Origin: Saprospiraceae bacterium
GTDB taxonomy: Bacteria; Bacteroidota; Bacteroidia; Chitinophagales; Saprospiraceae
Length of the DNA stretch: 64,000 nt
Direction: 5' to 3'
NCBI GenBank assembly: GCA_020631405.1
Contig: JAHDHH010000009.1
Location: 1 to 64,000, forward strand
The notes beneath the pieces are model-generated. The model worked only from the letters and a program-made list of their open reading frames with translations, was not told the origin of the DNA and made no database searches. Numbering within the stretch: the first letter of the stretch is position 1; each line of letters starts with the position of its first letter. The position numbers and the translations under genes were made by a program. Below are positions 1 through 64,000 of this stretch, piece after piece.

Positions 1-1
1 G

Positions 2-238
2 GATAGCAATATTGTCAACAATAGCATATCTGTATTTCCTAATCCAGCGACTAATACTATCTCATTTGTAGGAAGTATCACTTCCGTGAAAATTTATGAT
101 GCTTTAGGAATCTTACAGCCTATAAACCTTAGTGATGGCGTTTGTGCTATTACCCACCTTGCTGCAGGTCATTATACTTGTATTGTTAAACTAAGTGATG
201 GCAGTCTAGCATCAAGTAGTTTTATCAAAGTGAAGTAA
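2..238 (+). CDS. C-terminal fragment of a type IX secretion cargo protein (type A sorting domain)
   Basis: Only the last 78 codons are in the window; the reading frame is open from base 2 and ends with TAA at 236-238. The fragment has the layout of a type A C-terminal sorting domain: a VFPNPA motif near the start, a short beta-rich middle with VKIYDALG, and the closing pattern with AAGHYTCIVKL. Such domains direct proteins across the outer membrane through the type IX system and are then removed. What the exported protein does cannot be told from this end. It is convergent with the next gene, with 2 bases between the stop codons and no room for a separate terminator. Confidence 0.85.
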   Translation, partial: DSNIVNNSISVFPNPATNTISFVGSITSVKIYDALGILQPINLSDGVCAITHLAAGHYTCIVKLSDGSLASSSFIKVK

Positions 239-240
239 GG

Positions 241-2568
241 TTATTCTTTAACCACCTTATGTACCTCTTGGTTTCCGTCCTTATCCTTAAGGCAGAGTAG
301 ATAGATGCCGTTGTCCCAATTGTCTGTATCGATAGTGCTAGTCCTGCTTCCTGCTATAACCTTCTCACCTTGAAGTGTGTAGACTTGATAGGATTCTACT
401 TGTTCTGATACTTGTAACTGATTGCTGAATGGATTTGGATAGACTGACATTTGATTATCTTCCGATACATCTTCTGTATTGACTCCAAACTCTAACTCTA
501 AGTCCACGAACCATACCGCAGTCTCACTGACAGTATCGGATAATACAAGACTATCATAATTATCCAATGTAGTCTGTCCAAAGCTAGCAAAAGCTATAGG
601 TCTAGTCTGTCCTAGTACTTCTTCAAAAGCATATGCTGCACCTAAGTGGTTATAACTGGGGTTACCCTGACCCAATTTATAGTAGCGTTCGTTTGCACAA
701 ACCTCTGGATTAGGGTTATTCAATTCGACGTGATGTACTATTGCTAGATAATGTCTATCATTTTGCATTACGTCAACATGAGTCTTCAAGGGAATTCTAA
801 AATCTTGTAAATCAACGTTGAAACTACCAAAACCGTAGATAAGCTCTCCCGAAGCTATTAAGCTTGTTTCTTCTGCTATATCTACTTTCCCATCGGCGTT
901 TATATCTTCGACCCACTCTCTTACTTCTCCTATAAAATGATGGTCATACCCAAAAACATTGCCACCAGAGATTCCAGTAACTATAGCAAGAGGTCTTGAC
1001 CCTTCTGCATTGTTGATATAGTATGCATTTGCAATGGTATTATTATGAGCCATAGAATAACAGCTAAATAAGTTGTCGTATTTATCAATCTTAGAGTACA
1101 TTCTTTCAGTGATCTTGAATGATTTTGTTACTTTATTATCCTCCATATTCTCTTCGGTAAGTAGGACTTCATCTGTCAGTTCTATAGTGACTTGATAATT
1201 GCCTATGTCTTTCGATGCATTCCACAGCTCAGGGACTATCACCTCTTTAGCATTTCCACATGTTCCAATGTTTAGTGTTCCTTCGTACTCGAATATCACT
1301 TCTTCTTCTTTTCTGATAGTCACTGTATAAGTTAGATCTTCATAAGCGATATTTCCTTCATTGGTTACTTTAAACGCAATTGGTACTTGATTGTCAATTT
1401 GTGCGGTAGGTGTTTGGTAATTTGGCAAACCTCCAACCCATTCTGGATCTATCCAGATATCCTGAAAGGCTTCGTTTGTAATATAAATGTCATCAAGAGT
1501 CCAAAAATAGAAATTGCCATTAGCGATAAACTTTATCCTTGCTTGACTATTGTTTCCAAAGGACTCTCCACAAAAAGTAAAATATAAGTTCTCAGATACA
1601 AACCAATCAGATATACCATTTGGATTAATAAAGTTGTTAGTATGGATGGGAATAGTATCCATCCAAGTGTTTCCACCGTCTTTTGAAAATGTAATAAAAG
1701 CTATTTCTGAATCCGTTGTAAAAGTGTTTAAATATTGTGTAAAGTTTACAACTGGATACGAAATATCAGTTAAGTCAATGATTGGAGAAATCAAGTCAGA
1801 ATGATGTATTGGGAACGGAGTAACCGGGTTAGGATTTTGGTCAAATGTATAGTTAGTAAAGTCCATCAATGCTGCTCCATTACAAACCGTTTCTGAATCT
1901 ATTTGTCTAGGGGCTCCAGTTTGCCCTACTGGTTCTCCATCTTTATCCCAAACCCAAACGGTAGTGTCATTTGATATGCCTACAGTAGTCCACTCTCCTA
2001 GTCCACAAGCAAATGAGCCCTCTCCATTCTGTCCCCAAACGGTATTCTCTGGATATGCTTTTTGAGCACAGTTCGGATCACAGGGAGCTACATAGTTATT
2101 CATTGTGATACTTATGCCATCATCTAAATAGGCTTTGACAGTCATACAATCCTCATAGCTCAACATCACTGCTATTACACTACCAAAGTCTGCTTCTCCT
2201 CCCATTGCAAACACCTCTCCTCCTGGCTCATGATTACAGATCACAACAGCTATGGCTCCTGCCTCCTTTGCATGTTCCACCTTATCTACAAATGCACATT
2301 GCCCTCTATCAATCAAGGCAATATATCCAGTCATATCTTGGAATATAGGTGTACATCCATCTGTGACAACCTCAAATCCATCATTACAGAGTAACAGCTC
2401 ACCCGAAAGAGAATCTTGAGTCACAGTACTAAATTGAGCTAACTCAACTTCAAAAGTATCTTTAGCTGACTCGGGAAAATTAATAATTAGAGTAGTATAA
2501 TCAGCTTGTCCATAGACCTTGAAGCTAATAAATAAGATCACAAGGAGTAGAGTTATTTGTTTAAGCAT
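241..2568 (-). CDS. Secreted PA-domain protein with type A T9SS sorting domain
   Basis: A 775-residue exported protein. Residues 1-20 form a signal peptide ending at VYGQ. Residues about 55-155 resemble a protease-associated (PA) domain, with GYIALIDRGQCAF and an AGAIAVVICN strand, a fold used for substrate binding or as an accessory lid in peptidases. The middle (about 170-370) looks like a beta-sandwich adhesion or carbohydrate-binding region, and about 375-490 resembles a CARDB-type Ig-like module. The last 70 residues are a type A sorting domain (VYPNPFSNQL, then GIYLL), so it should leave through the type IX system whose SprA channel is encoded near the other end of the window. No HExxH or catalytic triad is evident, so I do not call it a peptidase. 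Confidence 0.85.
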   Translation of the reverse strand: MLKQITLLLVILFISFKVYGQADYTTLIINFPESAKDTFEVELAQFSTVTQDSLSGELLLCNDGFEVVTDGCTPIFQDMTGYIALIDRGQCAFVDKVEHAKEAGAIAVVICNHEPGGEVFAMGGEADFGSVIAVMLSYEDCMTVKAYLDDGISITMNNYVAPCDPNCAQKAYPENTVWGQNGEGSFACGLGEWTTVGISNDTTVWVWDKDGEPVGQTGAPRQIDSETVCNGAALMDFTNYTFDQNPNPVTPFPIHHSDLISPIIDLTDISYPVVNFTQYLNTFTTDSEIAFITFSKDGGNTWMDTIPIHTNNFINPNGISDWFVSENLYFTFCGESFGNNSQARIKFIANGNFYFWTLDDIYITNEAFQDIWIDPEWVGGLPNYQTPTAQIDNQVPIAFKVTNEGNIAYEDLTYTVTIRKEEEVIFEYEGTLNIGTCGNAKEVIVPELWNASKDIGNYQVTIELTDEVLLTEENMEDNKVTKSFKITERMYSKIDKYDNLFSCYSMAHNNTIANAYYINNAEGSRPLAIVTGISGGNVFGYDHHFIGEVREWVEDINADGKVDIAEETSLIASGELIYGFGSFNVDLQDFRIPLKTHVDVMQNDRHYLAIVHHVELNNPNPEVCANERYYKLGQGNPSYNHLGAAYAFEEVLGQTRPIAFASFGQTTLDNYDSLVLSDTVSETAVWFVDLELEFGVNTEDVSEDNQMSVYPNPFSNQLQVSEQVESYQVYTLQGEKVIAGSRTSTIDTDNWDNGIYLLCLKDKDGNQEVHKVVKE

Positions 2569-2869
2569 AAAATATTGATTGTACTAAAACTAAGGTGCTT
2601 CTGCCAAAAGTCATTGGTTTTTAAAAAGTATACCTGTTAGCATCGCTTCTAAATGACAGTTTTCAAATGCTGTATAGCCTCGGAATCAGACAAAATGTCG
2701 CAAAACACTCCCATTTTCTCGATTGGAATCTATTTTGATAGATAGTAGTTGTATTACACAGAGATACTACACTGATAACAATTTAGCCTAGGTTAATACC
2801 TTGCCATCGTTATTAGATTAGTATCAATTATTGTTAGTTTTATTAACTATTGATATTACAAGCTAGACT
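2569..2869. other. Intergenic region between two divergent genes
   Basis: About 300 bases without an ORF separate the divergent PA-domain gene and clpB. It must hold both promoters. The only distinct element I see is the GACA-AAA-TGTC inverted repeat at 2689-2699, listed separately. A related half-site, TGACA, begins near 2654. No tRNA or terminator is visible. Confidence 0.6.
2689..2699 (+). promoter_or_regulatory. Candidate heat-shock operator upstream of clpB
   Basis: GACAAAATGTC is an inverted repeat of GACA/TGTC around a 3-base centre, 170 bases before the clpB start. The same element with one central change (GACAGAATGTC, read on the coding strand) lies 72 bases before htpG at 46459-46469. 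Two unlinked chaperone genes sharing this 11-mer suggests a common stress regulator. No CIRCE element is present at either gene. The assignment is inference from two sites. Confidence 0.5.
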
Positions 2870-5596
2870 ATGACATACGACAATTTTACTATAAAAGCCC
2901 AAGAGTCAATCCTCAAATCACAGCAACTCGCTGGAGGCATGGACCAACAACAAGTGGACACTACCCACCTCCTACTCGGTATGTATCAAACCGACGAAGA
3001 AATACCAAAATTCATCTTCCAGAAAATGGGAGTTAACCTACCTATACTTCTAGAAAAGCTCCAAGAGGTAGTCAAAAAATATCCAAAAGTAGAAGGTGGA
3101 GACGGGAAGCAGCACTTGACCAATGATGCTAACCAAGCGCTGAGCAGAGCTAAGAAAATGATGAAGGAATTCGGAGATGAGTATATCTCTGTTGAACTCA
3201 TCTTACTTGGAATTATCACGGGTAAGGACAAGGCTGCAACAATGCTTAAAGACGCAGGTGCCACACAACAAGAGATGAAGGCAGCTATCCTAGAGCTTAG
3301 AAATGGAAGAAAGGTCACAGACCCTAATGCGGAAAACCAATATAATGCTCTGAAAAAGTTTGCTATCAATCTTAATGAAAGAGCAGAGAGTGGAAAACTG
3401 GATCCAATAGTGGGTAGGGATGAAGAAATCAGGAGAATCTTACACATTCTCTCAAGGAGGAAGAAGAACAATCCTATCCTCATAGGAGAAGCAGGAGTGG
3501 GTAAGACGGCAATCGTAGAAGGAATAGCTTGGAGGATAGTCAAGAAAGATGTCCCTGAGAACCTATCGACCAAGCAAATCTATTCGTTAGACTTGGCATC
3601 TTTGATCGCTGGGGCTAAATACAAGGGAGAGTTCGAAGAAAGACTCAAGGCTGTCATCAAAGAAGTCAATGAGTCAAATGGTGAAGTAATCCTATTTATA
3701 GATGAGATACATACCTTAATTGGAGCAGGTGGAGGAAGTGGTGCTATGGATGCTGCTAATATACTTAAGCCAGCCTTGGCAAGGGGAGAGCTGAGAACTA
3801 TAGGAGCTACGACACTTGACGAATATCAAAAATACTTCGAAAAGGACAAGGCACTAGTCCGAAGATTTCAAAGAGTAATCATAGACGAGCCGAGCTTAGA
3901 AGATTGTATCTCTATACTCAGAGGTATACAAGATAAGTATGAGGTCTATCACAAGGTTGACATATTAGATGATGCATTAGTCGCTGCAGTTGAGCTATCA
4001 CACAGATATATCACAGATAGACAATTGCCTGACAAGGCTATAGACCTGATTGACGAAGCTGCTGCTAAGTTGAGACTAGAGCTAGACTCAGTCCCAGAAG
4101 AGATAGACGAGATGGATCGAAAGGTACGCCAACTAGAGATTGAGAGAGAAGGTATCAAAAGAGAAGGTGCTAAGAAAAAACTCACTTCGATCAATAAGCA
4201 AATCGCTGAGGCAAAAGAAGCCCTAGATAGTATCACTGCAACTTGGAAGAATGAGAAAGAGATCGTCGATACCATCCAAAGTATCAAGAAACAGATGGAA
4301 GAGCTTGAGCATCAAGCCGAGCAAGCAGAAAGAAATAGTGAGTACGAAAAAGTGGCTAAGCTTAGATATGGTGATATCAAAGACCTAGAAAAACAACTTG
4401 CAGAAGCTGAGCAAAAGCTAGAGAAACTGCCTGAAGACAAGCGATTCACTAATGAGGAAGTCACAGCAAATGAAATAGCAGATGTAGTTGCCAAGTGGAC
4501 TGGCATCCCCGTGGCTAAGATGATGCAATCAGAGAAAGAGAAACTTCTCAACATAGAAGACCAAATCGGTCAGCGATTGATAGGACAGAAGGAAGCAGTA
4601 AAAGCAGTGTCGGATGCAGTCCGTAGAAGTAGAGCAGGACTAGGTGATGCGAATAAACCCATCGGATCATTTATCTTCCTAGGACCGACAGGTGTGGGTA
4701 AGACTGAGTTGGCCAAAGCCCTAGCTGAAGTACTCTTCGATGATGAGAAAGCTATCACTCGTATCGACATGAGTGAGTATATGGAAAAACATGCAGTCAG
4801 CAGATTGGTAGGAGCTCCTCCAGGATATGTTGGTTACGAAGAAGGTGGCCAATTGACAGAGGCAGTGAGGAGAAGACCCTACTCTATCATCCTACTTGAT
4901 GAGATAGAAAAGGCTCACCCTGACACCTTTAATATCTTACTCCAAGTACTAGATGATGGTAGATTGACAGATAACAAGGGACGTGAAGCTAACTTTAAGA
5001 ATAGCATCATCATCATGACAAGCAACATGGGTGCCTCTACCATATTAGAGAATTTTGAAGACCTAGATGCTGTCGGTGAAGAACACCGTAAGGATATTGT
5101 AGATACTACAAGGTTAGAAGTTTTCGATATGCTGAAGGAGACACTAAGACCAGAGTTTCTTAATAGGATTGATGATAAGATTATGTTCTTACCATTGACC
5201 AAGTCAGAAATCAAGAAGATTGCTCACATCCTCCTGAAGAAGACGAAGAAAAACCTAGGCAAGCAAGAAATGAAAATAGAATTTACAGATTCTGCAATGG
5301 ACCTACTCGCTGACTTAGGTTACGATCCTCAGTTTGGTGCAAGACCTCTAAAGAGGGTAATCCAAACAGAAATCATCAACCCGCTATCTGTACAAGTTCT
5401 TGGTGGGACTGTCGGTCCTGGAGATACCATCTTTGTTGGCACCGACAAAAAAGGATTCACTTTCGCCGACAAACCAACGGATAGTAAGGAAAAACCAACA
5501 GTAGAATCTAAGAAGCCAACAAAAAGTACCGTAGATAAACTAAAGAAGGCAACGAAGGACTTAGAGGACGAAATAGATAATGTGGCGGATAACTAA
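2870..5596 (+). CDS. clpB: ATP-dependent chaperone/disaggregase ClpB
   Basis: A 908-residue Hsp100 protein that rescues aggregated proteins in the cytoplasm with DnaK. Domain order fits ClpB: N-domain repeats (1-150), first AAA+ ring with Walker A GEAGVGKT at 206-213 and Walker [10 protein letters not shown], the long coiled-coil M-domain (about 410-535, rich in E, K and Q), then the second ring with Walker A GPTGVGKT at 605-612 and the [14 protein letters not shown] pore loop. The M-domain separates it from ClpA and ClpC. After about residue 865, where the family usually ends, there is a Lys/Thr/Glu-rich tail of about 40 residues that looks disordered. It is a single gene with a shared stress-like motif upstream (2689-2699). 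Confidence 0.97.
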
Positions 5597-5682
5597 TTGG
5601 TATAGAAAAGGAACCTATTAATGCATTAAAATAACTTAAAAATGTCTGCAGGAGATTGGAAAGATATGTAGACTATACCTTT

Positions 5683-6657
5683 CTACTTCCACCTCGTCTC
5701 TGTCCAGACTTGTCTTTGCTTTTTTGTCAGAAATGACCATGCGAGTATCCTACTCTGCTTATGACCTTGACCCATTTCTATGACTTTGAACATTTTGACT
5801 CCTGCGAAGTCTAGCACTTGTCTCAGCCTAACCACATGCTCTTGTCTTGAGACTAATGAAGTGAACCACATCGTTGTGAAGCCATAAGACTTACTCTCCT
5901 TGATCATTGATGAGATGAATTCCATCTCTCCTCCCTCACACCAGAGCTCGTTACTCCTCCCGCCGAAGGCTTGGGTTCTTTCAGCTTTCTTGCCTTTGAG
6001 GTTTTTTACCTTTCTGAGGGCTGCGGAGTCTGCTTCTTCTTTAGATGCGTGGAATGGTGGATTACAAATAGTGACATCGATGTACTCATCATTAGTCACT
6101 ACTCCCCTAAATATTCTATGGGACTTGTCTTGTTTTCTAAATTCTACAGCACCTTTGAGTTTGCTATTACTCTCTACGATATGCTTAGAAGAATCCAAGG
6201 CTACTCCGTCTATATCTGATGCAATAAATGACCATCCATACTCAGCATTACCGATAATTGGAAAGATACAACTAGATCCCACGCCAATATCTAGGCAGAC
6301 TAGTTTGGGATTTCTTTTCTTGATTAGCGAAGGATTCTCTCGATAGACTAGGTCTGCAATATTGTGAATATAGTCTGCTCTCCCTGGTATGGGTGGACAG
6401 AGATAGGTAGGTGGTATATCCCAAGACTCTATGCCATAGTGTTGCATGAGTAGTGACCTATTGAGCTCTTTGACTGATTCTGCTTTGAAGAAGTCTACTG
6501 TCTCTATATCATACTTATTGACAAATATGTGGTCCTTTAGCGCAGGATTTGTCTCTGCCAACGACTTGAGGTCATATCTAGATCTATGCTTATTTCTTGG
6601 GTGGAGTTTTTCTTTAGTTTCCTCTTTTTGCTTATTGACTTCTGGTTGTTTCTTCAT
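5683..6657 (-). CDS. rlmF: 23S rRNA (adenine(1618)-N6)-methyltransferase RlmF
   Basis: A 324-residue SAM-dependent methyltransferase that methylates N6 of A1618 in 23S rRNA. The Rossmann SAM-binding motif is LVCLDIGVGSSCIFPI and the catalytic N6-adenine motif is CNPPFH, near residue 200. The basic N-terminus (KHRSRYDLKSL, then NPALKDHIFVN) and the GGRSNELWCEGGE block after the catalytic motif are typical of RlmF. Its ATG overlaps the TAA of the upstream TM2 protein gene by one base (TAATG), so the two are probably translationally coupled. The opposite-strand ORFs here are shadows. Confidence 0.93.
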   Translation of the reverse strand: MKKQPEVNKQKEETKEKLHPRNKHRSRYDLKSLAETNPALKDHIFVNKYDIETVDFFKAESVKELNRSLLMQHYGIESWDIPPTYLCPPIPGRADYIHNIADLVYRENPSLIKKRNPKLVCLDIGVGSSCIFPIIGNAEYGWSFIASDIDGVALDSSKHIVESNSKLKGAVEFRKQDKSHRIFRGVVTNDEYIDVTICNPPFHASKEEADSAALRKVKNLKGKKAERTQAFGGRSNELWCEGGEMEFISSMIKESKSYGFTTMWFTSLVSRQEHVVRLRQVLDFAGVKMFKVIEMGQGHKQSRILAWSFLTKKQRQVWTETRWK

Positions 6658-7403
6658 TATCTTCTCATGAGCTTCTGCTTCTGTAATTGAAAGTCAGTAT
6701 CTGATAGTAACCCTCGTTGTCTAAGTTCTGATAGTTTCTTCAGTTGGGATAAGAGCATATCGTCTTGAAGGAGGTCTTGCTTTGGTGCAGCAAGTCTTGC
6801 TTTTGGTGATGTGCTATATCCATTAGCCTTATAGGTTTGGTATACTGGAGATATCCTTAAGTAGGCAAGGTCATCTATGGTATTGATGTTTTCATAATTG
6901 TCATACCCAAGTTGGATAGCACTTTGCAAAAACTGTAGAGAATCCTCTGGTCGCTCCATCAGTGAGTATCCACAAGCTAATTGAAAGTAAATATCCTTGT
7001 CATTTGGGTCTATCTCAAGAGACTTCTCTAGGTCATCAATAGCACCTTCTATATCGTATTCCTTATATTTTTTGAAGCCTGTCTTTTTATATGGGTTTTC
7101 CCTTTTCTTGTAGTTTGTTGATTTTTTGGGCTGTGTTTTTGCTTTCCTCTTACTTGACCTTCTAGGCTGCTGTCCATTAAGGAGGTGTTTATTATACTTT
7201 CTGTCAAATTCACTTTGACCCATAGAGAATATTCTAAGAAACTCAAAGAGGTTGACAACCATAGTATAAGGAAAGAGGATAGCGGTAAATATGATCATGA
7301 ATATACCTATTTGGAATTCTCCCAAATAAAATCTCGGCAATCCAATATTACCTCCAAATAATGCTAGTATTGCTGCTAGTACTTTACTTTTCCGTGGTTT
7401 CAT
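6657..7403 (-). CDS. TM2 - TPR - SHOCT-like membrane protein
   Basis: About 248 residues from the ATG at 7403, which lies one base after the TAG of the phosphatase gene; the longer reading from 7457 would overlap that gene by 53 bases and is less likely. The N-terminus is a TM2 domain (GGNIGLPRFYLGEFQIGIF with a second hydrophobic helix), followed by a basic linker, then TPR-like helices (YDIEGAIDDLEKSLEIDPND), and a C-terminal SHOCT-like segment (LKKLSELRQRGLLSDTDFQ) often involved in oligomerisation. No enzymatic motif is visible. Sandwiched between a phosphatase and RlmF with overlapping ends, it may be an adaptor in a signalling unit. Function unknown. Confidence 0.8.
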   Translation of the reverse strand: MKPRKSKVLAAILALFGGNIGLPRFYLGEFQIGIFMIIFTAILFPYTMVVNLFEFLRIFSMGQSEFDRKYNKHLLNGQQPRRSSKRKAKTQPKKSTNYKKRENPYKKTGFKKYKEYDIEGAIDDLEKSLEIDPNDKDIYFQLACGYSLMERPEDSLQFLQSAIQLGYDNYENINTIDDLAYLRISPVYQTYKANGYSTSPKARLAAPKQDLLQDDMLLSQLKKLSELRQRGLLSDTDFQLQKQKLMRR

Positions 7404-7404
7404 G

Positions 7405-8628
7405 CTATTTAACTTTACATGTGAGGATGGCGATGTCATCCACATATTCATTTCCACCTTTATAATTCAAAAGCTCTTCCATTAGTTTCGCATTGAAGTC
7501 TTTCACTGACAATTCTTTAGATCTTTCTATGAAATCCTTCAATATTGTTTCGTCAAAATACTCATCATCCTCATTCTTAATATCTGCAAGGCCATCTGTA
7601 AAACTCAACAGTAGAGCATCGAATTGGAGCTTGATCTTAGTCTCTTCGATCATTGGAAGTTTGTCGAAGGCACCGATTACCGTTGTGCCCTTATTGAGCT
7701 CCACTATTTCTCCATTATTGAGCAGGAGTGGTGGGTAGTGACCTGCATTGATATACCGCATTGTCATCTGCTTGGTATCTATCTCTGCTATAAAGAACGT
7801 GATAAATCTGTCACTATTGGTGATTTTAAAGACAGCCTCATTCAATGCATAGACGAATGTCTCTAAATCTCGATATTGAAAAATCAAACTCCTTAAAGTA
7901 GCCTGGAAATTGGCCATGAGCAAGGCTGCAGCTACTCCCTTTCCAGAAATATCTGCTATACATAAGGCAAACTTATGCTCGTCAAATTTGATAAAATCTA
8001 TATAGTCTCCGCCGATACTACTGTGTGGCTTGTACACTAGGTCTACCTCATACCTCGGACTCTCTGGTATAGAGCTTGGTATGAGCATTTTCTGTACTTC
8101 TCCAGCTAGTTCCATGTCCTTGTCATACTTCTCCTTTTCTATCATTTGATTAAAGAGTCGCTTATTCTCAATAGCTACTGCTATGATATTGGTGATTGTA
8201 GTAATGAACTGGATCTTGTTATAGAGATCTTCTTTATCCTTGATGCCACCTATGAGTGAGTAGGCTATCGGTTGGTCTTTGTGAAATACTGGGATGATGA
8301 TATCAAATCCTGCCAACTCTCCACTATCCTCCTTCTTAATAGTATACAACCTCTTAAGGTGGATAAAACTGGGAATAATGCTACTAGCCTCTCCTTTGTC
8401 GTGGTTGATACTAGACACACAACTCCATTCTTCTTCAGTCTTAATAAAGAGCAACATCCTAGAAATGCCCATCTCCCAACTGAGAAATGACTGATACATT
8501 CTGAATAATCCATCCTTAGACACATTGTCATTGATGGCCTGTGTGATTGTCAGTAGACTCTTGATCTGTAGCTCTTTTAAGCTGAGTTCTCTATCTAGTT
8601 TTTCGAGTAGTTCTTCTCTCTCTATCAA
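7405..8628 (-). CDS. GAF-like sensor with SpoIIE/RsbU-type PP2C serine phosphatase domain
   Basis: A 407-residue cytoplasmic protein. Residues 20-160 look like a GAF sensor domain, followed by a helical linker, and about 195-405 form a SpoIIE/RsbU phosphatase: IGGDYIDF, ADISGKGVAAALLMA, FTDGL and the closing DDIAIL carry the metal-binding acidic residues. Such enzymes dephosphorylate STAS anti-anti-sigma factors in partner-switching pathways. The only start in frame near the domain edge is TTG at 8628; the next Met is residue 44. It begins a coupled cluster with the TM2 protein and rlmF. A possible kinase partner (RsbW-like, 17123-17527) lies elsewhere in the window, but no STAS protein does. 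Confidence 0.88.
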   Translation of the reverse strand: MIEREELLEKLDRELSLKELQIKSLLTITQAINDNVSKDGLFRMYQSFLSWEMGISRMLLFIKTEEEWSCVSSINHDKGEASSIIPSFIHLKRLYTIKKEDSGELAGFDIIIPVFHKDQPIAYSLIGGIKDKEDLYNKIQFITTITNIIAVAIENKRLFNQMIEKEKYDKDMELAGEVQKMLIPSSIPESPRYEVDLVYKPHSSIGGDYIDFIKFDEHKFALCIADISGKGVAAALLMANFQATLRSLIFQYRDLETFVYALNEAVFKITNSDRFITFFIAEIDTKQMTMRYINAGHYPPLLLNNGEIVELNKGTTVIGAFDKLPMIEETKIKLQFDALLLSFTDGLADIKNEDDEYFDETILKDFIERSKELSVKDFNAKLMEELLNYKGGNEYVDDIAILTCKVK

Positions 8629-8760
8629 TGTATATTCTTATTGTTTTGATTTAGTATCTCTATAACGACTGCTGAGTGATCATTCTTATTTATTCAAAGG
8701 TACAAAGTAGATCACTCTCTATGCCGTGTTATTTTGTTACGTAATGTGATGGTCTTTGTA

Positions 8761-9810
8761 TTATTGCTCCTCTATGACATCACGCATACTCTGGCTCAAA
8801 AAATTGAAACTCAAGACTAGTAACATAATAAACAAGGCTGGTATAACAGCCATGAAGACCATACCACTTAGTGCAAAGCCATAGTTTTCATTCAACATAT
8901 TCCCAAGTGAAGGTATGGGTGGACTGACACCAAATCCTAGGTAACTCAACCCTGCTTCTATCAATATAGCAATCGCAAAGTTAGCCGCAGTCATTACCAT
9001 CAAAGGACCTAGGATATTGGGTAAGATATGTCTGAAAATAATTCTTGGAGCACTAGCACCATAGCTCTTTGCTGCTCTGACGAATACTTCTTCTTTTACC
9101 TTGAGTGTCTGACCTCTGACTAGTCTGGCTACGTCTATCCACAGAGTACAACCTACTGCTATAAAAATCACTGAAAGACTACGACCAAATGCCATGACTA
9201 TCGCAAACACAAATAATATAGTAGGAAATGCCCAGAGTGAATTGATGAAAAACATAGTAATCCCATCTATCCACCCACCAAAATATCCACTAAACAGTCC
9301 GACTATCACGCCAATCACTGTAGCTATAAATACTGCAATGAACCCCGCCAATAGAGAGATACGAATGCCGAGGATCAACCTACTCAACATATCTCTCCCA
9401 TACCTATCTGCGCCAAACCAATAATACTTAGTCTTAGTCAATGCCGTGAGGTCTTCTATACTTTGGTACTTGCTGAGTAAGTCATCTTGGTAAATCTTGA
9501 CTTGTCCTCCTATGCTTGTATATTGTAGGGTACCATCAGGACTTAATTTGAGTAATTCATCAAAAGGAATAGTCTTATAGTGTCCCCTAAATCCTCGGAG
9601 TAGAGAAAATCTGCCTTTACCCTTGATCTCTAACATTGTAATCTTTGATAATGGAGGGAGTAAGGATAACTCAGGGTTCTGATTATTAGCATTGCTGGAA
9701 TAATCGGGTATGATGACATAGGCAAACAAGGCACAGAGGATACTCATAGCTATCACTATAAACCCAAACTTGCCAGTAAATGACGATAGGTCCCAATACC
9801 TTCTAAGCAT
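8761..9810 (-). CDS. ABC transporter permease, OppC/DppC type
   Basis: About 350 residues from the ATG at 9810, which overlaps the preceding gene's TAG by 8 bases; an upstream TTG-type extension to 9867 would overlap it by 65 bases and is less credible. One N-terminal membrane helix (GFIVIAMSILCALFAYVII) precedes a periplasmic loop with an RYGRDMLSRLILG block, then five helices with the EAA loop (VRAAKSYGASAPRIIFRHILPNI) that docks onto the ATPase. This is the inner-membrane half of a peptide- or nickel-type importer or related system. No OppB-type partner, ATPase or binding protein is nearby, so the substrate is unknown. It ends the dtd-mazG-permease operon. Confidence 0.9.
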   Translation of the reverse strand: MLRRYWDLSSFTGKFGFIVIAMSILCALFAYVIIPDYSSNANNQNPELSLLPPLSKITMLEIKGKGRFSLLRGFRGHYKTIPFDELLKLSPDGTLQYTSIGGQVKIYQDDLLSKYQSIEDLTALTKTKYYWFGADRYGRDMLSRLILGIRISLLAGFIAVFIATVIGVIVGLFSGYFGGWIDGITMFFINSLWAFPTILFVFAIVMAFGRSLSVIFIAVGCTLWIDVARLVRGQTLKVKEEVFVRAAKSYGASAPRIIFRHILPNILGPLMVMTAANFAIAILIEAGLSYLGFGVSPPIPSLGNMLNENYGFALSGMVFMAVIPALFIMLLVLSFNFLSQSMRDVIEEQ

Positions 9811-10147
9811 TCTTGAGCTTTTTATTATCGTGGTGCCTCTTACCGTCTCTACTTGTCTTGTTGGCAATACTTTTGTTGAGTGCCTCTTCTAAGTTGATAT
9901 CCATTTGGTTAGCTAGGCAGATAACCACGAATAAGATATCTGCCATTTCTTCTGCTATACGCTGTGGAGCTGCTTCCTCATCTTCCTTGTGTTTGAATGA
10001 TTGTTCTCCATAGACTCTACTCATTAGCCTAGCCAACTCTCCTACCTCCTCAGTAAGAACAGTCATATTGGTCAATTCATTAAAGTATCTAACCCCATAT
10101 GTTTTGATCCATTGGTCTATACTTGCTTGTGCTTCTGCTATTGTCAT
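9803..10147 (-). CDS. MazG-like nucleotide pyrophosphohydrolase
   Basis: A 114-residue all-alpha NTP-PPase of the MazG/RS21-C6 type, which hydrolyses (possibly non-canonical) nucleoside triphosphates to monophosphate and pyrophosphate. The metal-binding pattern is visible as LTEEVGELARL followed by IAEEMADILFVVICLANQ, giving the ExxE...ExxD arrangement. Single-domain length is normal for this group. Its start overlaps the dtd stop by 4 bases (ATGA), and its stop overlaps the permease start by 8 bases, so the three are almost certainly one transcript. With Dtd it suggests a small house-cleaning pair. The exact nucleotide preference cannot be read from the sequence. Confidence 0.9.
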   Translation of the reverse strand: MTIAEAQASIDQWIKTYGVRYFNELTNMTVLTEEVGELARLMSRVYGEQSFKHKEDEEAAPQRIAEEMADILFVVICLANQMDINLEEALNKSIANKTSRDGKRHHDNKKLKNA

Positions 10148-10590
10148 TCCTTTGCTTTTGAGTCTATAGTTATCGTGACAGGTCCACTGTTAGTATAAGT
10201 GATATGCATGTCAGCACCAAATATTCCACTTTGGACAGGTAGCTTGGATGCCATTGTTTCTAGAAATGCTTCGTATAGCGGTATGGCAATATCTGGCGGA
10301 GCTGACCGGATGTAGCTAGGGCGATTTCCCTTTTTAGTGCTAGCGTATAGGGTAAACTGAGAAACCACCAAGGCCGCGTACTTCTTATCTAAGACACTAA
10401 GATTCATTCTCCCTTCTGCATCACTGAATATTCGCATATTAACTATCTTATTGACTAACCATTGAATATCTTCTTGTGTATCGTCATGAGTCACTCCTAA
10501 ATAGATGAGTAGCCCATGTTCTATTGCAGAAACCTGCTCCTTATCCACTTCCAGCTTGGCTCGACTTACTCTTTGAATTACTGCTCTCAT
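10144..10590 (-). CDS. dtd: D-aminoacyl-tRNA deacylase
   Basis: A 148-residue enzyme that cleaves D-amino acids (and glycine mischarged on tRNA-Ala) from tRNA, protecting translation. Both family signatures are intact: SQFTLYAS near residue 77 and NSGPVTI near 137, which together form the chiral proofreading site of the dimer. Length is the usual one. It is the first gene of a minus-strand operon with the MazG-like protein and a permease. Upstream lies the candidate replication origin; a perfect DnaA box (10595-10603) is only 5 bases from the start codon, so its promoter must sit inside or overlap the origin region. Confidence 0.95.
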   Translation of the reverse strand: MRAVIQRVSRAKLEVDKEQVSAIEHGLLIYLGVTHDDTQEDIQWLVNKIVNMRIFSDAEGRMNLSVLDKKYAALVVSQFTLYASTKKGNRPSYIRSAPPDIAIPLYEAFLETMASKLPVQSGIFGADMHITYTNSGPVTITIDSKAKE

Positions 10591-10745
10591 GGTCTGTGGA
10601 TAAAACGTTATAAGTTTAAGTTACTAACATAGGTCTTTTTGATTTCAGATACTTACATATCGCAAAGAATTTTGATGTGTAAAAAGTCAAAGTTATTACT
10701 TCAGTACTAAGAAATAACTCACTCGTCGTTATTCACAGTTTTGCA

Positions 10746-10765
10746 TTATACACATGTGTGTATAA
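10746..10765. repeat. Inverted pair of DnaA boxes
   Basis: Two identical TTATACACA boxes face each other with a 2-base spacer (TG), giving a near-perfect 20-base inverted repeat inside the candidate origin. Close head-to-head boxes of this kind could nucleate a DnaA dimer or form a cruciform. Confidence 0.65.
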
Positions 10766-10855
10766 CTTAGCTAAGCTAAAGAATACACTATATCTACCTA
10801 TGTGAATAACTGTAGAATATCTCGTGAGGCTAGACTTATCCACATACCAACATAG

Positions 10856-10911
10856 CTTTATAATAAATGATGTATTCTTTTTTAAAAATCTAATCTACTA
10901 ATATAAATAAA
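10856..10911. other. AT-rich candidate DNA unwinding element
   Basis: Roughly 85 percent A+T by eye, with a T6 run followed by A5 and repeated CTAAT/ACTAAT triplet-like steps (10889-10904). It starts 11 bases after the perfect TTATCCACA box at 10836-10844, the arrangement expected of an unwinding element. This is inference from composition and position only; the region could also carry the promoter of the heme A synthase gene that follows. Confidence 0.5.
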
Positions 10912-10978
10912 GGGTGTGTATATCTCAGAAAAGTCAAGTTTCAAAAAACTAATTACATTCGTTGAGGTTTGAAAATAT

Positions 10979-12031
10979 ATGTATTCAAAAGCAATCAAAT
11001 ACTGGTTAATCATAGGATGTGTCCTGCTCTTCTTTCAAGTGATCATTGGAGGAATAACTAGGATTACAGGTTCTGGTCTTTCTATCACTAAATGGGAAAT
11101 AGTCACTGGGACCCTACCACCAACAAGTGAGCAAGCCTGGGAGGTAGAGTTTGATAAATACAAGACAACACCTCAATACGAGCAAATCAATGTTGGTATG
11201 TCTATGGGAGAGTTTAAGTTTATCTATTTCTGGGAATACTTTCATAGGTTGTGGGCAAGGATGATGGGATTTGTCTTTTTAATAGGAGCCTTAGTGTTTA
11301 GTTTGCGTAAGCAATTAGATTGGCCTCTTTGGAAGCGGCTATTACCAGTTATCGGGTTTGCAATGTTAGCAGCAGTCTTTGGCTGGATCATGGTAGCTAG
11401 TGGGCTTGTCCACCGCCCTTGGGTCAATGCCTATAAATTGTCTATACATTTGGCTATAGCCTTTATCACTTTTGGCTTCTTAGTCAATGCCACACTCTTT
11501 GCTTTTAATAAGCATGATATAGTAGGTAGACCCACTACCCTATTCAAGCTTACTGGTGTCTTGTTAGCTATACAGATTTTGTTCGGTGGAGTGATGTCAG
11601 GGATGAAGGCGGGATTGATCTTTCCTACTTGGCCTGACATGTATGGAGAATATCTACCAAGTATACTGTTGGATAGTGCTTCTTGGAAGTTGGTCAATTT
11701 AGAATTTTATGAACAGAGTGCCTTTGCTCCTGCTTTGGTTCAGTTCCTGCACAGGTCTACAGCATATGGACTTGCAGTATTGGTGGTGTATTTATTGTAT
11801 CGTGTCTATAAGTCGGAGGATGCCACGCTTATTCAGCGTAATGGTGTTTCTCTATTTGCAGGGCTACTGTTACTACAAGTGATAGTTGGTATACTTACTG
11901 TTATAAATTGCATTGGGAGTATTCCACTAGGCTTAGGTGTGCTGCATCAAGCTATTGCCTTGCTGCTAGTCGGTAGCTATGTAGCCATGATATTTTATAT
12001 GAAGCTATCTCCTAGAGAGAAACTCGACTAA
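10979..12031 (+). CDS. ctaA: Heme A synthase, COX15/CtaA family
   Basis: A 350-residue inner-membrane enzyme that oxidises the C8 methyl of heme O to the formyl group of heme A for cytochrome oxidase. It has about eight membrane helices in two four-helix halves. Family motifs are GGITRITGSGLSITKW near residues 23-39, EYFHRLWARMMG with a heme-ligand His, GLVHRPWVN, the second-half FLHRSTAYGL and VLHQAIALLL. Histidines in these four positions are the expected heme ligands. The first gene right of the candidate origin, it is followed by a hydrolase gene after 21 bases. It implies heme-copper respiration with oxygen. No heme O synthase or oxidase subunits are in the window. Confidence 0.95.
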   Translation: MYSKAIKYWLIIGCVLLFFQVIIGGITRITGSGLSITKWEIVTGTLPPTSEQAWEVEFDKYKTTPQYEQINVGMSMGEFKFIYFWEYFHRLWARMMGFVFLIGALVFSLRKQLDWPLWKRLLPVIGFAMLAAVFGWIMVASGLVHRPWVNAYKLSIHLAIAFITFGFLVNATLFAFNKHDIVGRPTTLFKLTGVLLAIQILFGGVMSGMKAGLIFPTWPDMYGEYLPSILLDSASWKLVNLEFYEQSAFAPALVQFLHRSTAYGLAVLVVYLLYRVYKSEDATLIQRNGVSLFAGLLLLQVIVGILTVINCIGSIPLGLGVLHQAIALLLVGSYVAMIFYMKLSPREKLD

Positions 12032-12037
12032 GAGTAT

Positions 12038-12045
12038 TACTTTTG
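12038..12045 (+). promoter_or_regulatory. Possible Bacteroidota -7 element before the hydrolase gene
   Basis: TACTTTTG fits the TAnnTTTG -7 box of Bacteroidota promoters and lies 7 bases before the ATG at 12053. I see no TTG at the expected -33 position, and such a start would give a nearly leaderless transcript, so support is weak. Confidence 0.25.
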
Positions 12046-12052
12046 CAGGCAT

Positions 12053-12808
12053 ATGGAGTTAATCAAAGAAGAACGGTTTGAGTATTATGAGTCAAAGGGC
12101 AGTGACAAGGTATTACTTCTCTTACATGGCTTGATGGGTTCTCTGAGTAATTTTGAGGGACTCATTAATAGGTTTAAAGATGAGTACAACATTGTGCTGC
12201 CGATACTGCCGATATTTGATTTACCAATTAAGCAAGCAGGACTAGGTGGGTTACTGAAGTACGTGGAAGAGTTTATAGCTTTCAAAGGTTACACTCATAT
12301 CAACGTACTTGGAAATAGTCTTGGAGGACATCTGTCGCAGTTAGTGGTGTTTAGAAATCCTGAGCTAATCAATACAATGATACTTACTGGTAGCAGTGGT
12401 CTATTCGAAGATAGTATGGGTAATACCTTTCCGAGAAGAGGAGACTATGAGTATATTAAGAATAAGACGAAGCTCACATTTTACGATCCAGAGATCGCTA
12501 CCAAAGAAATGGTAGATGACATATTTGAATTAGTTAATAATAAGAGAAAGGTACTTAGCCTGATTGTGACTGCAAGATCTGCGATTAAGCATAATGTAGA
12601 AGATAGACTTGAGCACGTGACTCAACCCACTCTATTGATTTGGGGTCAGAATGATACTATCACTCCGCCATTTGTTGCTGAGAAGTTCAAAGAGAAGATT
12701 CAGAACAGTGAACTTCATTTTATTGATAAATGTGGCCATGCACCTATGATGGAGCGACCAGAAGAGTTTAATAACCACCTTTGTGATTTTCTTAAAAAGT
12801 ACGCTTAA
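12053..12808 (+). CDS. Alpha/beta-fold hydrolase
   Basis: A 251-residue soluble hydrolase. The oxyanion-hole motif is LLLHGLMGS near residue 24, the nucleophile elbow GNSLGG near 87 supplies the Ser, the acid is probably the Asp in WGQNDTITPP, and the catalytic His is in CGHAPMMERPEEF near 227. These form a complete Ser-Asp-His triad. The family includes esterases, lipases and C-C hydrolases such as MhpC-like enzymes, and nothing in the sequence selects a substrate. It follows heme A synthase by 21 bases in the same direction and may be cotranscribed. It is convergent with the M1 peptidase gene; a long inverted repeat lies between them. Confidence 0.88.
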   Translation: MELIKEERFEYYESKGSDKVLLLLHGLMGSLSNFEGLINRFKDEYNIVLPILPIFDLPIKQAGLGGLLKYVEEFIAFKGYTHINVLGNSLGGHLSQLVVFRNPELINTMILTGSSGLFEDSMGNTFPRRGDYEYIKNKTKLTFYDPEIATKEMVDDIFELVNNKRKVLSLIVTARSAIKHNVEDRLEHVTQPTLLIWGQNDTITPPFVAEKFKEKIQNSELHFIDKCGHAPMMERPEEFNNHLCDFLKKYA

Positions 12809-12859
12809 TTAATTGACTATCAATTAGTTACGTAATTTTATTTTCAAATTATACGCCGA

Positions 12860-12912
12860 TATACTTTCACGAAATAATTTTCCTGTACCTTCCATCAGTA
12901 CATGAAAGTATA
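12860..12912. repeat. Inverted repeat between convergent genes
   Basis: TATACTTTCA at 12860-12869 is exactly repeated in inverse as TGAAAGTATA at 12903-12912, with a 33-base loop that itself contains two GTAC tetramers. It sits at the end of two convergent genes and could act in both directions to end transcription. There is no T-run after either arm, so it is not a standard intrinsic terminator. Confidence 0.4.
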
Positions 12913-12923
12913 GTTTAGAATAT

Positions 12924-15227
12924 TTATTGCTTTTTCCCTGCTTTTTGCATAAGGTTCTTTCCGCTTCGTTGTTTTTGTTCGTATACTTCAAATTTGGAAA
13001 GTGTCTGAGTAGGAGGAAAATAATTATTGTCTCTATTAGTATCCGCAGTTTCTAGATATGGGTCAAGCACTATTGAAGAGACTTCTCGCTCTGTGACAAA
13101 AACTTTTGATACTGCCTCGCTATTCTTCTTCCAGATTTCTGCCGGTATATAAATATCTTCTTTGCTGCCATCTGTATATACAAATTGTATGATGATAGGC
13201 ATGACTAGACCTCCTTCGTTAGTGAAGTCAAGTTGATAGTAGTGTTTTCCACTATTGATGAATTCCTTCTCTGTTTCTGTCATCGTCTTTGCCTTTGCCT
13301 TGTAAGCATCTCTTTCGAAGTCATAGACCTTTTTTGCATCATAGGTAGAGTAGAAATCTATTAAGTCATCATCTATTTCTTCTTGTGTCTGTTTGATAGC
13401 AGTCTGATTTCTTAGCGTAGTAATGTCAATGATTTCTGGCGCAGCTGCTTTCTTCTCAATATCTGGGTTCATAGAATTGGCTGACATATGTTTGACACCT
13501 GCAAGTGAGATATCTACATGGTCGGTTGTATAGAACCATCCTCTCCAAAACCAATCTAGATCTACTGCAGAAGCATCTTCCATAGTCCTGTAAAAGTCCG
13601 CTGGTGTTGGGTGCTTAAACATCCACCGTCTAGAGTATGTCTTAAAGGCAAAGTCGAAGAGTTCTCTTCCCATTACTGTCTCTCGGAGTATGTTGAGTGC
13701 AGTTGCTGGTTTTCCGTATGCATTATTGCCAAACTGATGTATAGATTCCGAGTTCGTCATAATAGGTGAAATGTTTGATTTATCACCTTTCATGTAGTCG
13801 ACTATCTTGTGAGCTTGTCCTCTTCTTGAAGGATATGTTCTCGACCATTGTTGTTCTGAGAGGTATTGGAGGAAGGTATTAAGTCCTTCGTCCATCCAAG
13901 TCCATTGTCTTTCATCAGAGTTGACAATCATAGGAAAGTAGTTGTGTCCTACCTCATGGATGATAACAGAGATCATTCCATATTTTATCCTTTGACTATA
14001 TGTTCCATCTGGCTCTGTCCTTCCATAGTTAAAGCAGATCATTGGATATTCCATACCGATTCTAGCTGCATTGATTGACCATGCCACTGGGTAAGGATAA
14101 GGGAAGGTATAGTGAGAGTACCACTTAAGTGTATGAGCAACAGCCTTCGTACTATATCTTTCCCAGAGAGGGTTACCTTCCTTTGGATACATAGACATAG
14201 CCATGACCTTTGTCCCATCTTCTTGTTCTACTGCCATAGCATCCCAGATAAATTTCCTAGAGTTTGCGAAGGCAAAGTCTCTAACATTCTCAGCGTGGAA
14301 GACCCATGTCTTCTTCCCTTTAGCCTTTGCTTTTTCTGCTTTTTCTGCTTCGTCTTGTGTTGCTATGATAATTGGTTCTTCGTATTCGTCTTCTGCTTGC
14401 TTGAGTCTATCTCTTTGATCAGCAGTCAAGACGTCATCTGGATTCTGTAATACTCCTGTCGATGCCACTAAGTGGTCTGCAGGCACTGTGATAGAGACTT
14501 TGTAGTCTCCGAAGTTAAGTGTAAATTCTCCATTACCTAAAAACTGCTTATTCTGCCACCCATAGACATCGTTGTACATACATAGTCTCGGATAGTATTG
14601 AGCTAAGGTGTAGAGATAGTTATCATCTTCTGCGAAATACTCATACCCAGATCTACCACCTATCTGCATTCTGTCATTGATATTATACCACCACTTGATC
14701 GAGAAGCTGTAAGACTCCCCTGGTTGGAGTGACTTAGGAAGGTCTATACGCATCATAGTCTTATTGATGATATAGTTTAGTGGTTGGTCACTGTCACTTT
14801 TGACTTCTTGTATTTTGAATCCTCCATCGAAGGTTGGGGTTAGTCCTTTAAGTGTTCTAGTAGATACTTTTTCGTCTAAGCTACTTGTTTTGACCTTATA
14901 TGTATCGGAGTCCTTAGCTCTGACATTCTGGTCTAGTTGTAACCAGAGATAGTCTAGGACATCAGGAGAGTTGTTAGTATAAGTGATTTTCTCAGATCCG
15001 TAGAGCTTCTGTGCATCGTCATCTATTTCGATATTCATGACATAGTCTACTTTCTGTTGCCAATACTCATGTCCTGGAGCACCAGATGCAGTTCTGTAAG
15101 CATTAGGAGTGGGTAGGTCCTGGCCTAGTTGTCTGAATTTACTGGTATTAGTATTCTCTTGGCCAATGAGGGTTAGTGATGTGAAGAGGATTAAGAGTAA
15201 GCTAAGTGTATGTCTTACAAGAGTCAT
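12924..15227 (-). CDS. M1-family (aminopeptidase N-like) secreted metallopeptidase
   Basis: A 767-residue exported zinc peptidase. The signal peptide covers about residues 1-22 (ending LTLIGQ). Residues 50-270 form the beta N-domain. The catalytic domain carries HEVGHNYFP followed after 18 residues by the third zinc ligand in WMDEGLNTFLQYL, the HExxH-x18-E pattern of gluzincin family M1. The usual GAMEN substrate loop is replaced by GMEYP, common in this Bacteroidota subgroup. A Lys/Glu-rich insert lies around 280-310. No sorting domain is visible at the C-terminus, so it is probably periplasmic or outer-membrane associated. It likely trims peptides from protein degradation. It stands alone, with a parS site upstream. 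Confidence 0.92.
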   Translation of the reverse strand: MTLVRHTLSLLLILFTSLTLIGQENTNTSKFRQLGQDLPTPNAYRTASGAPGHEYWQQKVDYVMNIEIDDDAQKLYGSEKITYTNNSPDVLDYLWLQLDQNVRAKDSDTYKVKTSSLDEKVSTRTLKGLTPTFDGGFKIQEVKSDSDQPLNYIINKTMMRIDLPKSLQPGESYSFSIKWWYNINDRMQIGGRSGYEYFAEDDNYLYTLAQYYPRLCMYNDVYGWQNKQFLGNGEFTLNFGDYKVSITVPADHLVASTGVLQNPDDVLTADQRDRLKQAEDEYEEPIIIATQDEAEKAEKAKAKGKKTWVFHAENVRDFAFANSRKFIWDAMAVEQEDGTKVMAMSMYPKEGNPLWERYSTKAVAHTLKWYSHYTFPYPYPVAWSINAARIGMEYPMICFNYGRTEPDGTYSQRIKYGMISVIIHEVGHNYFPMIVNSDERQWTWMDEGLNTFLQYLSEQQWSRTYPSRRGQAHKIVDYMKGDKSNISPIMTNSESIHQFGNNAYGKPATALNILRETVMGRELFDFAFKTYSRRWMFKHPTPADFYRTMEDASAVDLDWFWRGWFYTTDHVDISLAGVKHMSANSMNPDIEKKAAAPEIIDITTLRNQTAIKQTQEEIDDDLIDFYSTYDAKKVYDFERDAYKAKAKTMTETEKEFINSGKHYYQLDFTNEGGLVMPIIIQFVYTDGSKEDIYIPAEIWKKNSEAVSKVFVTEREVSSIVLDPYLETADTNRDNNYFPPTQTLSKFEVYEQKQRSGKNLMQKAGKKQ

Positions 15228-15329
15228 AATGGTATCTGTTTAGTCTGCCAAAGATAAATTGATTTTACAATTCGTCAGAAGGTATTATAGAAAGAGCAGA
15301 TATTTGTATAGCTATTACTAATATTATGT

Positions 15330-15345
15330 TGTTCCACGTGGAACA
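15330..15345. other. parS centromere site (ParB binding)
   Basis: TGTTCCACGTGGAACA is an exact match to the bacterial parS consensus TGTTNCACGTGNAACA; the palindrome extends to 20 bases (15328-15347). It lies in the 274-base gap upstream of the M1 peptidase gene, where no gene is visible. ParB binding here would organise the origin region for segregation. A second copy is at 16042-16057. Confidence 0.88.
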
Positions 15346-15501
15346 ACTAATAAGACTATAGCATTATTATGTCGTTAGATTAATGTGCATCATGTAATTA
15401 TGGCTATGCTATAATGAACAAGTACAGTCTTTTCTTAATATTTGAATAGATATTCTTGAATCCACGGATAATTTGTAATCTTTTGAAAATTGGATATTTA
15501 T

Positions 15502-16023
15502 TTATATCCTATATCCAAGATTGACAGCTATTCTGGGATAATAGGTTTCATAATAGCCATGGTATTTATGTAGTACTCTTCCTATCCCACCTACTACTTC
15601 AGCTATAATTTTGTCATCTCTTAAAAATTTTCCACCAATACTAAGACCCATACCGTGAGCATTGAATGGTTCATGCCAAAATCTTTCAGATTCTCTATAT
15701 ATAATTCCGTGTATTTCTCCAAAGAAACCAATGCTACCATATTTTGTAAAGTACATTCTGTAAAAAGGTAGAATTTGATACTTAACATCAATAGATTCTC
15801 CGATGCTTCTACCTAATGATATACCCACTGATGTATTAGATTTACTCATTATGTACTCATATTCGATTGCGGCTATTGGATCCAGAAGATAAAGTAAGTT
15901 GATCTTTACTTCATGTATGTGATGTGTATTAGCTAGGTTAGTTCTTGGTTTTGTGCTTTGAGCCTGTATGTTGGCAGTAAGAGTAAGAAGGGTAAATAAA
16001 AGAGCTAGCATGTACTCAGGCAT
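15502..16023 (-). CDS. Small exported beta-strand protein (paralogue A), possibly DUF3575-like
   Basis: A 173-residue protein with a signal peptide of about 21 residues (ANIQAQ). The mature part alternates hydrophobic and polar residues: HEVKINLLYLLDPIAAIEYEY, SNTSVGISLGRS, ILPFYRMYF and a closing RIAVNLGYRI with an aromatic-free but barrel-like last strand. This resembles small outer-membrane barrels such as DUF3575; the assignment is tentative. It is a clear paralogue of the next gene (shared HEVK-N, EYEY, KSNTS-GVS-G, ILPFYR, EAHGII, PR-A-NLG). The parS site at 16042-16057 is 19 bases upstream of its start. Met5 is an alternative start. Confidence 0.7.
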   Translation of the reverse strand: MPEYMLALLFTLLTLTANIQAQSTKPRTNLANTHHIHEVKINLLYLLDPIAAIEYEYIMSKSNTSVGISLGRSIGESIDVKYQILPFYRMYFTKYGSIGFFGEIHGIIYRESERFWHEPFNAHGMGLSIGGKFLRDDKIIAEVVGGIGRVLHKYHGYYETYYPRIAVNLGYRI

Positions 16024-16041
16024 AACGTAAAGATATTAAAT

Positions 16042-16057
16042 TGTTCCACGTGGAACA
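16042..16057. other. Second parS centromere site
   Basis: A second exact TGTTCCACGTGGAACA, 712 bases from the first, sits in the 71-base gap between the two paralogous small protein genes. It would overlap the promoter of the 15502-16023 gene, so ParB binding may affect its transcription. Two perfect copies so close together make a chance palindrome very unlikely. Confidence 0.88.
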
Positions 16058-16094
16058 TATCATGAATTTGCAACCAATGTTTAATAAAATGACT

Positions 16095-16625
16095 TTAGAA
16101 CCTCTTACCCAGATTAAGTGCTAGTCTAGGATATATTGGTTCCCAGTTTCCTCTATAATCATTAAAAATTCTACCCATTCCTATTACAACTTCTGCTGCA
16201 AATCCCTTTCTTCTGATAAACTTAGTTCCGATACTGATACCTGCACCAACTGCTGTAATATAATTATCCAAATAATAGTAATATGTATTGTCCTCGTCAA
16301 ATATTATACCATGTGCCTCAAGGAAGAATCCTTCTCCAGGTTTTTGATTAAAGAACCAACGATAGAAAGGTAGTATTTCGAAATTTACATCTTGACTCCC
16401 ACCAAAACTTTTCCCTATAGAAACACCTAAAGAAGTATTGCTTTTTTTGAATACATATTCGTATTCTAACTCAATAAGAACATCAAAAAGATAAAACGTA
16501 TTAAGCTTTACTTCGTGGATTGGTTTATCTTGAGATATTTCAGATTCCTGAGCAGTAAGAATAGGTGATAGTAGTAGTAGTGACAAAAACGTTATTGCCA
16601 GAATGGTTTTACTTATTGAATGCAT
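16095..16625 (-). CDS. Small exported beta-strand protein (paralogue B), possibly DUF3575-like
   Basis: A 176-residue protein with signal peptide (about 25 residues, ending LTAQ). It is a paralogue of the preceding 173-residue protein: HEVKLNTFYLFDVLIELEYEY, SNTSLGVSIGKSFG, ILPFYRWFF, LEAHGIIF, GIGRIF-type and PRLALNLGKRF line up along the whole length. The even strand pattern and Gly-aromatic pairs fit an 8-strand outer-membrane barrel, but the family is not certain. Separation from its copy by a parS site suggests tandem duplication of a unit that included, or later gained, the site. Function unknown. Confidence 0.7.
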   Translation of the reverse strand: MHSISKTILAITFLSLLLLSPILTAQESEISQDKPIHEVKLNTFYLFDVLIELEYEYVFKKSNTSLGVSIGKSFGGSQDVNFEILPFYRWFFNQKPGEGFFLEAHGIIFDEDNTYYYYLDNYITAVGAGISIGTKFIRRKGFAAEVVIGMGRIFNDYRGNWEPIYPRLALNLGKRF

Positions 16626-16701
16626 ATGAAGTTATAATGATGTTAGATTCAAATATAAGACAAAATAGCTTTTGATAGATAGAGACATCCTATACCCACC
16701 T

Positions 16702-17130
16702 TCAGATCATCTTCAACATCTCATCCTCCTTTGCTCTCATCCTCTCCTGCTCTTCTTTAGTCTTGTCACCAAAACCTAGCATATGAAGGACACCATGTAT
16801 CATGACTCGTCTAAGTTCTGTGTTGACTTCCTCGCCATGGGTAGTTGCATTGTCTAGTATTCTATCATAGCTAATGAACATATCTGATTGAATACTAGAA
16901 GCTGTGACTTCTAGAGGAAATGTAATGATGTCTGTATAGTAATCGTGGTTGAGGTGTTCTTGGTTGACCTTGAGTAGGTAGTCGTCTGAGCAAAAGATAT
17001 AATTAAGGTCAGAGGATTGAATATTAAAGAGAGTAAGCACATGGCTTATCCATAGCTTTGTTTTCTCTTCTTCAGGAAAGGGAAATTCTATTTCTTCGTA
17101 ATAGAATTCAATGGAATGTTTATTACTCAT
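16702..17130 (-). CDS. ybeY: Endoribonuclease YbeY (rRNA maturation)
   Basis: A 142-residue zinc-dependent RNase needed for 16S rRNA 3'-end maturation and ribosome quality control. The metal motif HGVLHMLGFGDK begins at residue 112: His112 and His116 are present, while the third ligand, His in the common HGxLHLxGYDH motif, is Asp122 here, as in other Bacteroidota YbeY proteins I remember. The conserved TDIITFPLE block precedes it. Its start overlaps the end of the RsbW-like gene by 8 bases, so the two are coupled. The YbeY-ATPase-DUF4175 order is recurrent in this phylum. Confidence 0.93.
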   Translation of the reverse strand: MSNKHSIEFYYEEIEFPFPEEEKTKLWISHVLTLFNIQSSDLNYIFCSDDYLLKVNQEHLNHDYYTDIITFPLEVTASSIQSDMFISYDRILDNATTHGEEVNTELRRVMIHGVLHMLGFGDKTKEEQERMRAKEDEMLKMI

Positions 17131-17527
17131 CTAAGTTAAAGGCTAACTCAACTGTACTCCCATTGTCCTTGTAGTGAATCTTGTCACAGAGTTCCTTCAT
17201 AATGAGGACACCCCTGCCACCATCTTGCTCTATGCATTCTGCTTCGCGAGGGTCTGCTACTTGAGAGGGGTCGAACCCTTCTCCTTGGTCAGATATCGAA
17301 AAGACTACTATACCTTCAGTGTATCGAGAGACTATATCTACACATTTAGACTTGTCATTACAGTTGCCATGGATGATGGCATTGTTGACTGCCTCGGTCA
17401 GGCTAATAAGGATGTCAGGATACTTTTCTTGATTGATATTGAATCTATCAGAGACCTGCTGAACATAGTGTTCTAGTTTCCCTATTTCACTGGGACAAGA
17501 TGTTATTTTAATTACGTAACTCGACAT
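17123..17527 (-). CDS. RsbW-like ATP-binding protein (anti-sigma/serine kinase fold)
   Basis: A 134-residue stand-alone GHKL ATPase domain of the HATPase_c_2 type. Visible motifs are the N-box LTEAVNNAIIHGN, the G1 box DQGEGFDPSQV and the G2 box GGRGVLIMKEL. Proteins of this size act as serine kinases or anti-sigma factors toward STAS proteins. It lies 13 bases after the DUF4175 gene and overlaps ybeY, so expression is coupled to housekeeping genes. A SpoIIE-type phosphatase, the opposing activity, is at 7405-8628. No sigma factor or STAS domain is near, so the circuit is only inferred. Confidence 0.88.
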   Translation of the reverse strand: MSSYVIKITSCPSEIGKLEHYVQQVSDRFNINQEKYPDILISLTEAVNNAIIHGNCNDKSKCVDIVSRYTEGIVVFSISDQGEGFDPSQVADPREAECIEQDGGRGVLIMKELCDKIHYKDNGSTVELAFNLDE

Positions 17528-17540
17528 ATGTGTTAGCGGC

Positions 17541-20500
17541 CTAGTTGTTTTTTAATGCATTATAGTATTGCTCTATCATCTTCTGGTATTGCGGGTAGAC
17601 ATCAGGAGATACCTTCTTATAAATATCAGATTCTGACTCTTTGTCTTTTAAGTACTTCTGTAATTCTGGCGGCAGTTGTCTTTTAATCTGTTCCGCGGTT
17701 TCGCCTTTTCTCTTATTATCTTTTTCTCGTTTTCTATCTGCTTTGTCAGACTGTAGCAACCTCGTCTCAATATCTTGCTGCCTCTTTAGTAAGTCATTAT
17801 TCAGTCTTTTGTTTACAAGGTCTTCCTCTATTTTGTTCATGAGGTCGATGATCTCTTGCAATTCTTGTCCTCCTTGGCCTTGCTCTTGCATCTCTCGCTT
17901 GGCATCTTCCAGAGCCTTTCGAAGAGCTGCTTGCTTGGCTGCTGCTTCTGCAAACTCTTTAGAACTTGGGCTACCTTTTCCTCCCTTACCTTGTTTTCCA
18001 GCCATTTGCTTCAAGTCTTCACCCAGTTGCTGCTGACCTTCTGAGATCTTATCTTTTGGCACCTTTCCCTTCTTACCTTTCCCTTCGCCTCCAGGCTTGT
18101 TACATTGTTGGTTACCTGGCATGTTGCAAGCCATAGACTGCTGCATCTGCTCCATACTTTCGCTGAGCATGAGTGCTAGGTCATTGACGTTTTTCATGAT
18201 TCTTCTCTGGTGATCGTCGGCCTCTGGTTTCTTTCTTTCTTCTAAGTCTGTCAGTGCTTTGCCAAACCTAGTTTCTGTCTCGACTAACTTTTCAGTCACA
18301 AAACTCTCTATCTGATCTACTCTCTTGCTAAGTGCATAGAGACTATCACTGATAAGACTGAAGTCTTCTTTGAGTTTAAACTGTTCTTGAACCAACGCGA
18401 TGTATCGAGGTGTATTGACCTGACTTCTTTGGACATTGTCAATAAGCTCTTCTTCATCATAAGATAGTGTGATTAAGTTCTCCAGCAATTGTCTGAGGGC
18501 TTGCATATCCTCTTCTGCTGTTTCTTGATCACTGTCTTGCATTTGTTGTTGCAAAGACCCTGCCATGTCTTTCATTTTCTCAGCTGCACTCTTCTGAGAC
18601 TTACTTGCTTTTTTATTGTCTTTCTTCTCTAGAGACTCTTCACTCTTTTCTAGTTCCTCCTCCACTTCTTCAGAGTCTTCCTCCATCTTTTCTTCGTCTA
18701 GATCCTTAGGAAATTCGAGGTCTTCATTGTCTTCTTTGAGTTTCTCTAGTTCTTCTTCTAGCTTCTCAAATTCCTCTGCTATCTCCTCTTGTTCCTTTTT
18801 TAATTCTTCTTGAGGTTTTTTCTCCTCTTCAGTATCTTTAGCTAGTTCTTCTTGTTTTTCTGCTAGTTCTTCTAGTTTGTCTAGGAGTTCGTTCATCTCT
18901 TTTTCGAACTCTAGCTGCTTAAAGAGTTCTTGGAGTCTGTCCATTTCCATCTCTTGCATCTCTTCGTTCATTTCAAACTCTTCCAGCTGCTCCATCATCT
19001 CTTCCTTGTTCATTTCCTGCATGAGCTCTTGTATCTGTTCGAGAAGGGTCTTCATCTCTTCATCCATCACTTCCTCAAACATTTCTTGGATTTGCTCTTG
19101 CTTCTCTTGTATCTGCTCGTCCTGTTGGTTAAACTCTTCTTGCTTCTTTAGATTTTCATCAAACTTCTGCTTGGCTTCTTCTAGTTTTTTCTGAATTTCC
19201 TTTTGCTTTTCTAAGAGCTTTTCTAGTTCTTTTTGCTCTTGCCAGCTGAGTTCTTTCTTTTGTAGAAGTTTTTCTCTCAGTTTTCTGATTTCTGCTTTGA
19301 GTTCTTTAGACTCCTTGAGTGCTTCTTTGACATTGTCCTTAATGTCTTCTTCATTAGCATCTTCTTCAGCTTCGAATTGCTCAAGTGTTGGCTTTTCGAA
19401 AGCGAGTATATCTGTCTTAGATGATTTACTGCCATTAACACCATCATTATCCCAGACTTCGAAGAAGTAAGTCAGTTTGTCTCCTGGCTCTAGGTTAAGA
19501 CTTTGGATGTCTAGGATGTGGTCATAGGTCCATTCATTGCCAGGCGTCTTTGCGATTGCCTTAGATTCATTAGCCTTTTGTCGACCAGTCTTGTCTACTA
19601 TTGTATAGTTAAACTTTAATGAGGTCAAACCGTAGTCATCAGATGCAGATCCCACGAAGTATCTTACCTGATTCTCAGTACTATCTATGAATTGCTCGAC
19701 GGTGATATTAGGAAAATTATCTGGAGATACACTTAAGTTATAGATTGAAGAATCTGGTAAGTACAGATGCTCATTGTCTACATACACAGTGTATAAGTCG
19801 CTAGACATGATTCTTTGCTCATGGGCAAATACCTGAGGTCTCTTATTAGTCAGAGTATGTTTCTTATTACTAGAAGCAAACTTAAGTGCTACCTCATTAG
19901 TATGCTTGGCAGTGTAGGTCCATCTTACCTTAGTCCCTTGTGGGATAAAGGCATCTCCTATATTTATCAACGTCTCATCCTTACGTCCAGTGTATCCAGG
20001 GTAATCTAGGTGCATCGTAAACTCCTCTATAGAAGGCTTAGGCAACATCGTAATAGCCTTAGGTGTAGAATAGAACTCGCCAGAAAATAACTTAAATTCG
20101 GTATCTTTTTGTACGTTTTTAAAAGTGTAAGAGAAGATATCTCTATCTATTTTCTTCAACCTGTATTGGAAGTCATCTACTTCCACATAGACTTCACTTG
20201 GGAGGACATCCCCCTCGACCTTAGTTACTATTGTGATATCCTCAGACTGAAGTACCGTTGGGTTAGGATTTTCTAATAGGAATGTAAAGGGTGCAGCCTT
20301 TTCGAATTCTTTATCATTGTTGATAATCCTATGCGTACTATCCTTGATCAGACTTGGTGCTGCAAAAAGCAGGACGAGTAAGAGTAAAAAAGGAGGGAGG
20401 GCATACTTTGCATACTTTTTATTACTAGTTAAGTCAATTGCTGATTTAAAGGGCACAATTTTGAGACTCTCTGTCTTTTGGTCGATACTAGCTTCGATCA

Positions 20501-20885
20501 GTTCCGCATTGATCTTACTTGACGATGCTTGATTTTTTAATTGTAGTATGTTGAGTAGTTTATCCTTGACATTAGAAAAGTGGTCACCGATGGTGCTAGC
20601 GGCTTGCTCATGACTAATCGTACGGCCTAGTTGAAAGTATTGTGTTAGTGGAAAGAGTACCCAATAGCCTATAGAAAGCAAACTCACTCCGATAAATGAG
20701 AAGTACATGCCTTTTCTGACAGATTTTTCAAAGTAGAATTGGTGTTCTAAGAGACTGAAAAGAAGGAATAGACCAATGACTAAACCTATAGAATAAAGCA
20801 ATCCTCTAATCAGTTTATTGAGATAAAATTTTCTGATAAATTGATCGAGTCTCTGAATCAACATGTCATAACTGCTCTTACTCAC
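17541..20885 (-). CDS. DUF4175-family membrane protein with very long charged coiled coil
   Basis: A 1114-residue protein starting with GTG at 20885; the N-terminal YDMLIQRLDQFIRKFYLN block is what I expect of DUF4175 homologues, so the later ATG is not preferred. Two membrane helices (about 22-42 and 50-70) and one near 160-178 anchor it; residues 200-500 are beta-rich and probably periplasmic. From about 505 to 780 it is an extreme Glu/Lys/Gln coiled coil with long runs of E and K, followed by Gly-Lys-rich linkers (GEGKGKKGK, GKGGKGS) and more helix to the end. Function is unknown; it heads an operon with the RsbW-like ATPase and YbeY. The antisense Ser/Cys-rich ORFs are shadows of the E/K repeats. 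Confidence 0.88.
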   Translation of the reverse strand: MSKSSYDMLIQRLDQFIRKFYLNKLIRGLLYSIGLVIGLFLLFSLLEHQFYFEKSVRKGMYFSFIGVSLLSIGYWVLFPLTQYFQLGRTISHEQAASTIGDHFSNVKDKLLNILQLKNQASSSKINAELIEASIDQKTESLKIVPFKSAIDLTSNKKYAKYALPPFLLLLVLLFAAPSLIKDSTHRIINNDKEFEKAAPFTFLLENPNPTVLQSEDITIVTKVEGDVLPSEVYVEVDDFQYRLKKIDRDIFSYTFKNVQKDTEFKLFSGEFYSTPKAITMLPKPSIEEFTMHLDYPGYTGRKDETLINIGDAFIPQGTKVRWTYTAKHTNEVALKFASSNKKHTLTNKRPQVFAHEQRIMSSDLYTVYVDNEHLYLPDSSIYNLSVSPDNFPNITVEQFIDSTENQVRYFVGSASDDYGLTSLKFNYTIVDKTGRQKANESKAIAKTPGNEWTYDHILDIQSLNLEPGDKLTYFFEVWDNDGVNGSKSSKTDILAFEKPTLEQFEAEEDANEEDIKDNVKEALKESKELKAEIRKLREKLLQKKELSWQEQKELEKLLEKQKEIQKKLEEAKQKFDENLKKQEEFNQQDEQIQEKQEQIQEMFEEVMDEEMKTLLEQIQELMQEMNKEEMMEQLEEFEMNEEMQEMEMDRLQELFKQLEFEKEMNELLDKLEELAEKQEELAKDTEEEKKPQEELKKEQEEIAEEFEKLEEELEKLKEDNEDLEFPKDLDEEKMEEDSEEVEEELEKSEESLEKKDNKKASKSQKSAAEKMKDMAGSLQQQMQDSDQETAEEDMQALRQLLENLITLSYDEEELIDNVQRSQVNTPRYIALVQEQFKLKEDFSLISDSLYALSKRVDQIESFVTEKLVETETRFGKALTDLEERKKPEADDHQRRIMKNVNDLALMLSESMEQMQQSMACNMPGNQQCNKPGGEGKGKKGKVPKDKISEGQQQLGEDLKQMAGKQGKGGKGSPSSKEFAEAAAKQAALRKALEDAKREMQEQGQGGQELQEIIDLMNKIEEDLVNKRLNNDLLKRQQDIETRLLQSDKADRKREKDNKRKGETAEQIKRQLPPELQKYLKDKESESDIYKKVSPDVYPQYQKMIEQYYNALKNN

Positions 20886-21065
20886 GATAAACGAATTTTT
20901 AAGGTGTCACGAATTCACTTCTTCAAAGAGTATTAACGGCAGGATATTTAATAAAATTCCTATTAACACTACATTTTATGTTAAGAAGTGATATATAAAT
21001 GTCTATAAGTTAGATTTGTTTGACTTGATGTCATGAAATCAATGTAAACTTCGGACATTTGACCT

Positions 21066-22898
21066 ATGTTCCTGAGGATAAAGATCGTGTGTATAGTGAT
21101 GTTAATAGCCGTTGGACTATTAGCCCAGGAGAACACTGCAGTCATAGTAGATGATGTCCTAATCACATCTACATCTATAACCAGTGATTTTAGAGATAGC
21201 CTCTCTACTCATACTCCAATCATAGAGGCATTGACTCGGGAGTCAAACCTCTATCTCAAGACTAATGGACTAGGGACTTCTATTACATCAGCATACCAAG
21301 GAGGTAATGCAAGTCATACCACAGTATTGGTCAATGGAATTCCAGTAGCCAACCCTCTTATTGGACAGACAGATTTTTCCTTATTACAAACCATACCAGT
21401 CACTAAGGCTGCACTAGTCAATGATCTCAATGAAGGATACACAGGAGCAGTCGCGGGCAGCCTATCCTTAGAGACATATCAAGCCTTCTCTCCTAAGCAA
21501 GTAGTTAATTATGGGATGACGGCAAAGACATTTCACCATTGGGCACATGACCTTTCCATTTCTTCAGCAAGTGACAAGTATACTGTTTTAGCAACAGCTA
21601 CACGACTTACCTCAGATAATAGCTACCCATTCTACATTCCAGAATTGGATAAAGACTCTAGGCAGACACATTCTCGGCAAGAGCTAACAGAGGCGAGCAT
21701 ACACCTAGGATACAAAATCAATGACCAGCATACTTTGCAAGGATTTTTTTGGTACAATGACCAAGAAAGAGAAATTCCACCCACGCTGACTCAGACTAGG
21801 AGTGAACAATACCAAGAAGATAATTTTAAGAAGGTAGGCTTGTCATACACTGGAAGTCTTGGTAAATATTATCTAAAGTCTAATTATGGCTATACTGACC
21901 AGACCCTCTTATTTGTAGATGGAGTTTCTCGTTTTCCAGCAGCATTTCAACAGCATTATTATTCTATGAATGCCTCAAGGAAACTTGCAAACAAGTGGAC
22001 GCAATCTTATACCTATGCTCTTGATAGGAATGTTGGACAGAATCATTCATACCAATCAGACCAATTGCTCCAAACGCAGACTATCACAGTTGAGGTCAAT
22101 AGAAGGACTACAAAATATAGCACCCAAGTTATTGGGCAAATTATCTATACTTCGCTAGACAATCCCTGGGGATTTACCTGGAAGATTAGCCAAGCGAGAC
22201 AACTACAGCGAGGGAGTATCAAGGCAAGTATCAAAAAACTCTGGAGACCACCATCACTCAATGACTTGTTTTGGATAGGCGGAGGTAATGAGGCCTTACT
22301 TCCAGAGTCAGGATATGGAGTGATGTTAGGCTATCAGTCTAACCAAGGCAAGGTGCTACCAATCCAAGTCAGTCTATTCTCTAGGTGGGTGGATGACTAT
22401 ATCTTATGGAGGCCTACGGACTCTAGTCCTGTCTGGCAAGCGAGCAATATCAGTACTGTGTGGAGTCGAGGTATGGATTTTCAACTTTCTTATACCAAGC
22501 CAGTATACAAAGGCAAGGTGTCACTCTTGACAAAACATCAACTGGCATACTCATCGTCATTTGAAACGATATCAGGAATAGGGCTTGTCAAAGCTCAACA
22601 ACTGATCTATACACCAATCTATACCAACCTCCTCATCTTAGGTTACGAAGGGTCATCCTCATCAGCTAGGCTTTATGGTAGGTCTACCTCTAGTTATCAG
22701 GGAATCAACGAAACCGTAGAGGGTAGTATCTTGTTTGATGCGAGTATTACTCAGCATATAGACTTAGGAAAGCGACTAACTCTAGCTATGACATTGGAGG
22801 TCAACAACTTACTAGACAACACCTATTATATTATAGAAAGAAGACCGATGCCGGGTAGGCACGGGAGTTTAAAACTGCTATTTTCGTGCAAACAATAA
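21066..22898 (+). CDS. TonB-dependent receptor, BtuB-like
   Basis: A 610-residue outer-membrane receptor, about the length of E. coli BtuB. The signal peptide ends at LLAQ (about residue 21). The plug (about 30-140) has AYQGGNASHTTVLVNGIPVANPLIG and TDFSLLQTIPV, which resembles the plug of Bacteroidota vitamin-B12 or related receptors. The rest is a 22-strand-type barrel, with LEVNNLLDNTYYIIERRPMPGRH near the end as in many receptors. The final residues run past the usual terminal aromatic. I see no cobalamin riboswitch in the 180 bases upstream. It starts a three-gene run with the DUF4465 and DUF6265 genes. Substrate B12-like by analogy only. Confidence 0.88.
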   Translation: MFLRIKIVCIVMLIAVGLLAQENTAVIVDDVLITSTSITSDFRDSLSTHTPIIEALTRESNLYLKTNGLGTSITSAYQGGNASHTTVLVNGIPVANPLIGQTDFSLLQTIPVTKAALVNDLNEGYTGAVAGSLSLETYQAFSPKQVVNYGMTAKTFHHWAHDLSISSASDKYTVLATATRLTSDNSYPFYIPELDKDSRQTHSRQELTEASIHLGYKINDQHTLQGFFWYNDQEREIPPTLTQTRSEQYQEDNFKKVGLSYTGSLGKYYLKSNYGYTDQTLLFVDGVSRFPAAFQQHYYSMNASRKLANKWTQSYTYALDRNVGQNHSYQSDQLLQTQTITVEVNRRTTKYSTQVIGQIIYTSLDNPWGFTWKISQARQLQRGSIKASIKKLWRPPSLNDLFWIGGGNEALLPESGYGVMLGYQSNQGKVLPIQVSLFSRWVDDYILWRPTDSSPVWQASNISTVWSRGMDFQLSYTKPVYKGKVSLLTKHQLAYSSSFETISGIGLVKAQQLIYTPIYTNLLILGYEGSSSSARLYGRSTSSYQGINETVEGSILFDASITQHIDLGKRLTLAMTLEVNNLLDNTYYIIERRPMPGRHGSLKLLFSCKQ

Positions 22899-22911
22899 CA
22901 ATCGTTACCCT

Positions 22912-23877
22912 ATGAAAACTTTAATACCTACAACATTAATCATCTTCATGTTATCGTCAATAGTATCAGGACAGATTATTGCTGACTTTGAGGACTTTTC
23001 AGTACCAGCAGATTCTTTTTTGAATCAAGCAAGTAATGACTTTTATTTTGAGAGTCAAGGACTGAGACTATACAACAACTTTGTACCAGAATGGCAGTCT
23101 TGGGATGGCTGGGCTATCTCATCTACTACAGATACAGTTACACCAGGCTTTTCAAACCAATATAGCTCAATTACTGGCGGAGGAGCAGGGTCAGAATCGA
23201 CTTATGCAGTATCTTATGTGGTAGGCTCATCACGTATTGCTATTGGGGAAAGTGAGACTATTGACAATATAGATGGGATTTATGTGACTAACAATACCTA
23301 TGCTTACTATAGCATGTTAGAAGGTGATGCCTTTGCTAAGAAGTTTGGCGGCTTGACTGGGGATGACCCTGATTTTTTTAAAATGACTATATATGGATAT
23401 AGAGATGGGGAATACCTAGACTCTCTAGACTTTTACCTAGCTGACTATAGATTTGAGGATAATACCCAAGATTACATAATCTCGGATTGGGAATATATAG
23501 AAGTATCTGCTTTAGGCCAACCGGATAGCTTGGAGTTTTTCTTAAGTAGTAGTGACAATGGGACTTTTGGAATGAATACACCAGCGTACTTCTGTATGGA
23601 TGATGTAGAAATGTCAACGCTATCTAATACTCAAGATCTTGGCCACTCAGTAGAAGTAGCAGTCTATCCAAATCCGACAACAGATCAAGTAACTATCTCG
23701 GCGCAACAAGTCATAAATAGGATAACCCTAGTTGACATAGTAGGACAAGTAGTGAAAGTAATCGAAGGAGACAAATCATTCTATACGATGTATCTAGATG
23801 AACTAAAATCAGGTAGTTATACATTGGTGATTGAGAGTAATAACTCAACTGTTTCTCAATCACTAGTCAAATATTAA
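22912..23877 (+). CDS. DUF4465 protein with type A T9SS sorting domain
   Basis: A 321-residue exported protein, signal peptide about 1-20 (VSGQ). Residues 24-235 match DUF4465: ADFEDFSVPADSF, then WQSWDGWAISSTTDT, PGFSNQYSSITGGG and YRDGEYLDSLDFYLAD. The last 70 residues are a type A sorting domain (VYPNPTTDQVTIS, GSYTLVIE), so it should be placed on the cell surface by the type IX system. It begins 13 bases after the TonB receptor gene. DUF4465 proteins often sit beside BtuB-type receptors in this phylum, as I remember, and may help capture the same ligand at the surface. That role is inference. Confidence 0.88.
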   Translation: MKTLIPTTLIIFMLSSIVSGQIIADFEDFSVPADSFLNQASNDFYFESQGLRLYNNFVPEWQSWDGWAISSTTDTVTPGFSNQYSSITGGGAGSESTYAVSYVVGSSRIAIGESETIDNIDGIYVTNNTYAYYSMLEGDAFAKKFGGLTGDDPDFFKMTIYGYRDGEYLDSLDFYLADYRFEDNTQDYIISDWEYIEVSALGQPDSLEFFLSSSDNGTFGMNTPAYFCMDDVEMSTLSNTQDLGHSVEVAVYPNPTTDQVTISAQQVINRITLVDIVGQVVKVIEGDKSFYTMYLDELKSGSYTLVIESNNSTVSQSLVKY

Positions 23878-23878
23878 T

Positions 23879-24847
23879 ATGGTAGTAAGACTTTTTATCT
23901 GTTGTCTCCTAAGCACGACCCTCATTGGTCAGAGCAACTTACAATTAGCTAACCAAGCAATTAGTGCTGCAAAAGAAGGGACAATGCTCGTCGTCATAGA
24001 GCAGTTTGAGAAGAATATTGCAGCACTAGAAAAGAAGATTGAGATTGAGGATAATGAGCAGGCTAAAGTTAGACTGACAGAGCAAATTGACTACAAACGA
24101 GCATTTTCTAAACTCTATGAAACAAGTGCCAACTATGCTTTCGAACGTTTTTATACATTTGGAAAATACCAACTAGTACCAGACACCGAGCTGAAGGCAA
24201 TGAGAAAGACATTGGAAGCAGAAGGAGAGCCTTACTTAATCTACAAGCACACGTACACATCAGATGAGTTTGTTGTCATTAATAGTGACAATGCTAGGAT
24301 ACCAAAGCCTTTTCCACAGGAGTTTGATGGAATTCTGGCTCAAATGAAGACAATGCTTAGTGATGCAGACGAAAACATAGAAGTCTACAAACAGTTCTTC
24401 TCAAAAAGCATCTTTACTCTCAATAGAAAACTCGACTACCAATACAACAAAGTAGGCTATAAGTACCAAAGAAAGGAGTTCAATAAAATGAAATGGCTAC
24501 TTGGTACTTGGAAAATGGAAGACAAACCAGTCTACGAACGATGGGTCAAGGCAGGACGAGGTATGGTTGGTCAGAGCTATCAGCTAGTGAAAAAGCAGAA
24601 AGAGACCCTAGAGAATATAGAACTTTACTTTAAAGGTCAAGACCTAGTCTACGTAGTCTCTGACGTCCATCCAGAACCCATGATATTTCAGCTCAAAACA
24701 CAACAGAAGAAGTCCTTTACCATTGAGAATCTCGATAATGACTTTCCAAAGACCATAACTTATAGGCTGGATGGTAAGTATCTCAAAGTAGACTTAAAGA
24801 ATGAGAGCAGAACCGAAACCTTATCCTATTTATGGGAGTCTAGTTAG
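23879..24847 (+). CDS. Exported protein with C-terminal DUF6265-like domain
   Basis: A 322-residue protein with a signal peptide (about 17 residues, TLIGQ). Residues 20-190 are mostly helical with unknown role. Residues 205-320 resemble DUF6265: WLLGTWKMEDKPVYERW, GMVGQSYQLV, IELYFKGQDLVYVVSD and FTIENLDNDFPKTITYRL, a small lipocalin-like beta domain. It starts one base after the stop of the DUF4465 gene and is convergent with nadC, with which it shares 4 bases at the ends. Being the third gene of the receptor operon suggests a periplasmic accessory role. No catalytic residues can be named. Confidence 0.75.
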   Translation: MVVRLFICCLLSTTLIGQSNLQLANQAISAAKEGTMLVVIEQFEKNIAALEKKIEIEDNEQAKVRLTEQIDYKRAFSKLYETSANYAFERFYTFGKYQLVPDTELKAMRKTLEAEGEPYLIYKHTYTSDEFVVINSDNARIPKPFPQEFDGILAQMKTMLSDADENIEVYKQFFSKSIFTLNRKLDYQYNKVGYKYQRKEFNKMKWLLGTWKMEDKPVYERWVKAGRGMVGQSYQLVKKQKETLENIELYFKGQDLVYVVSDVHPEPMIFQLKTQQKKSFTIENLDNDFPKTITYRLDGKYLKVDLKNESRTETLSYLWESS

Positions 24848-25704
24848 GCACCCTTTACAACCTTGAGACTGAGATCCAAGCAACCAGCAGAGTGAGTCAA
24901 TGCTCCGACTGAGATATAGTCTACTCCAGTTTCTGCTATTTTTCTTACTGTTTTTAAGGTGACACCTCCAGAAGCCTCTGTTTCGAATCGCTTTCCTACT
25001 GTTGCTACTGCTTCTCTAAGAATAGGTAATTCAAAATTATCAAGCATAATTCTAGTCACACCACCAGTGTTAAGTACTTTATGCAGCTCTACTAAGTTTC
25101 TCACTTCTACAGTAATGCCAAGTGCTCGGTCTAACGTTTTGATATACTTATTGACACTTTTGATTGCCTCAGCAATACCACCAGATGCGTCTATATGGTT
25201 GTCCTTGATCATGATCCAATCATAGAGACCGTCACGATAGTTGTGACAACCGCCAATTCTTACTGCCCATTTTTCTAAAAACCTCATCAAGGGAGTAGTT
25301 TTACGTGTATCAAGTATTTTGACAGGGAGACCCTCGACCTCTACAGCAAATCGAGAGCTGAGAGTAGCTACACCACTTAATCTTTGCATGGTATTAAGAA
25401 TCAATCTTTCGGCCATGAGTAAGGCTCTACTATTGCACTCTACCTCAAAAGCGATGTCTCCGAATTTGATGTCAGACCCATCTTCTATGTTAGTTTGGAA
25501 AATGGCATTTGGGTCTACTTTCTTAAAGACATACTTCGCAAACTCTACTCCAGCTAGGACCCCGACATCCTTAACGAGTAGTCTTGCTCTACTTTTATCA
25601 TCAGGATCTATACATGCTTGAGAGGTGTGGTCACCATCTTTGACATCCTCATACAGAGACTGCTCAATGAATAAATCTAGTTCTTTCTGGTTAATGCCTT
25701 TCAT
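24844..25704 (-). CDS. nadC: Nicotinate-nucleotide pyrophosphorylase (carboxylating)
   Basis: A 286-residue cytoplasmic enzyme that converts quinolinate and PRPP to nicotinate mononucleotide, CO2 and pyrophosphate in de novo NAD synthesis. Recognised features: EDVKDGDHTSQA at the N-terminus, ERLILNTMQRLSGVAT, the PRPP/quinolinate site ILDTRKTTP, the KDNHID motif near residue 168, and EASGGVTLKTVRKIAETGVDYISVGALTHS. Length and order are typical. It is a single gene; its last 4 bases overlap the end of the convergent DUF6265 gene. nadA and nadB are not in the window. Confidence 0.96.
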   Translation of the reverse strand: MKGINQKELDLFIEQSLYEDVKDGDHTSQACIDPDDKSRARLLVKDVGVLAGVEFAKYVFKKVDPNAIFQTNIEDGSDIKFGDIAFEVECNSRALLMAERLILNTMQRLSGVATLSSRFAVEVEGLPVKILDTRKTTPLMRFLEKWAVRIGGCHNYRDGLYDWIMIKDNHIDASGGIAEAIKSVNKYIKTLDRALGITVEVRNLVELHKVLNTGGVTRIMLDNFELPILREAVATVGKRFETEASGGVTLKTVRKIAETGVDYISVGALTHSAGCLDLSLKVVKGA

Positions 25705-25830
25705 AAGTTTATTGCTATAGGGTTAATACCTTGATGCAAATGTAGATTTATTTCTACAATCATACTAAGAGGCCATAGAAATTCGATATTACTTGTATAT
25801 CATATTAACACACAAAAGTAGAGCACAGGA

Positions 25831-26853
25831 GTGAGAATAATACAATATGTACTAGTGGTAACTCTATTTGTCAGTTGTAATCAAGACACCTTACCAGATG
25901 TATCGTCATTAGTAGAAGAGGTCCAAATCAGAAGGTTCGACCAGACATTGTTAAACCTTGATCAACAAGCATTAGGCAATGCCATTCCGCAATTGAAGCA
26001 AGCCAGTCCTGCTTTGTTTTCTATTTACTTCGAACAGTTGATTCCTTTGACTAAGGCCGACACCTTGAATATTGACGCAATCTCTAAGTACCTTACAGAT
26101 GACAAGGTGAGATATATGCTTGATACTATCCAGGATATATATCCCAATCTGACATCAGAGGAAGAGGCAATCAGTCAAGCATTTGCATATTTGAAGCATT
26201 ACTTTCCGGCAGTGAACACACCAAACTTCTATACTTTGTATGGAGACTTTACTTACCAAGCTTTTATCTTTCCTGATGACAATGCAGTAGATGCTATTGG
26301 AATAGCCCTCGATATGTTTTTAGGAAAGGATTATCCTTATAAGCAAATAGATCCACAGAATCCTATTTTTTCAGATTATATCACCAAGCGATATACAAGG
26401 AAATACATTCCTAAGAAAGTTGTAGAAATAGTCATCGAGGACTTATTGGGACCACTCAAGGGCAAGCGATACATAGACCATGCTATATATCAAGGTAAGA
26501 AGCTACTTATCTTAGCACATGTATTCCCCAATAAGCCAATGGCAGAACTTCTAGAATATACAGATGAAGAGTACAAGTGGTGTGAAAGTAGTGAACTCGG
26601 AATGTGGGACTTTGTCTTAGATCAGAATCTAATTTTTGAGACGAACCAACAAAAAATCAACTCTTATGTCAATGAAGGTCCTAGGTCAAAAGGAATGCCA
26701 GAAGCATCCCCTGGACGAACGGCACATTTTTTGGGATATAAAATAGTAAAATCCTACCTAGCTCGAACTGGAAAGACCATTTCTGAGTTAGTAAGGGAGA
26801 ATAATACAGATGAAATATTTCAGCAATCTAAGTATAAACCAAAAAGGAATTAG
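25831..26853 (+). CDS. gldB: Gliding-motility-type lipoprotein GldB
   Basis: A 340-residue lipoprotein starting with GTG at 25831. The short signal peptide ends in the lipobox LFVSC (Cys at 16), so the start is firm. The body matches GldB: IRRFDQTLLNLD, ALFSIYFEQL, FTYQAFIFPDD, and the C-terminal GRTAHFLGYKIVKSYLARTG and QSKYKP. GldB is required for gliding in Flavobacterium but is conserved well beyond gliders and is linked to the type IX machinery by phenotype. It stands upstream of an oxygenase gene by 63 bases. No other gld gene is in the window. Confidence 0.88.
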   Translation: MRIIQYVLVVTLFVSCNQDTLPDVSSLVEEVQIRRFDQTLLNLDQQALGNAIPQLKQASPALFSIYFEQLIPLTKADTLNIDAISKYLTDDKVRYMLDTIQDIYPNLTSEEEAISQAFAYLKHYFPAVNTPNFYTLYGDFTYQAFIFPDDNAVDAIGIALDMFLGKDYPYKQIDPQNPIFSDYITKRYTRKYIPKKVVEIVIEDLLGPLKGKRYIDHAIYQGKKLLILAHVFPNKPMAELLEYTDEEYKWCESSELGMWDFVLDQNLIFETNQQKINSYVNEGPRSKGMPEASPGRTAHFLGYKIVKSYLARTGKTISELVRENNTDEIFQQSKYKPKRN

Positions 26854-26916
26854 GTAGGAGAACTATCAGATTTGTTCAATTTGATCATTTAATAAAATAT
26901 ATATAAATACAGTAGT

Positions 26917-27867
26917 ATGGCACGAGCTATTCCAGTTGTAGATCTTTCTAAGTTTGTTCATGGAGACGCGGATGAGAGAAAGGCATTTGTAGATAAATTA
27001 GGGAAGGCATTCCATGAGGTAGGCTTCGTAGGTGTAGTCAATCATGGGATTACTAAAGATACGGTGGGAGATTTTTATTCTAATTCTAAGGAGTTTTTCT
27101 CACTACCTGTAGACACAAAGCGAGGCTATGAGGTGAATGGACTTGCAGGACAAAGAGGCTATACGTCTTTTGGAAAGGAGCATGCTAAGCAATCGCAAGT
27201 GGCAGACCTGAAGGAGTTTTTTCAGATAGGACAGTTTGTATCAGCAGACCATCCACTAAAGGCGGAGTACCCAGACAATGTTGATGTAGCCGAGGTGCCA
27301 GAGTTCTACCAATTAGGTAAGAACCTATACAAGTCATTTGAGAAAGCAGGAGGTCATCTTCTCAGAGCTATAGCAATACACCTTGACCTAGGCGAAGATT
27401 ACTTCGAATCAAAGATTGAAGATGGGAATAGTATTCTCAGGACGATACATTATCCACCGATCACTGAAGAACCACGGACTGCAATCAGAGCAGAGCAACA
27501 TGAGGATATCAACCTCATCACTCTTCTAGTTGGTGCATCAGCTGGCGGATTGCAACTGCTCAACAATGATGGAGAGTGGCAAGATGTAGTACCTGAAGAA
27601 GACGAAATTGTTATTAATGTTGGTGATATGCTCCAAAGACTAACTAATAACTACCTCAAGTCTACCACGCATAGAGTCATCAACCCACCTAAAGAACAAT
27701 GGCATGTTCCAAGACTGAGTATTCCATTCTTCTTACATCCAAAAAGCAACATGGACCTTACTTGCCTTGACGCATGTGTGACCGAAGATAGACCACTAGC
27801 TTATGAGCCAATCACAGCTGGAGAATACCTGGACGAAAGACTTAGAGAAATAGGACTCAAAAAGTAG
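26917..27867 (+). CDS. 2-oxoglutarate/Fe(II)-type dioxygenase, isopenicillin N synthase family
   Basis: A 316-residue soluble oxygenase. The N-terminal DIOX_N part has IPVVDLSKF and FVGVVNHGI. The core carries the iron-binding HxD...H facial triad: EQHEDINLITLL (His and Asp near 197-199) and the distal His in STTHRVINP, with RLSIPFFLHP containing the Arg expected to bind the 2-oxoglutarate carboxylate. Family members act on varied small molecules. Its neighbours (GldB upstream, TatA downstream) give no clue to substrate. The lineage is widespread in Bacteroidota and not part of a beta-lactam cluster here. Confidence 0.9.
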   Translation: MARAIPVVDLSKFVHGDADERKAFVDKLGKAFHEVGFVGVVNHGITKDTVGDFYSNSKEFFSLPVDTKRGYEVNGLAGQRGYTSFGKEHAKQSQVADLKEFFQIGQFVSADHPLKAEYPDNVDVAEVPEFYQLGKNLYKSFEKAGGHLLRAIAIHLDLGEDYFESKIEDGNSILRTIHYPPITEEPRTAIRAEQHEDINLITLLVGASAGGLQLLNNDGEWQDVVPEEDEIVINVGDMLQRLTNNYLKSTTHRVINPPKEQWHVPRLSIPFFLHPKSNMDLTCLDACVTEDRPLAYEPITAGEYLDERLREIGLKK

Positions 27868-27875
27868 TACCTTTG
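27868..27875 (+). promoter_or_regulatory. Possible -7 promoter element before tatA
   Basis: TACCTTTG fits the Bacteroidota TAnnTTTG -7 box. It starts immediately after the oxygenase stop codon and 35 bases before the tatA start, a reasonable leader length. No TTG is seen at the -33 position, so this is a weak call. Confidence 0.3.
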
Positions 27876-27902
27876 ACATAAATCATTAAACAAGTAATCA
27901 AG

Positions 27903-28103
27903 ATGATGAATCTAATTTTTGGCTTTGGTGGACAAGAGTTAATCTTAGTAGCTTTTGTTGTATTGTTATTATTCGGTGGTAAGAAACTACCTGAGCTCAT
28001 GAAAGGAATGGGTAAGGGAATCAGAGAATTCAACAATGCAAAAGCCAATATCGAACAAGAAGTAAAAGAAAGTATGAAAGAAGTGGAAGACGGAAAGTCT
28101 TAG
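27903..28103 (+). CDS. tatA: Sec-independent protein translocase subunit TatA/TatE
   Basis: A 66-residue protein with one N-terminal membrane helix ([24 protein letters not shown]), the conserved FGxxxLP hinge (FGGKKLP), an amphipathic helix ([14 protein letters not shown]) and a short charged tail. This is the standard TatA architecture; the protein multimerises to form the passage for folded proteins across the inner membrane. A second ATG two codons in (27906) could also serve. tatC is not in the window. A four-helix membrane protein gene follows after 55 bases. Confidence 0.94.
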
Positions 28104-28158
28104 TTACCCACTATAGCATACAACCCAACTTAATATCAAATAATCAAAACAACACATT

Positions 28159-28596
28159 ATGTACGCAGGTCTTAAACATGCTCACTCTGGATTAAGATGG
28201 GTGGTACTAGCCCTAATAATCGCTGCAATCGTCAATGCACTCATGAAGGCATCTTCTAAAGAGTACACTGCTAGTGATAAGAAGTTAGGTACATTCGCCT
28301 TGATTGCTACCCACATCCAAGTCTTACTAGGAATAGTACTCTACTTTATTAGTCCAATGGTGACATTCGGAGAAGGATGGATGAAGAATGCTGCGTCAAG
28401 ATTCTACGGAATGGAGCACCTTGTCATGATGTTACTTGCTGCAGTAGTGATTACTATTGGTAATGCTAAAGCAAAAAGAGCTACCACATCAGCTGACAAG
28501 TTCAAGAAGACTTGGATATTTTACCTTATTGGACTCATCATTATTTTTGCTGGTATTCCTTGGCCGTTTAGAGGTTTAGGAGGAGGCTGGTTCTAG
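28159..28596 (+). CDS. Small four-helix membrane protein (cytochrome b-like)
   Basis: A 145-residue integral membrane protein with four hydrophobic helices at about 14-32, 47-66, 86-103 and 121-138. Histidines in or near helices (HAHSGLRW, ATHIQVLLG, GMEHLVMMLLAA) are placed so that they could ligate heme, and homologues in this phylum are often labelled cytochrome B, as I recall. No CxxCH is present. The short N-terminus, LKHAHSGLRW, is the family's most conserved part. Whether heme is bound cannot be decided from sequence. It may share a transcript with tatA. Confidence 0.75.
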   Translation: MYAGLKHAHSGLRWVVLALIIAAIVNALMKASSKEYTASDKKLGTFALIATHIQVLLGIVLYFISPMVTFGEGWMKNAASRFYGMEHLVMMLLAAVVITIGNAKAKRATTSADKFKKTWIFYLIGLIIIFAGIPWPFRGLGGGWF

Positions 28597-28720
28597 GCTA
28601 GTTCCTGCTGATATACAAGTCCAGGATATAGTGCTTACTTTATCAATTGATTATTGGAGTAGATACTTAAAGGTAGACACTGAATGTATTGCTTATATTG
28701 GGAAGTAACATGACATATTG

Positions 28721-29077
28721 CTACTTCTTAATCAATACTACCTCTTCTAATCTGCCTGCCCTATTCATTTCGAAGACAAGACTATCTTGAGTGAGAACCA
28801 TGATCTTGACCTTTTTCTCTACTCGGTTATCTTCTTTTGTGTAAAGGTCAGACCCAGTTAACCAATACTTACCCACTTCCTTTTCAGTGCCATAGTCTAC
28901 CTCGTATCTCTCATTGTCAAAGAAGGTAAAGTCCATAGTCTGCTTGATAGCTTGTCCGGACTCTACTATAGTCCACTCTACCTGCTTCCAAGAACCCAGA
29001 ATGTCAGTCTTATATGAGTCAGGAGTACAACTCAATAAAAATATAAGTAAGATGGAGAGTAAATTGGCATTTTTCAT
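28721..29077 (-). CDS. Small lipocalin-like lipoprotein
   Basis: A 118-residue lipoprotein: signal peptide with lipobox LLLSC-type (Cys at about 17). The mature part has LGSWKQVEW followed by seven to eight predicted beta strands (DFTFFDNERYEV, VGKYWLTGSDLYTK, VKIMVLTQDSLVFEM), the pattern of lipocalin-like domains common in Bacteroidota. It probably sits in the periplasm or on the surface, holding a hydrophobic ligand or acting structurally; the ligand is unknown. It is divergent from the sterol-desaturase gene with a 65-base shared upstream region. Confidence 0.8.
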   Translation of the reverse strand: MKNANLLSILLIFLLSCTPDSYKTDILGSWKQVEWTIVESGQAIKQTMDFTFFDNERYEVDYGTEKEVGKYWLTGSDLYTKEDNRVEKKVKIMVLTQDSLVFEMNRAGRLEEVVLIKK

Positions 29078-29142
29078 TAGATGAGGTGTTTATCATATAA
29101 CTAAGAATTGGTAGCATTAGTATAAATCTCTACATTTAGGTT

Positions 29143-30420
29143 ATGGAGGCATATGCACAGGCACTTTCTTATGGAATACCATTCTTTGTGATTCTTATTC
29201 TGATAGAGTGGGGAGTATCTCGACTCATGGGGAAGCAAGTCTACCAATCTATGGATACAATCGCCAGCCTCAGCTCAGGCATGACTAATACCATCAAATC
29301 CCTCATAGGACTCTCAATAGTGGTGATCAGCTACTCGTGGATGGAGTCAACATTTGGGATCTTTGATATTGAGTCAACACTTTGGCTCTATGTTATTGCC
29401 TTCATCGGGATTGACTTCGCTTCGTATTGGTCTCATCGTTTTAACCATGTTGTCAATATCTTTTGGAATAGACATATCGTCCACCACAGTAGTGAGGAAT
29501 ATAATCTTGCCTGTGCCTTGCGGCAAGAGATATCAGCAATTGTTGTAATCTACTTCTTTTTGTATATCCCATTGGCAGTGATAGGTGTTCCAGCTAAGGT
29601 CATTGCTATATTGGCACCGATCCACCTCTTTGCGCAGTTTTGGTACCATACCAAATTGATCAATAAGATGGGAATCTTGGAGCACATCCTCATGACACCA
29701 TCACATCATAGAGTCCATCATGCGATTAATGCAGAGTATATAGATAAGAACTATTCTGCAATCTTGATAGTTTGGGATAAGTGGTTTGGCACATTTCAAG
29801 AGGAGAGAGCTGATATACCTCCAGTGTATGGTATATTAAAGCCAGCAGAAACTTGGAATCCACACACTATCAACTTCATGCATGCTTGGCAGATCGCAAA
29901 GGATGCATGGCGAACAAAGTCGTGGAAAGACAAGGTCAGAATCTGGTTCATGAGGACTGGCTGGAGACCAGCTGATGTAGCTGAGCAATACCCAATTAAT
30001 ATTACAAAAGACGTATACAACAGACCAAAGTATAATCCCACTACTACTAAAGCTCTTAGGATATGGTCGTGGATACAGTTAGTAGTAGTCAACCTATTTA
30101 TCTATCATGCGTTGATCTCATTTGGTAATCTAGATTATCTAGAGGTGATCTACTATCTCGCTTTTTGCTTTGCTGCCATACTTGCCTATACTTCTTTGAT
30201 GGAGTATCATAAAGTGGCAATGTTTTTTGAAGTAGCAAAGGCTATACTTGGTGTAAGTATTCTTTACCTCTTTGGAGAGTGGTTTGATGCCGAGCAGTAC
30301 TTCATTGGAGCTACTTGGGTTGTGATTGGGTATTGTGTTGTGTCTTTGTTTGCTACTATATGGTTTTTGTATTTTGAACCGAGAAAAGAGACAAATTTAA
30401 ACACAACTATTACAAATTAA
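29143..30420 (+). CDS. Sterol desaturase/fatty acid hydroxylase superfamily membrane protein
   Basis: A 425-residue membrane protein with a fatty-acid-hydroxylase core in its first half and extra helices in the last third. The di-iron histidine clusters are SHRFNH near residue 98, HIVHHSSEEYN near 110 and SHHRVHHAIN near 188. These would oxidise a lipid chain or ring at the membrane. The C-terminal 110 residues add four hydrophobic helices (WIQLVVVNLFIYHAL onward), a longer form found in Bacteroidota and in alkylglycerol monooxygenase-like proteins. Substrate unknown. It is followed by a tiny membrane ORF after 23 bases. Confidence 0.92.
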   Translation: MEAYAQALSYGIPFFVILILIEWGVSRLMGKQVYQSMDTIASLSSGMTNTIKSLIGLSIVVISYSWMESTFGIFDIESTLWLYVIAFIGIDFASYWSHRFNHVVNIFWNRHIVHHSSEEYNLACALRQEISAIVVIYFFLYIPLAVIGVPAKVIAILAPIHLFAQFWYHTKLINKMGILEHILMTPSHHRVHHAINAEYIDKNYSAILIVWDKWFGTFQEERADIPPVYGILKPAETWNPHTINFMHAWQIAKDAWRTKSWKDKVRIWFMRTGWRPADVAEQYPINITKDVYNRPKYNPTTTKALRIWSWIQLVVVNLFIYHALISFGNLDYLEVIYYLAFCFAAILAYTSLMEYHKVAMFFEVAKAILGVSILYLFGEWFDAEQYFIGATWVVIGYCVVSLFATIWFLYFEPRKETNLNTTITN

Positions 30421-30443
30421 CTTTCACTACATGTTATATACTT

Positions 30444-30587
30444 ATGCATAACACTATCAATATAATAGCCGCTGTATTAGCATTGTCAGGTCTTGTCTAT
30501 CAGATTTACTCTGATCAGTATGGAGAATCGAGCAACAGCTATGGCACTTATCTAGTCATTTCAGCATTATTTATTTACTGTGATTAA
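30444..30587 (+). CDS. Small membrane ORF of 47 codons, possibly frameshifted
   Basis: A short ORF (ATG at 30444) encodes a peptide with two hydrophobic stretches: INIIAAVLALSGLVYQIY and TYLVISALFIY, joined by SDQYGESSNS. It stops abruptly after the second helix. In another frame the sequence continues with TVINEAIKSKNKI and a stop at 30616-30618, which reads like the natural polar tail of a two-helix protein of about 57 residues. This suggests either a real truncation, a frameshift or a one-base sequencing error near 30570-30580. It is too short for confident family assignment. Confidence 0.5.
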   Translation: MHNTINIIAAVLALSGLVYQIYSDQYGESSNSYGTYLVISALFIYCD

Positions 30588-30630
30588 TGAAGCTATAAAA
30601 TCTAAGAACAAAATATAACCTATAAATAAA

Positions 30631-30662
30631 TCTACATATTCTGATTTTTCTGAATATTTAGA
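30631..30662. repeat. Inverted repeat before the AbrB/HgcC-like gene
   Basis: TCTACATATTC (30631-30641) and GAATATTTAGA (30652-30662) are inverse copies with one mismatch, separated by 10 bases. The repeat ends 14 bases before the ATG of a gene encoding an AbrB-fold protein, so it could be an autoregulatory operator, or a hairpin ending transcripts from upstream. There is no T-run immediately after it. Confidence 0.45.
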
Positions 30663-30676
30663 TTGTATTTGGTGGT

Positions 30677-30931
30677 ATGATAGAGTTACCAAAGGCAGAG
30701 GAGAATTCTAGTTGCTGTGAAATAGAGGCGATAGTAAGCTTTGATGAGAGAGGGCAGTTAGTCTTTCCCAAGGATGTCAGAAAAAAATTTAACCTCAAGG
30801 CCGGCGAGAAATTTGTGATGGTGAGCTGCACTAATGATGCAGGACTCTGTTGCTTTACCTTGGTCAAGACTGATCAAGTCAATGGTCTAGTAGGACAAGT
30901 ATTGAATCCAATGCTAAGTAAGATAGGGTAG
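30677..30931 (+). CDS. AbrB/MazE-fold protein resembling HgcAB-associated HgcC
   Basis: An 84-residue swapped-hairpin AbrB protein: EAIVSFDERGQLVFPKDVR then FNLKAGEKFVMVS is the DNA-binding fold. Two vicinal cysteine pairs flank it, SSCCEIEA before and GLCCFTLVK after, and the tail GLVGQVLNPM follows. This arrangement is what I remember of HgcC, the HgcAB-associated protein found beside mercury-methylation genes and also in non-methylators. No hgcA or hgcB is present in this window. The cysteine pairs suggest a thiol- or metal-responsive regulator. An inverted repeat lies just upstream and a CC-rich micropeptide gene follows after 39 bases. Confidence 0.8.
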   Translation: MIELPKAEENSSCCEIEAIVSFDERGQLVFPKDVRKKFNLKAGEKFVMVSCTNDAGLCCFTLVKTDQVNGLVGQVLNPMLSKIG

Positions 30932-30970
30932 GAAGAACTGAGCTTATTTTTTCACCTAAACATTTCAATT

Positions 30971-31039
30971 ATGTTAGTATTACTTAGTTTGTTACTTCCA
31001 TTCGCTAGCCCAGGCTGCTGCGGTGGATCATGTTGCTAA
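30971..31039 (+). CDS. 22-residue CC-rich micropeptide
   Basis: ATG at 30971 opens a 22-codon ORF, stop TAA at 31037-31039. The product has a hydrophobic first half (LVLLSLLLPFASPG) and ends in GCCGGSCC, two vicinal cysteine pairs spaced by GGS. It lies 39 bases after the HgcC-like gene, which also carries two CC pairs, and just before a strong terminator, so it should be on the same transcript. Four cysteines in eight residues is far from chance composition in this AT-rich genome. It could bind a soft metal at the membrane. Nothing shows directly that it is translated. Confidence 0.5.
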   Translation: MLVLLSLLLPFASPGCCGGSCC

Positions 31040-31059
31040 TCACAATTAGCAAAGGCAAG

Positions 31060-31092
31060 GGGGGATGGACAATGTCCATCCTCCACTTTTTT
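31060..31092 (+). terminator. Intrinsic terminator after the HgcC-like/micropeptide unit
   Basis: An 11-bp stem (31060-31070 with 31074-31084, one G-U pair, 3-base loop AAT) is followed by ACTTTTTT (six T at 31087-31092). This is a textbook Rho-independent terminator on the plus strand. It lies 20 bases after the micropeptide stop codon. The rest of the gap to the RND gene (31093-31240) shows nothing distinct. Confidence 0.88.
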
Positions 31093-31240
31093 AAACATCA
31101 GAGATGCTTAGTCTTTATAATTTTAGGGGATGTGATGAAGAAACCTCTTCACCACAGTAGTATAAAGTTAAGTGAATATTAGCAACTATACAGCATAAAA
31201 TCAGTTATAAGGTTAGAAATCTAAACAAGGATTGAGACCG

Positions 31241-33481
31241 ATGGAAGAAAACACTTTCTGGATATTAAAGCATAGAAAAGCGATACTGTGGACCTATGTA
31301 GTGATTACCTGCATTGCGGCTTTATCGCTCTTAAAGATCCAATTCTCTTTTAAGTTTGAGCAGTTCTTTCCCAAGGGTGATCCTGACCTAGAGTTCTTTC
31401 AAGAATTCACTAAGGACTTTGAATCGGATGACAATTTTATGTTGATTGCTCTTCGAACAAAAGAATCAATTTTTAGCAAATCTTACCTCGATCAAGTCAA
31501 TGCCTTTTCAGAAGCATGCAAGGGCCTACCCTATGTCCACAACGTACAGAGTCTAGCCAATCTTAAGGTACCAAGTCTGACACCTCCATTTGGTTTTTCT
31601 TACCGTGATTTTATCAGGACGGCACCAGATAGCCTGAGAGTCATGGACAGTATGAAGATCATGTCTAACCCTAAGTATAAGGATCTTATTTCCAAGGAAG
31701 GAGATGCTATGCTTCTTGCACTGAAGCACATTGACAATATGACTATGGGTCAGTCAGACACCTTGATGAGAGCATTCGAAACTCTGATTGCTAAGGAGTC
31801 ATTCGAAGACTATCACTTGCTCGGAAGAGCCTACTTTCAAGATGAGTTGGCCAGTATGCAACAGCGAGAGATTATCGTCTCTACAGGTGTTTCTATCATA
31901 TTGGTTAGTATTATCTTCTTCTTGTTGTATCGGCAGAAATATTTGATTTTGATCTCTCTTGGTACTATAGCCTTAGGGATGTTGGTATTTGTCGGAGGAC
32001 TTTCTTTGTTCGGACGGGAATTTAATGGTATATCTGCACTCTATCCTGTACTGATGCTGATTGTAGGTACTAGTGATGTCGTACATATAGTATCCAAGTA
32101 TGTTGACTTAATTATAGGAGGTGAGACCAAGTCCGACGCCTTACGAACTACAGTCAAGGAAATAGGATTGGCTACCTTCCTTACTTCAATTACTACGGCT
32201 GCAGGATTTCTGTCATTGGTGACCTCACGGATTGGTCCAATTCAAGAGTTTGGAGTGAATAGCGCTATTGGTGTAGTATTGGCCTACCTCGTAGTGATCA
32301 CATTTACTCTGGCAGCTATCAGTCTGATACCAAGAGACCAAATCCAGCAAACCAAGTTTCAAGGCTATTGGAATAGGATGATGGAAAAATTCTATTGGAT
32401 TTCAAAGCATAAGCAACCACAGATTTTAGTCATTACGGCAGTTACCTTGGTTGTCTTTGCGATAGGTATTAGCAAAATATCAACGAACTATAATATCGAA
32501 AACAATCTCCCTCGAGGTGCTAAGATCACGACAGACTTCCTATATTTTGAGAGCCAATTCAGTGGATTCAGACCTTTTGAGTTTGCAGTCCAACTCAAGG
32601 ATGGACATACAGCATATGAACCAGGAGTCATCCAAGAGCTAGATAAGATATCAGAGCATCTAGCATCCTATGATGAAGTCGGTTCGGTGACATCGCTATC
32701 TGATTTTTATCGGACAATTCAGGGAGCTACCCAACAGGATACGAATACTGGTCTGCCCACGGATGAGATGATTGTCAGGCTTACCCCTCTTGTCAAGAAT
32801 ATGGCAAATATGGGAGGAGCTGTTTTGGTGAATGTAGACGAAACAAAGACAAGGATCACATCAAAGATCAATGACAAAGGAGCAGATATAGTCAGCGAAA
32901 TAGGAGAAAATATAGACCAATGGATAGTGAGTAATATTGATACCAGCCTAATGAGTGTCAAACGAACAGGTACAGGAGTCATCCTCGATAGAAATGCAGA
33001 ATATGTCAGAACAAGCCTACTCCAAGGCATGGGTCTAGCCCTGATTATAGTCATCATTATTATGACACTAATCTTTAGGGATATTAGAATGTTGTTTATC
33101 TCATTAGTTCCGAATGTATTGCCCTTACTTTTTGCAGCAGCCTTACTCGGTTATGCAGGGATAAAACTCGAGGCTACTATTTCTATCATCTTTACAATAG
33201 TATTTGGTATCGCAGTAGATGACACCATCCACTTTTTGAGTAAGTATAAGATTTGTCTCAACAAGGGTATGGATAAGGAAGAGGCTATTCTTGCCACATT
33301 TAAGGATACGGGTAAGGCAATCACCTTTACTACGATTATCTTGTTCTTTGGTTTCTTAGTCTTACTCTTTTCGATACACCCACCAAGCAATGTTATCGGA
33401 GTGATGATGTCAATTACCTTGATTAGTGCTTTGATTGCCGACTTCTTTGTCTTGCCGATACTGTTGAGGAAGCTGATGTAA
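31241..33481 (+). CDS. RND/MMPL-family (HAE3-type) membrane exporter
   Basis: About 746 residues from the ATG at 31241; a TTG three codons upstream is the only other start. Twelve membrane helices are arranged in two repeats: helix 1, a large periplasmic domain, then helices 2-6 (about 215-360), and the same again (TM7 near 390, 8-12 from 590). The RND motifs GTSDVVHIVSKY in the first half and FGIAVDDTIHFLSKY in the second carry the acidic proton-relay residues. Length and the lack of a membrane fusion protein fit the HAE3/patched-like class, which handles lipids or hydrophobic compounds. Substrate unknown. Single gene. Confidence 0.92.
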   Translation: MEENTFWILKHRKAILWTYVVITCIAALSLLKIQFSFKFEQFFPKGDPDLEFFQEFTKDFESDDNFMLIALRTKESIFSKSYLDQVNAFSEACKGLPYVHNVQSLANLKVPSLTPPFGFSYRDFIRTAPDSLRVMDSMKIMSNPKYKDLISKEGDAMLLALKHIDNMTMGQSDTLMRAFETLIAKESFEDYHLLGRAYFQDELASMQQREIIVSTGVSIILVSIIFFLLYRQKYLILISLGTIALGMLVFVGGLSLFGREFNGISALYPVLMLIVGTSDVVHIVSKYVDLIIGGETKSDALRTTVKEIGLATFLTSITTAAGFLSLVTSRIGPIQEFGVNSAIGVVLAYLVVITFTLAAISLIPRDQIQQTKFQGYWNRMMEKFYWISKHKQPQILVITAVTLVVFAIGISKISTNYNIENNLPRGAKITTDFLYFESQFSGFRPFEFAVQLKDGHTAYEPGVIQELDKISEHLASYDEVGSVTSLSDFYRTIQGATQQDTNTGLPTDEMIVRLTPLVKNMANMGGAVLVNVDETKTRITSKINDKGADIVSEIGENIDQWIVSNIDTSLMSVKRTGTGVILDRNAEYVRTSLLQGMGLALIIVIIIMTLIFRDIRMLFISLVPNVLPLLFAAALLGYAGIKLEATISIIFTIVFGIAVDDTIHFLSKYKICLNKGMDKEEAILATFKDTGKAITFTTIILFFGFLVLLFSIHPPSNVIGVMMSITLISALIADFFVLPILLRKLM

Positions 33482-33618
33482 GTTGTCCATCAATCTATTT
33501 CTTGTAAAGAGCTTCAAATGAATGAGCTTTTCAATTCCCTTTGCAACAAGGCAAAAGAACATATAAGAATGGGAAAAAACAATCTAATAGATTGGTTTGA
33601 TTGGAAGGATAAGCTTAT

Positions 33619-34854
33619 TTACTCAGCTACATGTGCTTTGGCAACCTTCATAGGCACTGCGATACACTTCTTTTCCATGTAGTCCATCATTTGGAGGAGG
33701 ACTTCTTTTGACTTAGCATCTAAGGAGTCTATATCTTCTTTGAATACTTGTGTGATGGCTCTTTGTTTGACTGCTTTGATTTCTTGAGGGACATCACTGA
33801 GAGCTTTTTCTAGTCTTCTCATCTGGAGTACTGATTCAAACTCTTCAGCTTTCTCTTGGATGATGACTTGGGCTTGGATGACTTCTTGCTTTCTGAAGCT
33901 CATGTTTTCTTCAGCAAGAGACCTGATACTTTCTATGTCAATGTAGTCACAGTCATATTGGTCTACCACTTCAGAGCTGATATTTCTCGGTACAGAGAGG
34001 TCTACTAGCACCTTATGGCTAGTATCTTTTTGTAAGAGGCTTCGGTAAGTAGGTAGGTCTATGATCGCTTGTGTAGATCCTGTACAGATGATAATGCCAT
34101 CAAATCCACCGTCATATGACTTGAGGTCACTAAGGTGCAATGGCTCACAGTCAAGTAAGTCAGCGATTTCTCCAGTATTGCTGAGAGACCTATTGAATAC
34201 TGTTACTTGACTAAACTTATGTTTGCCAAGGAATCGAGCAATATTTCTATTGGTATCACCGGCACCTATGAGCAGTATTTTTGAATCCTTATCCAAGCTA
34301 GACTGTAGTACCTTTTTGAAAACCAGTGATGCCACAGAGACAGGTCTTTCTCCAATCTTAGTATGAGTATATATGTACTTAGCAGTATTGACAGTGCTTT
34401 GCTCTACCATGCGTAGGAAGTCGCCCGATAGATTGTATTCCTTACTGAAGGCATATGCTTCTCTAAACTGTCTAAAGATTTCTCTTTCACCAACTACTAG
34501 CGAATCAACTGATGATGCGACTTGATATAAATGTTTGAGGGCATCAAGCCCAGATAAGACATCTATAAACTTGGGTAGCTTGTCTACCACTACTTCTGGA
34601 AGACTTGGGTTTACTGCTGATAAGAATGACTTAGTCCATGCCTTATCGATGTGGGTATCCAAGACCATAATGAAGCTCACCCTGTTACAAGTGTTGAGAT
34701 AGATCAACTCTTCTATCGCAAAGTCTTGCTTGAGTTGGTCAAGTTTCATAACTAATTGGTCTTTGTTATCACTAGGGATGACAAAGTGTTTCAATTCCTC
34801 AACTGAGAGGTTTTGATGAGTGATAGTTAGTATTTGAAACTTTCTAAAGTGCAT
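33619..34854 (-). CDS. hemA: Glutamyl-tRNA reductase
   Basis: A 411-residue cytoplasmic enzyme that reduces glutamyl-tRNA to glutamate-1-semialdehyde with NADPH, the first step of C5 heme synthesis. The catalytic Cys is Cys56 in LNTCNRV. Other signatures are HLYQVASSVDSLVVGEREIF, the NADPH fold LLIGAGDTNRNIARFL near 190, and VDLSVPRNIS. The C-terminal helical dimerisation domain is present. It supplies heme precursors, including for heme A made by the synthase at 10979-12031. It is a single gene; the next minus-strand gene upstream is an Omp85-like barrel 138 bases away. Confidence 0.96.
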   Translation of the reverse strand: MHFRKFQILTITHQNLSVEELKHFVIPSDNKDQLVMKLDQLKQDFAIEELIYLNTCNRVSFIMVLDTHIDKAWTKSFLSAVNPSLPEVVVDKLPKFIDVLSGLDALKHLYQVASSVDSLVVGEREIFRQFREAYAFSKEYNLSGDFLRMVEQSTVNTAKYIYTHTKIGERPVSVASLVFKKVLQSSLDKDSKILLIGAGDTNRNIARFLGKHKFSQVTVFNRSLSNTGEIADLLDCEPLHLSDLKSYDGGFDGIIICTGSTQAIIDLPTYRSLLQKDTSHKVLVDLSVPRNISSEVVDQYDCDYIDIESIRSLAEENMSFRKQEVIQAQVIIQEKAEEFESVLQMRRLEKALSDVPQEIKAVKQRAITQVFKEDIDSLDAKSKEVLLQMMDYMEKKCIAVPMKVAKAHVAE

Positions 34855-34992
34855 GCGTCTCTATCTCATACAAAAGTAAAGAGCAAAGACATGGGTTTTG
34901 TCATGGAAGTGTCACGAGAAGACCTCGTAGCTTATTTAGATTTAATCTAAGAAAGAGGAAGCTGATAGCATATGGAGACCCAATGCTGTTGC

Positions 34993-36264
34993 CTAGAAGT
35001 ACTGGCCTAGCCCAAAAACAAAGCCTCTCTGCTCAGGGTCAAAGAGGTCAATACCATAGTCCACCCTAAGAGTTCCACCAAAAATATGTTGGTAGTTGAC
35101 TCTGAATCCAAGTCCAACAAATTGTCTAAAGTTGCTAGAGTCAAACATATCTCGCAGGTCTCCACCTGGCTTTCGCCAAGTACCAGAATCAGCAAATGCT
35201 ACTACTTGAGATGACCAAGCTGCTTTATGATAAATGGTATACCTACCTTCTAAGTTGAACACTGCCTGCGCTGTACCTCTATCGATTCTATTGCCAATAC
35301 CCCTGATATTCACATGACTATCTGCAACAAAAGGGGCAAAAGGAGATTGCTCATTGGTAGAAATACCTAGGGTAAGTCGCATACCCACATTGAGTTTATC
35401 TTGCGGTCTTAAGAAGAGCTTACTTTGAAATAATACAGAGTTAAACCACGTCTGAATTGGGATATTCAAGACATTCTGATAGTTGATATAGGTCTCAAAT
35501 CCTTTGAGGTAAAACAGGTGATAATTGACAAATTGTTGTTTAAATTCTAGCTTGGTTAGGTACTTAGCTATCGAGAAATCACTTGGGCCGGGAGGATTAT
35601 CTAAGACTTGGTCAGGAGCTTTTTCGTAGGATTCTAGGAAGTAGGTTCCACCAAGTTCAACCTGATTATTGAGATTGATATTTCTGATGATACTTGCACT
35701 TACACCATTGTTGTCATAGAAGTAAGACACTGTCCCTTCAGCAAAGAATACTGGCTCTACTGAAGACCATTTATTCAATAGCATACTATATCCCCAATCG
35801 GAATTAAGAGTACGCGGCTTTCTGAAATAGACTTGTCCAGAATGTCGACCTTGGTTATTCTGGTAGTAAGCATGAAAGCTATCTCCAACACCTCTAAAAT
35901 TATTGTCCGTAAAGCCTAACAAGAACCAGACATTGTCAGTAATTACGCCAAGGTCAATTAGGGGAAGAGTAGTAGTCCTTTCTTTTATGTGATAGGTGAC
36001 ATGTATACTTTGATCTAGGGTATCTATCGAGTAGGTTGCATTGCCTATGCTTGGCTGATTCTTTAGAATCTGAAGACCATCTTCGATGTCAACCACAGAA
36101 ATGGCTTCTTGCAGTCTTGGTTTAAGAATGTTATTGAGGTAGGAGGCTTTTGTTTTTACTAGTCCTTGATACCCTTGCTTGCTAAGAGGTAGTGTCTTAG
36201 CCTCTTGTCCGGATAGTGAGAATACAACAATACATGTCATGGCTGCCGCCAAAAGCCTTCGCAA
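34993..36264 (-). CDS. Omp85/BamA-like outer-membrane protein with a short POTRA region
   Basis: A 423-residue exported protein starting with TTG at 36264; upstream in frame there is a stop, and the first ATG (36240) would leave an unusually short signal peptide. After the signal (ending SLSGQ), residues 30-115 hold one POTRA-like unit (VVDIEDGLQILKNQ, ATYSIDTLDQSIHVTYHI), then a 16-strand-type barrel. VNIRGIGNRIDRGTAQ near 320 resembles the conserved loop-6 VRGF-type motif of Omp85 proteins, and the protein ends in LGQYF with a terminal Phe. One POTRA instead of five argues for a TamA-, TpsB- or novel-type transporter rather than BamA itself. Confidence 0.78.
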   Translation of the reverse strand: MRRLLAAAMTCIVVFSLSGQEAKTLPLSKQGYQGLVKTKASYLNNILKPRLQEAISVVDIEDGLQILKNQPSIGNATYSIDTLDQSIHVTYHIKERTTTLPLIDLGVITDNVWFLLGFTDNNFRGVGDSFHAYYQNNQGRHSGQVYFRKPRTLNSDWGYSMLLNKWSSVEPVFFAEGTVSYFYDNNGVSASIIRNINLNNQVELGGTYFLESYEKAPDQVLDNPPGPSDFSIAKYLTKLEFKQQFVNYHLFYLKGFETYINYQNVLNIPIQTWFNSVLFQSKLFLRPQDKLNVGMRLTLGISTNEQSPFAPFVADSHVNIRGIGNRIDRGTAQAVFNLEGRYTIYHKAAWSSQVVAFADSGTWRKPGGDLRDMFDSSNFRQFVGLGFRVNYQHIFGGTLRVDYGIDLFDPEQRGFVFGLGQYF

Positions 36265-36393
36265 GGGTAGTATGAATTAGGTTTAAATCCCAAAATTAAG
36301 TCTTTAGACTAGACCATTTGTCTCGATGATACATTCTTATTTAAAAAAAAATGGTGACTAGCATGGAGTAGTTAAGTAGCCACGGTGACTTAC

Positions 36394-37224
36394 TTATATA
36401 GGCTTATTGAATACTTTAGCAAATTGATTATAAGTCGTCGGATACAACGCTTTCATCTGATCCCCAAACACGAAGAACATATAACCAGCAATGTGGAGAA
36501 GGTCAAATGTTGGTAAACCTAGAGTCTTTTGCATTGCATCAGCTTTGAACCCACTAATCTCTTCTAACATCTCCCAAGTAAGGTCACTTGGATAATCAAG
36601 ATTAGGGTGTTCTTGTACAAAGGCTTCGAAGAAGGCATGAAATCCAACATGGTAGTATCTATCTGGTGCTTTGATAGCCGCTGACATGTAATCCAATGCG
36701 ATCAAAATCACTCCATCTTCATGGTGAGTCTCTACGGTATGTAATTGTTGAATGCCAGGAGTCGGGAAAGGATGTTTGTAAAATACGACTCTATCATAAT
36801 TTTCGTAATTAGGATTGTCACTGTAGAACGAGATTTCTAAAGCTATCATGGCAGTTAGTAGTTGAACATCGTATGGAACGGTGTTTTGATCCTTACCCAC
36901 AGCGGTGAAATCCTTGCTTTTGATAAAAATATGAACTCTATCCTGAAATAGAATCTGCTCATCACTTGATAATCCTCGGTAAAAGGGCGAAAATTGACTG
37001 ATCAAATCCTTGTCTTGTTGGTCAAGAGGAATCGGAAACTTCTTGTGCCACCACTGATCCAACTGATTGTGAAAAACATAGATAATGGTCAAGATAAATA
37101 CTAACGGAAGTAACCAATAAGACAGAGACTCTGAGGCAAATGTCTGGGAAGAAAAATACAGTACAACAGCAAAGGCTATGGCAAAGGGTAGAGCAACTAT
37201 TCTTGCAAAATAATGGATGTGCAT
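36394..37224 (-). CDS. MtfA/zinc-peptidase-family protein with destroyed zinc motif
   Basis: A 276-residue membrane protein: two N-terminal helices (about 8-24 and 32-48), then a soluble domain similar to MtfA (DUF980). FYRGLSSDEQILFQDRVHIFI matches the family start. The catalytic motif, normally HEFAH, reads HAFFE at about 196-200, so the second metal-binding His and the catalytic Glu are lost, and the later glutamate-bearing EFFA block is YMFF. The fold is kept over its whole length, so this looks like a pseudo-enzyme rather than a broken gene. It follows the 37273-37623 gene by 48 bases and may belong to the PdeM-RlmD operon. Confidence 0.75.
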   Translation of the reverse strand: MHIHYFARIVALPFAIAFAVVLYFSSQTFASESLSYWLLPLVFILTIIYVFHNQLDQWWHKKFPIPLDQQDKDLISQFSPFYRGLSSDEQILFQDRVHIFIKSKDFTAVGKDQNTVPYDVQLLTAMIALEISFYSDNPNYENYDRVVFYKHPFPTPGIQQLHTVETHHEDGVILIALDYMSAAIKAPDRYYHVGFHAFFEAFVQEHPNLDYPSDLTWEMLEEISGFKADAMQKTLGLPTFDLLHIAGYMFFVFGDQMKALYPTTYNQFAKVFNKPI

Positions 37225-37272
37225 CAATACAAAACTGAGAGTATTCTAAAAATATTATCTCAGAGCAAAAGT

Positions 37273-37623
37273 CTATGCCGGGAGATAGGCAAACTGATGA
37301 CCGAGGCTACTCAAGATGAAGTAGCAATTATAGACATCTACGTCCTTATAAGTCTCTCTGAAGGCATCTACCTTATTCATGGTAATGATATTCTTAGCTA
37401 CAAGTTCTTCTAAGCTACTAGCATTGATATTCCAATTGGCACTGGTCTTCATGTTGTCAATAACCTTGACACCAAGCTCCACATCATCCTTGGTAGCAAC
37501 GAATATGGGATACTTAGTAATCTCATTATCCAAGATAGTTTGCTTGGCTGCTGTCACAATGTGGTTGTAAGCAGATAGCTCCTTTTCTATGATTAGTATT
37601 TGTTCTGTTGGTGATAAACTCAT
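37273..37623 (-). CDS. Conserved hypothetical protein, Bacteroidota type
   Basis: A 116-residue soluble protein with no recognised domain. It is alpha/beta by eye: N-terminal helices (SPTEQILIIEKELSAYNHIVTAAKQ), then a strand YPIFVATKDDVELGVKVID and helical SLEELVAKNII, a strand with CYFILSSLGHQF at the end. No catalytic pattern is clear. Its start codon overlaps the rlmD stop by 4 bases (ATGA), so it is made from the rlmD transcript. The amount of polar and hydrophobic alternation and the coupling support a real gene. Confidence 0.8.
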   Translation of the reverse strand: MSLSPTEQILIIEKELSAYNHIVTAAKQTILDNEITKYPIFVATKDDVELGVKVIDNMKTSANWNINASSLEELVAKNIITMNKVDAFRETYKDVDVYNCYFILSSLGHQFAYLPA

Positions 37624-39026
37624 CTCAATTGTAGTAATGCTATATTTTCAATATGGTGTGTATGAGGAAACATATCAATCGGCTGGAGAGATATGACATC
37701 ATACTTTTCTTTAAGGAGGGCAAGATCTCTCGCTTGGGTAGCTGGGTTACAAGAGACATAGACGACTTTAGGCGTTGCTAGCTCAAGGAGCATGTCCACT
37801 ACATCTTTGTGCATGCCTATCCGAGGAGGGTCAGTGATCAAGACGTCTGGTTTGCCATGCGTATTCCAAAAGTCTTCTGACAAAATATCCTTGACATCAC
37901 CAGCGTAGAATGTACAGTTGTCAATACTGTTGAGTTCCATATTCAATGCAGCATCTTCTATAGCTTCTGGGATCTCTTCTATACCAACTATTGCTTTAGC
38001 ATGCTTAGCAAGATATAGGCCAATGCTGCCAATCCCTGTGTAGAGGTCATAGACTACTTCTGAACCAGTGAGGCCAGCTAGCTCTGCTACTTGCTGATAC
38101 ATAACTTCGGCTTGGTACGTATTAGTCTGGAAGAATGACTTTGGTCCTATCTTAAATGACACATGGTCAAGATGCTCAACTAGGTGCTTGTCGCCATAGT
38201 AGTGTATGGCATCCTGGTCAGAGATGCTGTCATTGTGCTTTCTATTGATGATGTAGTAGAGGGCAGATATTTGAGGAAAGTTATCTACGAGTTCCTTAAG
38301 TACATCGAGGTGTTGGTCATTGTTATCATGGTTGAAGCAGACAGTCAACATCCAATCACCCTTCCTATTGTTTCTCAAAAAAATATTTCTCAAGAATCCT
38401 TCGTGAGTTCTGGCATCGTAAAACTCCCATCCATTAGCTTTAGAAGCGATACGGAGGTGGTTTCTGATTTGATTAGTTAGGTCGTTTTGTAAGTAGCACT
38501 TCTCGATATCTACCACCTTGTCAAAGGCTCCAGGAGAATGAAACCCTACTGCTGGGCTCTGCTGGAAGTCAGTGTCTGAATCAATTTCTGCTTGAGTAAA
38601 CCAACGCTTGTTACTAAAGCTATACTCTACCTTATTTCTATATTCGCGATCTCTTTGTCCGCCAAGGATGGTGGATACCTCAGTATCGACTTTGGCAATC
38701 CGCCTCATAGCGTCTGCTACGACTTGTTGCTTTTGCTTCAGCTGCTCAGCATAGTCAAGGTTCTGCCATTTGCAGCCTCCACACTCTCCAAAGTGACTGC
38801 AAAAAGGCTCTCTTCTCAGTGGTGAGGGTTGGGTGATTTCTTCGACTCTACCTTCGTAGACACCTCTTTTTTTGCGTAATCTGAGGATAGTGACTTCATC
38901 GCCAGGTACAGCACCTGAGACGAAGTATACCTTACCTTCTGGGTCACGGCCTACTGCTTTTCCTCTATCAGCAATACCAGATATTTTGACATTGGTGACG
39001 AATACATTTTTCTTGTTTCTACCCAT
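37620..39026 (-). CDS. rlmD: 23S rRNA (uracil(1939)-C5)-methyltransferase RlmD
   Basis: A 468-residue TrmA-class enzyme. It has an N-terminal TRAM RNA-binding domain (residues 8-65), then an iron-sulfur cluster motif FCSHFGECGGCKWQ near 78-92, and a C-terminal SAM methyltransferase with VYDLYTGIGSIGLYLA. The catalytic Cys is in VVYVSCNPATQARDL, and TDPPRIGMHK is the neighbouring motif. It methylates C5 of U1939 in 23S rRNA, or the equivalent U747 if RlmC-type; the 468-residue length with TRAM supports RlmD. It lies 10 bases after pdeM and overlaps the next gene by 4 bases. Confidence 0.92.
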   Translation of the reverse strand: MGRNKKNVFVTNVKISGIADRGKAVGRDPEGKVYFVSGAVPGDEVTILRLRKKRGVYEGRVEEITQPSPLRREPFCSHFGECGGCKWQNLDYAEQLKQKQQVVADAMRRIAKVDTEVSTILGGQRDREYRNKVEYSFSNKRWFTQAEIDSDTDFQQSPAVGFHSPGAFDKVVDIEKCYLQNDLTNQIRNHLRIASKANGWEFYDARTHEGFLRNIFLRNNRKGDWMLTVCFNHDNNDQHLDVLKELVDNFPQISALYYIINRKHNDSISDQDAIHYYGDKHLVEHLDHVSFKIGPKSFFQTNTYQAEVMYQQVAELAGLTGSEVVYDLYTGIGSIGLYLAKHAKAIVGIEEIPEAIEDAALNMELNSIDNCTFYAGDVKDILSEDFWNTHGKPDVLITDPPRIGMHKDVVDMLLELATPKVVYVSCNPATQARDLALLKEKYDVISLQPIDMFPHTHHIENIALLQLR

Positions 39027-39036
39027 TAGGATTCGC

Positions 39037-39693
39037 TTAACTTACTTTGACGACTTTATCATTAGTGCAGACAAAGATACTGTCCTCTTTGTTGGGTTTG
39101 ATAGTCTTCGATCCAGTAAAACTTCCAAAAGCAGGAAGTATTCCCTGCCAAGCTCCAAAATAGAAGCATGGAAGCCTAAGATACTGCCTAGCTTTGCCTT
39201 GTAACCTCACCGCAGGATGGACATGACCAGAAAGGTTGTAGCGATTAGTCGATTCTTCTTCTAAGGGTATATGAGTCAATAGAAATGGAGCTATATCCAA
39301 GGCATCGACTATTTCTATCCTCGTGTCTCTGAGGTATTCAATACTATGTGTGTCGTGATTGCCCTCAGTGAGTACAAAGTGGATATCAGTAAACTGGTCT
39401 AAGATGCCAAATAGGGTTTCACACTCTTGATTATAATCAGAATGAATCAGATCACCCAGAAAGACACAGGTCTTGACAGGGTAATTGAGCAAGAGGTAGG
39501 TCAACTTTTCCCAGTTCACTTGCTCTGTTTCTTGTGGAATACCAATCCCAGCATTGCGAAAGTGCAACGTCTTACCCACATGCAAGTCAGCGATGATGAG
39601 CATACATTCTTCTACCCAGAATAGCGCTTTTTCTGGAAGGAGGATGAGGGTCTGTCCCTTGAAGGGAAATGTATGAGCTTGGTCTGTCGACAA
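39037..39693 (-). CDS. pdeM: Metallophosphoesterase PdeM (ligase-associated DNA repair type)
   Basis: A 218-residue calcineurin-like phosphoesterase. Metal-binding blocks are LIIADLHVGK, FLGDLIHSD, LTEGNHDTHS and LSGHVHPAVRL, in the usual order, followed by LPCFYFG. This matches the PdeM subgroup, often encoded beside an ATP-dependent DNA ligase and Lhr-type helicase; none of those is here. The only start that keeps the conserved FKGQTLILLPEKALFWVEE segment is a TTG at 39693, since the next Met is residue 31. It begins a probable operon with rlmD. Confidence 0.88.
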   Translation of the reverse strand: MSTDQAHTFPFKGQTLILLPEKALFWVEECMLIIADLHVGKTLHFRNAGIGIPQETEQVNWEKLTYLLLNYPVKTCVFLGDLIHSDYNQECETLFGILDQFTDIHFVLTEGNHDTHSIEYLRDTRIEIVDALDIAPFLLTHIPLEEESTNRYNLSGHVHPAVRLQGKARQYLRLPCFYFGAWQGILPAFGSFTGSKTIKPNKEDSIFVCTNDKVVKVS

Positions 39694-39858
39694 TGCTAAG
39701 AGTATTAGATTGCAATGATACTTATTTTGGATTATTCCAAAATGACTTTTTCATTACTGAGTGAGGAGAATCGTTAGGATTTATAAACGAAAGACAGATA
39801 ACTATTTGAAGAGTCACAGAGTAACATTCCAAAGAAGTACAATGTGAAGAGGGTTTGC

Positions 39859-40785
39859 TTAAAAAATAGAAGCTTCAGTGATTGTAGTCAGTTGCTCTAG
39901 TAGATTCATTCCTTTAAAAGAGTTGCCCTTTTCATTAAGTCGAGGACTCCACACAGCGATGGCATACTGAGTAGGAAATACAGCAATGATGCCGCCACCA
40001 ACACCACTCTTACCTGGCAAGCCCACTCTGAAAGAAAATTCTCCAGATTCGTCGTAAAAGCCACAGGTCTGCATGATCGCATTGAGTCTCTTGGTTTGGC
40101 TTATGGTGTTGACTCTTTGCTGTGTTTCAGGGATGATACCATTGTTAGCAAGGTATAGGGAAGCCTGAGCTAGTTCGCGACAGCTCATAGAAATAGCGCA
40201 AAGGTGGAAGTAAAGATCAAGCACGTCATCAGGGTGATTGTCAATATTTCCATAAGATTTGATGTAGTTACATAGGGCAATATTTCGCCAACCAACAGAT
40301 TTTTCAGAATTAGCAACGGCGGTATCAAATGTAATGTCCGAGGAGCCAACACCCTGATTGAGTAGGTCTAGCATCTCTTGTTTGGGGTTGTCAAGTTTGC
40401 TCAAGAGCACATCACAGATGACTAAGGCCCCACTGTTGAGGAAGGGATTTCTTGGGATACCATTTTCTGCTTCTAGCTGGAGCAGAGAGTTAAATGACGT
40501 CCCTGATGGCTCCACATCGACTCTTGACCATAGGTCTTCGCCACAGATATTATAGGCTAGACTCAAGGAATAGAGTTTGGATATACTCTGGATAGAAAAT
40601 CGCTCTTGGTAGTCACCAGCGCCATAGATCTCACCATTGAGTGATATCAGAGATACACCGAATTTGTCAGTAGACACTTTTGATAATTCTGGAATATAAC
40701 TAGCTAACTCTCCAGGGTCGTCCAGCACTGCAATCTCATTGTAGAGTTGGTCTAGTATCTGCTGGTAGTCCAGTGCTTTACCCAT
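39859..40785 (-). CDS. glsA: Glutaminase
   Basis: A 308-residue serine-dependent glutaminase that hydrolyses glutamine to glutamate and ammonia; the fold is that of beta-lactamases. The nucleophile and general base are Ser67 and Lys70 in FSIQSISKLYSL. Other family signatures are EPSGTSFNSLLQLE, the NGIPRNPFLNSGAL block, and GLPGKSGVGGGI near residue 250. Length is typical (about 305). It is a single gene between an envelope protein and pdeM; nothing shows its regulation. Confidence 0.96.
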   Translation of the reverse strand: MGKALDYQQILDQLYNEIAVLDDPGELASYIPELSKVSTDKFGVSLISLNGEIYGAGDYQERFSIQSISKLYSLSLAYNICGEDLWSRVDVEPSGTSFNSLLQLEAENGIPRNPFLNSGALVICDVLLSKLDNPKQEMLDLLNQGVGSSDITFDTAVANSEKSVGWRNIALCNYIKSYGNIDNHPDDVLDLYFHLCAISMSCRELAQASLYLANNGIIPETQQRVNTISQTKRLNAIMQTCGFYDESGEFSFRVGLPGKSGVGGGIIAVFPTQYAIAVWSPRLNEKGNSFKGMNLLEQLTTITEASIF

Positions 40786-40838
40786 TGTGTTTCTTTAAAT
40801 TAGTTACTCATTAGATTGAGATATAAACATAGTGCATA

Positions 40839-42143
40839 TCAATGAATAAAGTAATTCAGACCTAGAAACAAATTAGTATATCTATCTAATGTAGAATTCG
40901 AAACATAGTCATAAGTATTGTTAGAAAAATCTGCATTTACGAAAAACCTTGTTTTGGGTGAGAGGTAATAATAGTAGTCAAGAGCTACGACAAATTCATT
41001 TGCTCTTCTTTCAAAATTATCTTCAAAATACCTGTTGATAAAGTTAACAGAGCATACAGCATAAGTCCTACGACTAAAGTAGTATCCTAGACTTAGTTGA
41101 GCAGAAAGTTCGGAAAATAACTCACCATCAAAAACATCATCGTCTTGGTATTTATAATTGAGTTTTCCATACCTGAGAGAATAGGTTTGATTAAACTGCC
41201 AATTTTCGTTTATAGCATTATGGTCAGTATAGCTTACTAGTACGGAATTAAACATAAAGGATGTGTTGGTACTTAAGTCTTTGGATTTGTTCCTTTCTAG
41301 GTCACTTGTCACTCCAGCTTGCAATCTGCTACCATGTCCTCGATATACAAATCCTTCAAAGTCGTAGGCATCTTTAAGTATAGCAAAGACTCTGTAGTCA
41401 TTAGGATCGATGTAGCCATTCTTTACTAAAAATGTACAAAGGGTTTCAAATTCATAAATGTTTTCGAGCCGACTATCTCTACTTCTATAATTTTTGAGTT
41501 GGCTAATTGCAATAGAGAAAGCTTCGATTTCTCCACCATTGGGTTCTCTGATAAGAAGACCATTGTCTCTAAGAGCATTGAATATTGAAAGTGCTAGCCA
41601 AGCATCTGTGGCTGCTTCAATACGTCCGATGCCAATACTAGGAGTTATGTCAGCTTCAAGGTTGATGCCATTATTTCCTAGGCTAAGAAATCTGTTATAA
41701 GCTAACCTCCCAAATGCTTTAGTCTCAAAGAACAGCTTTGGGTTGAGGTATAACCTATTGACCCAACGTATGTCGTGGGAGCTGTAAAACTTATTATTAG
41801 GCTCATATTGACTAGGATAATTGATCGTGTCAATAAGTGATTTATATCCTACTCGATTATATAAATTGAGGGTAGACTGCCTCTTTCTGGTATTGATAAA
41901 CTCAGAAGAGGATAAATAAAGATCTAAGTACCCAAAGGACCCTTTTCTATCTGTATTACTAAGATATGTTTCTTTAGAATCCGTCAATCTTACGTCAGGA
42001 TTGATGACTTGAGTTTTTCTCTTGAGATCTGGAGATAAAAACTCTTTGAGTTGAAATGTATCAGATTGACCAAATAAACTTGAAGCACAAGCAAATGATA
42101 AAAAGAATAGAATTTGGAAGGTAGTGATTACTTGTTTGTTCAT
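40839..42143 (-). CDS. Predicted outer-membrane beta-barrel protein, unknown family
   Basis: About 434 residues from the ATG at 42143, which gives a clear signal peptide (SLFGQ cleavage); a GTG at 42194 that overlaps the rlmN stop is possible but adds a non-signal stretch. After about residue 70 the sequence is dominated by amphipathic strands with aromatic ends (SFGYLDLYLSSSEF, FFETKAFGRLAYNRF, VALDYYYYLSPKTRFFVNADF) and ends LFLGLNYFIH, which fits a porin-like barrel. A stretch of helix around 180-250 interrupts it. I recognise no family. It may be cotranscribed with rlmN upstream. Confidence 0.7.
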   Translation of the reverse strand: MNKQVITTFQILFFLSFACASSLFGQSDTFQLKEFLSPDLKRKTQVINPDVRLTDSKETYLSNTDRKGSFGYLDLYLSSSEFINTRKRQSTLNLYNRVGYKSLIDTINYPSQYEPNNKFYSSHDIRWVNRLYLNPKLFFETKAFGRLAYNRFLSLGNNGINLEADITPSIGIGRIEAATDAWLALSIFNALRDNGLLIREPNGGEIEAFSIAISQLKNYRSRDSRLENIYEFETLCTFLVKNGYIDPNDYRVFAILKDAYDFEGFVYRGHGSRLQAGVTSDLERNKSKDLSTNTSFMFNSVLVSYTDHNAINENWQFNQTYSLRYGKLNYKYQDDDVFDGELFSELSAQLSLGYYFSRRTYAVCSVNFINRYFEDNFERRANEFVVALDYYYYLSPKTRFFVNADFSNNTYDYVSNSTLDRYTNLFLGLNYFIH

Positions 42144-42193
42144 AAAAGTAAATATAAGAATATTTTTACCCTTTATTATATAGCTTAAACTCA

Positions 42194-43234
42194 CTACTCC
42201 TTATTAGCTAGCTGACCACAGGCTGCATCGATATCAATACCTCTACTCTTTCTTACTGTAATCATAATACCAGCATCTCTGATCATTTTAGCAAAGTCAT
42301 CGACTGTATTGGTAGCGGCTCTTGTGAAGTCTATTCCTTCTATAGGGTTATACTCTATGACATTGACTCTCACTGGAAATAAGCGGCAGAGTTTGATCAA
42401 GTTATTGGCATCAGCCCTAGAGAGATTGAAGTTATCAAAGGCTATATATTCATAGGATATCTTCTGCTTAGTCTTACTAAAGAAGTATTCCATAGCTTCC
42501 ATCAATGTCTCTAATGTATTCTGCTCGTTGATAGGCATGATTTCATTTCGCTTAGTATCATCAGCTGCATGCAATGACAATGCAAGATTGACTTTGAGGT
42601 CATCATCTGCCAGTTTTTTGATCATCTTGGCGATCCCAGCGGTACTGATTGTAATTCTTCTAGGGCTCATACCAAACCCATTAGGCGAAGAAATTAATTC
42701 AATAGATTTCACCACAGGCTTATAGGCGAGGAGAGGCTCTCCCATACCCATGTATACGATATTGGTCAGCGGGTGGTTATAAGTTTCTAAGCAAAGTTGG
42801 TTAGTCAAGGCTACTTGGTCATAGATTTCTGAGGCATCTAGGTTCCTCACCCTTTTCATCATACCTGTTGCACAAAACTTACAAGACAGACTACATCCGA
42901 CTTGAGAAGAGACACATACTGTGTATCTATCACGATCTGGAACTGGGATTAGCACAGTCTCAATGAGGGCTCCATCGTGCAGCCGGTATCGACTCTTGAC
43001 AGTGCCATCAGAGCTTTTTTGTTGTTTGTCTAGTTGGATAGTATTGATGACATAACCGTCTTCTAATTTAGCTCGAAGAGACTTTGAGAGGTTAGACATT
43101 TGCTCGAAAGAGACAGCTGACTTCTTCCACAGCCATTCATAGATTTGTTTTGCTCTAAACTTGGGTTCGTTCAGTGCAAGCATAGCTTCTTGTAAGCCTT
43201 CTAGGTCGAGTAGTCGTATGTCTTTCTTATCCAT
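42194..43234 (-). CDS. rlmN: Dual-specificity 23S rRNA/tRNA adenine-C2 methyltransferase RlmN
   Basis: About 346 residues from the ATG at 43234; the extended TTG start at 43252 adds six unlikely residues. It is a radical-SAM enzyme that methylates C2 of A2503 in 23S rRNA and A37 of some tRNAs. The 4Fe-4S motif is CSLSCKFCATG (CxxxCxxC). Others are NIVYMGMGEPLLAY, the SAM-binding RRITISTAGI, and the C-terminal GIDIDAACGQL with the second catalytic Cys. The N-terminal helical domain with FRAKQIYEWLWKKS is complete. Confidence 0.96.
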   Translation of the reverse strand: MDKKDIRLLDLEGLQEAMLALNEPKFRAKQIYEWLWKKSAVSFEQMSNLSKSLRAKLEDGYVINTIQLDKQQKSSDGTVKSRYRLHDGALIETVLIPVPDRDRYTVCVSSQVGCSLSCKFCATGMMKRVRNLDASEIYDQVALTNQLCLETYNHPLTNIVYMGMGEPLLAYKPVVKSIELISSPNGFGMSPRRITISTAGIAKMIKKLADDDLKVNLALSLHAADDTKRNEIMPINEQNTLETLMEAMEYFFSKTKQKISYEYIAFDNFNLSRADANNLIKLCRLFPVRVNVIEYNPIEGIDFTRAATNTVDDFAKMIRDAGIMITVRKSRGIDIDAACGQLANKE

Positions 43235-43345
43235 CAAGATATCTAAGTACAAAAACTGTGCTTTAGTTCTCTTCTAAGAAAATTAAATAGGAATACCCAA
43301 CCATTTAGGAGTTATATATGGTCTTAGTAGTAAAACACAACAAGT

Positions 43346-43843
43346 ATGAAACAGATAATCTTAAGTGTAGTAGCTCTAGTGATATTAGTATCAGGGTGTA
43401 CCAATTCCGGAGATACTCTATTGGGAGGAGAAGTACTTTACCTCAATGATTTCGAAACAATAGAATCTTTGGATGATTTTGAGTTTTCGATTGGATACTT
43501 GTCAGAAGACACGTCTGGAAGTGGGGGAGAGAGGAGTTTGACGGTAAGTGGAGGATGTGTAGTCCCGCATATGACACTGGCTAAGGAGTTTGACAAGGAC
43601 TATCAATTACAGGTCCTTATAGAAGGAAAGTTAATTACAGAGTTTGGTCCAGGCCAAGTAATGATCTCTACAGATAGCGAACAAGTATTCTTTGATATAG
43701 AATCAAATGAGTGGACAGATTATGAGTCTCAACCTATTAACTATATAGCAGGAGAGAGACTGCAGATTTCATTGATGTCAGGTGGTCTTGTCCAGGTTAC
43801 TACCTTGTTTGACAATCTTCAGATAGTAGAAGTAGAGGAGTAA
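43346..43843 (+). CDS. Lipoprotein with beta-sandwich domain, unknown function
   Basis: A 165-residue lipoprotein: signal peptide ends in the lipobox LVSGC (Cys at 18). The rest (LYLNDFETIESLDDFEFSIG, SLTVSGGCVVPHMTLAKEF, LFDNLQIVEVEE) has the rhythm of a carbohydrate-binding-like or concanavalin-like beta sandwich with a DFE start and DNLQI end. No enzyme motif is present. It is probably on the periplasmic face or cell surface. It precedes another lipoprotein gene by 62 bases, and the two may share expression. Confidence 0.75.
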   Translation: MKQIILSVVALVILVSGCTNSGDTLLGGEVLYLNDFETIESLDDFEFSIGYLSEDTSGSGGERSLTVSGGCVVPHMTLAKEFDKDYQLQVLIEGKLITEFGPGQVMISTDSEQVFFDIESNEWTDYESQPINYIAGERLQISLMSGGLVQVTTLFDNLQIVEVEE

Positions 43844-43905
43844 TCAACACTTATTGAAGATAATTTCGTTTAGAGAGTATTCTTAGTAGACCAGAAGCAT
43901 ACAGT

Positions 43906-44433
43906 ATGAAATATTATTGGGCCCTATTCATTGCAATGTCTTTGATGTTGCTTACCAATTGTTCTACCAATACTTTAGTACCTGTAGCCCATGAACCAAT
44001 TGACTTAGATCTAGATGGTGATGGCACCCCAGACTACACCTTGAAATATCATGAAATAGATATAGACCCTCTAACACTAAATGGAGGAACATATGGTATA
44101 TCAGGAGTGCTGAGGCCATATGGCTTAAATGAAATTCTCATGCATACAGATGAGAAGGAGTTGTTTCTAAGAAACTTAGATCAAGTACAAGAGAATGTTT
44201 CGGATCCACTGAGGTGGAGAAATATATTTTCTAGGACAATCGTCACCATTATTACTACTAATACTGAGGGAGATTGGCCAAACAAGTGGGAGGTAAGCTC
44301 AGATACTCAGCATTCAACATATTTCTTTGGTTTGAAATTGGTAAGTGATTTTGAGACCAAACTAGGATGGATAGAAATGGAGATCAATGTATTTGACGGC
44401 ACGGTTACCGTATTTGATATGGATATATTTTAA
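43906..44433 (+). CDS. Lipoprotein with Asp-rich calcium-type motif, unknown function
   Basis: A 175-residue lipoprotein with lipobox LLTNC (Cys at about 19). Soon after comes DLDLDGDGTPDYTLKYHEIDID, a DxDxDG-type repeat like those in FG-GAP or thrombospondin-3-like calcium sites. The remainder is beta-rich and ends GWIEMEINVFDGTVTVFDM, the kind of ending seen in small Bacteroidota surface proteins. No homologous family can be named. It is followed by a strong bidirectional hairpin (44457-44492). Confidence 0.75.
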   Translation: MKYYWALFIAMSLMLLTNCSTNTLVPVAHEPIDLDLDGDGTPDYTLKYHEIDIDPLTLNGGTYGISGVLRPYGLNEILMHTDEKELFLRNLDQVQENVSDPLRWRNIFSRTIVTIITTNTEGDWPNKWEVSSDTQHSTYFFGLKLVSDFETKLGWIEMEINVFDGTVTVFDMDIF

Positions 44434-44456
44434 GTTGACTAATAGGTTATAAAGAA

Positions 44457-44492
44457 ACAGGGGATGTAAGCAATACCGCTTACATCCCCTGT
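44457..44492. terminator. Bidirectional terminator hairpin between a lipoprotein gene and htpG
   Basis: A perfect 15-bp stem (44457-44471 with 44478-44492) with a 6-base loop lies between the convergent lipoprotein gene and htpG. A T-rich TGTTTTC follows on the plus strand, and the minus-strand side has CTTTATAAC, so both directions may use it. The T-runs are weaker than in a classic intrinsic terminator. Confidence 0.75.
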
Positions 44493-44518
44493 TGTTTTCA
44501 TGTTATTGAAAGCTTATC

Positions 44519-46387
44519 TTATCCTTCTTGTAAAAAGTCGATACTCTTCTCTATGAAATTGCTCATTTCCTCTCCAGTAAGCATCTTTTGGTTGAGCTTA
44601 GCAAGCATGTAGAGGTACTTAGTAAATTCTGTTTTCTTCTCAGCACTCCTCATCTTCAGTAGTTTAGTTGCGATGAGTGGGTGGTTAGTATTGACTACTA
44701 CATTGTGATTGTCTGGTAGCATACTCATGTCCATGCCCTGCATCATCTGCATCTCCTTCATACGTCTCATGAACTCAGGCTTAGTAATCAACACAGGGTG
44801 GTCCGAAGGAGACAAAGGTCTCAAGTCTACGAATGTCCCTGCACCAAGTGTTTCGGTAAAGAGAGTCTTGACTTTTTCTTGTTCCTTTTCACTAAGTACT
44901 GACTCCTTAGTCTCGTCTTTTTGTACCAACTTATCAGCTGTCTCCGAATCTACTCTCACGAATGTCATATCACTATGCTTAGACTCAAGGTGTTGCATGT
45001 AGTGGTTATCAATCATGTGGTCAAACAAGATGACATTGTAACCATAGTCTTGTACAGACTTGATATAGCTATGCTGCTCCTCTGTGTTATTCGCATAGAT
45101 TGCGACTACTTTGTCGTACTTATCTTTTTGTGATTCTGAGATATTCTCTTTGTACTCTTCTATAGTGTAGTACTTCTTATCAGTATCCTTGAGCAATGAG
45201 AATTTTACTGCTTTCTCTCCAAACTTCTCCTCAGAGACCAAACCATATTTAACAAAGACACCGATATCATCCCACTTAGCTTCATAAGCTTCTCTATCTG
45301 CCTTGAATAAGCTATTGAGTTTGTCTGCTACCTTTTTGGTAATATAGTTGGTAATCTTCTTGACATTGGTATCTGCTTGTAGGTAACTCCTAGAGACATT
45401 CAACGGGATGTCTGGTGAGTCAATCACACCATGGAGTAGCATCAAGAACTCAGGTACAATCTCCTTGACATCATCAGTCACGTAGACTTGGTTGCTATAG
45501 AGTTGGATTTTATTCTTTTGTACTTCTAGGCTATTGTTCAACTTAGGGAAGTAAAGAACACCAGTCAAGTCAAATGGGAAGTCGATATTCAAGTGAATCC
45601 AAAATAACGGATCAGGAGCATAAGGGTATAGTTCCTTATAGAATGCCTTGTAGTCTTCATCTGTCAACTTGTTAGGCTTCTTTTTCCAAAGAGGGTTAGG
45701 ATTGTTGACAATGTTATCAACCTCAGTTTCTATGGTTTCTTTGTCATCGCCTTCACCTTCGTAAGTCGTCTCTGTCTTGGTCCCAAACTGTATCTCTACA
45801 GGTAGGAATTTGCAGTATTTGTCTAGTAGAGTTTGTATTCTAGCCTTATCTAAGTATTCCTTGCTATCATCGCTGATATGTAAGACGATGTCAGTCCCTC
45901 TTGCAGCTTTGTCTATCTCACCAAATTCATATTCTGGGTCACCAGTACATGACCATTGGACTGCTTGACTCTTGTCTCTGTAAGACTTAGTCAATACATC
46001 AACTTTGTCAGCAACCATGAAGGCAGAGTAAAACCCAAGACCAAAGTGACCAATTACTGAGGCATCATCTTTATACTTATCTAAGAATTCTTGAGCAGAA
46101 GAGAAGGCTACTTGGTTGAGGTACTTCATCACCTCTTCTTCATTCATTCCTATTCCTTTATCTCGAATAGTCAATGTCTTTGCTTCTTCGTCTAAGAGTA
46201 TTTCTATTCTAGTATCACCAAGATCACCCTTATACTCTCCCTTAGAGTGTAGGGTTCTGAGTTTTTGTGTAGCATCAACAGCATTAGATACTAGCTCTCT
46301 GAGAAATATCTCTTGATCTGAATAGAGAAATTGTTTGATTATCGGAAAGATGTTTTCCGTTTGTACTGATATTTTTCCTTTTTGCAT
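44519..46387 (-). CDS. htpG: Molecular chaperone HtpG (Hsp90)
   Basis: A 622-residue cytoplasmic Hsp90. The N-terminal GHKL ATPase has LRELVSNAVDATQKLR (with the catalytic Glu), the DKGIGMNEEEV motif and IGHFGLGFYSAFMVADKV lid region. The middle domain has the NVSRSYLQAD block with the catalytic-loop Arg, and the C-terminal dimerisation domain follows. All domains are of normal length for bacterial HtpG. It stands alone, with the GACA-N-AATGTC element (46459-46469) 72 bases upstream, shared with clpB. It probably acts in the same stress regulon. Confidence 0.97.
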   Translation of the reverse strand: MQKGKISVQTENIFPIIKQFLYSDQEIFLRELVSNAVDATQKLRTLHSKGEYKGDLGDTRIEILLDEEAKTLTIRDKGIGMNEEEVMKYLNQVAFSSAQEFLDKYKDDASVIGHFGLGFYSAFMVADKVDVLTKSYRDKSQAVQWSCTGDPEYEFGEIDKAARGTDIVLHISDDSKEYLDKARIQTLLDKYCKFLPVEIQFGTKTETTYEGEGDDKETIETEVDNIVNNPNPLWKKKPNKLTDEDYKAFYKELYPYAPDPLFWIHLNIDFPFDLTGVLYFPKLNNSLEVQKNKIQLYSNQVYVTDDVKEIVPEFLMLLHGVIDSPDIPLNVSRSYLQADTNVKKITNYITKKVADKLNSLFKADREAYEAKWDDIGVFVKYGLVSEEKFGEKAVKFSLLKDTDKKYYTIEEYKENISESQKDKYDKVVAIYANNTEEQHSYIKSVQDYGYNVILFDHMIDNHYMQHLESKHSDMTFVRVDSETADKLVQKDETKESVLSEKEQEKVKTLFTETLGAGTFVDLRPLSPSDHPVLITKPEFMRRMKEMQMMQGMDMSMLPDNHNVVVNTNHPLIATKLLKMRSAEKKTEFTKYLYMLAKLNQKMLTGEEMSNFIEKSIDFLQEG

Positions 46388-46458
46388 TATGCTATTACGT
46401 TTAGAATTCGAAATGTATACAGATGACTAGTCAAAGTCTGTTCCATTCAAGTAATACT

Positions 46459-46469
46459 GACATTCTGTC
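46459..46469 (-). promoter_or_regulatory. Candidate heat-shock operator upstream of htpG
   Basis: Read on the coding (minus) strand this is GACAGAATGTC, one base different from the element before clpB (GACAAAATGTC at 2689-2699). Both have the GACA/TGTC inverted arms with a 3-base centre. Here it lies 72 bases from the htpG ATG. Confidence 0.5.
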
Positions 46470-46680
46470 TTATATCATAGACATTGGGAGAAGCCTAAGA
46501 GGAAAATTTGACAAGCCAAAAGAGGGTAAAATAGAAAGGCATGAGTCAACAATTGGCACAAAACACTGCTGTTAAGCTAGGCAAGTAAGAGAAATTGATA
46601 AAAAAAGCAAAAACTTGACTAATTGTAACTCATTGAAAAACAATTCATTACAAACAAGGAGAAAAAATTTATTAAAAAAA

Positions 46681-46815
46681 GAAAGCACCTAATCATTTTT
46701 GGCAAGGTATATGCAATTACCTATTTGTTCAGATTAGAGAAGGAAAGCTTACTTAAGTAATTAGGTACTTTCTTCACGACCGGTTCACAAGGGGGTAGAA
46801 CCGGTCTTTTTTTTT
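46681..46815 (+). ncRNA. Candidate structured small RNA ending in a strong terminator
   Basis: In a 431-base gene-free block, arms at 46681-46693 (GAAAGCACCTAAT) and 46760-46772 (ATTAGGTACTTTC) pair over 13 positions with one mismatch and enclose about 66 bases. Inside are a small AGGTA/TACCT hairpin and a TTACTTAAGTAA palindrome (46749-46760) that partly competes with the closing stem. An ideal terminator follows at 46778-46815. The upstream 46470-46680 is AT-rich with no ORF and no clear -33/-7 promoter. I cannot match it to SRP RNA, 6S RNA, tmRNA or RNase P. The 5' end is a guess from the stem. Confidence 0.45.
46778..46815 (+). terminator. Strong intrinsic terminator with no plus-strand gene before it
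   Basis: A 9-bp stem GACCGGTTC (46778-46786) / GAACCGGTC (46798-46806), 11-base loop, followed by T9 (46807-46815). On the minus strand no T-run follows, so it serves plus-strand transcription. The nearest plus-strand gene ends at 44433 behind htpG. It therefore implies an undetected plus-strand transcript. Confidence 0.88.
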
Positions 46816-46818
46816 CTC

Positions 46819-48165
46819 CTAATTGATAAGTTCTTCAATATTAGGACAAGTAGACATCCTAGAATCTACTTCTATATACGTTTCCTTTAGTTTTTCTGTT
46901 ACCCAGTTTGCAAAGTATTCATTCTTCTTGCCTTGCTTCGCCAATTCCTGGACCTTAGAATAGTCTTCTTTGAGGTTTGCTTTGTGAGGTCTAGTCTTAG
47001 ACTGTAGCTGTACTATTCTGTAATAAGTCTCGCCAGTTGGTAGAGGATACTCAAGTACTTCTGATACTTCTCCTACCTTCATATCTTCTATGGCAAAGTA
47101 TACTTCTGTAGGAAGCTCAGCTGTTTGGAAGAAAGTCTTACCTGTTGATGGATTTTGGACCCTCCCATTGTTATGATAGCTAGGGATATCCTCTAGAGAA
47201 TACTTCTTCACAGCAGCATCGAAAGTCAATTTCTCATCAGCTATCAAAAGCTTAAGAGAGTCTAGCTCTTGCTTAGCAAGTTCTATATCGTCATCTGATA
47301 TGGTAGGTTTGATTAAGATATGTTTCAATCTGATCTTTGTTCCCTTTTTTTCTATCATTTTGATAAGGTGAAAGCCAAACTCAGTCTCGACAGGTTCAGA
47401 GACTTCATCCACATCTAGGTTGTATGCAGCTTCTTCAAATTCTGGAACAAAGGTTCCTCTTGGAGCAAAACCCAAGTCACCACCTTGAAACCCTGACCCT
47501 GGGTCTGCAGAATACTCCTTAGCTAAATCTTCAAATAGCTCACCGTTCTCTATTCTAGTAAGTAGTGAGAGTGTCTGTTCTAGGGCTTTAGTTCTTTCTT
47601 CTTCATTGACCTTAGGTTTTGATACTATTTCTGCAAATTCTACTTCTGAGCTAAGGTACGGAAGGCTATCTTGTGGGATACTATTGTAAAACTCTTCTAC
47701 TTCATCAGGAGTGATGTTGATGGTTTGCATAAGTTGTCCCTGCATTCTTTCTGCTAAGAGTTGCTGCTCTAGATCCTCCCTAAGGTTGGCTCTCATCTTA
47801 TCTACCGTCATTCCATAATAGTCCTCGAAGAAGGCCTCATCATTATTCATCTGTCTAAGCACACCACTGACCCTGTAGTCAAGTTGAGCATTGATTTCAT
47901 CATCAGTGACGATGACACTATCTAGCCTAGCTTGGTGGACGATGAGTTTTTGACCCATGATACCTTCAAGAATCTGGCACTTGAGCTCTGGAGAAGCATC
48001 AGCATCTTGTTCTTTTGCGAAAGCAAATTGGGCTTCAACATCAGACAGGAGGATGGTCTCACTGCCTACTTTGGCAATGACCTTATCTATTAAGTATTTG
48101 TCCTGTCCAAATAGAGATAAAGACAGTAGAGTACAAATACCAACAACTATGTGTTTTGTTAACAT
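46819..48165 (-). CDS. SurA-like periplasmic peptidyl-prolyl isomerase/chaperone
   Basis: A 448-residue periplasmic protein with signal peptide (about 20 residues, SLFGQ). The helical N-domain (about 25-165) starts DKVIAKVGSETILLSDVEAQ, like SurA_N. Two parvulin domains follow: EFAEIVSKPKVNEEER with GGDLGFAPRGTFVPEFEEAAYNL, and IRLKHILIKPTISDDD with a second GRV-type core. Length and layout match SurA, which helps outer-membrane proteins fold. It is the last gene of a three-gene operon, 3 bases after the lipoprotein gene. It likely serves barrel proteins such as SprA and the TonB receptor. Confidence 0.9.
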   Translation of the reverse strand: MLTKHIVVGICTLLSLSLFGQDKYLIDKVIAKVGSETILLSDVEAQFAFAKEQDADASPELKCQILEGIMGQKLIVHQARLDSVIVTDDEINAQLDYRVSGVLRQMNNDEAFFEDYYGMTVDKMRANLREDLEQQLLAERMQGQLMQTINITPDEVEEFYNSIPQDSLPYLSSEVEFAEIVSKPKVNEEERTKALEQTLSLLTRIENGELFEDLAKEYSADPGSGFQGGDLGFAPRGTFVPEFEEAAYNLDVDEVSEPVETEFGFHLIKMIEKKGTKIRLKHILIKPTISDDDIELAKQELDSLKLLIADEKLTFDAAVKKYSLEDIPSYHNNGRVQNPSTGKTFFQTAELPTEVYFAIEDMKVGEVSEVLEYPLPTGETYYRIVQLQSKTRPHKANLKEDYSKVQELAKQGKKNEYFANWVTEKLKETYIEVDSRMSTCPNIEELIN

Positions 48166-48168
48166 GAT

Positions 48169-48999
48169 TTATTTTACTAGAGTGATCTGTTTGTTTTTTA
48201 TTCCTTTTTGAACGAGTTTTTCTTCATACTCTTTCATTAGGTCTTTCTTTCTTTTGTGTAAGATGAGTTTTATGATGTTCTCCTTTACTAACGATAGAGG
48301 AGAGAGCTCTCTTGGCTTGACTACGTCTGCAAGATAGATAAAGTAAGAGGTGCTATCCAGTTCTATGTCAAACTTTCCGTTCTTTTTCCAAGATATCTTG
48401 GATTTGATATTGTCAGGAAGGGTTGATTCTATGGTGCTTTTTTTCAACCAGACTTGGTCATTGACCCAAGAGTGGCTACAGTTAAGACTATCCATCGAAA
48501 TAGACCACGATCCAGGTTTGATTTTTTTCCATGCCTTGTCGATGACTTTGACACTGGCAGCATCACTACACTGAATATAGACGGCTTTTACAGCTTCTTC
48601 TTGGAGGACAAATTCAGTCTTGTGGTTTTCATAGTAAGCTTGGATCTGTGCTTGGGTGACTATAGAGTCCATGTGATGAGTGATCAAGTATTGTTCAAAT
48701 TGTAGCATCAATAGAGATTCCCGGTAGTCATTGACTAATTTGTCAATATCTACCGATGACTTGAGTTCTTTTTCTGCTGCGGTGAGTACTGTCTTATCAC
48801 GAATCCATTTGTCTACAAAGACCTCCTTGAGTTGCACAGAATCTGCATGACCAGTAATCCACGAAGGGATGTCAGAATCATAAAGAGTCTGGGCATGTAC
48901 CTTAGCCACTACATCTCCCTCTTTAGTTTCAGGTAGGTCACAACTTGATATCAAGCTCATCGTCAGTACACTGGTCAATATGCCAAACCACTTGATCAC
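48169..48999 (-). CDS. SurA-related lipoprotein chaperone without a full parvulin domain
   Basis: A 276-residue lipoprotein, GTG start at 48999 overlapping the previous gene's TAG by one base (TAGTG). The lipobox is LISSC (Cys at 20). Residues 25-140 resemble the SurA N-terminal helices (VVAKVHAQTLYDSDIPSWI onward, with IQAYYENHKTEFVLQEE). The later half keeps strands but lacks the HILI/H-x-L motifs of a working parvulin. So it is probably a membrane-anchored holdase. Its place between two parvulin proteins suggests they act together on outer-membrane clients. Confidence 0.8.
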   Translation of the reverse strand: MIKWFGILTSVLTMSLISSCDLPETKEGDVVAKVHAQTLYDSDIPSWITGHADSVQLKEVFVDKWIRDKTVLTAAEKELKSSVDIDKLVNDYRESLLMLQFEQYLITHHMDSIVTQAQIQAYYENHKTEFVLQEEAVKAVYIQCSDAASVKVIDKAWKKIKPGSWSISMDSLNCSHSWVNDQVWLKKSTIESTLPDNIKSKISWKKNGKFDIELDSTSYFIYLADVVKPRELSPLSLVKENIIKLILHKRKKDLMKEYEEKLVQKGIKNKQITLVK

Positions 49000-50963
49000 T
49001 ACTTAATTAATTTATCAAGAATATCTTGATTGATTGTAACAGGATACTTATCAGAGAGTTTAGCAATCCACTCTTGTTCAAGTTGATCTTGGTAGTCTGC
49101 GATAATATATCCTTTTGCTTCGCTAAACGTTTTAGGAGTTACGGGTTCAACAGACAAGACCTTAGTAATTACAAGGATGTTGTCAGGAGTAGTTTCTTGC
49201 TTGGTGTATCCTGGTTCCCACGTCACACTTTTACCCATTTCGGTTCCTTTAGTGACTAACTCAGGCTCGCTGACAGTGATGTTAACATCATCAGATTCAA
49301 ACTTTGTCTTCAATTGATTGAGGTTCATTTTTGATAAAGCCTTACCTACTTTCTTCAGTGCTTTTGCATTATTAGTTTGGACAGAAGCGGTTTGGACTTT
49401 TGCTCTCTCTTCCCAAGTATAATCTTGAGTGTTATTTGAGTAGTACGTTCTGAGCCCTAGACTATCGCTACTTGCCTTGTCCCAGACTTCCATCTTAGTA
49501 GCTTCGAAGAGCAGGATTCCTTCTTCATACTCTCTCATGAGTGCTTTGAAGGCAGGATATTTTGCCTCGAGGTTAGATTCTTCATATTGAAGTACAACAT
49601 CATCTACATAATTTTCAAATAAGACAGAGACCACTTCTTTGATAGGGGTTGTGGTATTGTGCTTGAGTCTTTCCTTTGTATTTCGCTTACAATAGTCTGC
49701 AAAAGCACTCAACTTATGTTTGGTGCCGTTGGCAAATGTGATAAGGTCCATCTCTGTCATTGCAGGCACCTTCCACTTGTAGCTATAGAAGTCATCATGT
49801 AGTTTAGTTTGGAAACTATTGAGTGCAGCATTATTCACCTGCATTCCAGCTTCTTCTTTGATAGAGTTGATAAGAGTCTTTTTAGAAAGTTCTAATCTAT
49901 CATCCTTTGCTAATTTAGCCTTCATCGACCTTCTGAGTTTGTCCTTGTCAGATACGTCTTTCTTGCTTATTCTCTTAATGAGGTGCCATCCTATCTCTGT
50001 TTCGATTGGCATTGAGATATCACCATCACTAGCCAAGGCAAATGCTGCATCTTCAAATGTTGACTCATACTGATTGATGCGCATAAACCCAAGGTAGCCT
50101 TCTTTATTAGCAGTATTAGGATCTTGAGATGATTTAGCCATTTGCTCAAATGTCATAGTACCATTATTAATAAGGTTATACATTGAGTCTATTTGAATCT
50201 TGGCTTTTGGATTTAATACACCATCAGTCTTTTTTCGGATAAGGATGTGTGCTATTTCTAATTCGCCCCTTGCAGGTCTCTCGCTATGGACCTTTATGAT
50301 GTGGAAGCCCATTTTTGACTGGATGGGTTTTGCAACACTTCCTATTGCTGTAGAGTACATCGCATTTTCAAAGGCATAGAATCCACTAGGTAGAGGAGAA
50401 GTATAGTACCCAAGGTATCCACCATTTACAGCGGATGCCTTATCTTCAGAGGCGTCAATAGCTACTGTTTTGAAATCTTCACCTCTATTAAGTCTAGCAT
50501 AGATGCCGTCAACAGTTGACTGAGCTTCACGCTTAGCCTCTGATGTTGCCTTTCTATCTAGTGGGATGAATATGTGGCTGACCTCTCTATCAGTTTCCAT
50601 TCTTTGGATGACTTCTTCAACCAAGTTGGCAGTAACTTCTTTATCATTTAAGTATGAATTGGCTAGTTGCTTTCTATAACCTCCGAGTTCTTTAATCAAG
50701 GCAGGAATGGTATCTAACTTCATCTCTTTAGCCCTATTGACCTTTAGTTTAAAGTTTTTGTAGAGTTCTAGATACTCCATCACACTCTTTTCGGAGTAAT
50801 TGGCTCCGTCTCCGTTGTTTTTCTCGTAGATATATCTAAATTCTTCAACAGTAATAGCATTCCCTTCGACAGTAAATAGGACGTCTGAGTCTTGTTGAGC
50901 AAGTACTCTGTCAGATTGAATAACAAACAGAAGACAGAGTAGAATAACAATTCTTAAAGTCAT
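48999..50963 (-). CDS. PpiD/SurA-like peptidyl-prolyl isomerase with two parvulin domains
   Basis: A 654-residue exported chaperone; signal peptide about 1-22 (VLAQ). After helices with VEEFRYIYEKNNGDGANYSE, a parvulin domain begins REVSHIFIPLDRKA and includes GGYLGYYTSPLPSGFYAFENAMY; a second begins LEIAHILIRKKTDG with GYLGFMRINQYESTFEDAAFAL. The C-terminal 300 residues are helical and beta mixed with no named family; a GT-type parvulin remnant may be there. First gene of the operon with the lipoprotein and the SurA-like protein. Role: folding of outer-membrane and surface proteins. Confidence 0.9.
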   Translation of the reverse strand: MTLRIVILLCLLFVIQSDRVLAQQDSDVLFTVEGNAITVEEFRYIYEKNNGDGANYSEKSVMEYLELYKNFKLKVNRAKEMKLDTIPALIKELGGYRKQLANSYLNDKEVTANLVEEVIQRMETDREVSHIFIPLDRKATSEAKREAQSTVDGIYARLNRGEDFKTVAIDASEDKASAVNGGYLGYYTSPLPSGFYAFENAMYSTAIGSVAKPIQSKMGFHIIKVHSERPARGELEIAHILIRKKTDGVLNPKAKIQIDSMYNLINNGTMTFEQMAKSSQDPNTANKEGYLGFMRINQYESTFEDAAFALASDGDISMPIETEIGWHLIKRISKKDVSDKDKLRRSMKAKLAKDDRLELSKKTLINSIKEEAGMQVNNAALNSFQTKLHDDFYSYKWKVPAMTEMDLITFANGTKHKLSAFADYCKRNTKERLKHNTTTPIKEVVSVLFENYVDDVVLQYEESNLEAKYPAFKALMREYEEGILLFEATKMEVWDKASSDSLGLRTYYSNNTQDYTWEERAKVQTASVQTNNAKALKKVGKALSKMNLNQLKTKFESDDVNITVSEPELVTKGTEMGKSVTWEPGYTKQETTPDNILVITKVLSVEPVTPKTFSEAKGYIIADYQDQLEQEWIAKLSDKYPVTINQDILDKLIK

Positions 50964-51054
50964 AAGTATAAGGTTTGGTCAATTTGGTGCAAAAATAGTT
51001 AAAAAGCTAAGCTTATACTTAACAAGAAAGAGGAGTTAACTATTGTAGACGACA

Positions 51055-53421
51055 TTAGTCTTCTATATAGATCCTTTTGATACGACTTGGGATCTGACTA
51101 AGGACTTCGTAGGGAATTGTATCGTTGTTACTTGCTAAGTCAGACAAAGCACTATTTGGGCCAAAGATTTCGACGGTAGACCCAACGGAGATAGAGCTTG
51201 CATGGCTCAGATCAACGAAGCAAACATCCATACAAATGGTTCCTATCAAAGGTAGTACTACACCATTAGCATAGACGGTACAACCGTGCTTAGCAGATGA
51301 CCTTGGAATACCATCAGCATAGCCTGCACCAAGGATGCCAATAGTCATGTCTCTCTCAGCTATAAACGATCTATTGTAACTCAGAGAATCACCAGCCTTG
51401 ATTTGCTTCACTTGTAAAACTATGGTGGAGAGCCTGAGTACTGTTTGGAGCTTTTTGGTGAGAATTTTTGTTTCATCTATACCGTATAGCCCTAGTCCAA
51501 TTCTTACAGCATCTAGATGGTAGTTGGGATGTCTAATGATCCCAGCAGTATTGAGGATATGCCTCCAAGGCAGGTTGGGTAGCTTACTACTCAAAGAAGC
51601 ATAGTATTCGTCAAAATGTTTAAATTGATTTGTGGTAAACTCATCAAAACTAGGATTGTCACTAGCACTGAGATGAGAGAATACACTTTCTACTTTGAGG
51701 TTATGGTGTCGGTTGATTATGGAAGCTATAGCATCAAACTCGGATTCCAAAAAGCCAAGACGATTCATACCTGTATCTATTTTGATATGAAGCTTTAGTA
51801 TCTTGTTTTGGAAGGTGCTTTCTTGAGCTATACTAGAGAGCTGATCAAGAGAGTAGATTTCTGGTTCTAGGTCGTACTTCCACAGTAGACTCGCATCATT
51901 TGAGTAAAAGTAGTTGAATATTAGTATGGGTTTTGTGATGCCAGATGTTCTTAGTTCTATGCCTTCATCAAGTAGTGCTACTGCGAGGTAGTCAACTCGG
52001 AGGCTAGATAAATACTGGCCTATCTGTGTACTACCTGACCCATATGCCGATGCCTTGATTACTGCTATCACCTGAGTAGTGTCACGTACTAGCTCAAGGT
52101 AGCAAGCAAGGTTGGCAGCTATGTTACTTAAGTTGATTTCCAGAGTTGTAGTATGGGTCTGGAGGGCAAGTTTGTTAGCTATGCGTTCTAATCTATCAGT
52201 CCTCTTACCTTTGATTAAGAGGACGCATCCCTCGTGTTCTGGTCTGTCAATGGTCTGTACGAAGTCTTTAATTGATTGAGCAGTACTATCATAGTAAGAC
52301 ACCTGATATGTAGTGTAGTCTTGCTCTATTGTCACTCTAGAAGAACTTGAGGTAATGATATGCATTGCTCGATCTGGAAAGTGAGTTCTTACATAGTCAA
52401 TAGCATACTTAAAGGCTTGCTTGTCACTTGTATAACTGTCATTGACAATAGTCATATTTCTCACTCCTTCAATGACTTGAAGCCTGAGCGGCAATGCGGA
52501 AAGTCCTGATAGCTTTTGTTGCAAGACTACTGGGTCTAGGCCAAGGTAAAAAGCACAACTAATCACATGCATTAGGTTTTCGAAACTGAAGGTATTGGTT
52601 GACCCTATTGTAAAGGTATGGACTCGGCCTTGGTACGTGATAGTGACATCATGACCTTGTATGTCAGCAACTATAGTGTTACATGCTTCAGTCCCCCAGG
52701 TCAGTAGTGATGTCTGTGGAATACATGATTTTGCCACAGAGACCACTTTATTGTCATCACCTCTTAGTATCATCACTTTAGAGTGTTTGAACAAGGTGAG
52801 TTTTTCTCTGATAAGCTGGTCTACGGAGGAGAAGTTCTCTAGATGTGCATCACCAATAGTGGTAAATATGCCAATAGTCGGTTGTATGATCTCTTGTAAG
52901 GTAGACATTTCGTCGGGGTGAGAAATCCCAGCTTCAAAAATCGCCAATTCGTGAGTGGCGTCTATTGGCATTACCGATTCAGGAACCCCAATCTTTGAGT
53001 TGTAACTTTTTGGTGTTTTGACGAGGGTATAGGCTTCAGACAGGCAGTCACTTAGCCATTCTTTGACTATAGTCTTTCCATTGCTCCCGGTAATGCCAAT
53101 GATTGGTATGTTTACAAGGCTTCTACAGTGTTTTGCCAAAGCTTGATAGGCCGCTAGAGAGTTGTCAACTAGGATGTAATTGCAACCATCGTCTACTAGA
53201 TATTCATCTTGTTCTATGATGTAATTGCGACAACCCCTGAGCTTGGCTTGCTTGATGAATTCGTGACCATTCCTATTACCAATAGACAGAGCTACGAATA
53301 CAGATTCTACGGATGAGGACAGTTTCCTACTATCATAGACTACTTCTCCAATGGTGCAGTCTTGTGCTAGACTAGCTACTCCTGAGACGATTTGGGCTAT
53401 ATGGCTGAATGTAAGGTTCAA
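51055..53421 (-). CDS. Bifunctional MurF-type ligase/alanine racemase
   Basis: A 788-residue fusion characteristic of Bacteroidota. The N-terminal half (1-430) is a MurF ligase adding D-Ala-D-Ala to UDP-MurNAc-tripeptide: P-loop GITGSNGKTIVKEW, then KTPKSYNSKIGVP and EAGISHPDEM. The C-terminal half (about 435-788) is a PLP alanine racemase with the Lys in VIAVIKASAYGSG, DTGMNRLGF, and SYNRSF with the second base Tyr. Together it supplies and uses D-alanine for peptidoglycan. The start is TTG at 53421, 3 bases after the purD stop, so it is coupled to purD. The order purD then murF-alr is tight. Confidence 0.95.
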   Translation of the reverse strand: MNLTFSHIAQIVSGVASLAQDCTIGEVVYDSRKLSSSVESVFVALSIGNRNGHEFIKQAKLRGCRNYIIEQDEYLVDDGCNYILVDNSLAAYQALAKHCRSLVNIPIIGITGSNGKTIVKEWLSDCLSEAYTLVKTPKSYNSKIGVPESVMPIDATHELAIFEAGISHPDEMSTLQEIIQPTIGIFTTIGDAHLENFSSVDQLIREKLTLFKHSKVMILRGDDNKVVSVAKSCIPQTSLLTWGTEACNTIVADIQGHDVTITYQGRVHTFTIGSTNTFSFENLMHVISCAFYLGLDPVVLQQKLSGLSALPLRLQVIEGVRNMTIVNDSYTSDKQAFKYAIDYVRTHFPDRAMHIITSSSSRVTIEQDYTTYQVSYYDSTAQSIKDFVQTIDRPEHEGCVLLIKGKRTDRLERIANKLALQTHTTTLEINLSNIAANLACYLELVRDTTQVIAVIKASAYGSGSTQIGQYLSSLRVDYLAVALLDEGIELRTSGITKPILIFNYFYSNDASLLWKYDLEPEIYSLDQLSSIAQESTFQNKILKLHIKIDTGMNRLGFLESEFDAIASIINRHHNLKVESVFSHLSASDNPSFDEFTTNQFKHFDEYYASLSSKLPNLPWRHILNTAGIIRHPNYHLDAVRIGLGLYGIDETKILTKKLQTVLRLSTIVLQVKQIKAGDSLSYNRSFIAERDMTIGILGAGYADGIPRSSAKHGCTVYANGVVLPLIGTICMDVCFVDLSHASSISVGSTVEIFGPNSALSDLASNNDTIPYEVLSQIPSRIKRIYIED

Positions 53422-53424
53422 CGC

Positions 53425-54699
53425 TTAAGCAGTATAGGTTAAGAGGTCTTGACCAATATCTTTTCTATAGTACTTGCCTTCGAATTGTACCTGTTCTGCG
53501 CCTGCTTTAGCTTGGGCTATAGCTTCAGAAAGAGTATCGGCAAATGCTGTACAGCAAATCACACGACCACCATTCGTAACAACGGTAGAGTCCACGGCCT
53601 TGGTCCCAGCATGGAAGTACTTGGTATTGCCTTCAAGGTTAGGGATAACCATTTGCTTTCCCTTTTCGTATTTTTCAGGATATCCACCACTTACTGAGAA
53701 TATGGTTACTGCAGTCTGGTCCAGGGTAGTCAACTTATAGTCACTAGTACGTCCTTCGAGCATCAATTCAAATAGCTCAACAACATCTGATGTAATCCTT
53801 GGAAATACTACCTCAGTCTCTGGGTCTCCCATTCTGCAATTATATTCTATCACGTAGGGTTCACCATTGACCGAAATGAGTCCAATGAATACGAATCCAG
53901 TATAGTCTAGATTGTGCTGTTTAAGTCCTGCTATGGTGGGAAGAATGACTTGTTCCGTCACTCTTTGCTCAAGCACCTTGTCATAGAATGGCACTGGACT
54001 TACTGCTCCCATTCCACCTGTATTTAACCCAGTATCACCTTCGCCAATTCTCTTATAGTCCTTAGCTTCAGGTAAGACGCAGTGAGTACTGCCATCTGTC
54101 GCTACAAATACAGAAAACTCTATCCCGTCCAAAAACTGCTCTACGACTACTGTACTAGAAGCTTCACCAAATTGACCACCTAACATCTCTTTAAAAGCGG
54201 TAATAGCCTCTTCTCTATCAGTGAGGATCAGTACTCCCTTTCCAGCTGCTAGTCCATCAGCCTTCAATACTATAGGCAGCGGGTGGGCACTGAGGTACTG
54301 AATGCCTTCGATGAGGTTGTCAGCAGTGAATTGCTTATACTTAGCAGTCGGGATTTGCATGCTTTGCATAAATTGCTTGGCGTATGCCTTACTACCTTCA
54401 AGTTGAGCAGCGGCCTTGGATGGGCCAATGACCTTAACCTTTGAGTCTTGAAAGTAGTCGTATATGCCATCCACTAGTGGTTGCTCTGGTCCGACTACTA
54501 TCCAATCAACATGATACTGCTCGCAAAAGAGGGCTACTTGTTTGAAGTCAAGAATGTCAAGTTTGATATTAAAGGCAAGTTCATGGGTCCCCGCATTGCC
54601 AGGAGCAACATAGAGCTTTTCACATTTATCACTGTTAAGGATAGAACTAGCTATAGCATGTTCTCTACCACCACTACCTAACAAGAGTATTGTATACAT
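53425..54699 (-). CDS. purD: Phosphoribosylamine-glycine ligase
   Basis: A 424-residue ATP-grasp enzyme of purine synthesis, joining glycine and 5-phosphoribosylamine to GAR. The N-terminal LLLGSGGREHAIA and YVAPGNAG segment, KADGLAAGKGVLI (ATP-grasp), DTGLNTGGMGAVSPVP and VIEYNCRMGDPETEVV (metal site) are all intact. Length is the usual one. It opens the operon purD to murF-alr. Its promoter region faces ruvA divergently. Confidence 0.96.
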   Translation of the reverse strand: MYTILLLGSGGREHAIASSILNSDKCEKLYVAPGNAGTHELAFNIKLDILDFKQVALFCEQYHVDWIVVGPEQPLVDGIYDYFQDSKVKVIGPSKAAAQLEGSKAYAKQFMQSMQIPTAKYKQFTADNLIEGIQYLSAHPLPIVLKADGLAAGKGVLILTDREEAITAFKEMLGGQFGEASSTVVVEQFLDGIEFSVFVATDGSTHCVLPEAKDYKRIGEGDTGLNTGGMGAVSPVPFYDKVLEQRVTEQVILPTIAGLKQHNLDYTGFVFIGLISVNGEPYVIEYNCRMGDPETEVVFPRITSDVVELFELMLEGRTSDYKLTTLDQTAVTIFSVSGGYPEKYEKGKQMVIPNLEGNTKYFHAGTKAVDSTVVTNGGRVICCTAFADTLSEAIAQAKAGAEQVQFEGKYYRKDIGQDLLTYTA

Positions 54700-54745
54700 T
54701 GATTTATTATATTAAATATATTTTTAATGTGTATGTTAGTATTGC

Positions 54746-54753
54746 TATCTTTG
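54746..54753 (+). promoter_or_regulatory. Possible -7 promoter element before ruvA
   Basis: TATCTTTG is a perfect TAnnTTTG -7 box of the Bacteroidota type, 15 bases before the ruvA ATG at 54769. The triplet at the expected -33 distance (54724-54726) is TTA rather than TTG. It also argues against the upstream ATG at 54727 being the translation start. Confidence 0.4.
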
Positions 54754-54768
54754 CTCAACTTCAATATT

Positions 54769-55374
54769 ATGATTGCATATCTACAAGGCGAACTGACTCA
54801 TAAAACTCCCACACATATCTACGTAGATATAGGTGGTGTAGCATACCATGTCAATATCAGCTTACACACTTTTGCAGCAATAGAACACGAAAGCAAGGCA
54901 AAAATATACACATATCAGCACATTACGGAGAATGATCAAAGTCTCTATGGATTTTATACTGAAGAAGAGAAGAATTTATTCATACATCTGATCTCAGTAA
55001 ATGGGGTTGGTCCCAACACTGCTCGGACTATAACCTCCTATATGACTCCTGCAGATGTTAAGAAGGCAATAGTGCATGATAACGTGGCTGTGATTAACAA
55101 GGTCAAAGGAATTGGCCCAAAAACAGCGAAACGTATCATATTAGACCTCAAGGATAAATTGATTAAAGAAGGAATGGAAGTGACAGAGTCAGGAGGATCT
55201 ACATTGAGTAGTATTACGTCCAATGGAGTCAGAGAAGAAGCGATATCTGCACTGGTGTCACTTGGCTTTCAAAAGGCAAAAATACTGAAGGCTGTAGACG
55301 CAGCATTAGCAGAGAAAGGCCCTGATTGTCAAGTAGAAGAGTTAATAAAACAAGTATTGAGGCAATTATCTTAG
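54769..55374 (+). CDS. ruvA: Holliday junction ATP-dependent helicase subunit RuvA
   Basis: 201 residues from the ATG at 54769 (MIAYLQGEL), the usual family start; the reading from 54727 only adds an unlikely hydrophobic leader. RuvA binds four-way junctions and loads RuvB. OB-fold first domain (to about 65), double HhH motif with LISVNGVGPNTARTI and IGPKTAKRIILDLK, and a C-terminal domain that touches RuvB (EEAISALVSLGFQKAKILKAV). sprA follows after about 100 bases, an order also found in Flavobacterium and other members of the phylum. Confidence 0.95.
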   Translation: MIAYLQGELTHKTPTHIYVDIGGVAYHVNISLHTFAAIEHESKAKIYTYQHITENDQSLYGFYTEEEKNLFIHLISVNGVGPNTARTITSYMTPADVKKAIVHDNVAVINKVKGIGPKTAKRIILDLKDKLIKEGMEVTESGGSTLSSITSNGVREEAISALVSLGFQKAKILKAVDAALAEKGPDCQVEELIKQVLRQLS

Positions 55375-55478
55375 GATACGTATAATGTATTCCAAATTTC
55401 TTGCGTTAGGTATCCGTATTTCCTGAGAGAATCCTAAGAATTGTAATTTATCTAAGAAAGAGGTCAATAATTTTTTTC

Positions 55479-58400
55479 ATGAACAAGATTGGTTTATTAA
55501 GCTCGGTGATTTTGGCGTGCCTATGTGTGGGTAGAGTTAGTGCTTCAGGTTGGAGTGATCTGCTAAAAGATGAGAATGCTTATTGGCTATCTCCAGAGAC
55601 AGATACTATACCCATTACGGATCGAGATGGGGATTTTACAACCCAGGATTTTGACAACCCATTTGATATCTATCCATCAGATGTAGAGCAAGCAATAGAA
55701 TATGATCCTGCATCTGATACCTATATCATTACAGAAAAGATAGGGGACGAATACTTCAGAATGCCATCCTTCATGACATTTGAAGAGTATCTAGAATATA
55801 AGAGCAAAGAAGAAGAGAAAAACTACTTTGGAAAATTGTCAGGTTTCGGATCTGATGATAGGGGTAAGAGTGGGCTAATTGACCCCATGTCAAGGCTTAA
55901 TATCAAAGACAAGCTTACTGACAGATTATTTGGAGGGACAGACATCAACATCAAACCGCAAGGAAATATTGATATTACCCTAGGTACATCTTACCAATTC
56001 GTCAACAATGGAATATTTCCGGGAAGGAAGATTGATAGGTGGCAGATTCCATTGTTCGAGCAAAACATCAAAATGAATGTTGATGGAAACATAGGAAAGA
56101 AAATGGATCTAGGATTCAACTATGATACCCAAGCTACATTTGACTTCGATAGAAAAATCAACCTAGTCTACGATGCAGATGAATTTTCTGAAGACGATAT
56201 CATCAGAAAGATAGAGGCAGGTAATGTCAAGTTACCGTTGAGAAGTAGCTTGATCCAAGGGTCACAAGAATTATTCGGTCTCAAGACAGAGCTACAATTT
56301 GGTAACCTAACCCTGACAGCAGTAGCAGCGCAGCAACGATCAAAGCCTAAAAAGCTAAGTGTGCAAAATGGTGCAACAGTCCAAGAGTTTGAGATCAAGC
56401 CAACAGAATACGATGAAAATAGACACTTTTTCATCTCGCACTACCATAGAAATGCCTATGAAGATGCACTGAGTAAGATGCCACACATCTTGAGTAGCTT
56501 CACTATTGCCAACTTAGAAGTCTGGATATCAGATGATAGGTTAGACTATAATGAGAATAGCACACAGATTGTCATGATTAATGACCTAGGTGAGCCATAC
56601 AATATTTATGAAAACGATACTCTCTTTTCGAAGTTGGATGCAGACTACTTTATAGATGATATGTTTTTTGACCCGCTATTGAGAGATGTAAAAGGGGTCA
56701 GACTACCTTCTAATAAGAGTAATGACCTCTACAGAAGACTGGTCGAAGACAATTCGGAAACAAGAGAAAACAAAAATGTCACTCAAAACCTCAAGACATT
56801 GTCCGACTATGAACTTACAGAGACAAGGGATTTTGAGAAGTTCAAAGGAAGAATGCTTAATCCTAGTGAGTATACATTCAATCCTGAGTTAGGATTTATA
56901 TCATTGAATATTAGGCTACAGCCAAGTCAGCAGCTAGGTGTCTCTTACGAATACTTCTATACACAGAACTGTGACGAAGTCTACCAAGTAGGTGAGCTCG
57001 TGACGGATTCGCAGATATCTAGTACAGATTCTACTGGTTTGGCGCAATCAGAGTCGGTAGTCTATGTCAAAATGCTTAAAAATAGTACCCAATCTATCAA
57101 CCACCCGACATGGGACTTGATGATGAAGAATGTCTATGCCCTTAGGACAAATAATTTGACACAAGAAGACTTCGTACTTGATATCTTCTTTGAAGATGAT
57201 AGAAACAAGGGAGAGCTTACAAAATACATATCAGAACCAGGTTATGATAGGGTACCTCTTCTCAATCTCTTCAACTTAGATAGGTTGAACTCTGTCAGTG
57301 ATCCTCAACCAGATGGAGTCTTTGACTTTGTACCAGGAGTCACTGTGATACCGAGGAATGGAGCCATATTGTTTCCAGTGCTTGAGCCATTTGGTAGTGC
57401 TATAACTAGCTATGAAGCAGATGACCAGACAACCTATACCCTACCAGATTCTCTAATATTCGAAGAACTCTATACTGAGGCAAAGGTCATAGCAGAGACA
57501 GACTACCTGGATAAGAATAAATTCATTATCAAAGGACAATATAAGTCAAATACCTCATCAGAAATATCACTAGGATCTTGGAATATACCCAAGGGGTCCG
57601 TCAGAGTCAGAGCTGGAGGTAGAGAACTGATAGAAGGAGTGGACTACGAAGTAGAGTATGGGAGAGGCTTGTTAAGAATATTGAATGAGGCCTACCTACA
57701 GCAAGGAGTACCTCTAGACATTTCATTGGAGGATAGTTCATTCTTTAGTCTTCAACAAAAGGATATGCTTGGTCTAAGAGCAGATTATGAAGTAAGTAAA
57801 GACCTAAGACTAGGAGGTACCATCTTAAAGCTCAAGGAGAGACCATTTACTCAGAAGGTAAACATTGGCGACGACCCAATAAACAATACAATATATGGTC
57901 TTGACCTGAATTATGAAAAAGAAGCGCCGTGGCTGACAAAGGCCCTAGATGCCTTGCCGATTTATAGCACAAATGCAGAGTCAAGAATCAGTGTATCAGC
58001 AGAGGGTGCCTTACTTAAACCTGGTCACAATAGAAGGATAAACCTCAGTGACGAAGAGAAAGACCCAGTTGTGAATATTGATGATTTTGAAGGAGCAGTC
58101 ACGGGGTTACCATTAGGTACACAGCCCTTTGCTTGGCAACTAGCTAGTATACCCAATACTTCAGACTTTCCTGAGTATAATGAAATAGGAGTAGAAACAG
58201 GTGTCAATAGAGCATCTATGACATGGTATATCGCAGATATAAATGCTAGAACACCAGACGATGCGGACAATCCTTACTCAAGGGGAGTACTTCAGACAGA
58301 GCTCTTTGAGAATAGACAGATTCCTACTCAGTTGCAAAGGGACCTCTATACCTTTGATATCGCCTATGATCCAACACTCAGAGGGCCTTATAACTTCGAC

Positions 58401-61400
58401 GAACCAGACGGTACAGCTCACTCTGCTGGATTTGAGAGATATGACAACGAATTGGGACTAATACTTAGCGAACCAGAGAAAAGGTGGGCGGGTATCATGA
58501 GGTATCTAAATACCAACGACTTCCAAGCAGCTAACTATGAATTTATAGATTTCTGGATGTTGGACCCATTCTTAGATCAAGTTGGTTATGATGGACAGAT
58601 AGACTCTTCCAATACAATGGCGGAGTCAGGTGTGATCTCATTCCACTTAGGAAATGTCTCGGAAGATATTCTTAAGGATGGAGTTCAGTGTTATGAAAAT
58701 GCCATATCAGTGACAGCTAATTCAGTCAGAGTAGATGAAACAGAGTTTGGTAATATCCCAGACAATGTACCAGTCACTGGAAGTTTTGATATCGATACTA
58801 AGGAAGAGCAAGATCTTGGACTAGACGCCATGGACCGAAGTGCAGAACTTACCAAACATGAGGAATGGCTGAATCGAGTGAACCAAGCATTCAATAATAA
58901 TATACCTATAGTTGAAGATGACCCATCTGGTGATGACTTTTACTACTTTGGTGATACAAGGTTTGACAATAATGAAAACTTAGTCAACAAATACAGGTTT
59001 TTCAGTAATAGTGAAAACAATAGCCCGGATATTCAAAACAATAATATCTCTCTAAATAGTGGAGTGAATAGTAATGTCAGAGGAAAGTTTCAGCCGGATA
59101 GCGAAGAGCTCAATGGCAACTCATCGCTCAATGAGTCAGAGAACTTTTACAAGTATGATATCAATATCGTCAAAGACCAACAGACAGGTAGACTAGATAC
59201 TATAGCTACTGACTATATCACAGATCAGGTCACTGTGAGTGATAGAGACGAAACATGGTATAGGTTTAGAATACCAATTCAAGATGAGAATGTCCTAGAA
59301 AAGGTAGGAGATATTGACGGATTCAGGTCTATCCAGTTTATGAGAATGATCACTAGAGGTTTCTCTAGTAGAAAAATTTTCAGAATGGCTGAGTTCGAAT
59401 TAGTAAGAAGTCAGTGGAGAAAGGCAAGAGGAGTATGTGATCGAGGTGATATAGATGGACCTAATACTGATACCCAAACGTCATTCAACTTAGATATCAG
59501 AGGGATTGAGGAAAACTCAAAAAAGACACCATTCGGGTACTTGCTACCACCAGATATCAAGAGAGAGGAAGTCTACAATTCTATCAACTCTACTCTCTTG
59601 GACGAAAGAGCCCTCTCTATGAACTTTGACAATTTTGAGTCAGGATGTAGGGTAGCGATGAACAAGGTATTGGAGCTAGATCTTAGGTTGTTCAAACGGT
59701 TACAGATGTTCGTTCATGCGGAAGAGTTACCAACCAGTCCAGATATAGAAAATGGTGATCTAGAGCTATTTGTCAAGTTGGGTAAAGATTTTGATGACAA
59801 TTACTATGAGTATTCTATACCCTTGGTGATGTCAGAAGAAGGAGTGTATGGTCCAGACGTAGATTCGACCGACCAAAATGTGGTGTGGAGACCAGAAAAC
59901 AAACTTGATATTACACTCGATTCACTGACTAAACTTAAGCGAGATAGGGACAACATGTCCGAGCCGAGAGATGTATTGTTCGATAGAGTTACTAATGATT
60001 TCCAACATAGGATAGGAGTCATAGGTACCCCATCCCTCGGAGCAATTAAGGCAATACAGATAGGTGTCAGAAATGTCAGACCAGTGGGAGATATGGTCAA
60101 CTACCCTAATGTAGGAGGAGAAGTATGGGTCAACGAGCTCAGAGCGGTAGGTTTTGACGAGAGAGGAGGACTTGCAGCACTAGCACAAGTAGATGTACAA
60201 CTAGCAGACCTTGGTAACCTCACGCTATCAGGTAATTACAATAGTATTGGTTGGGGTTCCATAGATCAGCGACTTAATGATAGGAGCAAGGAAGAAAATA
60301 TCAGTTATGATATAGCTACGAGTCTACAATTAGGTAAGTTTTTACCGTCCAATTGGGGAGTAAGAGTACCATTCTATGCACAATATGCTAAGACGATAAG
60401 TAACCCACAGTTTCATCCATTTGACTCGGATATAACTATGGAAGAGAAGTTAGCCGACGCTGCTAACGCCACAGAAAGAGCCCAAATCAAGAGAGAATCT
60501 CAAGATGTCACTACTATTAAGACTTACAACTTTACCAATGTAAAGAAAGAGAGAAAGGTCAATAGTGGGACAGCTACCTCAAAACCGAAGAAGGGACAAC
60601 GATCAGATAAGACCGTAGATGGTGGTGCTGTATCCAATGCTGACCTAGACAAAGCAGCACAGGAGAAGGCTAAACTCAAAGAGAAAAGAAGGAATACTCC
60701 TAAACCATGGGATATCTCCAACTTCAGTGTTAGTTATGGGTATACAGAGACCGACATCAGAGACCCGCTACTAGAATACGACAATACTAAACAATATAGG
60801 GGAGCATTGGACTATACCTATTCAAGAAAGGTCAACTATATAGAACCCTTCAAAAAGCTGAAATCAAAACACCTAGACATCATTAAAGAGTTTAACTTCA
60901 ACTTATTACCCAATAGTTTTTCTTTCAATACTACCTTGGATAAGAAGTACAAGAGGAGGAAGTTCAGACTACCTAATGTACCGGTATTCGAATTTGACGA
61001 AAAGAACTTTTCTTTCGAGAGAAGGTATGACTTGAAGTGGGACTTTACTAAGTCACTCTCTCTTAAATTCAATGCAGTCAATTCAAGTTTCATAGACGAA
61101 CTCAGACAGGTAGGTATAGCAGATACTGCTGAAGCGAGAAGTTGGGAAGATGAAGAGGGAAAAAGTGCAGCAGAGAATGGCATCAACTATACCAATGAAG
61201 TAAATAACAACCCAGACTATGTCACCGAGTATTGGAAGAACAATCTCTGGGATGGAGGTCGAGATAAGAACTATGGCCATCAGATTAATCTGAACTATAC
61301 CTTGCCAATTCGCTATCTCCCATTCATGGATTGGATCAAAATGACAGCACAGTATAAGGCATCTTATGATTGGGCAGCTAGTCCGTTGATAGTAATTGAC

Positions 61401-63215
61401 CAAGTTGGCCCAGAGCCAGGAGTTGGTAACCAACCAGGGTCAGTCATTCAAAACAGTCAAGACAGATCTTTAAATGCCACATTTAGCTTTGACAAACTCT
61501 ATAACAAGAGTAAGTATGTCAAAAAACTAGACGGTAAAGGTTCTTCTTCATCAAGGTCTTCTCGAGGAGGCAGTAGGGGAGGAATCAAAAGAGAAGGAGC
61601 AGAAACAGCTGATGCAAAGAATACACCAGAAGACAGAAAGAAGAAATCTGATAAGTCTAAGGTGAGTACCATAGAAAAACTATTGGTAAGACCACTATTC
61701 TCTCTGCGTACTGTGAAGTTTTCATTGAGAGAGAGCTTCTCCACCTTAATCCCAGGATTTGGGGGTAACGTAGGAGATGGAGAGTCCTTCAATCCTAGGT
61801 TCTTAGGACTTACCGATGGCTTTGATGCGCCAGGGTGGGACTTCGTTGCAGGTATCCAACCTAATATTCAAAAGTCAGCAGGTAATGACAATTGGCTCTA
61901 TCAGAATCAAGAGTGGTGGAACGAGAGCCTTGTACTCAATAAGCAGATAATGCAAAAGAGAAGCCTAGACATCAATCTAGATGTAGAGCTAGAGCCATGG
62001 AAGGATGTGGATATTGATGTGGAGTTTTATAAAAGGACGAGTTTAGACCACTCAGAAGAGTTTACGTTCTTGGACAAGACAGCAAGTGACCCAGACTTTA
62101 ATAGAGGGTTCTACCAACAGGCCCTCTATGATGTGGGTTCAGTAGAGTTTAGTTACTTCACAATGAATACTCTGTTTGGAGATCGTAGACAAAAGTCTAT
62201 TGACCTATTTAATACCATGAGAACAAATAGGGCTACAATATCACAAAGGCTTGGTACAGCAAACGGTGTTACAGGAGCTCATGAAATAGATGGAGAAGAG
62301 TATGTCAGTGGTTTTGGTAAGTTGAACAATGATGTCGTTGTTCCTGCATTTATTGCTGCATATACAGACCAAGATGCCAATACAATAGGTCTCGACATCC
62401 TTGGAGATGTACAGAAGAATAGTTTTCTACCAAGACCAAATTGGAGCTTGAGGTACAATGGACTGAGTAAGTTATCATGGTTTAAGGATTGGGTGAAGTC
62501 ATTTACGCTTAAGCATGGATATAAGTCTGTATTCACGATCAATAGATTTAACTCTGACCCACAGAACGAAAAATTGGGTCTAGAATCTGGTGACCCTCAA
62601 CTCAAAGCAGCATCTCAAAATTACTACACTAGGTGGGAGATTCCTTCGATACAGATTAGTGAGCAATTTAATCCGATCATAGGATTCGATATTCAGACTA
62701 AGAGTAATGTACAAGTCAACTTCGAATACAAAAAATCAAGGCTTCTTGACTTATTCACAACTGTCGGAGAGCTGAGAGAGCAGAAGAGTACAGAGTTTGT
62801 TTTTGGTTTTGGCTTTGAAATGGAAGATGTCAATATTGGATTCTTAACAGGAGATAGAAAAGGCAAGAAGAAGAGAAAGTCATCAACCAATAGGAGTTCG
62901 AGACAGGGAGGTCTAGGTACTATTTTAGACAATGGAGACTCTGCTCAAATACCAAGAAGTCTCATCTTTGACCTCTCTCTATCGTGGGCAGATAATATTA
63001 CCTATGCCCATGATCTGAAGAATGATGCTATCGACCCACAGGCCGTGAGGGGTACGACGCAGTTCAGGATTAGTCCGAGTATAGAGTATGATATCAATAA
63101 GAATTTGTCATTGAGATGGTATGGAGAATATGGGCAGACTACGCCGCATGTCACACCACCATTCCCAGTGACTAACTTTGAGACAGCCTTCGTTGTGAGA
63201 TTTAAGTTGAACTAG
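55479..63215 (+). CDS. sprA: SprA (Sov) type IX secretion outer-membrane translocon
   Basis: A 2578-residue outer-membrane protein, slightly longer than the roughly 2400 residues of the Flavobacterium protein. The signal peptide ends about residue 22 (RVSAS). SprA forms an exceptionally large 36-strand barrel that carries type IX cargo out of the periplasm. Features: plug/strand region IDITLGTSYQFVNNGIFPGRKI, the SprA pattern SGNYNSIGWGSIDQR, long extracellular inserts rich in Lys/Arg (PKKGQRSDK near 1705, SSSRSSRGGSRGG near 2030), and a last strand AFVVRFKLN. It takes the cargo seen at 2-2568 and 22912-23877. ruvA precedes it; rhomboid genes follow. Confidence 0.95.
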   Translation: MNKIGLLSSVILACLCVGRVSASGWSDLLKDENAYWLSPETDTIPITDRDGDFTTQDFDNPFDIYPSDVEQAIEYDPASDTYIITEKIGDEYFRMPSFMTFEEYLEYKSKEEEKNYFGKLSGFGSDDRGKSGLIDPMSRLNIKDKLTDRLFGGTDINIKPQGNIDITLGTSYQFVNNGIFPGRKIDRWQIPLFEQNIKMNVDGNIGKKMDLGFNYDTQATFDFDRKINLVYDADEFSEDDIIRKIEAGNVKLPLRSSLIQGSQELFGLKTELQFGNLTLTAVAAQQRSKPKKLSVQNGATVQEFEIKPTEYDENRHFFISHYHRNAYEDALSKMPHILSSFTIANLEVWISDDRLDYNENSTQIVMINDLGEPYNIYENDTLFSKLDADYFIDDMFFDPLLRDVKGVRLPSNKSNDLYRRLVEDNSETRENKNVTQNLKTLSDYELTETRDFEKFKGRMLNPSEYTFNPELGFISLNIRLQPSQQLGVSYEYFYTQNCDEVYQVGELVTDSQISSTDSTGLAQSESVVYVKMLKNSTQSINHPTWDLMMKNVYALRTNNLTQEDFVLDIFFEDDRNKGELTKYISEPGYDRVPLLNLFNLDRLNSVSDPQPDGVFDFVPGVTVIPRNGAILFPVLEPFGSAITSYEADDQTTYTLPDSLIFEELYTEAKVIAETDYLDKNKFIIKGQYKSNTSSEISLGSWNIPKGSVRVRAGGRELIEGVDYEVEYGRGLLRILNEAYLQQGVPLDISLEDSSFFSLQQKDMLGLRADYEVSKDLRLGGTILKLKERPFTQKVNIGDDPINNTIYGLDLNYEKEAPWLTKALDALPIYSTNAESRISVSAEGALLKPGHNRRINLSDEEKDPVVNIDDFEGAVTGLPLGTQPFAWQLASIPNTSDFPEYNEIGVETGVNRASMTWYIADINARTPDDADNPYSRGVLQTELFENRQIPTQLQRDLYTFDIAYDPTLRGPYNFDEPDGTAHSAGFERYDNELGLILSEPEKRWAGIMRYLNTNDFQAANYEFIDFWMLDPFLDQVGYDGQIDSSNTMAESGVISFHLGNVSEDILKDGVQCYENAISVTANSVRVDETEFGNIPDNVPVTGSFDIDTKEEQDLGLDAMDRSAELTKHEEWLNRVNQAFNNNIPIVEDDPSGDDFYYFGDTRFDNNENLVNKYRFFSNSENNSPDIQNNNISLNSGVNSNVRGKFQPDSEELNGNSSLNESENFYKYDINIVKDQQTGRLDTIATDYITDQVTVSDRDETWYRFRIPIQDENVLEKVGDIDGFRSIQFMRMITRGFSSRKIFRMAEFELVRSQWRKARGVCDRGDIDGPNTDTQTSFNLDIRGIEENSKKTPFGYLLPPDIKREEVYNSINSTLLDERALSMNFDNFESGCRVAMNKVLELDLRLFKRLQMFVHAEELPTSPDIENGDLELFVKLGKDFDDNYYEYSIPLVMSEEGVYGPDVDSTDQNVVWRPENKLDITLDSLTKLKRDRDNMSEPRDVLFDRVTNDFQHRIGVIGTPSLGAIKAIQIGVRNVRPVGDMVNYPNVGGEVWVNELRAVGFDERGGLAALAQVDVQLADLGNLTLSGNYNSIGWGSIDQRLNDRSKEENISYDIATSLQLGKFLPSNWGVRVPFYAQYAKTISNPQFHPFDSDITMEEKLADAANATERAQIKRESQDVTTIKTYNFTNVKKERKVNSGTATSKPKKGQRSDKTVDGGAVSNADLDKAAQEKAKLKEKRRNTPKPWDISNFSVSYGYTETDIRDPLLEYDNTKQYRGALDYTYSRKVNYIEPFKKLKSKHLDIIKEFNFNLLPNSFSFNTTLDKKYKRRKFRLPNVPVFEFDEKNFSFERRYDLKWDFTKSLSLKFNAVNSSFIDELRQVGIADTAEARSWEDEEGKSAAENGINYTNEVNNNPDYVTEYWKNNLWDGGRDKNYGHQINLNYTLPIRYLPFMDWIKMTAQYKASYDWAASPLIVIDQVGPEPGVGNQPGSVIQNSQDRSLNATFSFDKLYNKSKYVKKLDGKGSSSSRSSRGGSRGGIKREGAETADAKNTPEDRKKKSDKSKVSTIEKLLVRPLFSLRTVKFSLRESFSTLIPGFGGNVGDGESFNPRFLGLTDGFDAPGWDFVAGIQPNIQKSAGNDNWLYQNQEWWNESLVLNKQIMQKRSLDINLDVELEPWKDVDIDVEFYKRTSLDHSEEFTFLDKTASDPDFNRGFYQQALYDVGSVEFSYFTMNTLFGDRRQKSIDLFNTMRTNRATISQRLGTANGVTGAHEIDGEEYVSGFGKLNNDVVVPAFIAAYTDQDANTIGLDILGDVQKNSFLPRPNWSLRYNGLSKLSWFKDWVKSFTLKHGYKSVFTINRFNSDPQNEKLGLESGDPQLKAASQNYYTRWEIPSIQISEQFNPIIGFDIQTKSNVQVNFEYKKSRLLDLFTTVGELREQKSTEFVFGFGFEMEDVNIGFLTGDRKGKKKRKSSTNRSSRQGGLGTILDNGDSAQIPRSLIFDLSLSWADNITYAHDLKNDAIDPQAVRGTTQFRISPSIEYDINKNLSLRWYGEYGQTTPHVTPPFPVTNFETAFVVRFKLN

Positions 63216-63255
63216 GAAGGATATTTTAGCGTTTTAACACAAAGTCTAACAATCT

Positions 63256-63861
63256 ATGTTTCCAAAGTTAACTCCAGTAGTTCAGAACTTGTTGATAGTC
63301 AATGTAATCGTGTTTTTTGGAGCAACGAGCTTGTCCAACATAGTCCCGAGTCTAGCTATGCACTTTCCCATGTCAGAGGGGTTTAAGCCTTATCAGGTAG
63401 TGACACACTTTTTTATGCATGGAGACATCCAACACTTAATTTATAATATGTTGGGACTCTTTTTCTTGGGACCCCTAGTTGAGCAAAGAATAGGAAGTAA
63501 GAATTTTTTGATATTCTATCTCTTATGTGCTGTTGGAGCTATCCTAGCACACTTTGGTATTGACTTTTATGAATACTTACAGACAGGCAGGACTGCATTT
63601 GCCCCGGTAGTAGGTGCATCGGGTGCCATATATGGCGTGGTGATTGCTTTCGCTACCTTGTTTCCTAATCAAAGGTTGATGCTACTATTCCCACCTATTC
63701 CTGTCAAAGCCAAGTACCTAGCGGTAGCTTATATCGCATTTGATCTTTATAATGGAGTGATGGGTTCAGCAACAGGAATAGCTCACTTTGCCCACCTTGG
63801 TGGAGCATTGGCAGGGTTTCTACTTATTAAGTTTTACTTCGAATCAGCAAAACGAGTATAG
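63256..63861 (+). CDS. Rhomboid-family intramembrane serine protease
   Basis: A 201-residue membrane protein with six helices. The catalytic Ser is in GASGAIYG near residue 122 and the catalytic His in HFAHLGGALAGF near 178, forming the Ser-His dyad of active rhomboids. The L1 region has FMHGDIQHLIYNMLGLFFLG, with the His-Asn typical of the oxyanion part. It begins 40 bases after sprA and its stop is followed at once by a second rhomboid start, so the pair is coupled. Substrates unknown. Confidence 0.93.
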   Translation: MFPKLTPVVQNLLIVNVIVFFGATSLSNIVPSLAMHFPMSEGFKPYQVVTHFFMHGDIQHLIYNMLGLFFLGPLVEQRIGSKNFLIFYLLCAVGAILAHFGIDFYEYLQTGRTAFAPVVGASGAIYGVVIAFATLFPNQRLMLLFPPIPVKAKYLAVAYIAFDLYNGVMGSATGIAHFAHLGGALAGFLLIKFYFESAKRV

Positions 63862-64000
63862 ATGATAGATTCTATATATGCTGATATCAAGCGATCATTT
63901 CAGAGTGGCAATGTATTGACACGAATTATCATAGTCAATGTAGCCGTATTCGTTGTATACAACCTTGTTAATGTATTTACCTTTCATGGAAGTGGAGGAC
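63862..64000 (+). CDS. Second rhomboid-family protein, truncated by the window edge
   Basis: The ATG directly abuts the stop of the preceding rhomboid gene; 46 codons are visible before the window ends. The N-terminus (SIYADIKRSFQSGNV, LTRIIIVNVAVFVVYNLVNVF) has a cytosolic helix then a first membrane helix. Tandem rhomboid pairs with this kind of N-terminus are common in Bacteroidota, which supports the family call; the catalytic part lies beyond the window. Confidence 0.7.
   Translation, partial: MIDSIYADIKRSFQSGNVLTRIIIVNVAVFVVYNLVNVFTFHGSGG

Follow-up and report, generated by a model that had tools for sequence, protein, structure and literature searches.

The stretch of DNA analyzed here, which we call the window, is 64,000 nucleotides long and lies on contig C93 (76 kb) of a draft genome of a Saprospiraceae bacterium (G000; 94 contigs, 3.79 Mb, 93.6% complete). 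Within it, the heme A synthase gene ctaA and a dtd-mazG gene pair diverge from a gap that contains a cluster of DnaA boxes and is probably the chromosomal origin of replication (oriC). The features of this locus are collected in Table 1.

Table 1. Genes and sequence features at the dtd/ctaA locus, with positions in the window
Feature	Position	Strand	Remarks
mazG-like nucleotide pyrophosphohydrolase, flanking gene	9803..10147	-	PF03819
dtd, D-Tyr-tRNA deacylase family, flanking gene	10144..10590	-	PF02580
Gene-free gap, probable oriC	10591..10978	.	388 bp, 71% AT, between divergent dtd and ctaA
DnaA box TTATCCACA	10595..10603	-	exact match; G001 has TTATACACA at matching spacing from ctaA (-383; here -384)
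Weaker DnaA box TTTTACACA	10676..10684	-	fits relaxed pattern TTWTNCACA
DnaA box TTATTCACA	10729..10737	+	exact in 3/4 aligned genus genomes; TTTTTCACA in the fourth (L016)
Head-to-head DnaA box pair TTATACACA, 2-bp spacer	10746..10765		members 10746-10754 (+), 10757-10765 (-)
DnaA box TTATTCACA	10801..10809	-	G001 box at equal position (-178)
DnaA box TTATCCACA, last before AT-rich stretch	10836..10844	+	exact TTATNCACA in 3/4 genus genomes; one mismatch in the fourth (L018)
Candidate unwinding element	10859..10908	.	least stable 50 bp of the window; partly conserved in genus alignment
ctaA/COX15 heme A synthase, flanking gene	10979..12031	+	PF02628
parS site TGTTCCACGTGGAACA	15330..15345	.	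between ORFs; 4.4 kb from ctaA start
parS site TGTTCCACGTGGAACA	16042..16057	.	between ORFs; 5.1 kb from ctaA start

The original prediction of an origin described six exact boxes within 250 bases, located in gene-free space between divergent genes. All six are present with the positions and strands given in Table 1, and the gap indeed contains no genes, with dtd on the minus strand and ctaA on the plus strand. In dinucleotide shuffles, exact TTATNCACA boxes numbered 0.04 on average and two at most, and none of 5,000 shuffles reached the six found in the gap. Copies with one mismatch occur at 10541 and 10915. Outside the cluster, the window has just one further exact box, at 62,751. The box TTATCCACA is also given in a passage of PMC10225481.

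Exact boxes are not enriched genome-wide in general, given that the 94 contigs hold 132 of them, compared with 149 matches to a reversed control pattern. Among all 132, those outside the cluster include one pair within 500 bp (on contig C5) and no group of three, so the search for similarly dense clusters elsewhere in the draft genome yielded at most two boxes within 500 bp. A rival cluster may still sit in a part that this 93.6% complete draft lacks, or may be split by a contig end.

The absence of dnaA beside the cluster was also correctly predicted: the sole dnaA match of the genome lies on contig C3. No exact box occurs in about 31 kb around this gene (L009, L011, L012), and the cluster does not belong to the class of dnaA-adjacent origins. 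Similarly, a single box was counted across 15 dnaA loci from relatives (L045-L059), each 2.6-3.5 kb long. The DnaA protein carries the motif GGKDHSTV, which resembles the DNA-binding signature of E. coli DnaA, and ordinary boxes are therefore expected as its targets.

The AT-rich stretch that was predicted to follow the boxes is real. Stability was calculated from nearest-neighbor energies in 50-bp and 100-bp windows across the full 64 kb; positions 10859-10908 rank first at the smaller size and positions 10856-10955 rank second at the larger one. DnaA-trio runs next to the boxes do not exceed chance, as there are at most three NTN triplets; for the two boxes in question, 47% and 61% of shuffles contain as many. 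An oriC of the E. coli or B. subtilis type has TTATNCACA box arrays beside an AT-rich unwinding region, and the gap is alike in both respects. It differs from this type in that it is not next to dnaA and has no DnaA-trio run beyond chance.

The consensus of the ParB centromere is TGTTNCACGTGNAACA. The two parS sites in Table 1 are the only exact sites in the genome, and a short ORF (15502-16023) lies between them. They were not mentioned in the original prediction, and they support the reading of the gap as an origin. According to a passage of PMC7022226, the majority of species that possess ParAB-parS carry two or more parS sites near oriC. The locus is likewise similar to a ParABS-marked origin region in having two parS sites about 5 kb away. 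Unlike in such a region, the genome's single ParB_N (parB) match lies elsewhere, on contig C20.

The proximity of parS to ctaA extends to relatives. Our parS-ctaA table covers 53 of the 80 parS-positive genomes. Among the genomes listed, parS and ctaA share a contig in 23 of 30 Saprospiraceae, and they are 4.2 to 33.3 kb apart, i.e., all within 34 kb. In the remaining seven, the two are on different contigs, which is uninformative. Among the listed genomes from other families of the order, parS and ctaA share a contig in three of 23, at distances of 6, 52 and 169 kb, such that one is within 34 kb. Genomes G020, G022, G042, G046 and G076 are listed without a ctaA match, and exact parS sites are absent from 11 of the 61 genomes in the family set, G045 included.

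A GC-skew turn had also been expected at this position. This expectation was borne out at the equivalent site in relatives, but a turn is not clear in the window's own 76-kb contig. One such relative is G060, whose 4,345,237-bp chromosome record is numbered from dnaA (C1 617). Its ctaA gene starts at 2,051,803, and ten exact boxes lie upstream of ctaA, in 339 bp from 2,052,345. Cumulative GC skew, sampled in 40 stretches of 20 kb, reaches its minimum at 2,030,001-2,050,000, next to this box cluster. If the origin is placed at ctaA, the two arms have skews of -0.024 and +0.013 (Mann-Whitney p = 0.001), and the sign is reversed for an origin at dnaA. The best split of the arms is at 1.95-1.98 Mb, slightly above that at 2.05 Mb (0.0380 vs 0.0369). 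Since sampled skew peaks at 0.46 Mb rather than opposite ctaA, these data do not place the terminus. Away from ctaA, the remaining 38 stretches (760 kb) contain 14 boxes. G060 also has a second group of boxes at 2,044,974-2,045,370, about 7 kb from the main cluster, in which four boxes are interleaved with two parS sites.

In G045, 14 of 15 stretches on a 1.26-Mb contig have negative skew. The sole positive stretch, from 1,220,001, contains ctaA (1,222,266), and the sign does not change at dnaA (286 kb). Beyond ctaA, which has a single exact box upstream, this contig continues for only about 36 kb.

We also compared skew on the two sides of ctaA, using loci that were hand-picked by title and length (29 Saprospiraceae and 19 other loci, with 27 and 18 left after a length rule was applied). 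Skew is higher to the right of ctaA than to the left in 24 of the 27 Saprospiraceae loci (p = 1.3e-5), versus four of the 18 other ctaA loci, some of which are titled as other phyla. Loci with too little flanking sequence were skipped, leaving 25 and 15 for the location of the local cumulative-skew minimum. In 13 of 25 Saprospiraceae loci (1.8 expected if uniform), this minimum is located in the interval from 1 kb upstream to 200 bp downstream of the ctaA start; in the other 12 it lies outside. None of the 15 other loci (1.1 expected), which again include some titled as other phyla, has its minimum in the interval. In stretches taken from six individual genomes, the local minimum is 22 to 389 bp away from where ctaA starts in G031, G034, G035 and G036, 1.6 kb away in G009 and 5.7 kb away in G024.

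The boxes themselves recur upstream of ctaA in Saprospiraceae, unlike at ctaA loci from elsewhere. Those of G001, at -383, -248, -221, -178 and -143 from ctaA, correspond closely to those at -384, -250, -222, -178 and -143 here. G002 and G003, which like G001 belong to the same genus, have two exact boxes each, and the alignment shows additional degenerate ones. Exact boxes occur within 900 bp upstream of ctaA in 31 of 40 named Saprospiraceae loci with sufficient flanks, and are lacking in nine. Together, the 40 upstream regions hold 47 boxes in 36,000 bp (1.31 per kb) and five matches to the reversed pattern, compared with 0.066 boxes per kb elsewhere in the same loci. The Saprospiraceae counts omit ten loci by title (L091, L092, L095, L096, L101, L103, L104, L106, L107 and L108), a choice made after the box counts had been seen; the omitted loci hold one box in all (in L104). 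Across all 80 loci, the 71,460 bp upstream of ctaA contain 49 boxes and six matches to the reversed pattern, and the remaining 1,310,049 bp contain 59 boxes.

The other neighbors are less constant. Divergent dtd-mazG genes occur upstream of ctaA in 25 of the 52 loci L060-L111, and in none of the 28 loci L112-L139. We therefore rejected dtd as a constant neighbor, given that it is not near ctaA in the latter 28 loci and is about 214 kb from the boxes in G060. The neighborhood of the origin had been called uncommon, which holds only with reservations: the dtd-mazG/ctaA arrangement recurs in the loci just mentioned, and a passage of PMC4755523 describes an oriC remote from dnaA as a common situation in the phylum Bacteroidetes.

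The query ctaA was not found in G046. Another, strongly divergent gene of the COX15-CtaA family lies beside a box group in this genome (L207, G046:C3 13117-16272). This gene and SRAP, dtd and mazG flank five TTWTNCACA boxes within 500 bp, three of which are exact TTATNCACA; parS is about 4 kb away. Perhaps the CtaA-family gene was replaced or is evolving rapidly in place, with the origin kept.

The G046 locus also bears on the function of the boxes. Since boxes between two divergent genes are located where promoters are expected, they could instead titrate DnaA or serve in regulation (as a datA-like site, or as part of promoters through which DnaA controls dtd and ctaA), with the origin elsewhere. 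We regard this as quite improbable, given that parS is 4.4 kb away, in a linkage seen across the family, that skew turns at the equivalent site in relatives, and that the draft genome has no other cluster. Moreover, in G046 a box group lies between the strongly diverged CtaA-family gene and SRAP-dtd-mazG, with parS nearby.

The window's own contig raises a different question. Its cumulative GC skew is lowest at 22,165 (-202), compared with -131 at 10.7 kb, and the genome consists of 94 unordered contigs. Since this minimum is 11 kb away from the gap, the skew evidence rests on relatives. The minimum and the location of parS at 15.3-16.1 kb would both fit an origin within a few tens of kb, e.g., near parS or 22 kb, to which the box cluster is an accessory. 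Yet the only other exact box of the window is at 62,751, the least stable 50 bp adjoin the clustered boxes, and 13 of 25 family loci have their local skew minimum around the start of ctaA, making such a displaced origin very improbable. It is extremely improbable that this contig represents a plasmid or a second replicon with an origin of its own: dnaA is indeed on a different contig, but ybeY, dtd and ctaA are on this one, and ctaA is on the dnaA-bearing contig in G060 and G045.

The evidence for the dtd/ctaA gap thus consists of boxes, an unstable stretch, parS sites, recurrence in relatives and a skew turn in relatives, all at the level of sequence. We consider it very likely that this gap is the oriC of this Saprospiraceae bacterium. 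The prediction of a chromosomal origin that is not next to dnaA is accordingly supported by the lone box cluster, the nearby parS sites and the skew turn in relatives. From this, we infer that the proteins DnaA and ParB bind at the locus, and that the DNA is unwound and replication initiated at the gap.

In the mechanism that we propose, DnaA, encoded on another contig, would bind the array of 9-mer boxes and assemble towards the last box (10836-10844). It would then open the very AT-rich stretch at 10859-10908, where the helicase could be loaded, leading to two-way replication. ParB, likewise encoded on another contig, would be loaded at the two parS sites, at a distance of about 5 kb, and would help to separate the newly copied origins.

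A box cluster at a GC-skew turn and away from dnaA is likewise described for the first chromosome of Prevotella intermedia OMA14 in part of PMC4755523. The cluster here has its address at ctaA and dtd-mazG, with parS nearby. By title and beginning of abstract, our literature search returned no paper on a Saprospiraceae origin or on an oriC with ctaA; the DoriC database, which was outside this search, may hold predictions. In the Saprospiraceae genome papers PMC3156403 and PMC10508125, the terms oriC and dnaA are absent from the main text. Within the literature searched, the conserved ctaA/dtd address with nearby parS therefore seems to be previously unreported. We rate the origin as ordinary in function, and its conserved address in Saprospiraceae as the distinguishing point.

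With a little less than even confidence, we suggest that the Saprospiraceae origin has remained fixed at one address while dnaA moved freely. This address would comprise a CtaA-family gene, the boxes, SRAP/dtd/mazG in many members and parS within tens of kb, and the initiator gene may lie near the terminus. In G060, about 120 kb separate dnaA from the position on the chromosome that faces the predicted origin. This gene may therefore be near the terminus of this one genome, in which the terminus is not mapped, and have the lowest gene dosage, which is the opposite of the usual layout.

The locus offers this large family a defined origin address that can be tested; no origin paper for the family was found in the literature searched. 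The G060 record is numbered from dnaA, about half a chromosome away from the predicted origin. Knowing the correct origin would make it possible to estimate growth rates from metagenome coverage and to build plasmids on the natural origin.

Pairs of boxes were not useful for locating the origin in other genomes. We rejected the exact head-to-head pair as a signature, since, of 100 genomes, only this one and G035 contain it, with a single copy in G035 that is not on the ctaA contig. Allowing up to 30 bp between the two boxes, 12 of 24 genomes match. These pairs are at ctaA in just three of the 12 (G000, G001 and G060) and away from it in G021, G034, G035, G036, G046, G062, G077, G079 and G090, so we also rejected this version of the detector as not specific. 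The G077 pair, in another family of the order, is head-to-head and located about 1 kb from dtd and far from ctaA (L196, G077:C13, 964283-964316). Consisting of two boxes only, it may be due to chance. In G092, four TTWTNCACA boxes occur within 500 bp (L202, G092:C1, 1,082,702-1,083,021), about 3.4 kb from parS sites. This group, which is on a contig other than that of ctaA, is a candidate origin in another family.
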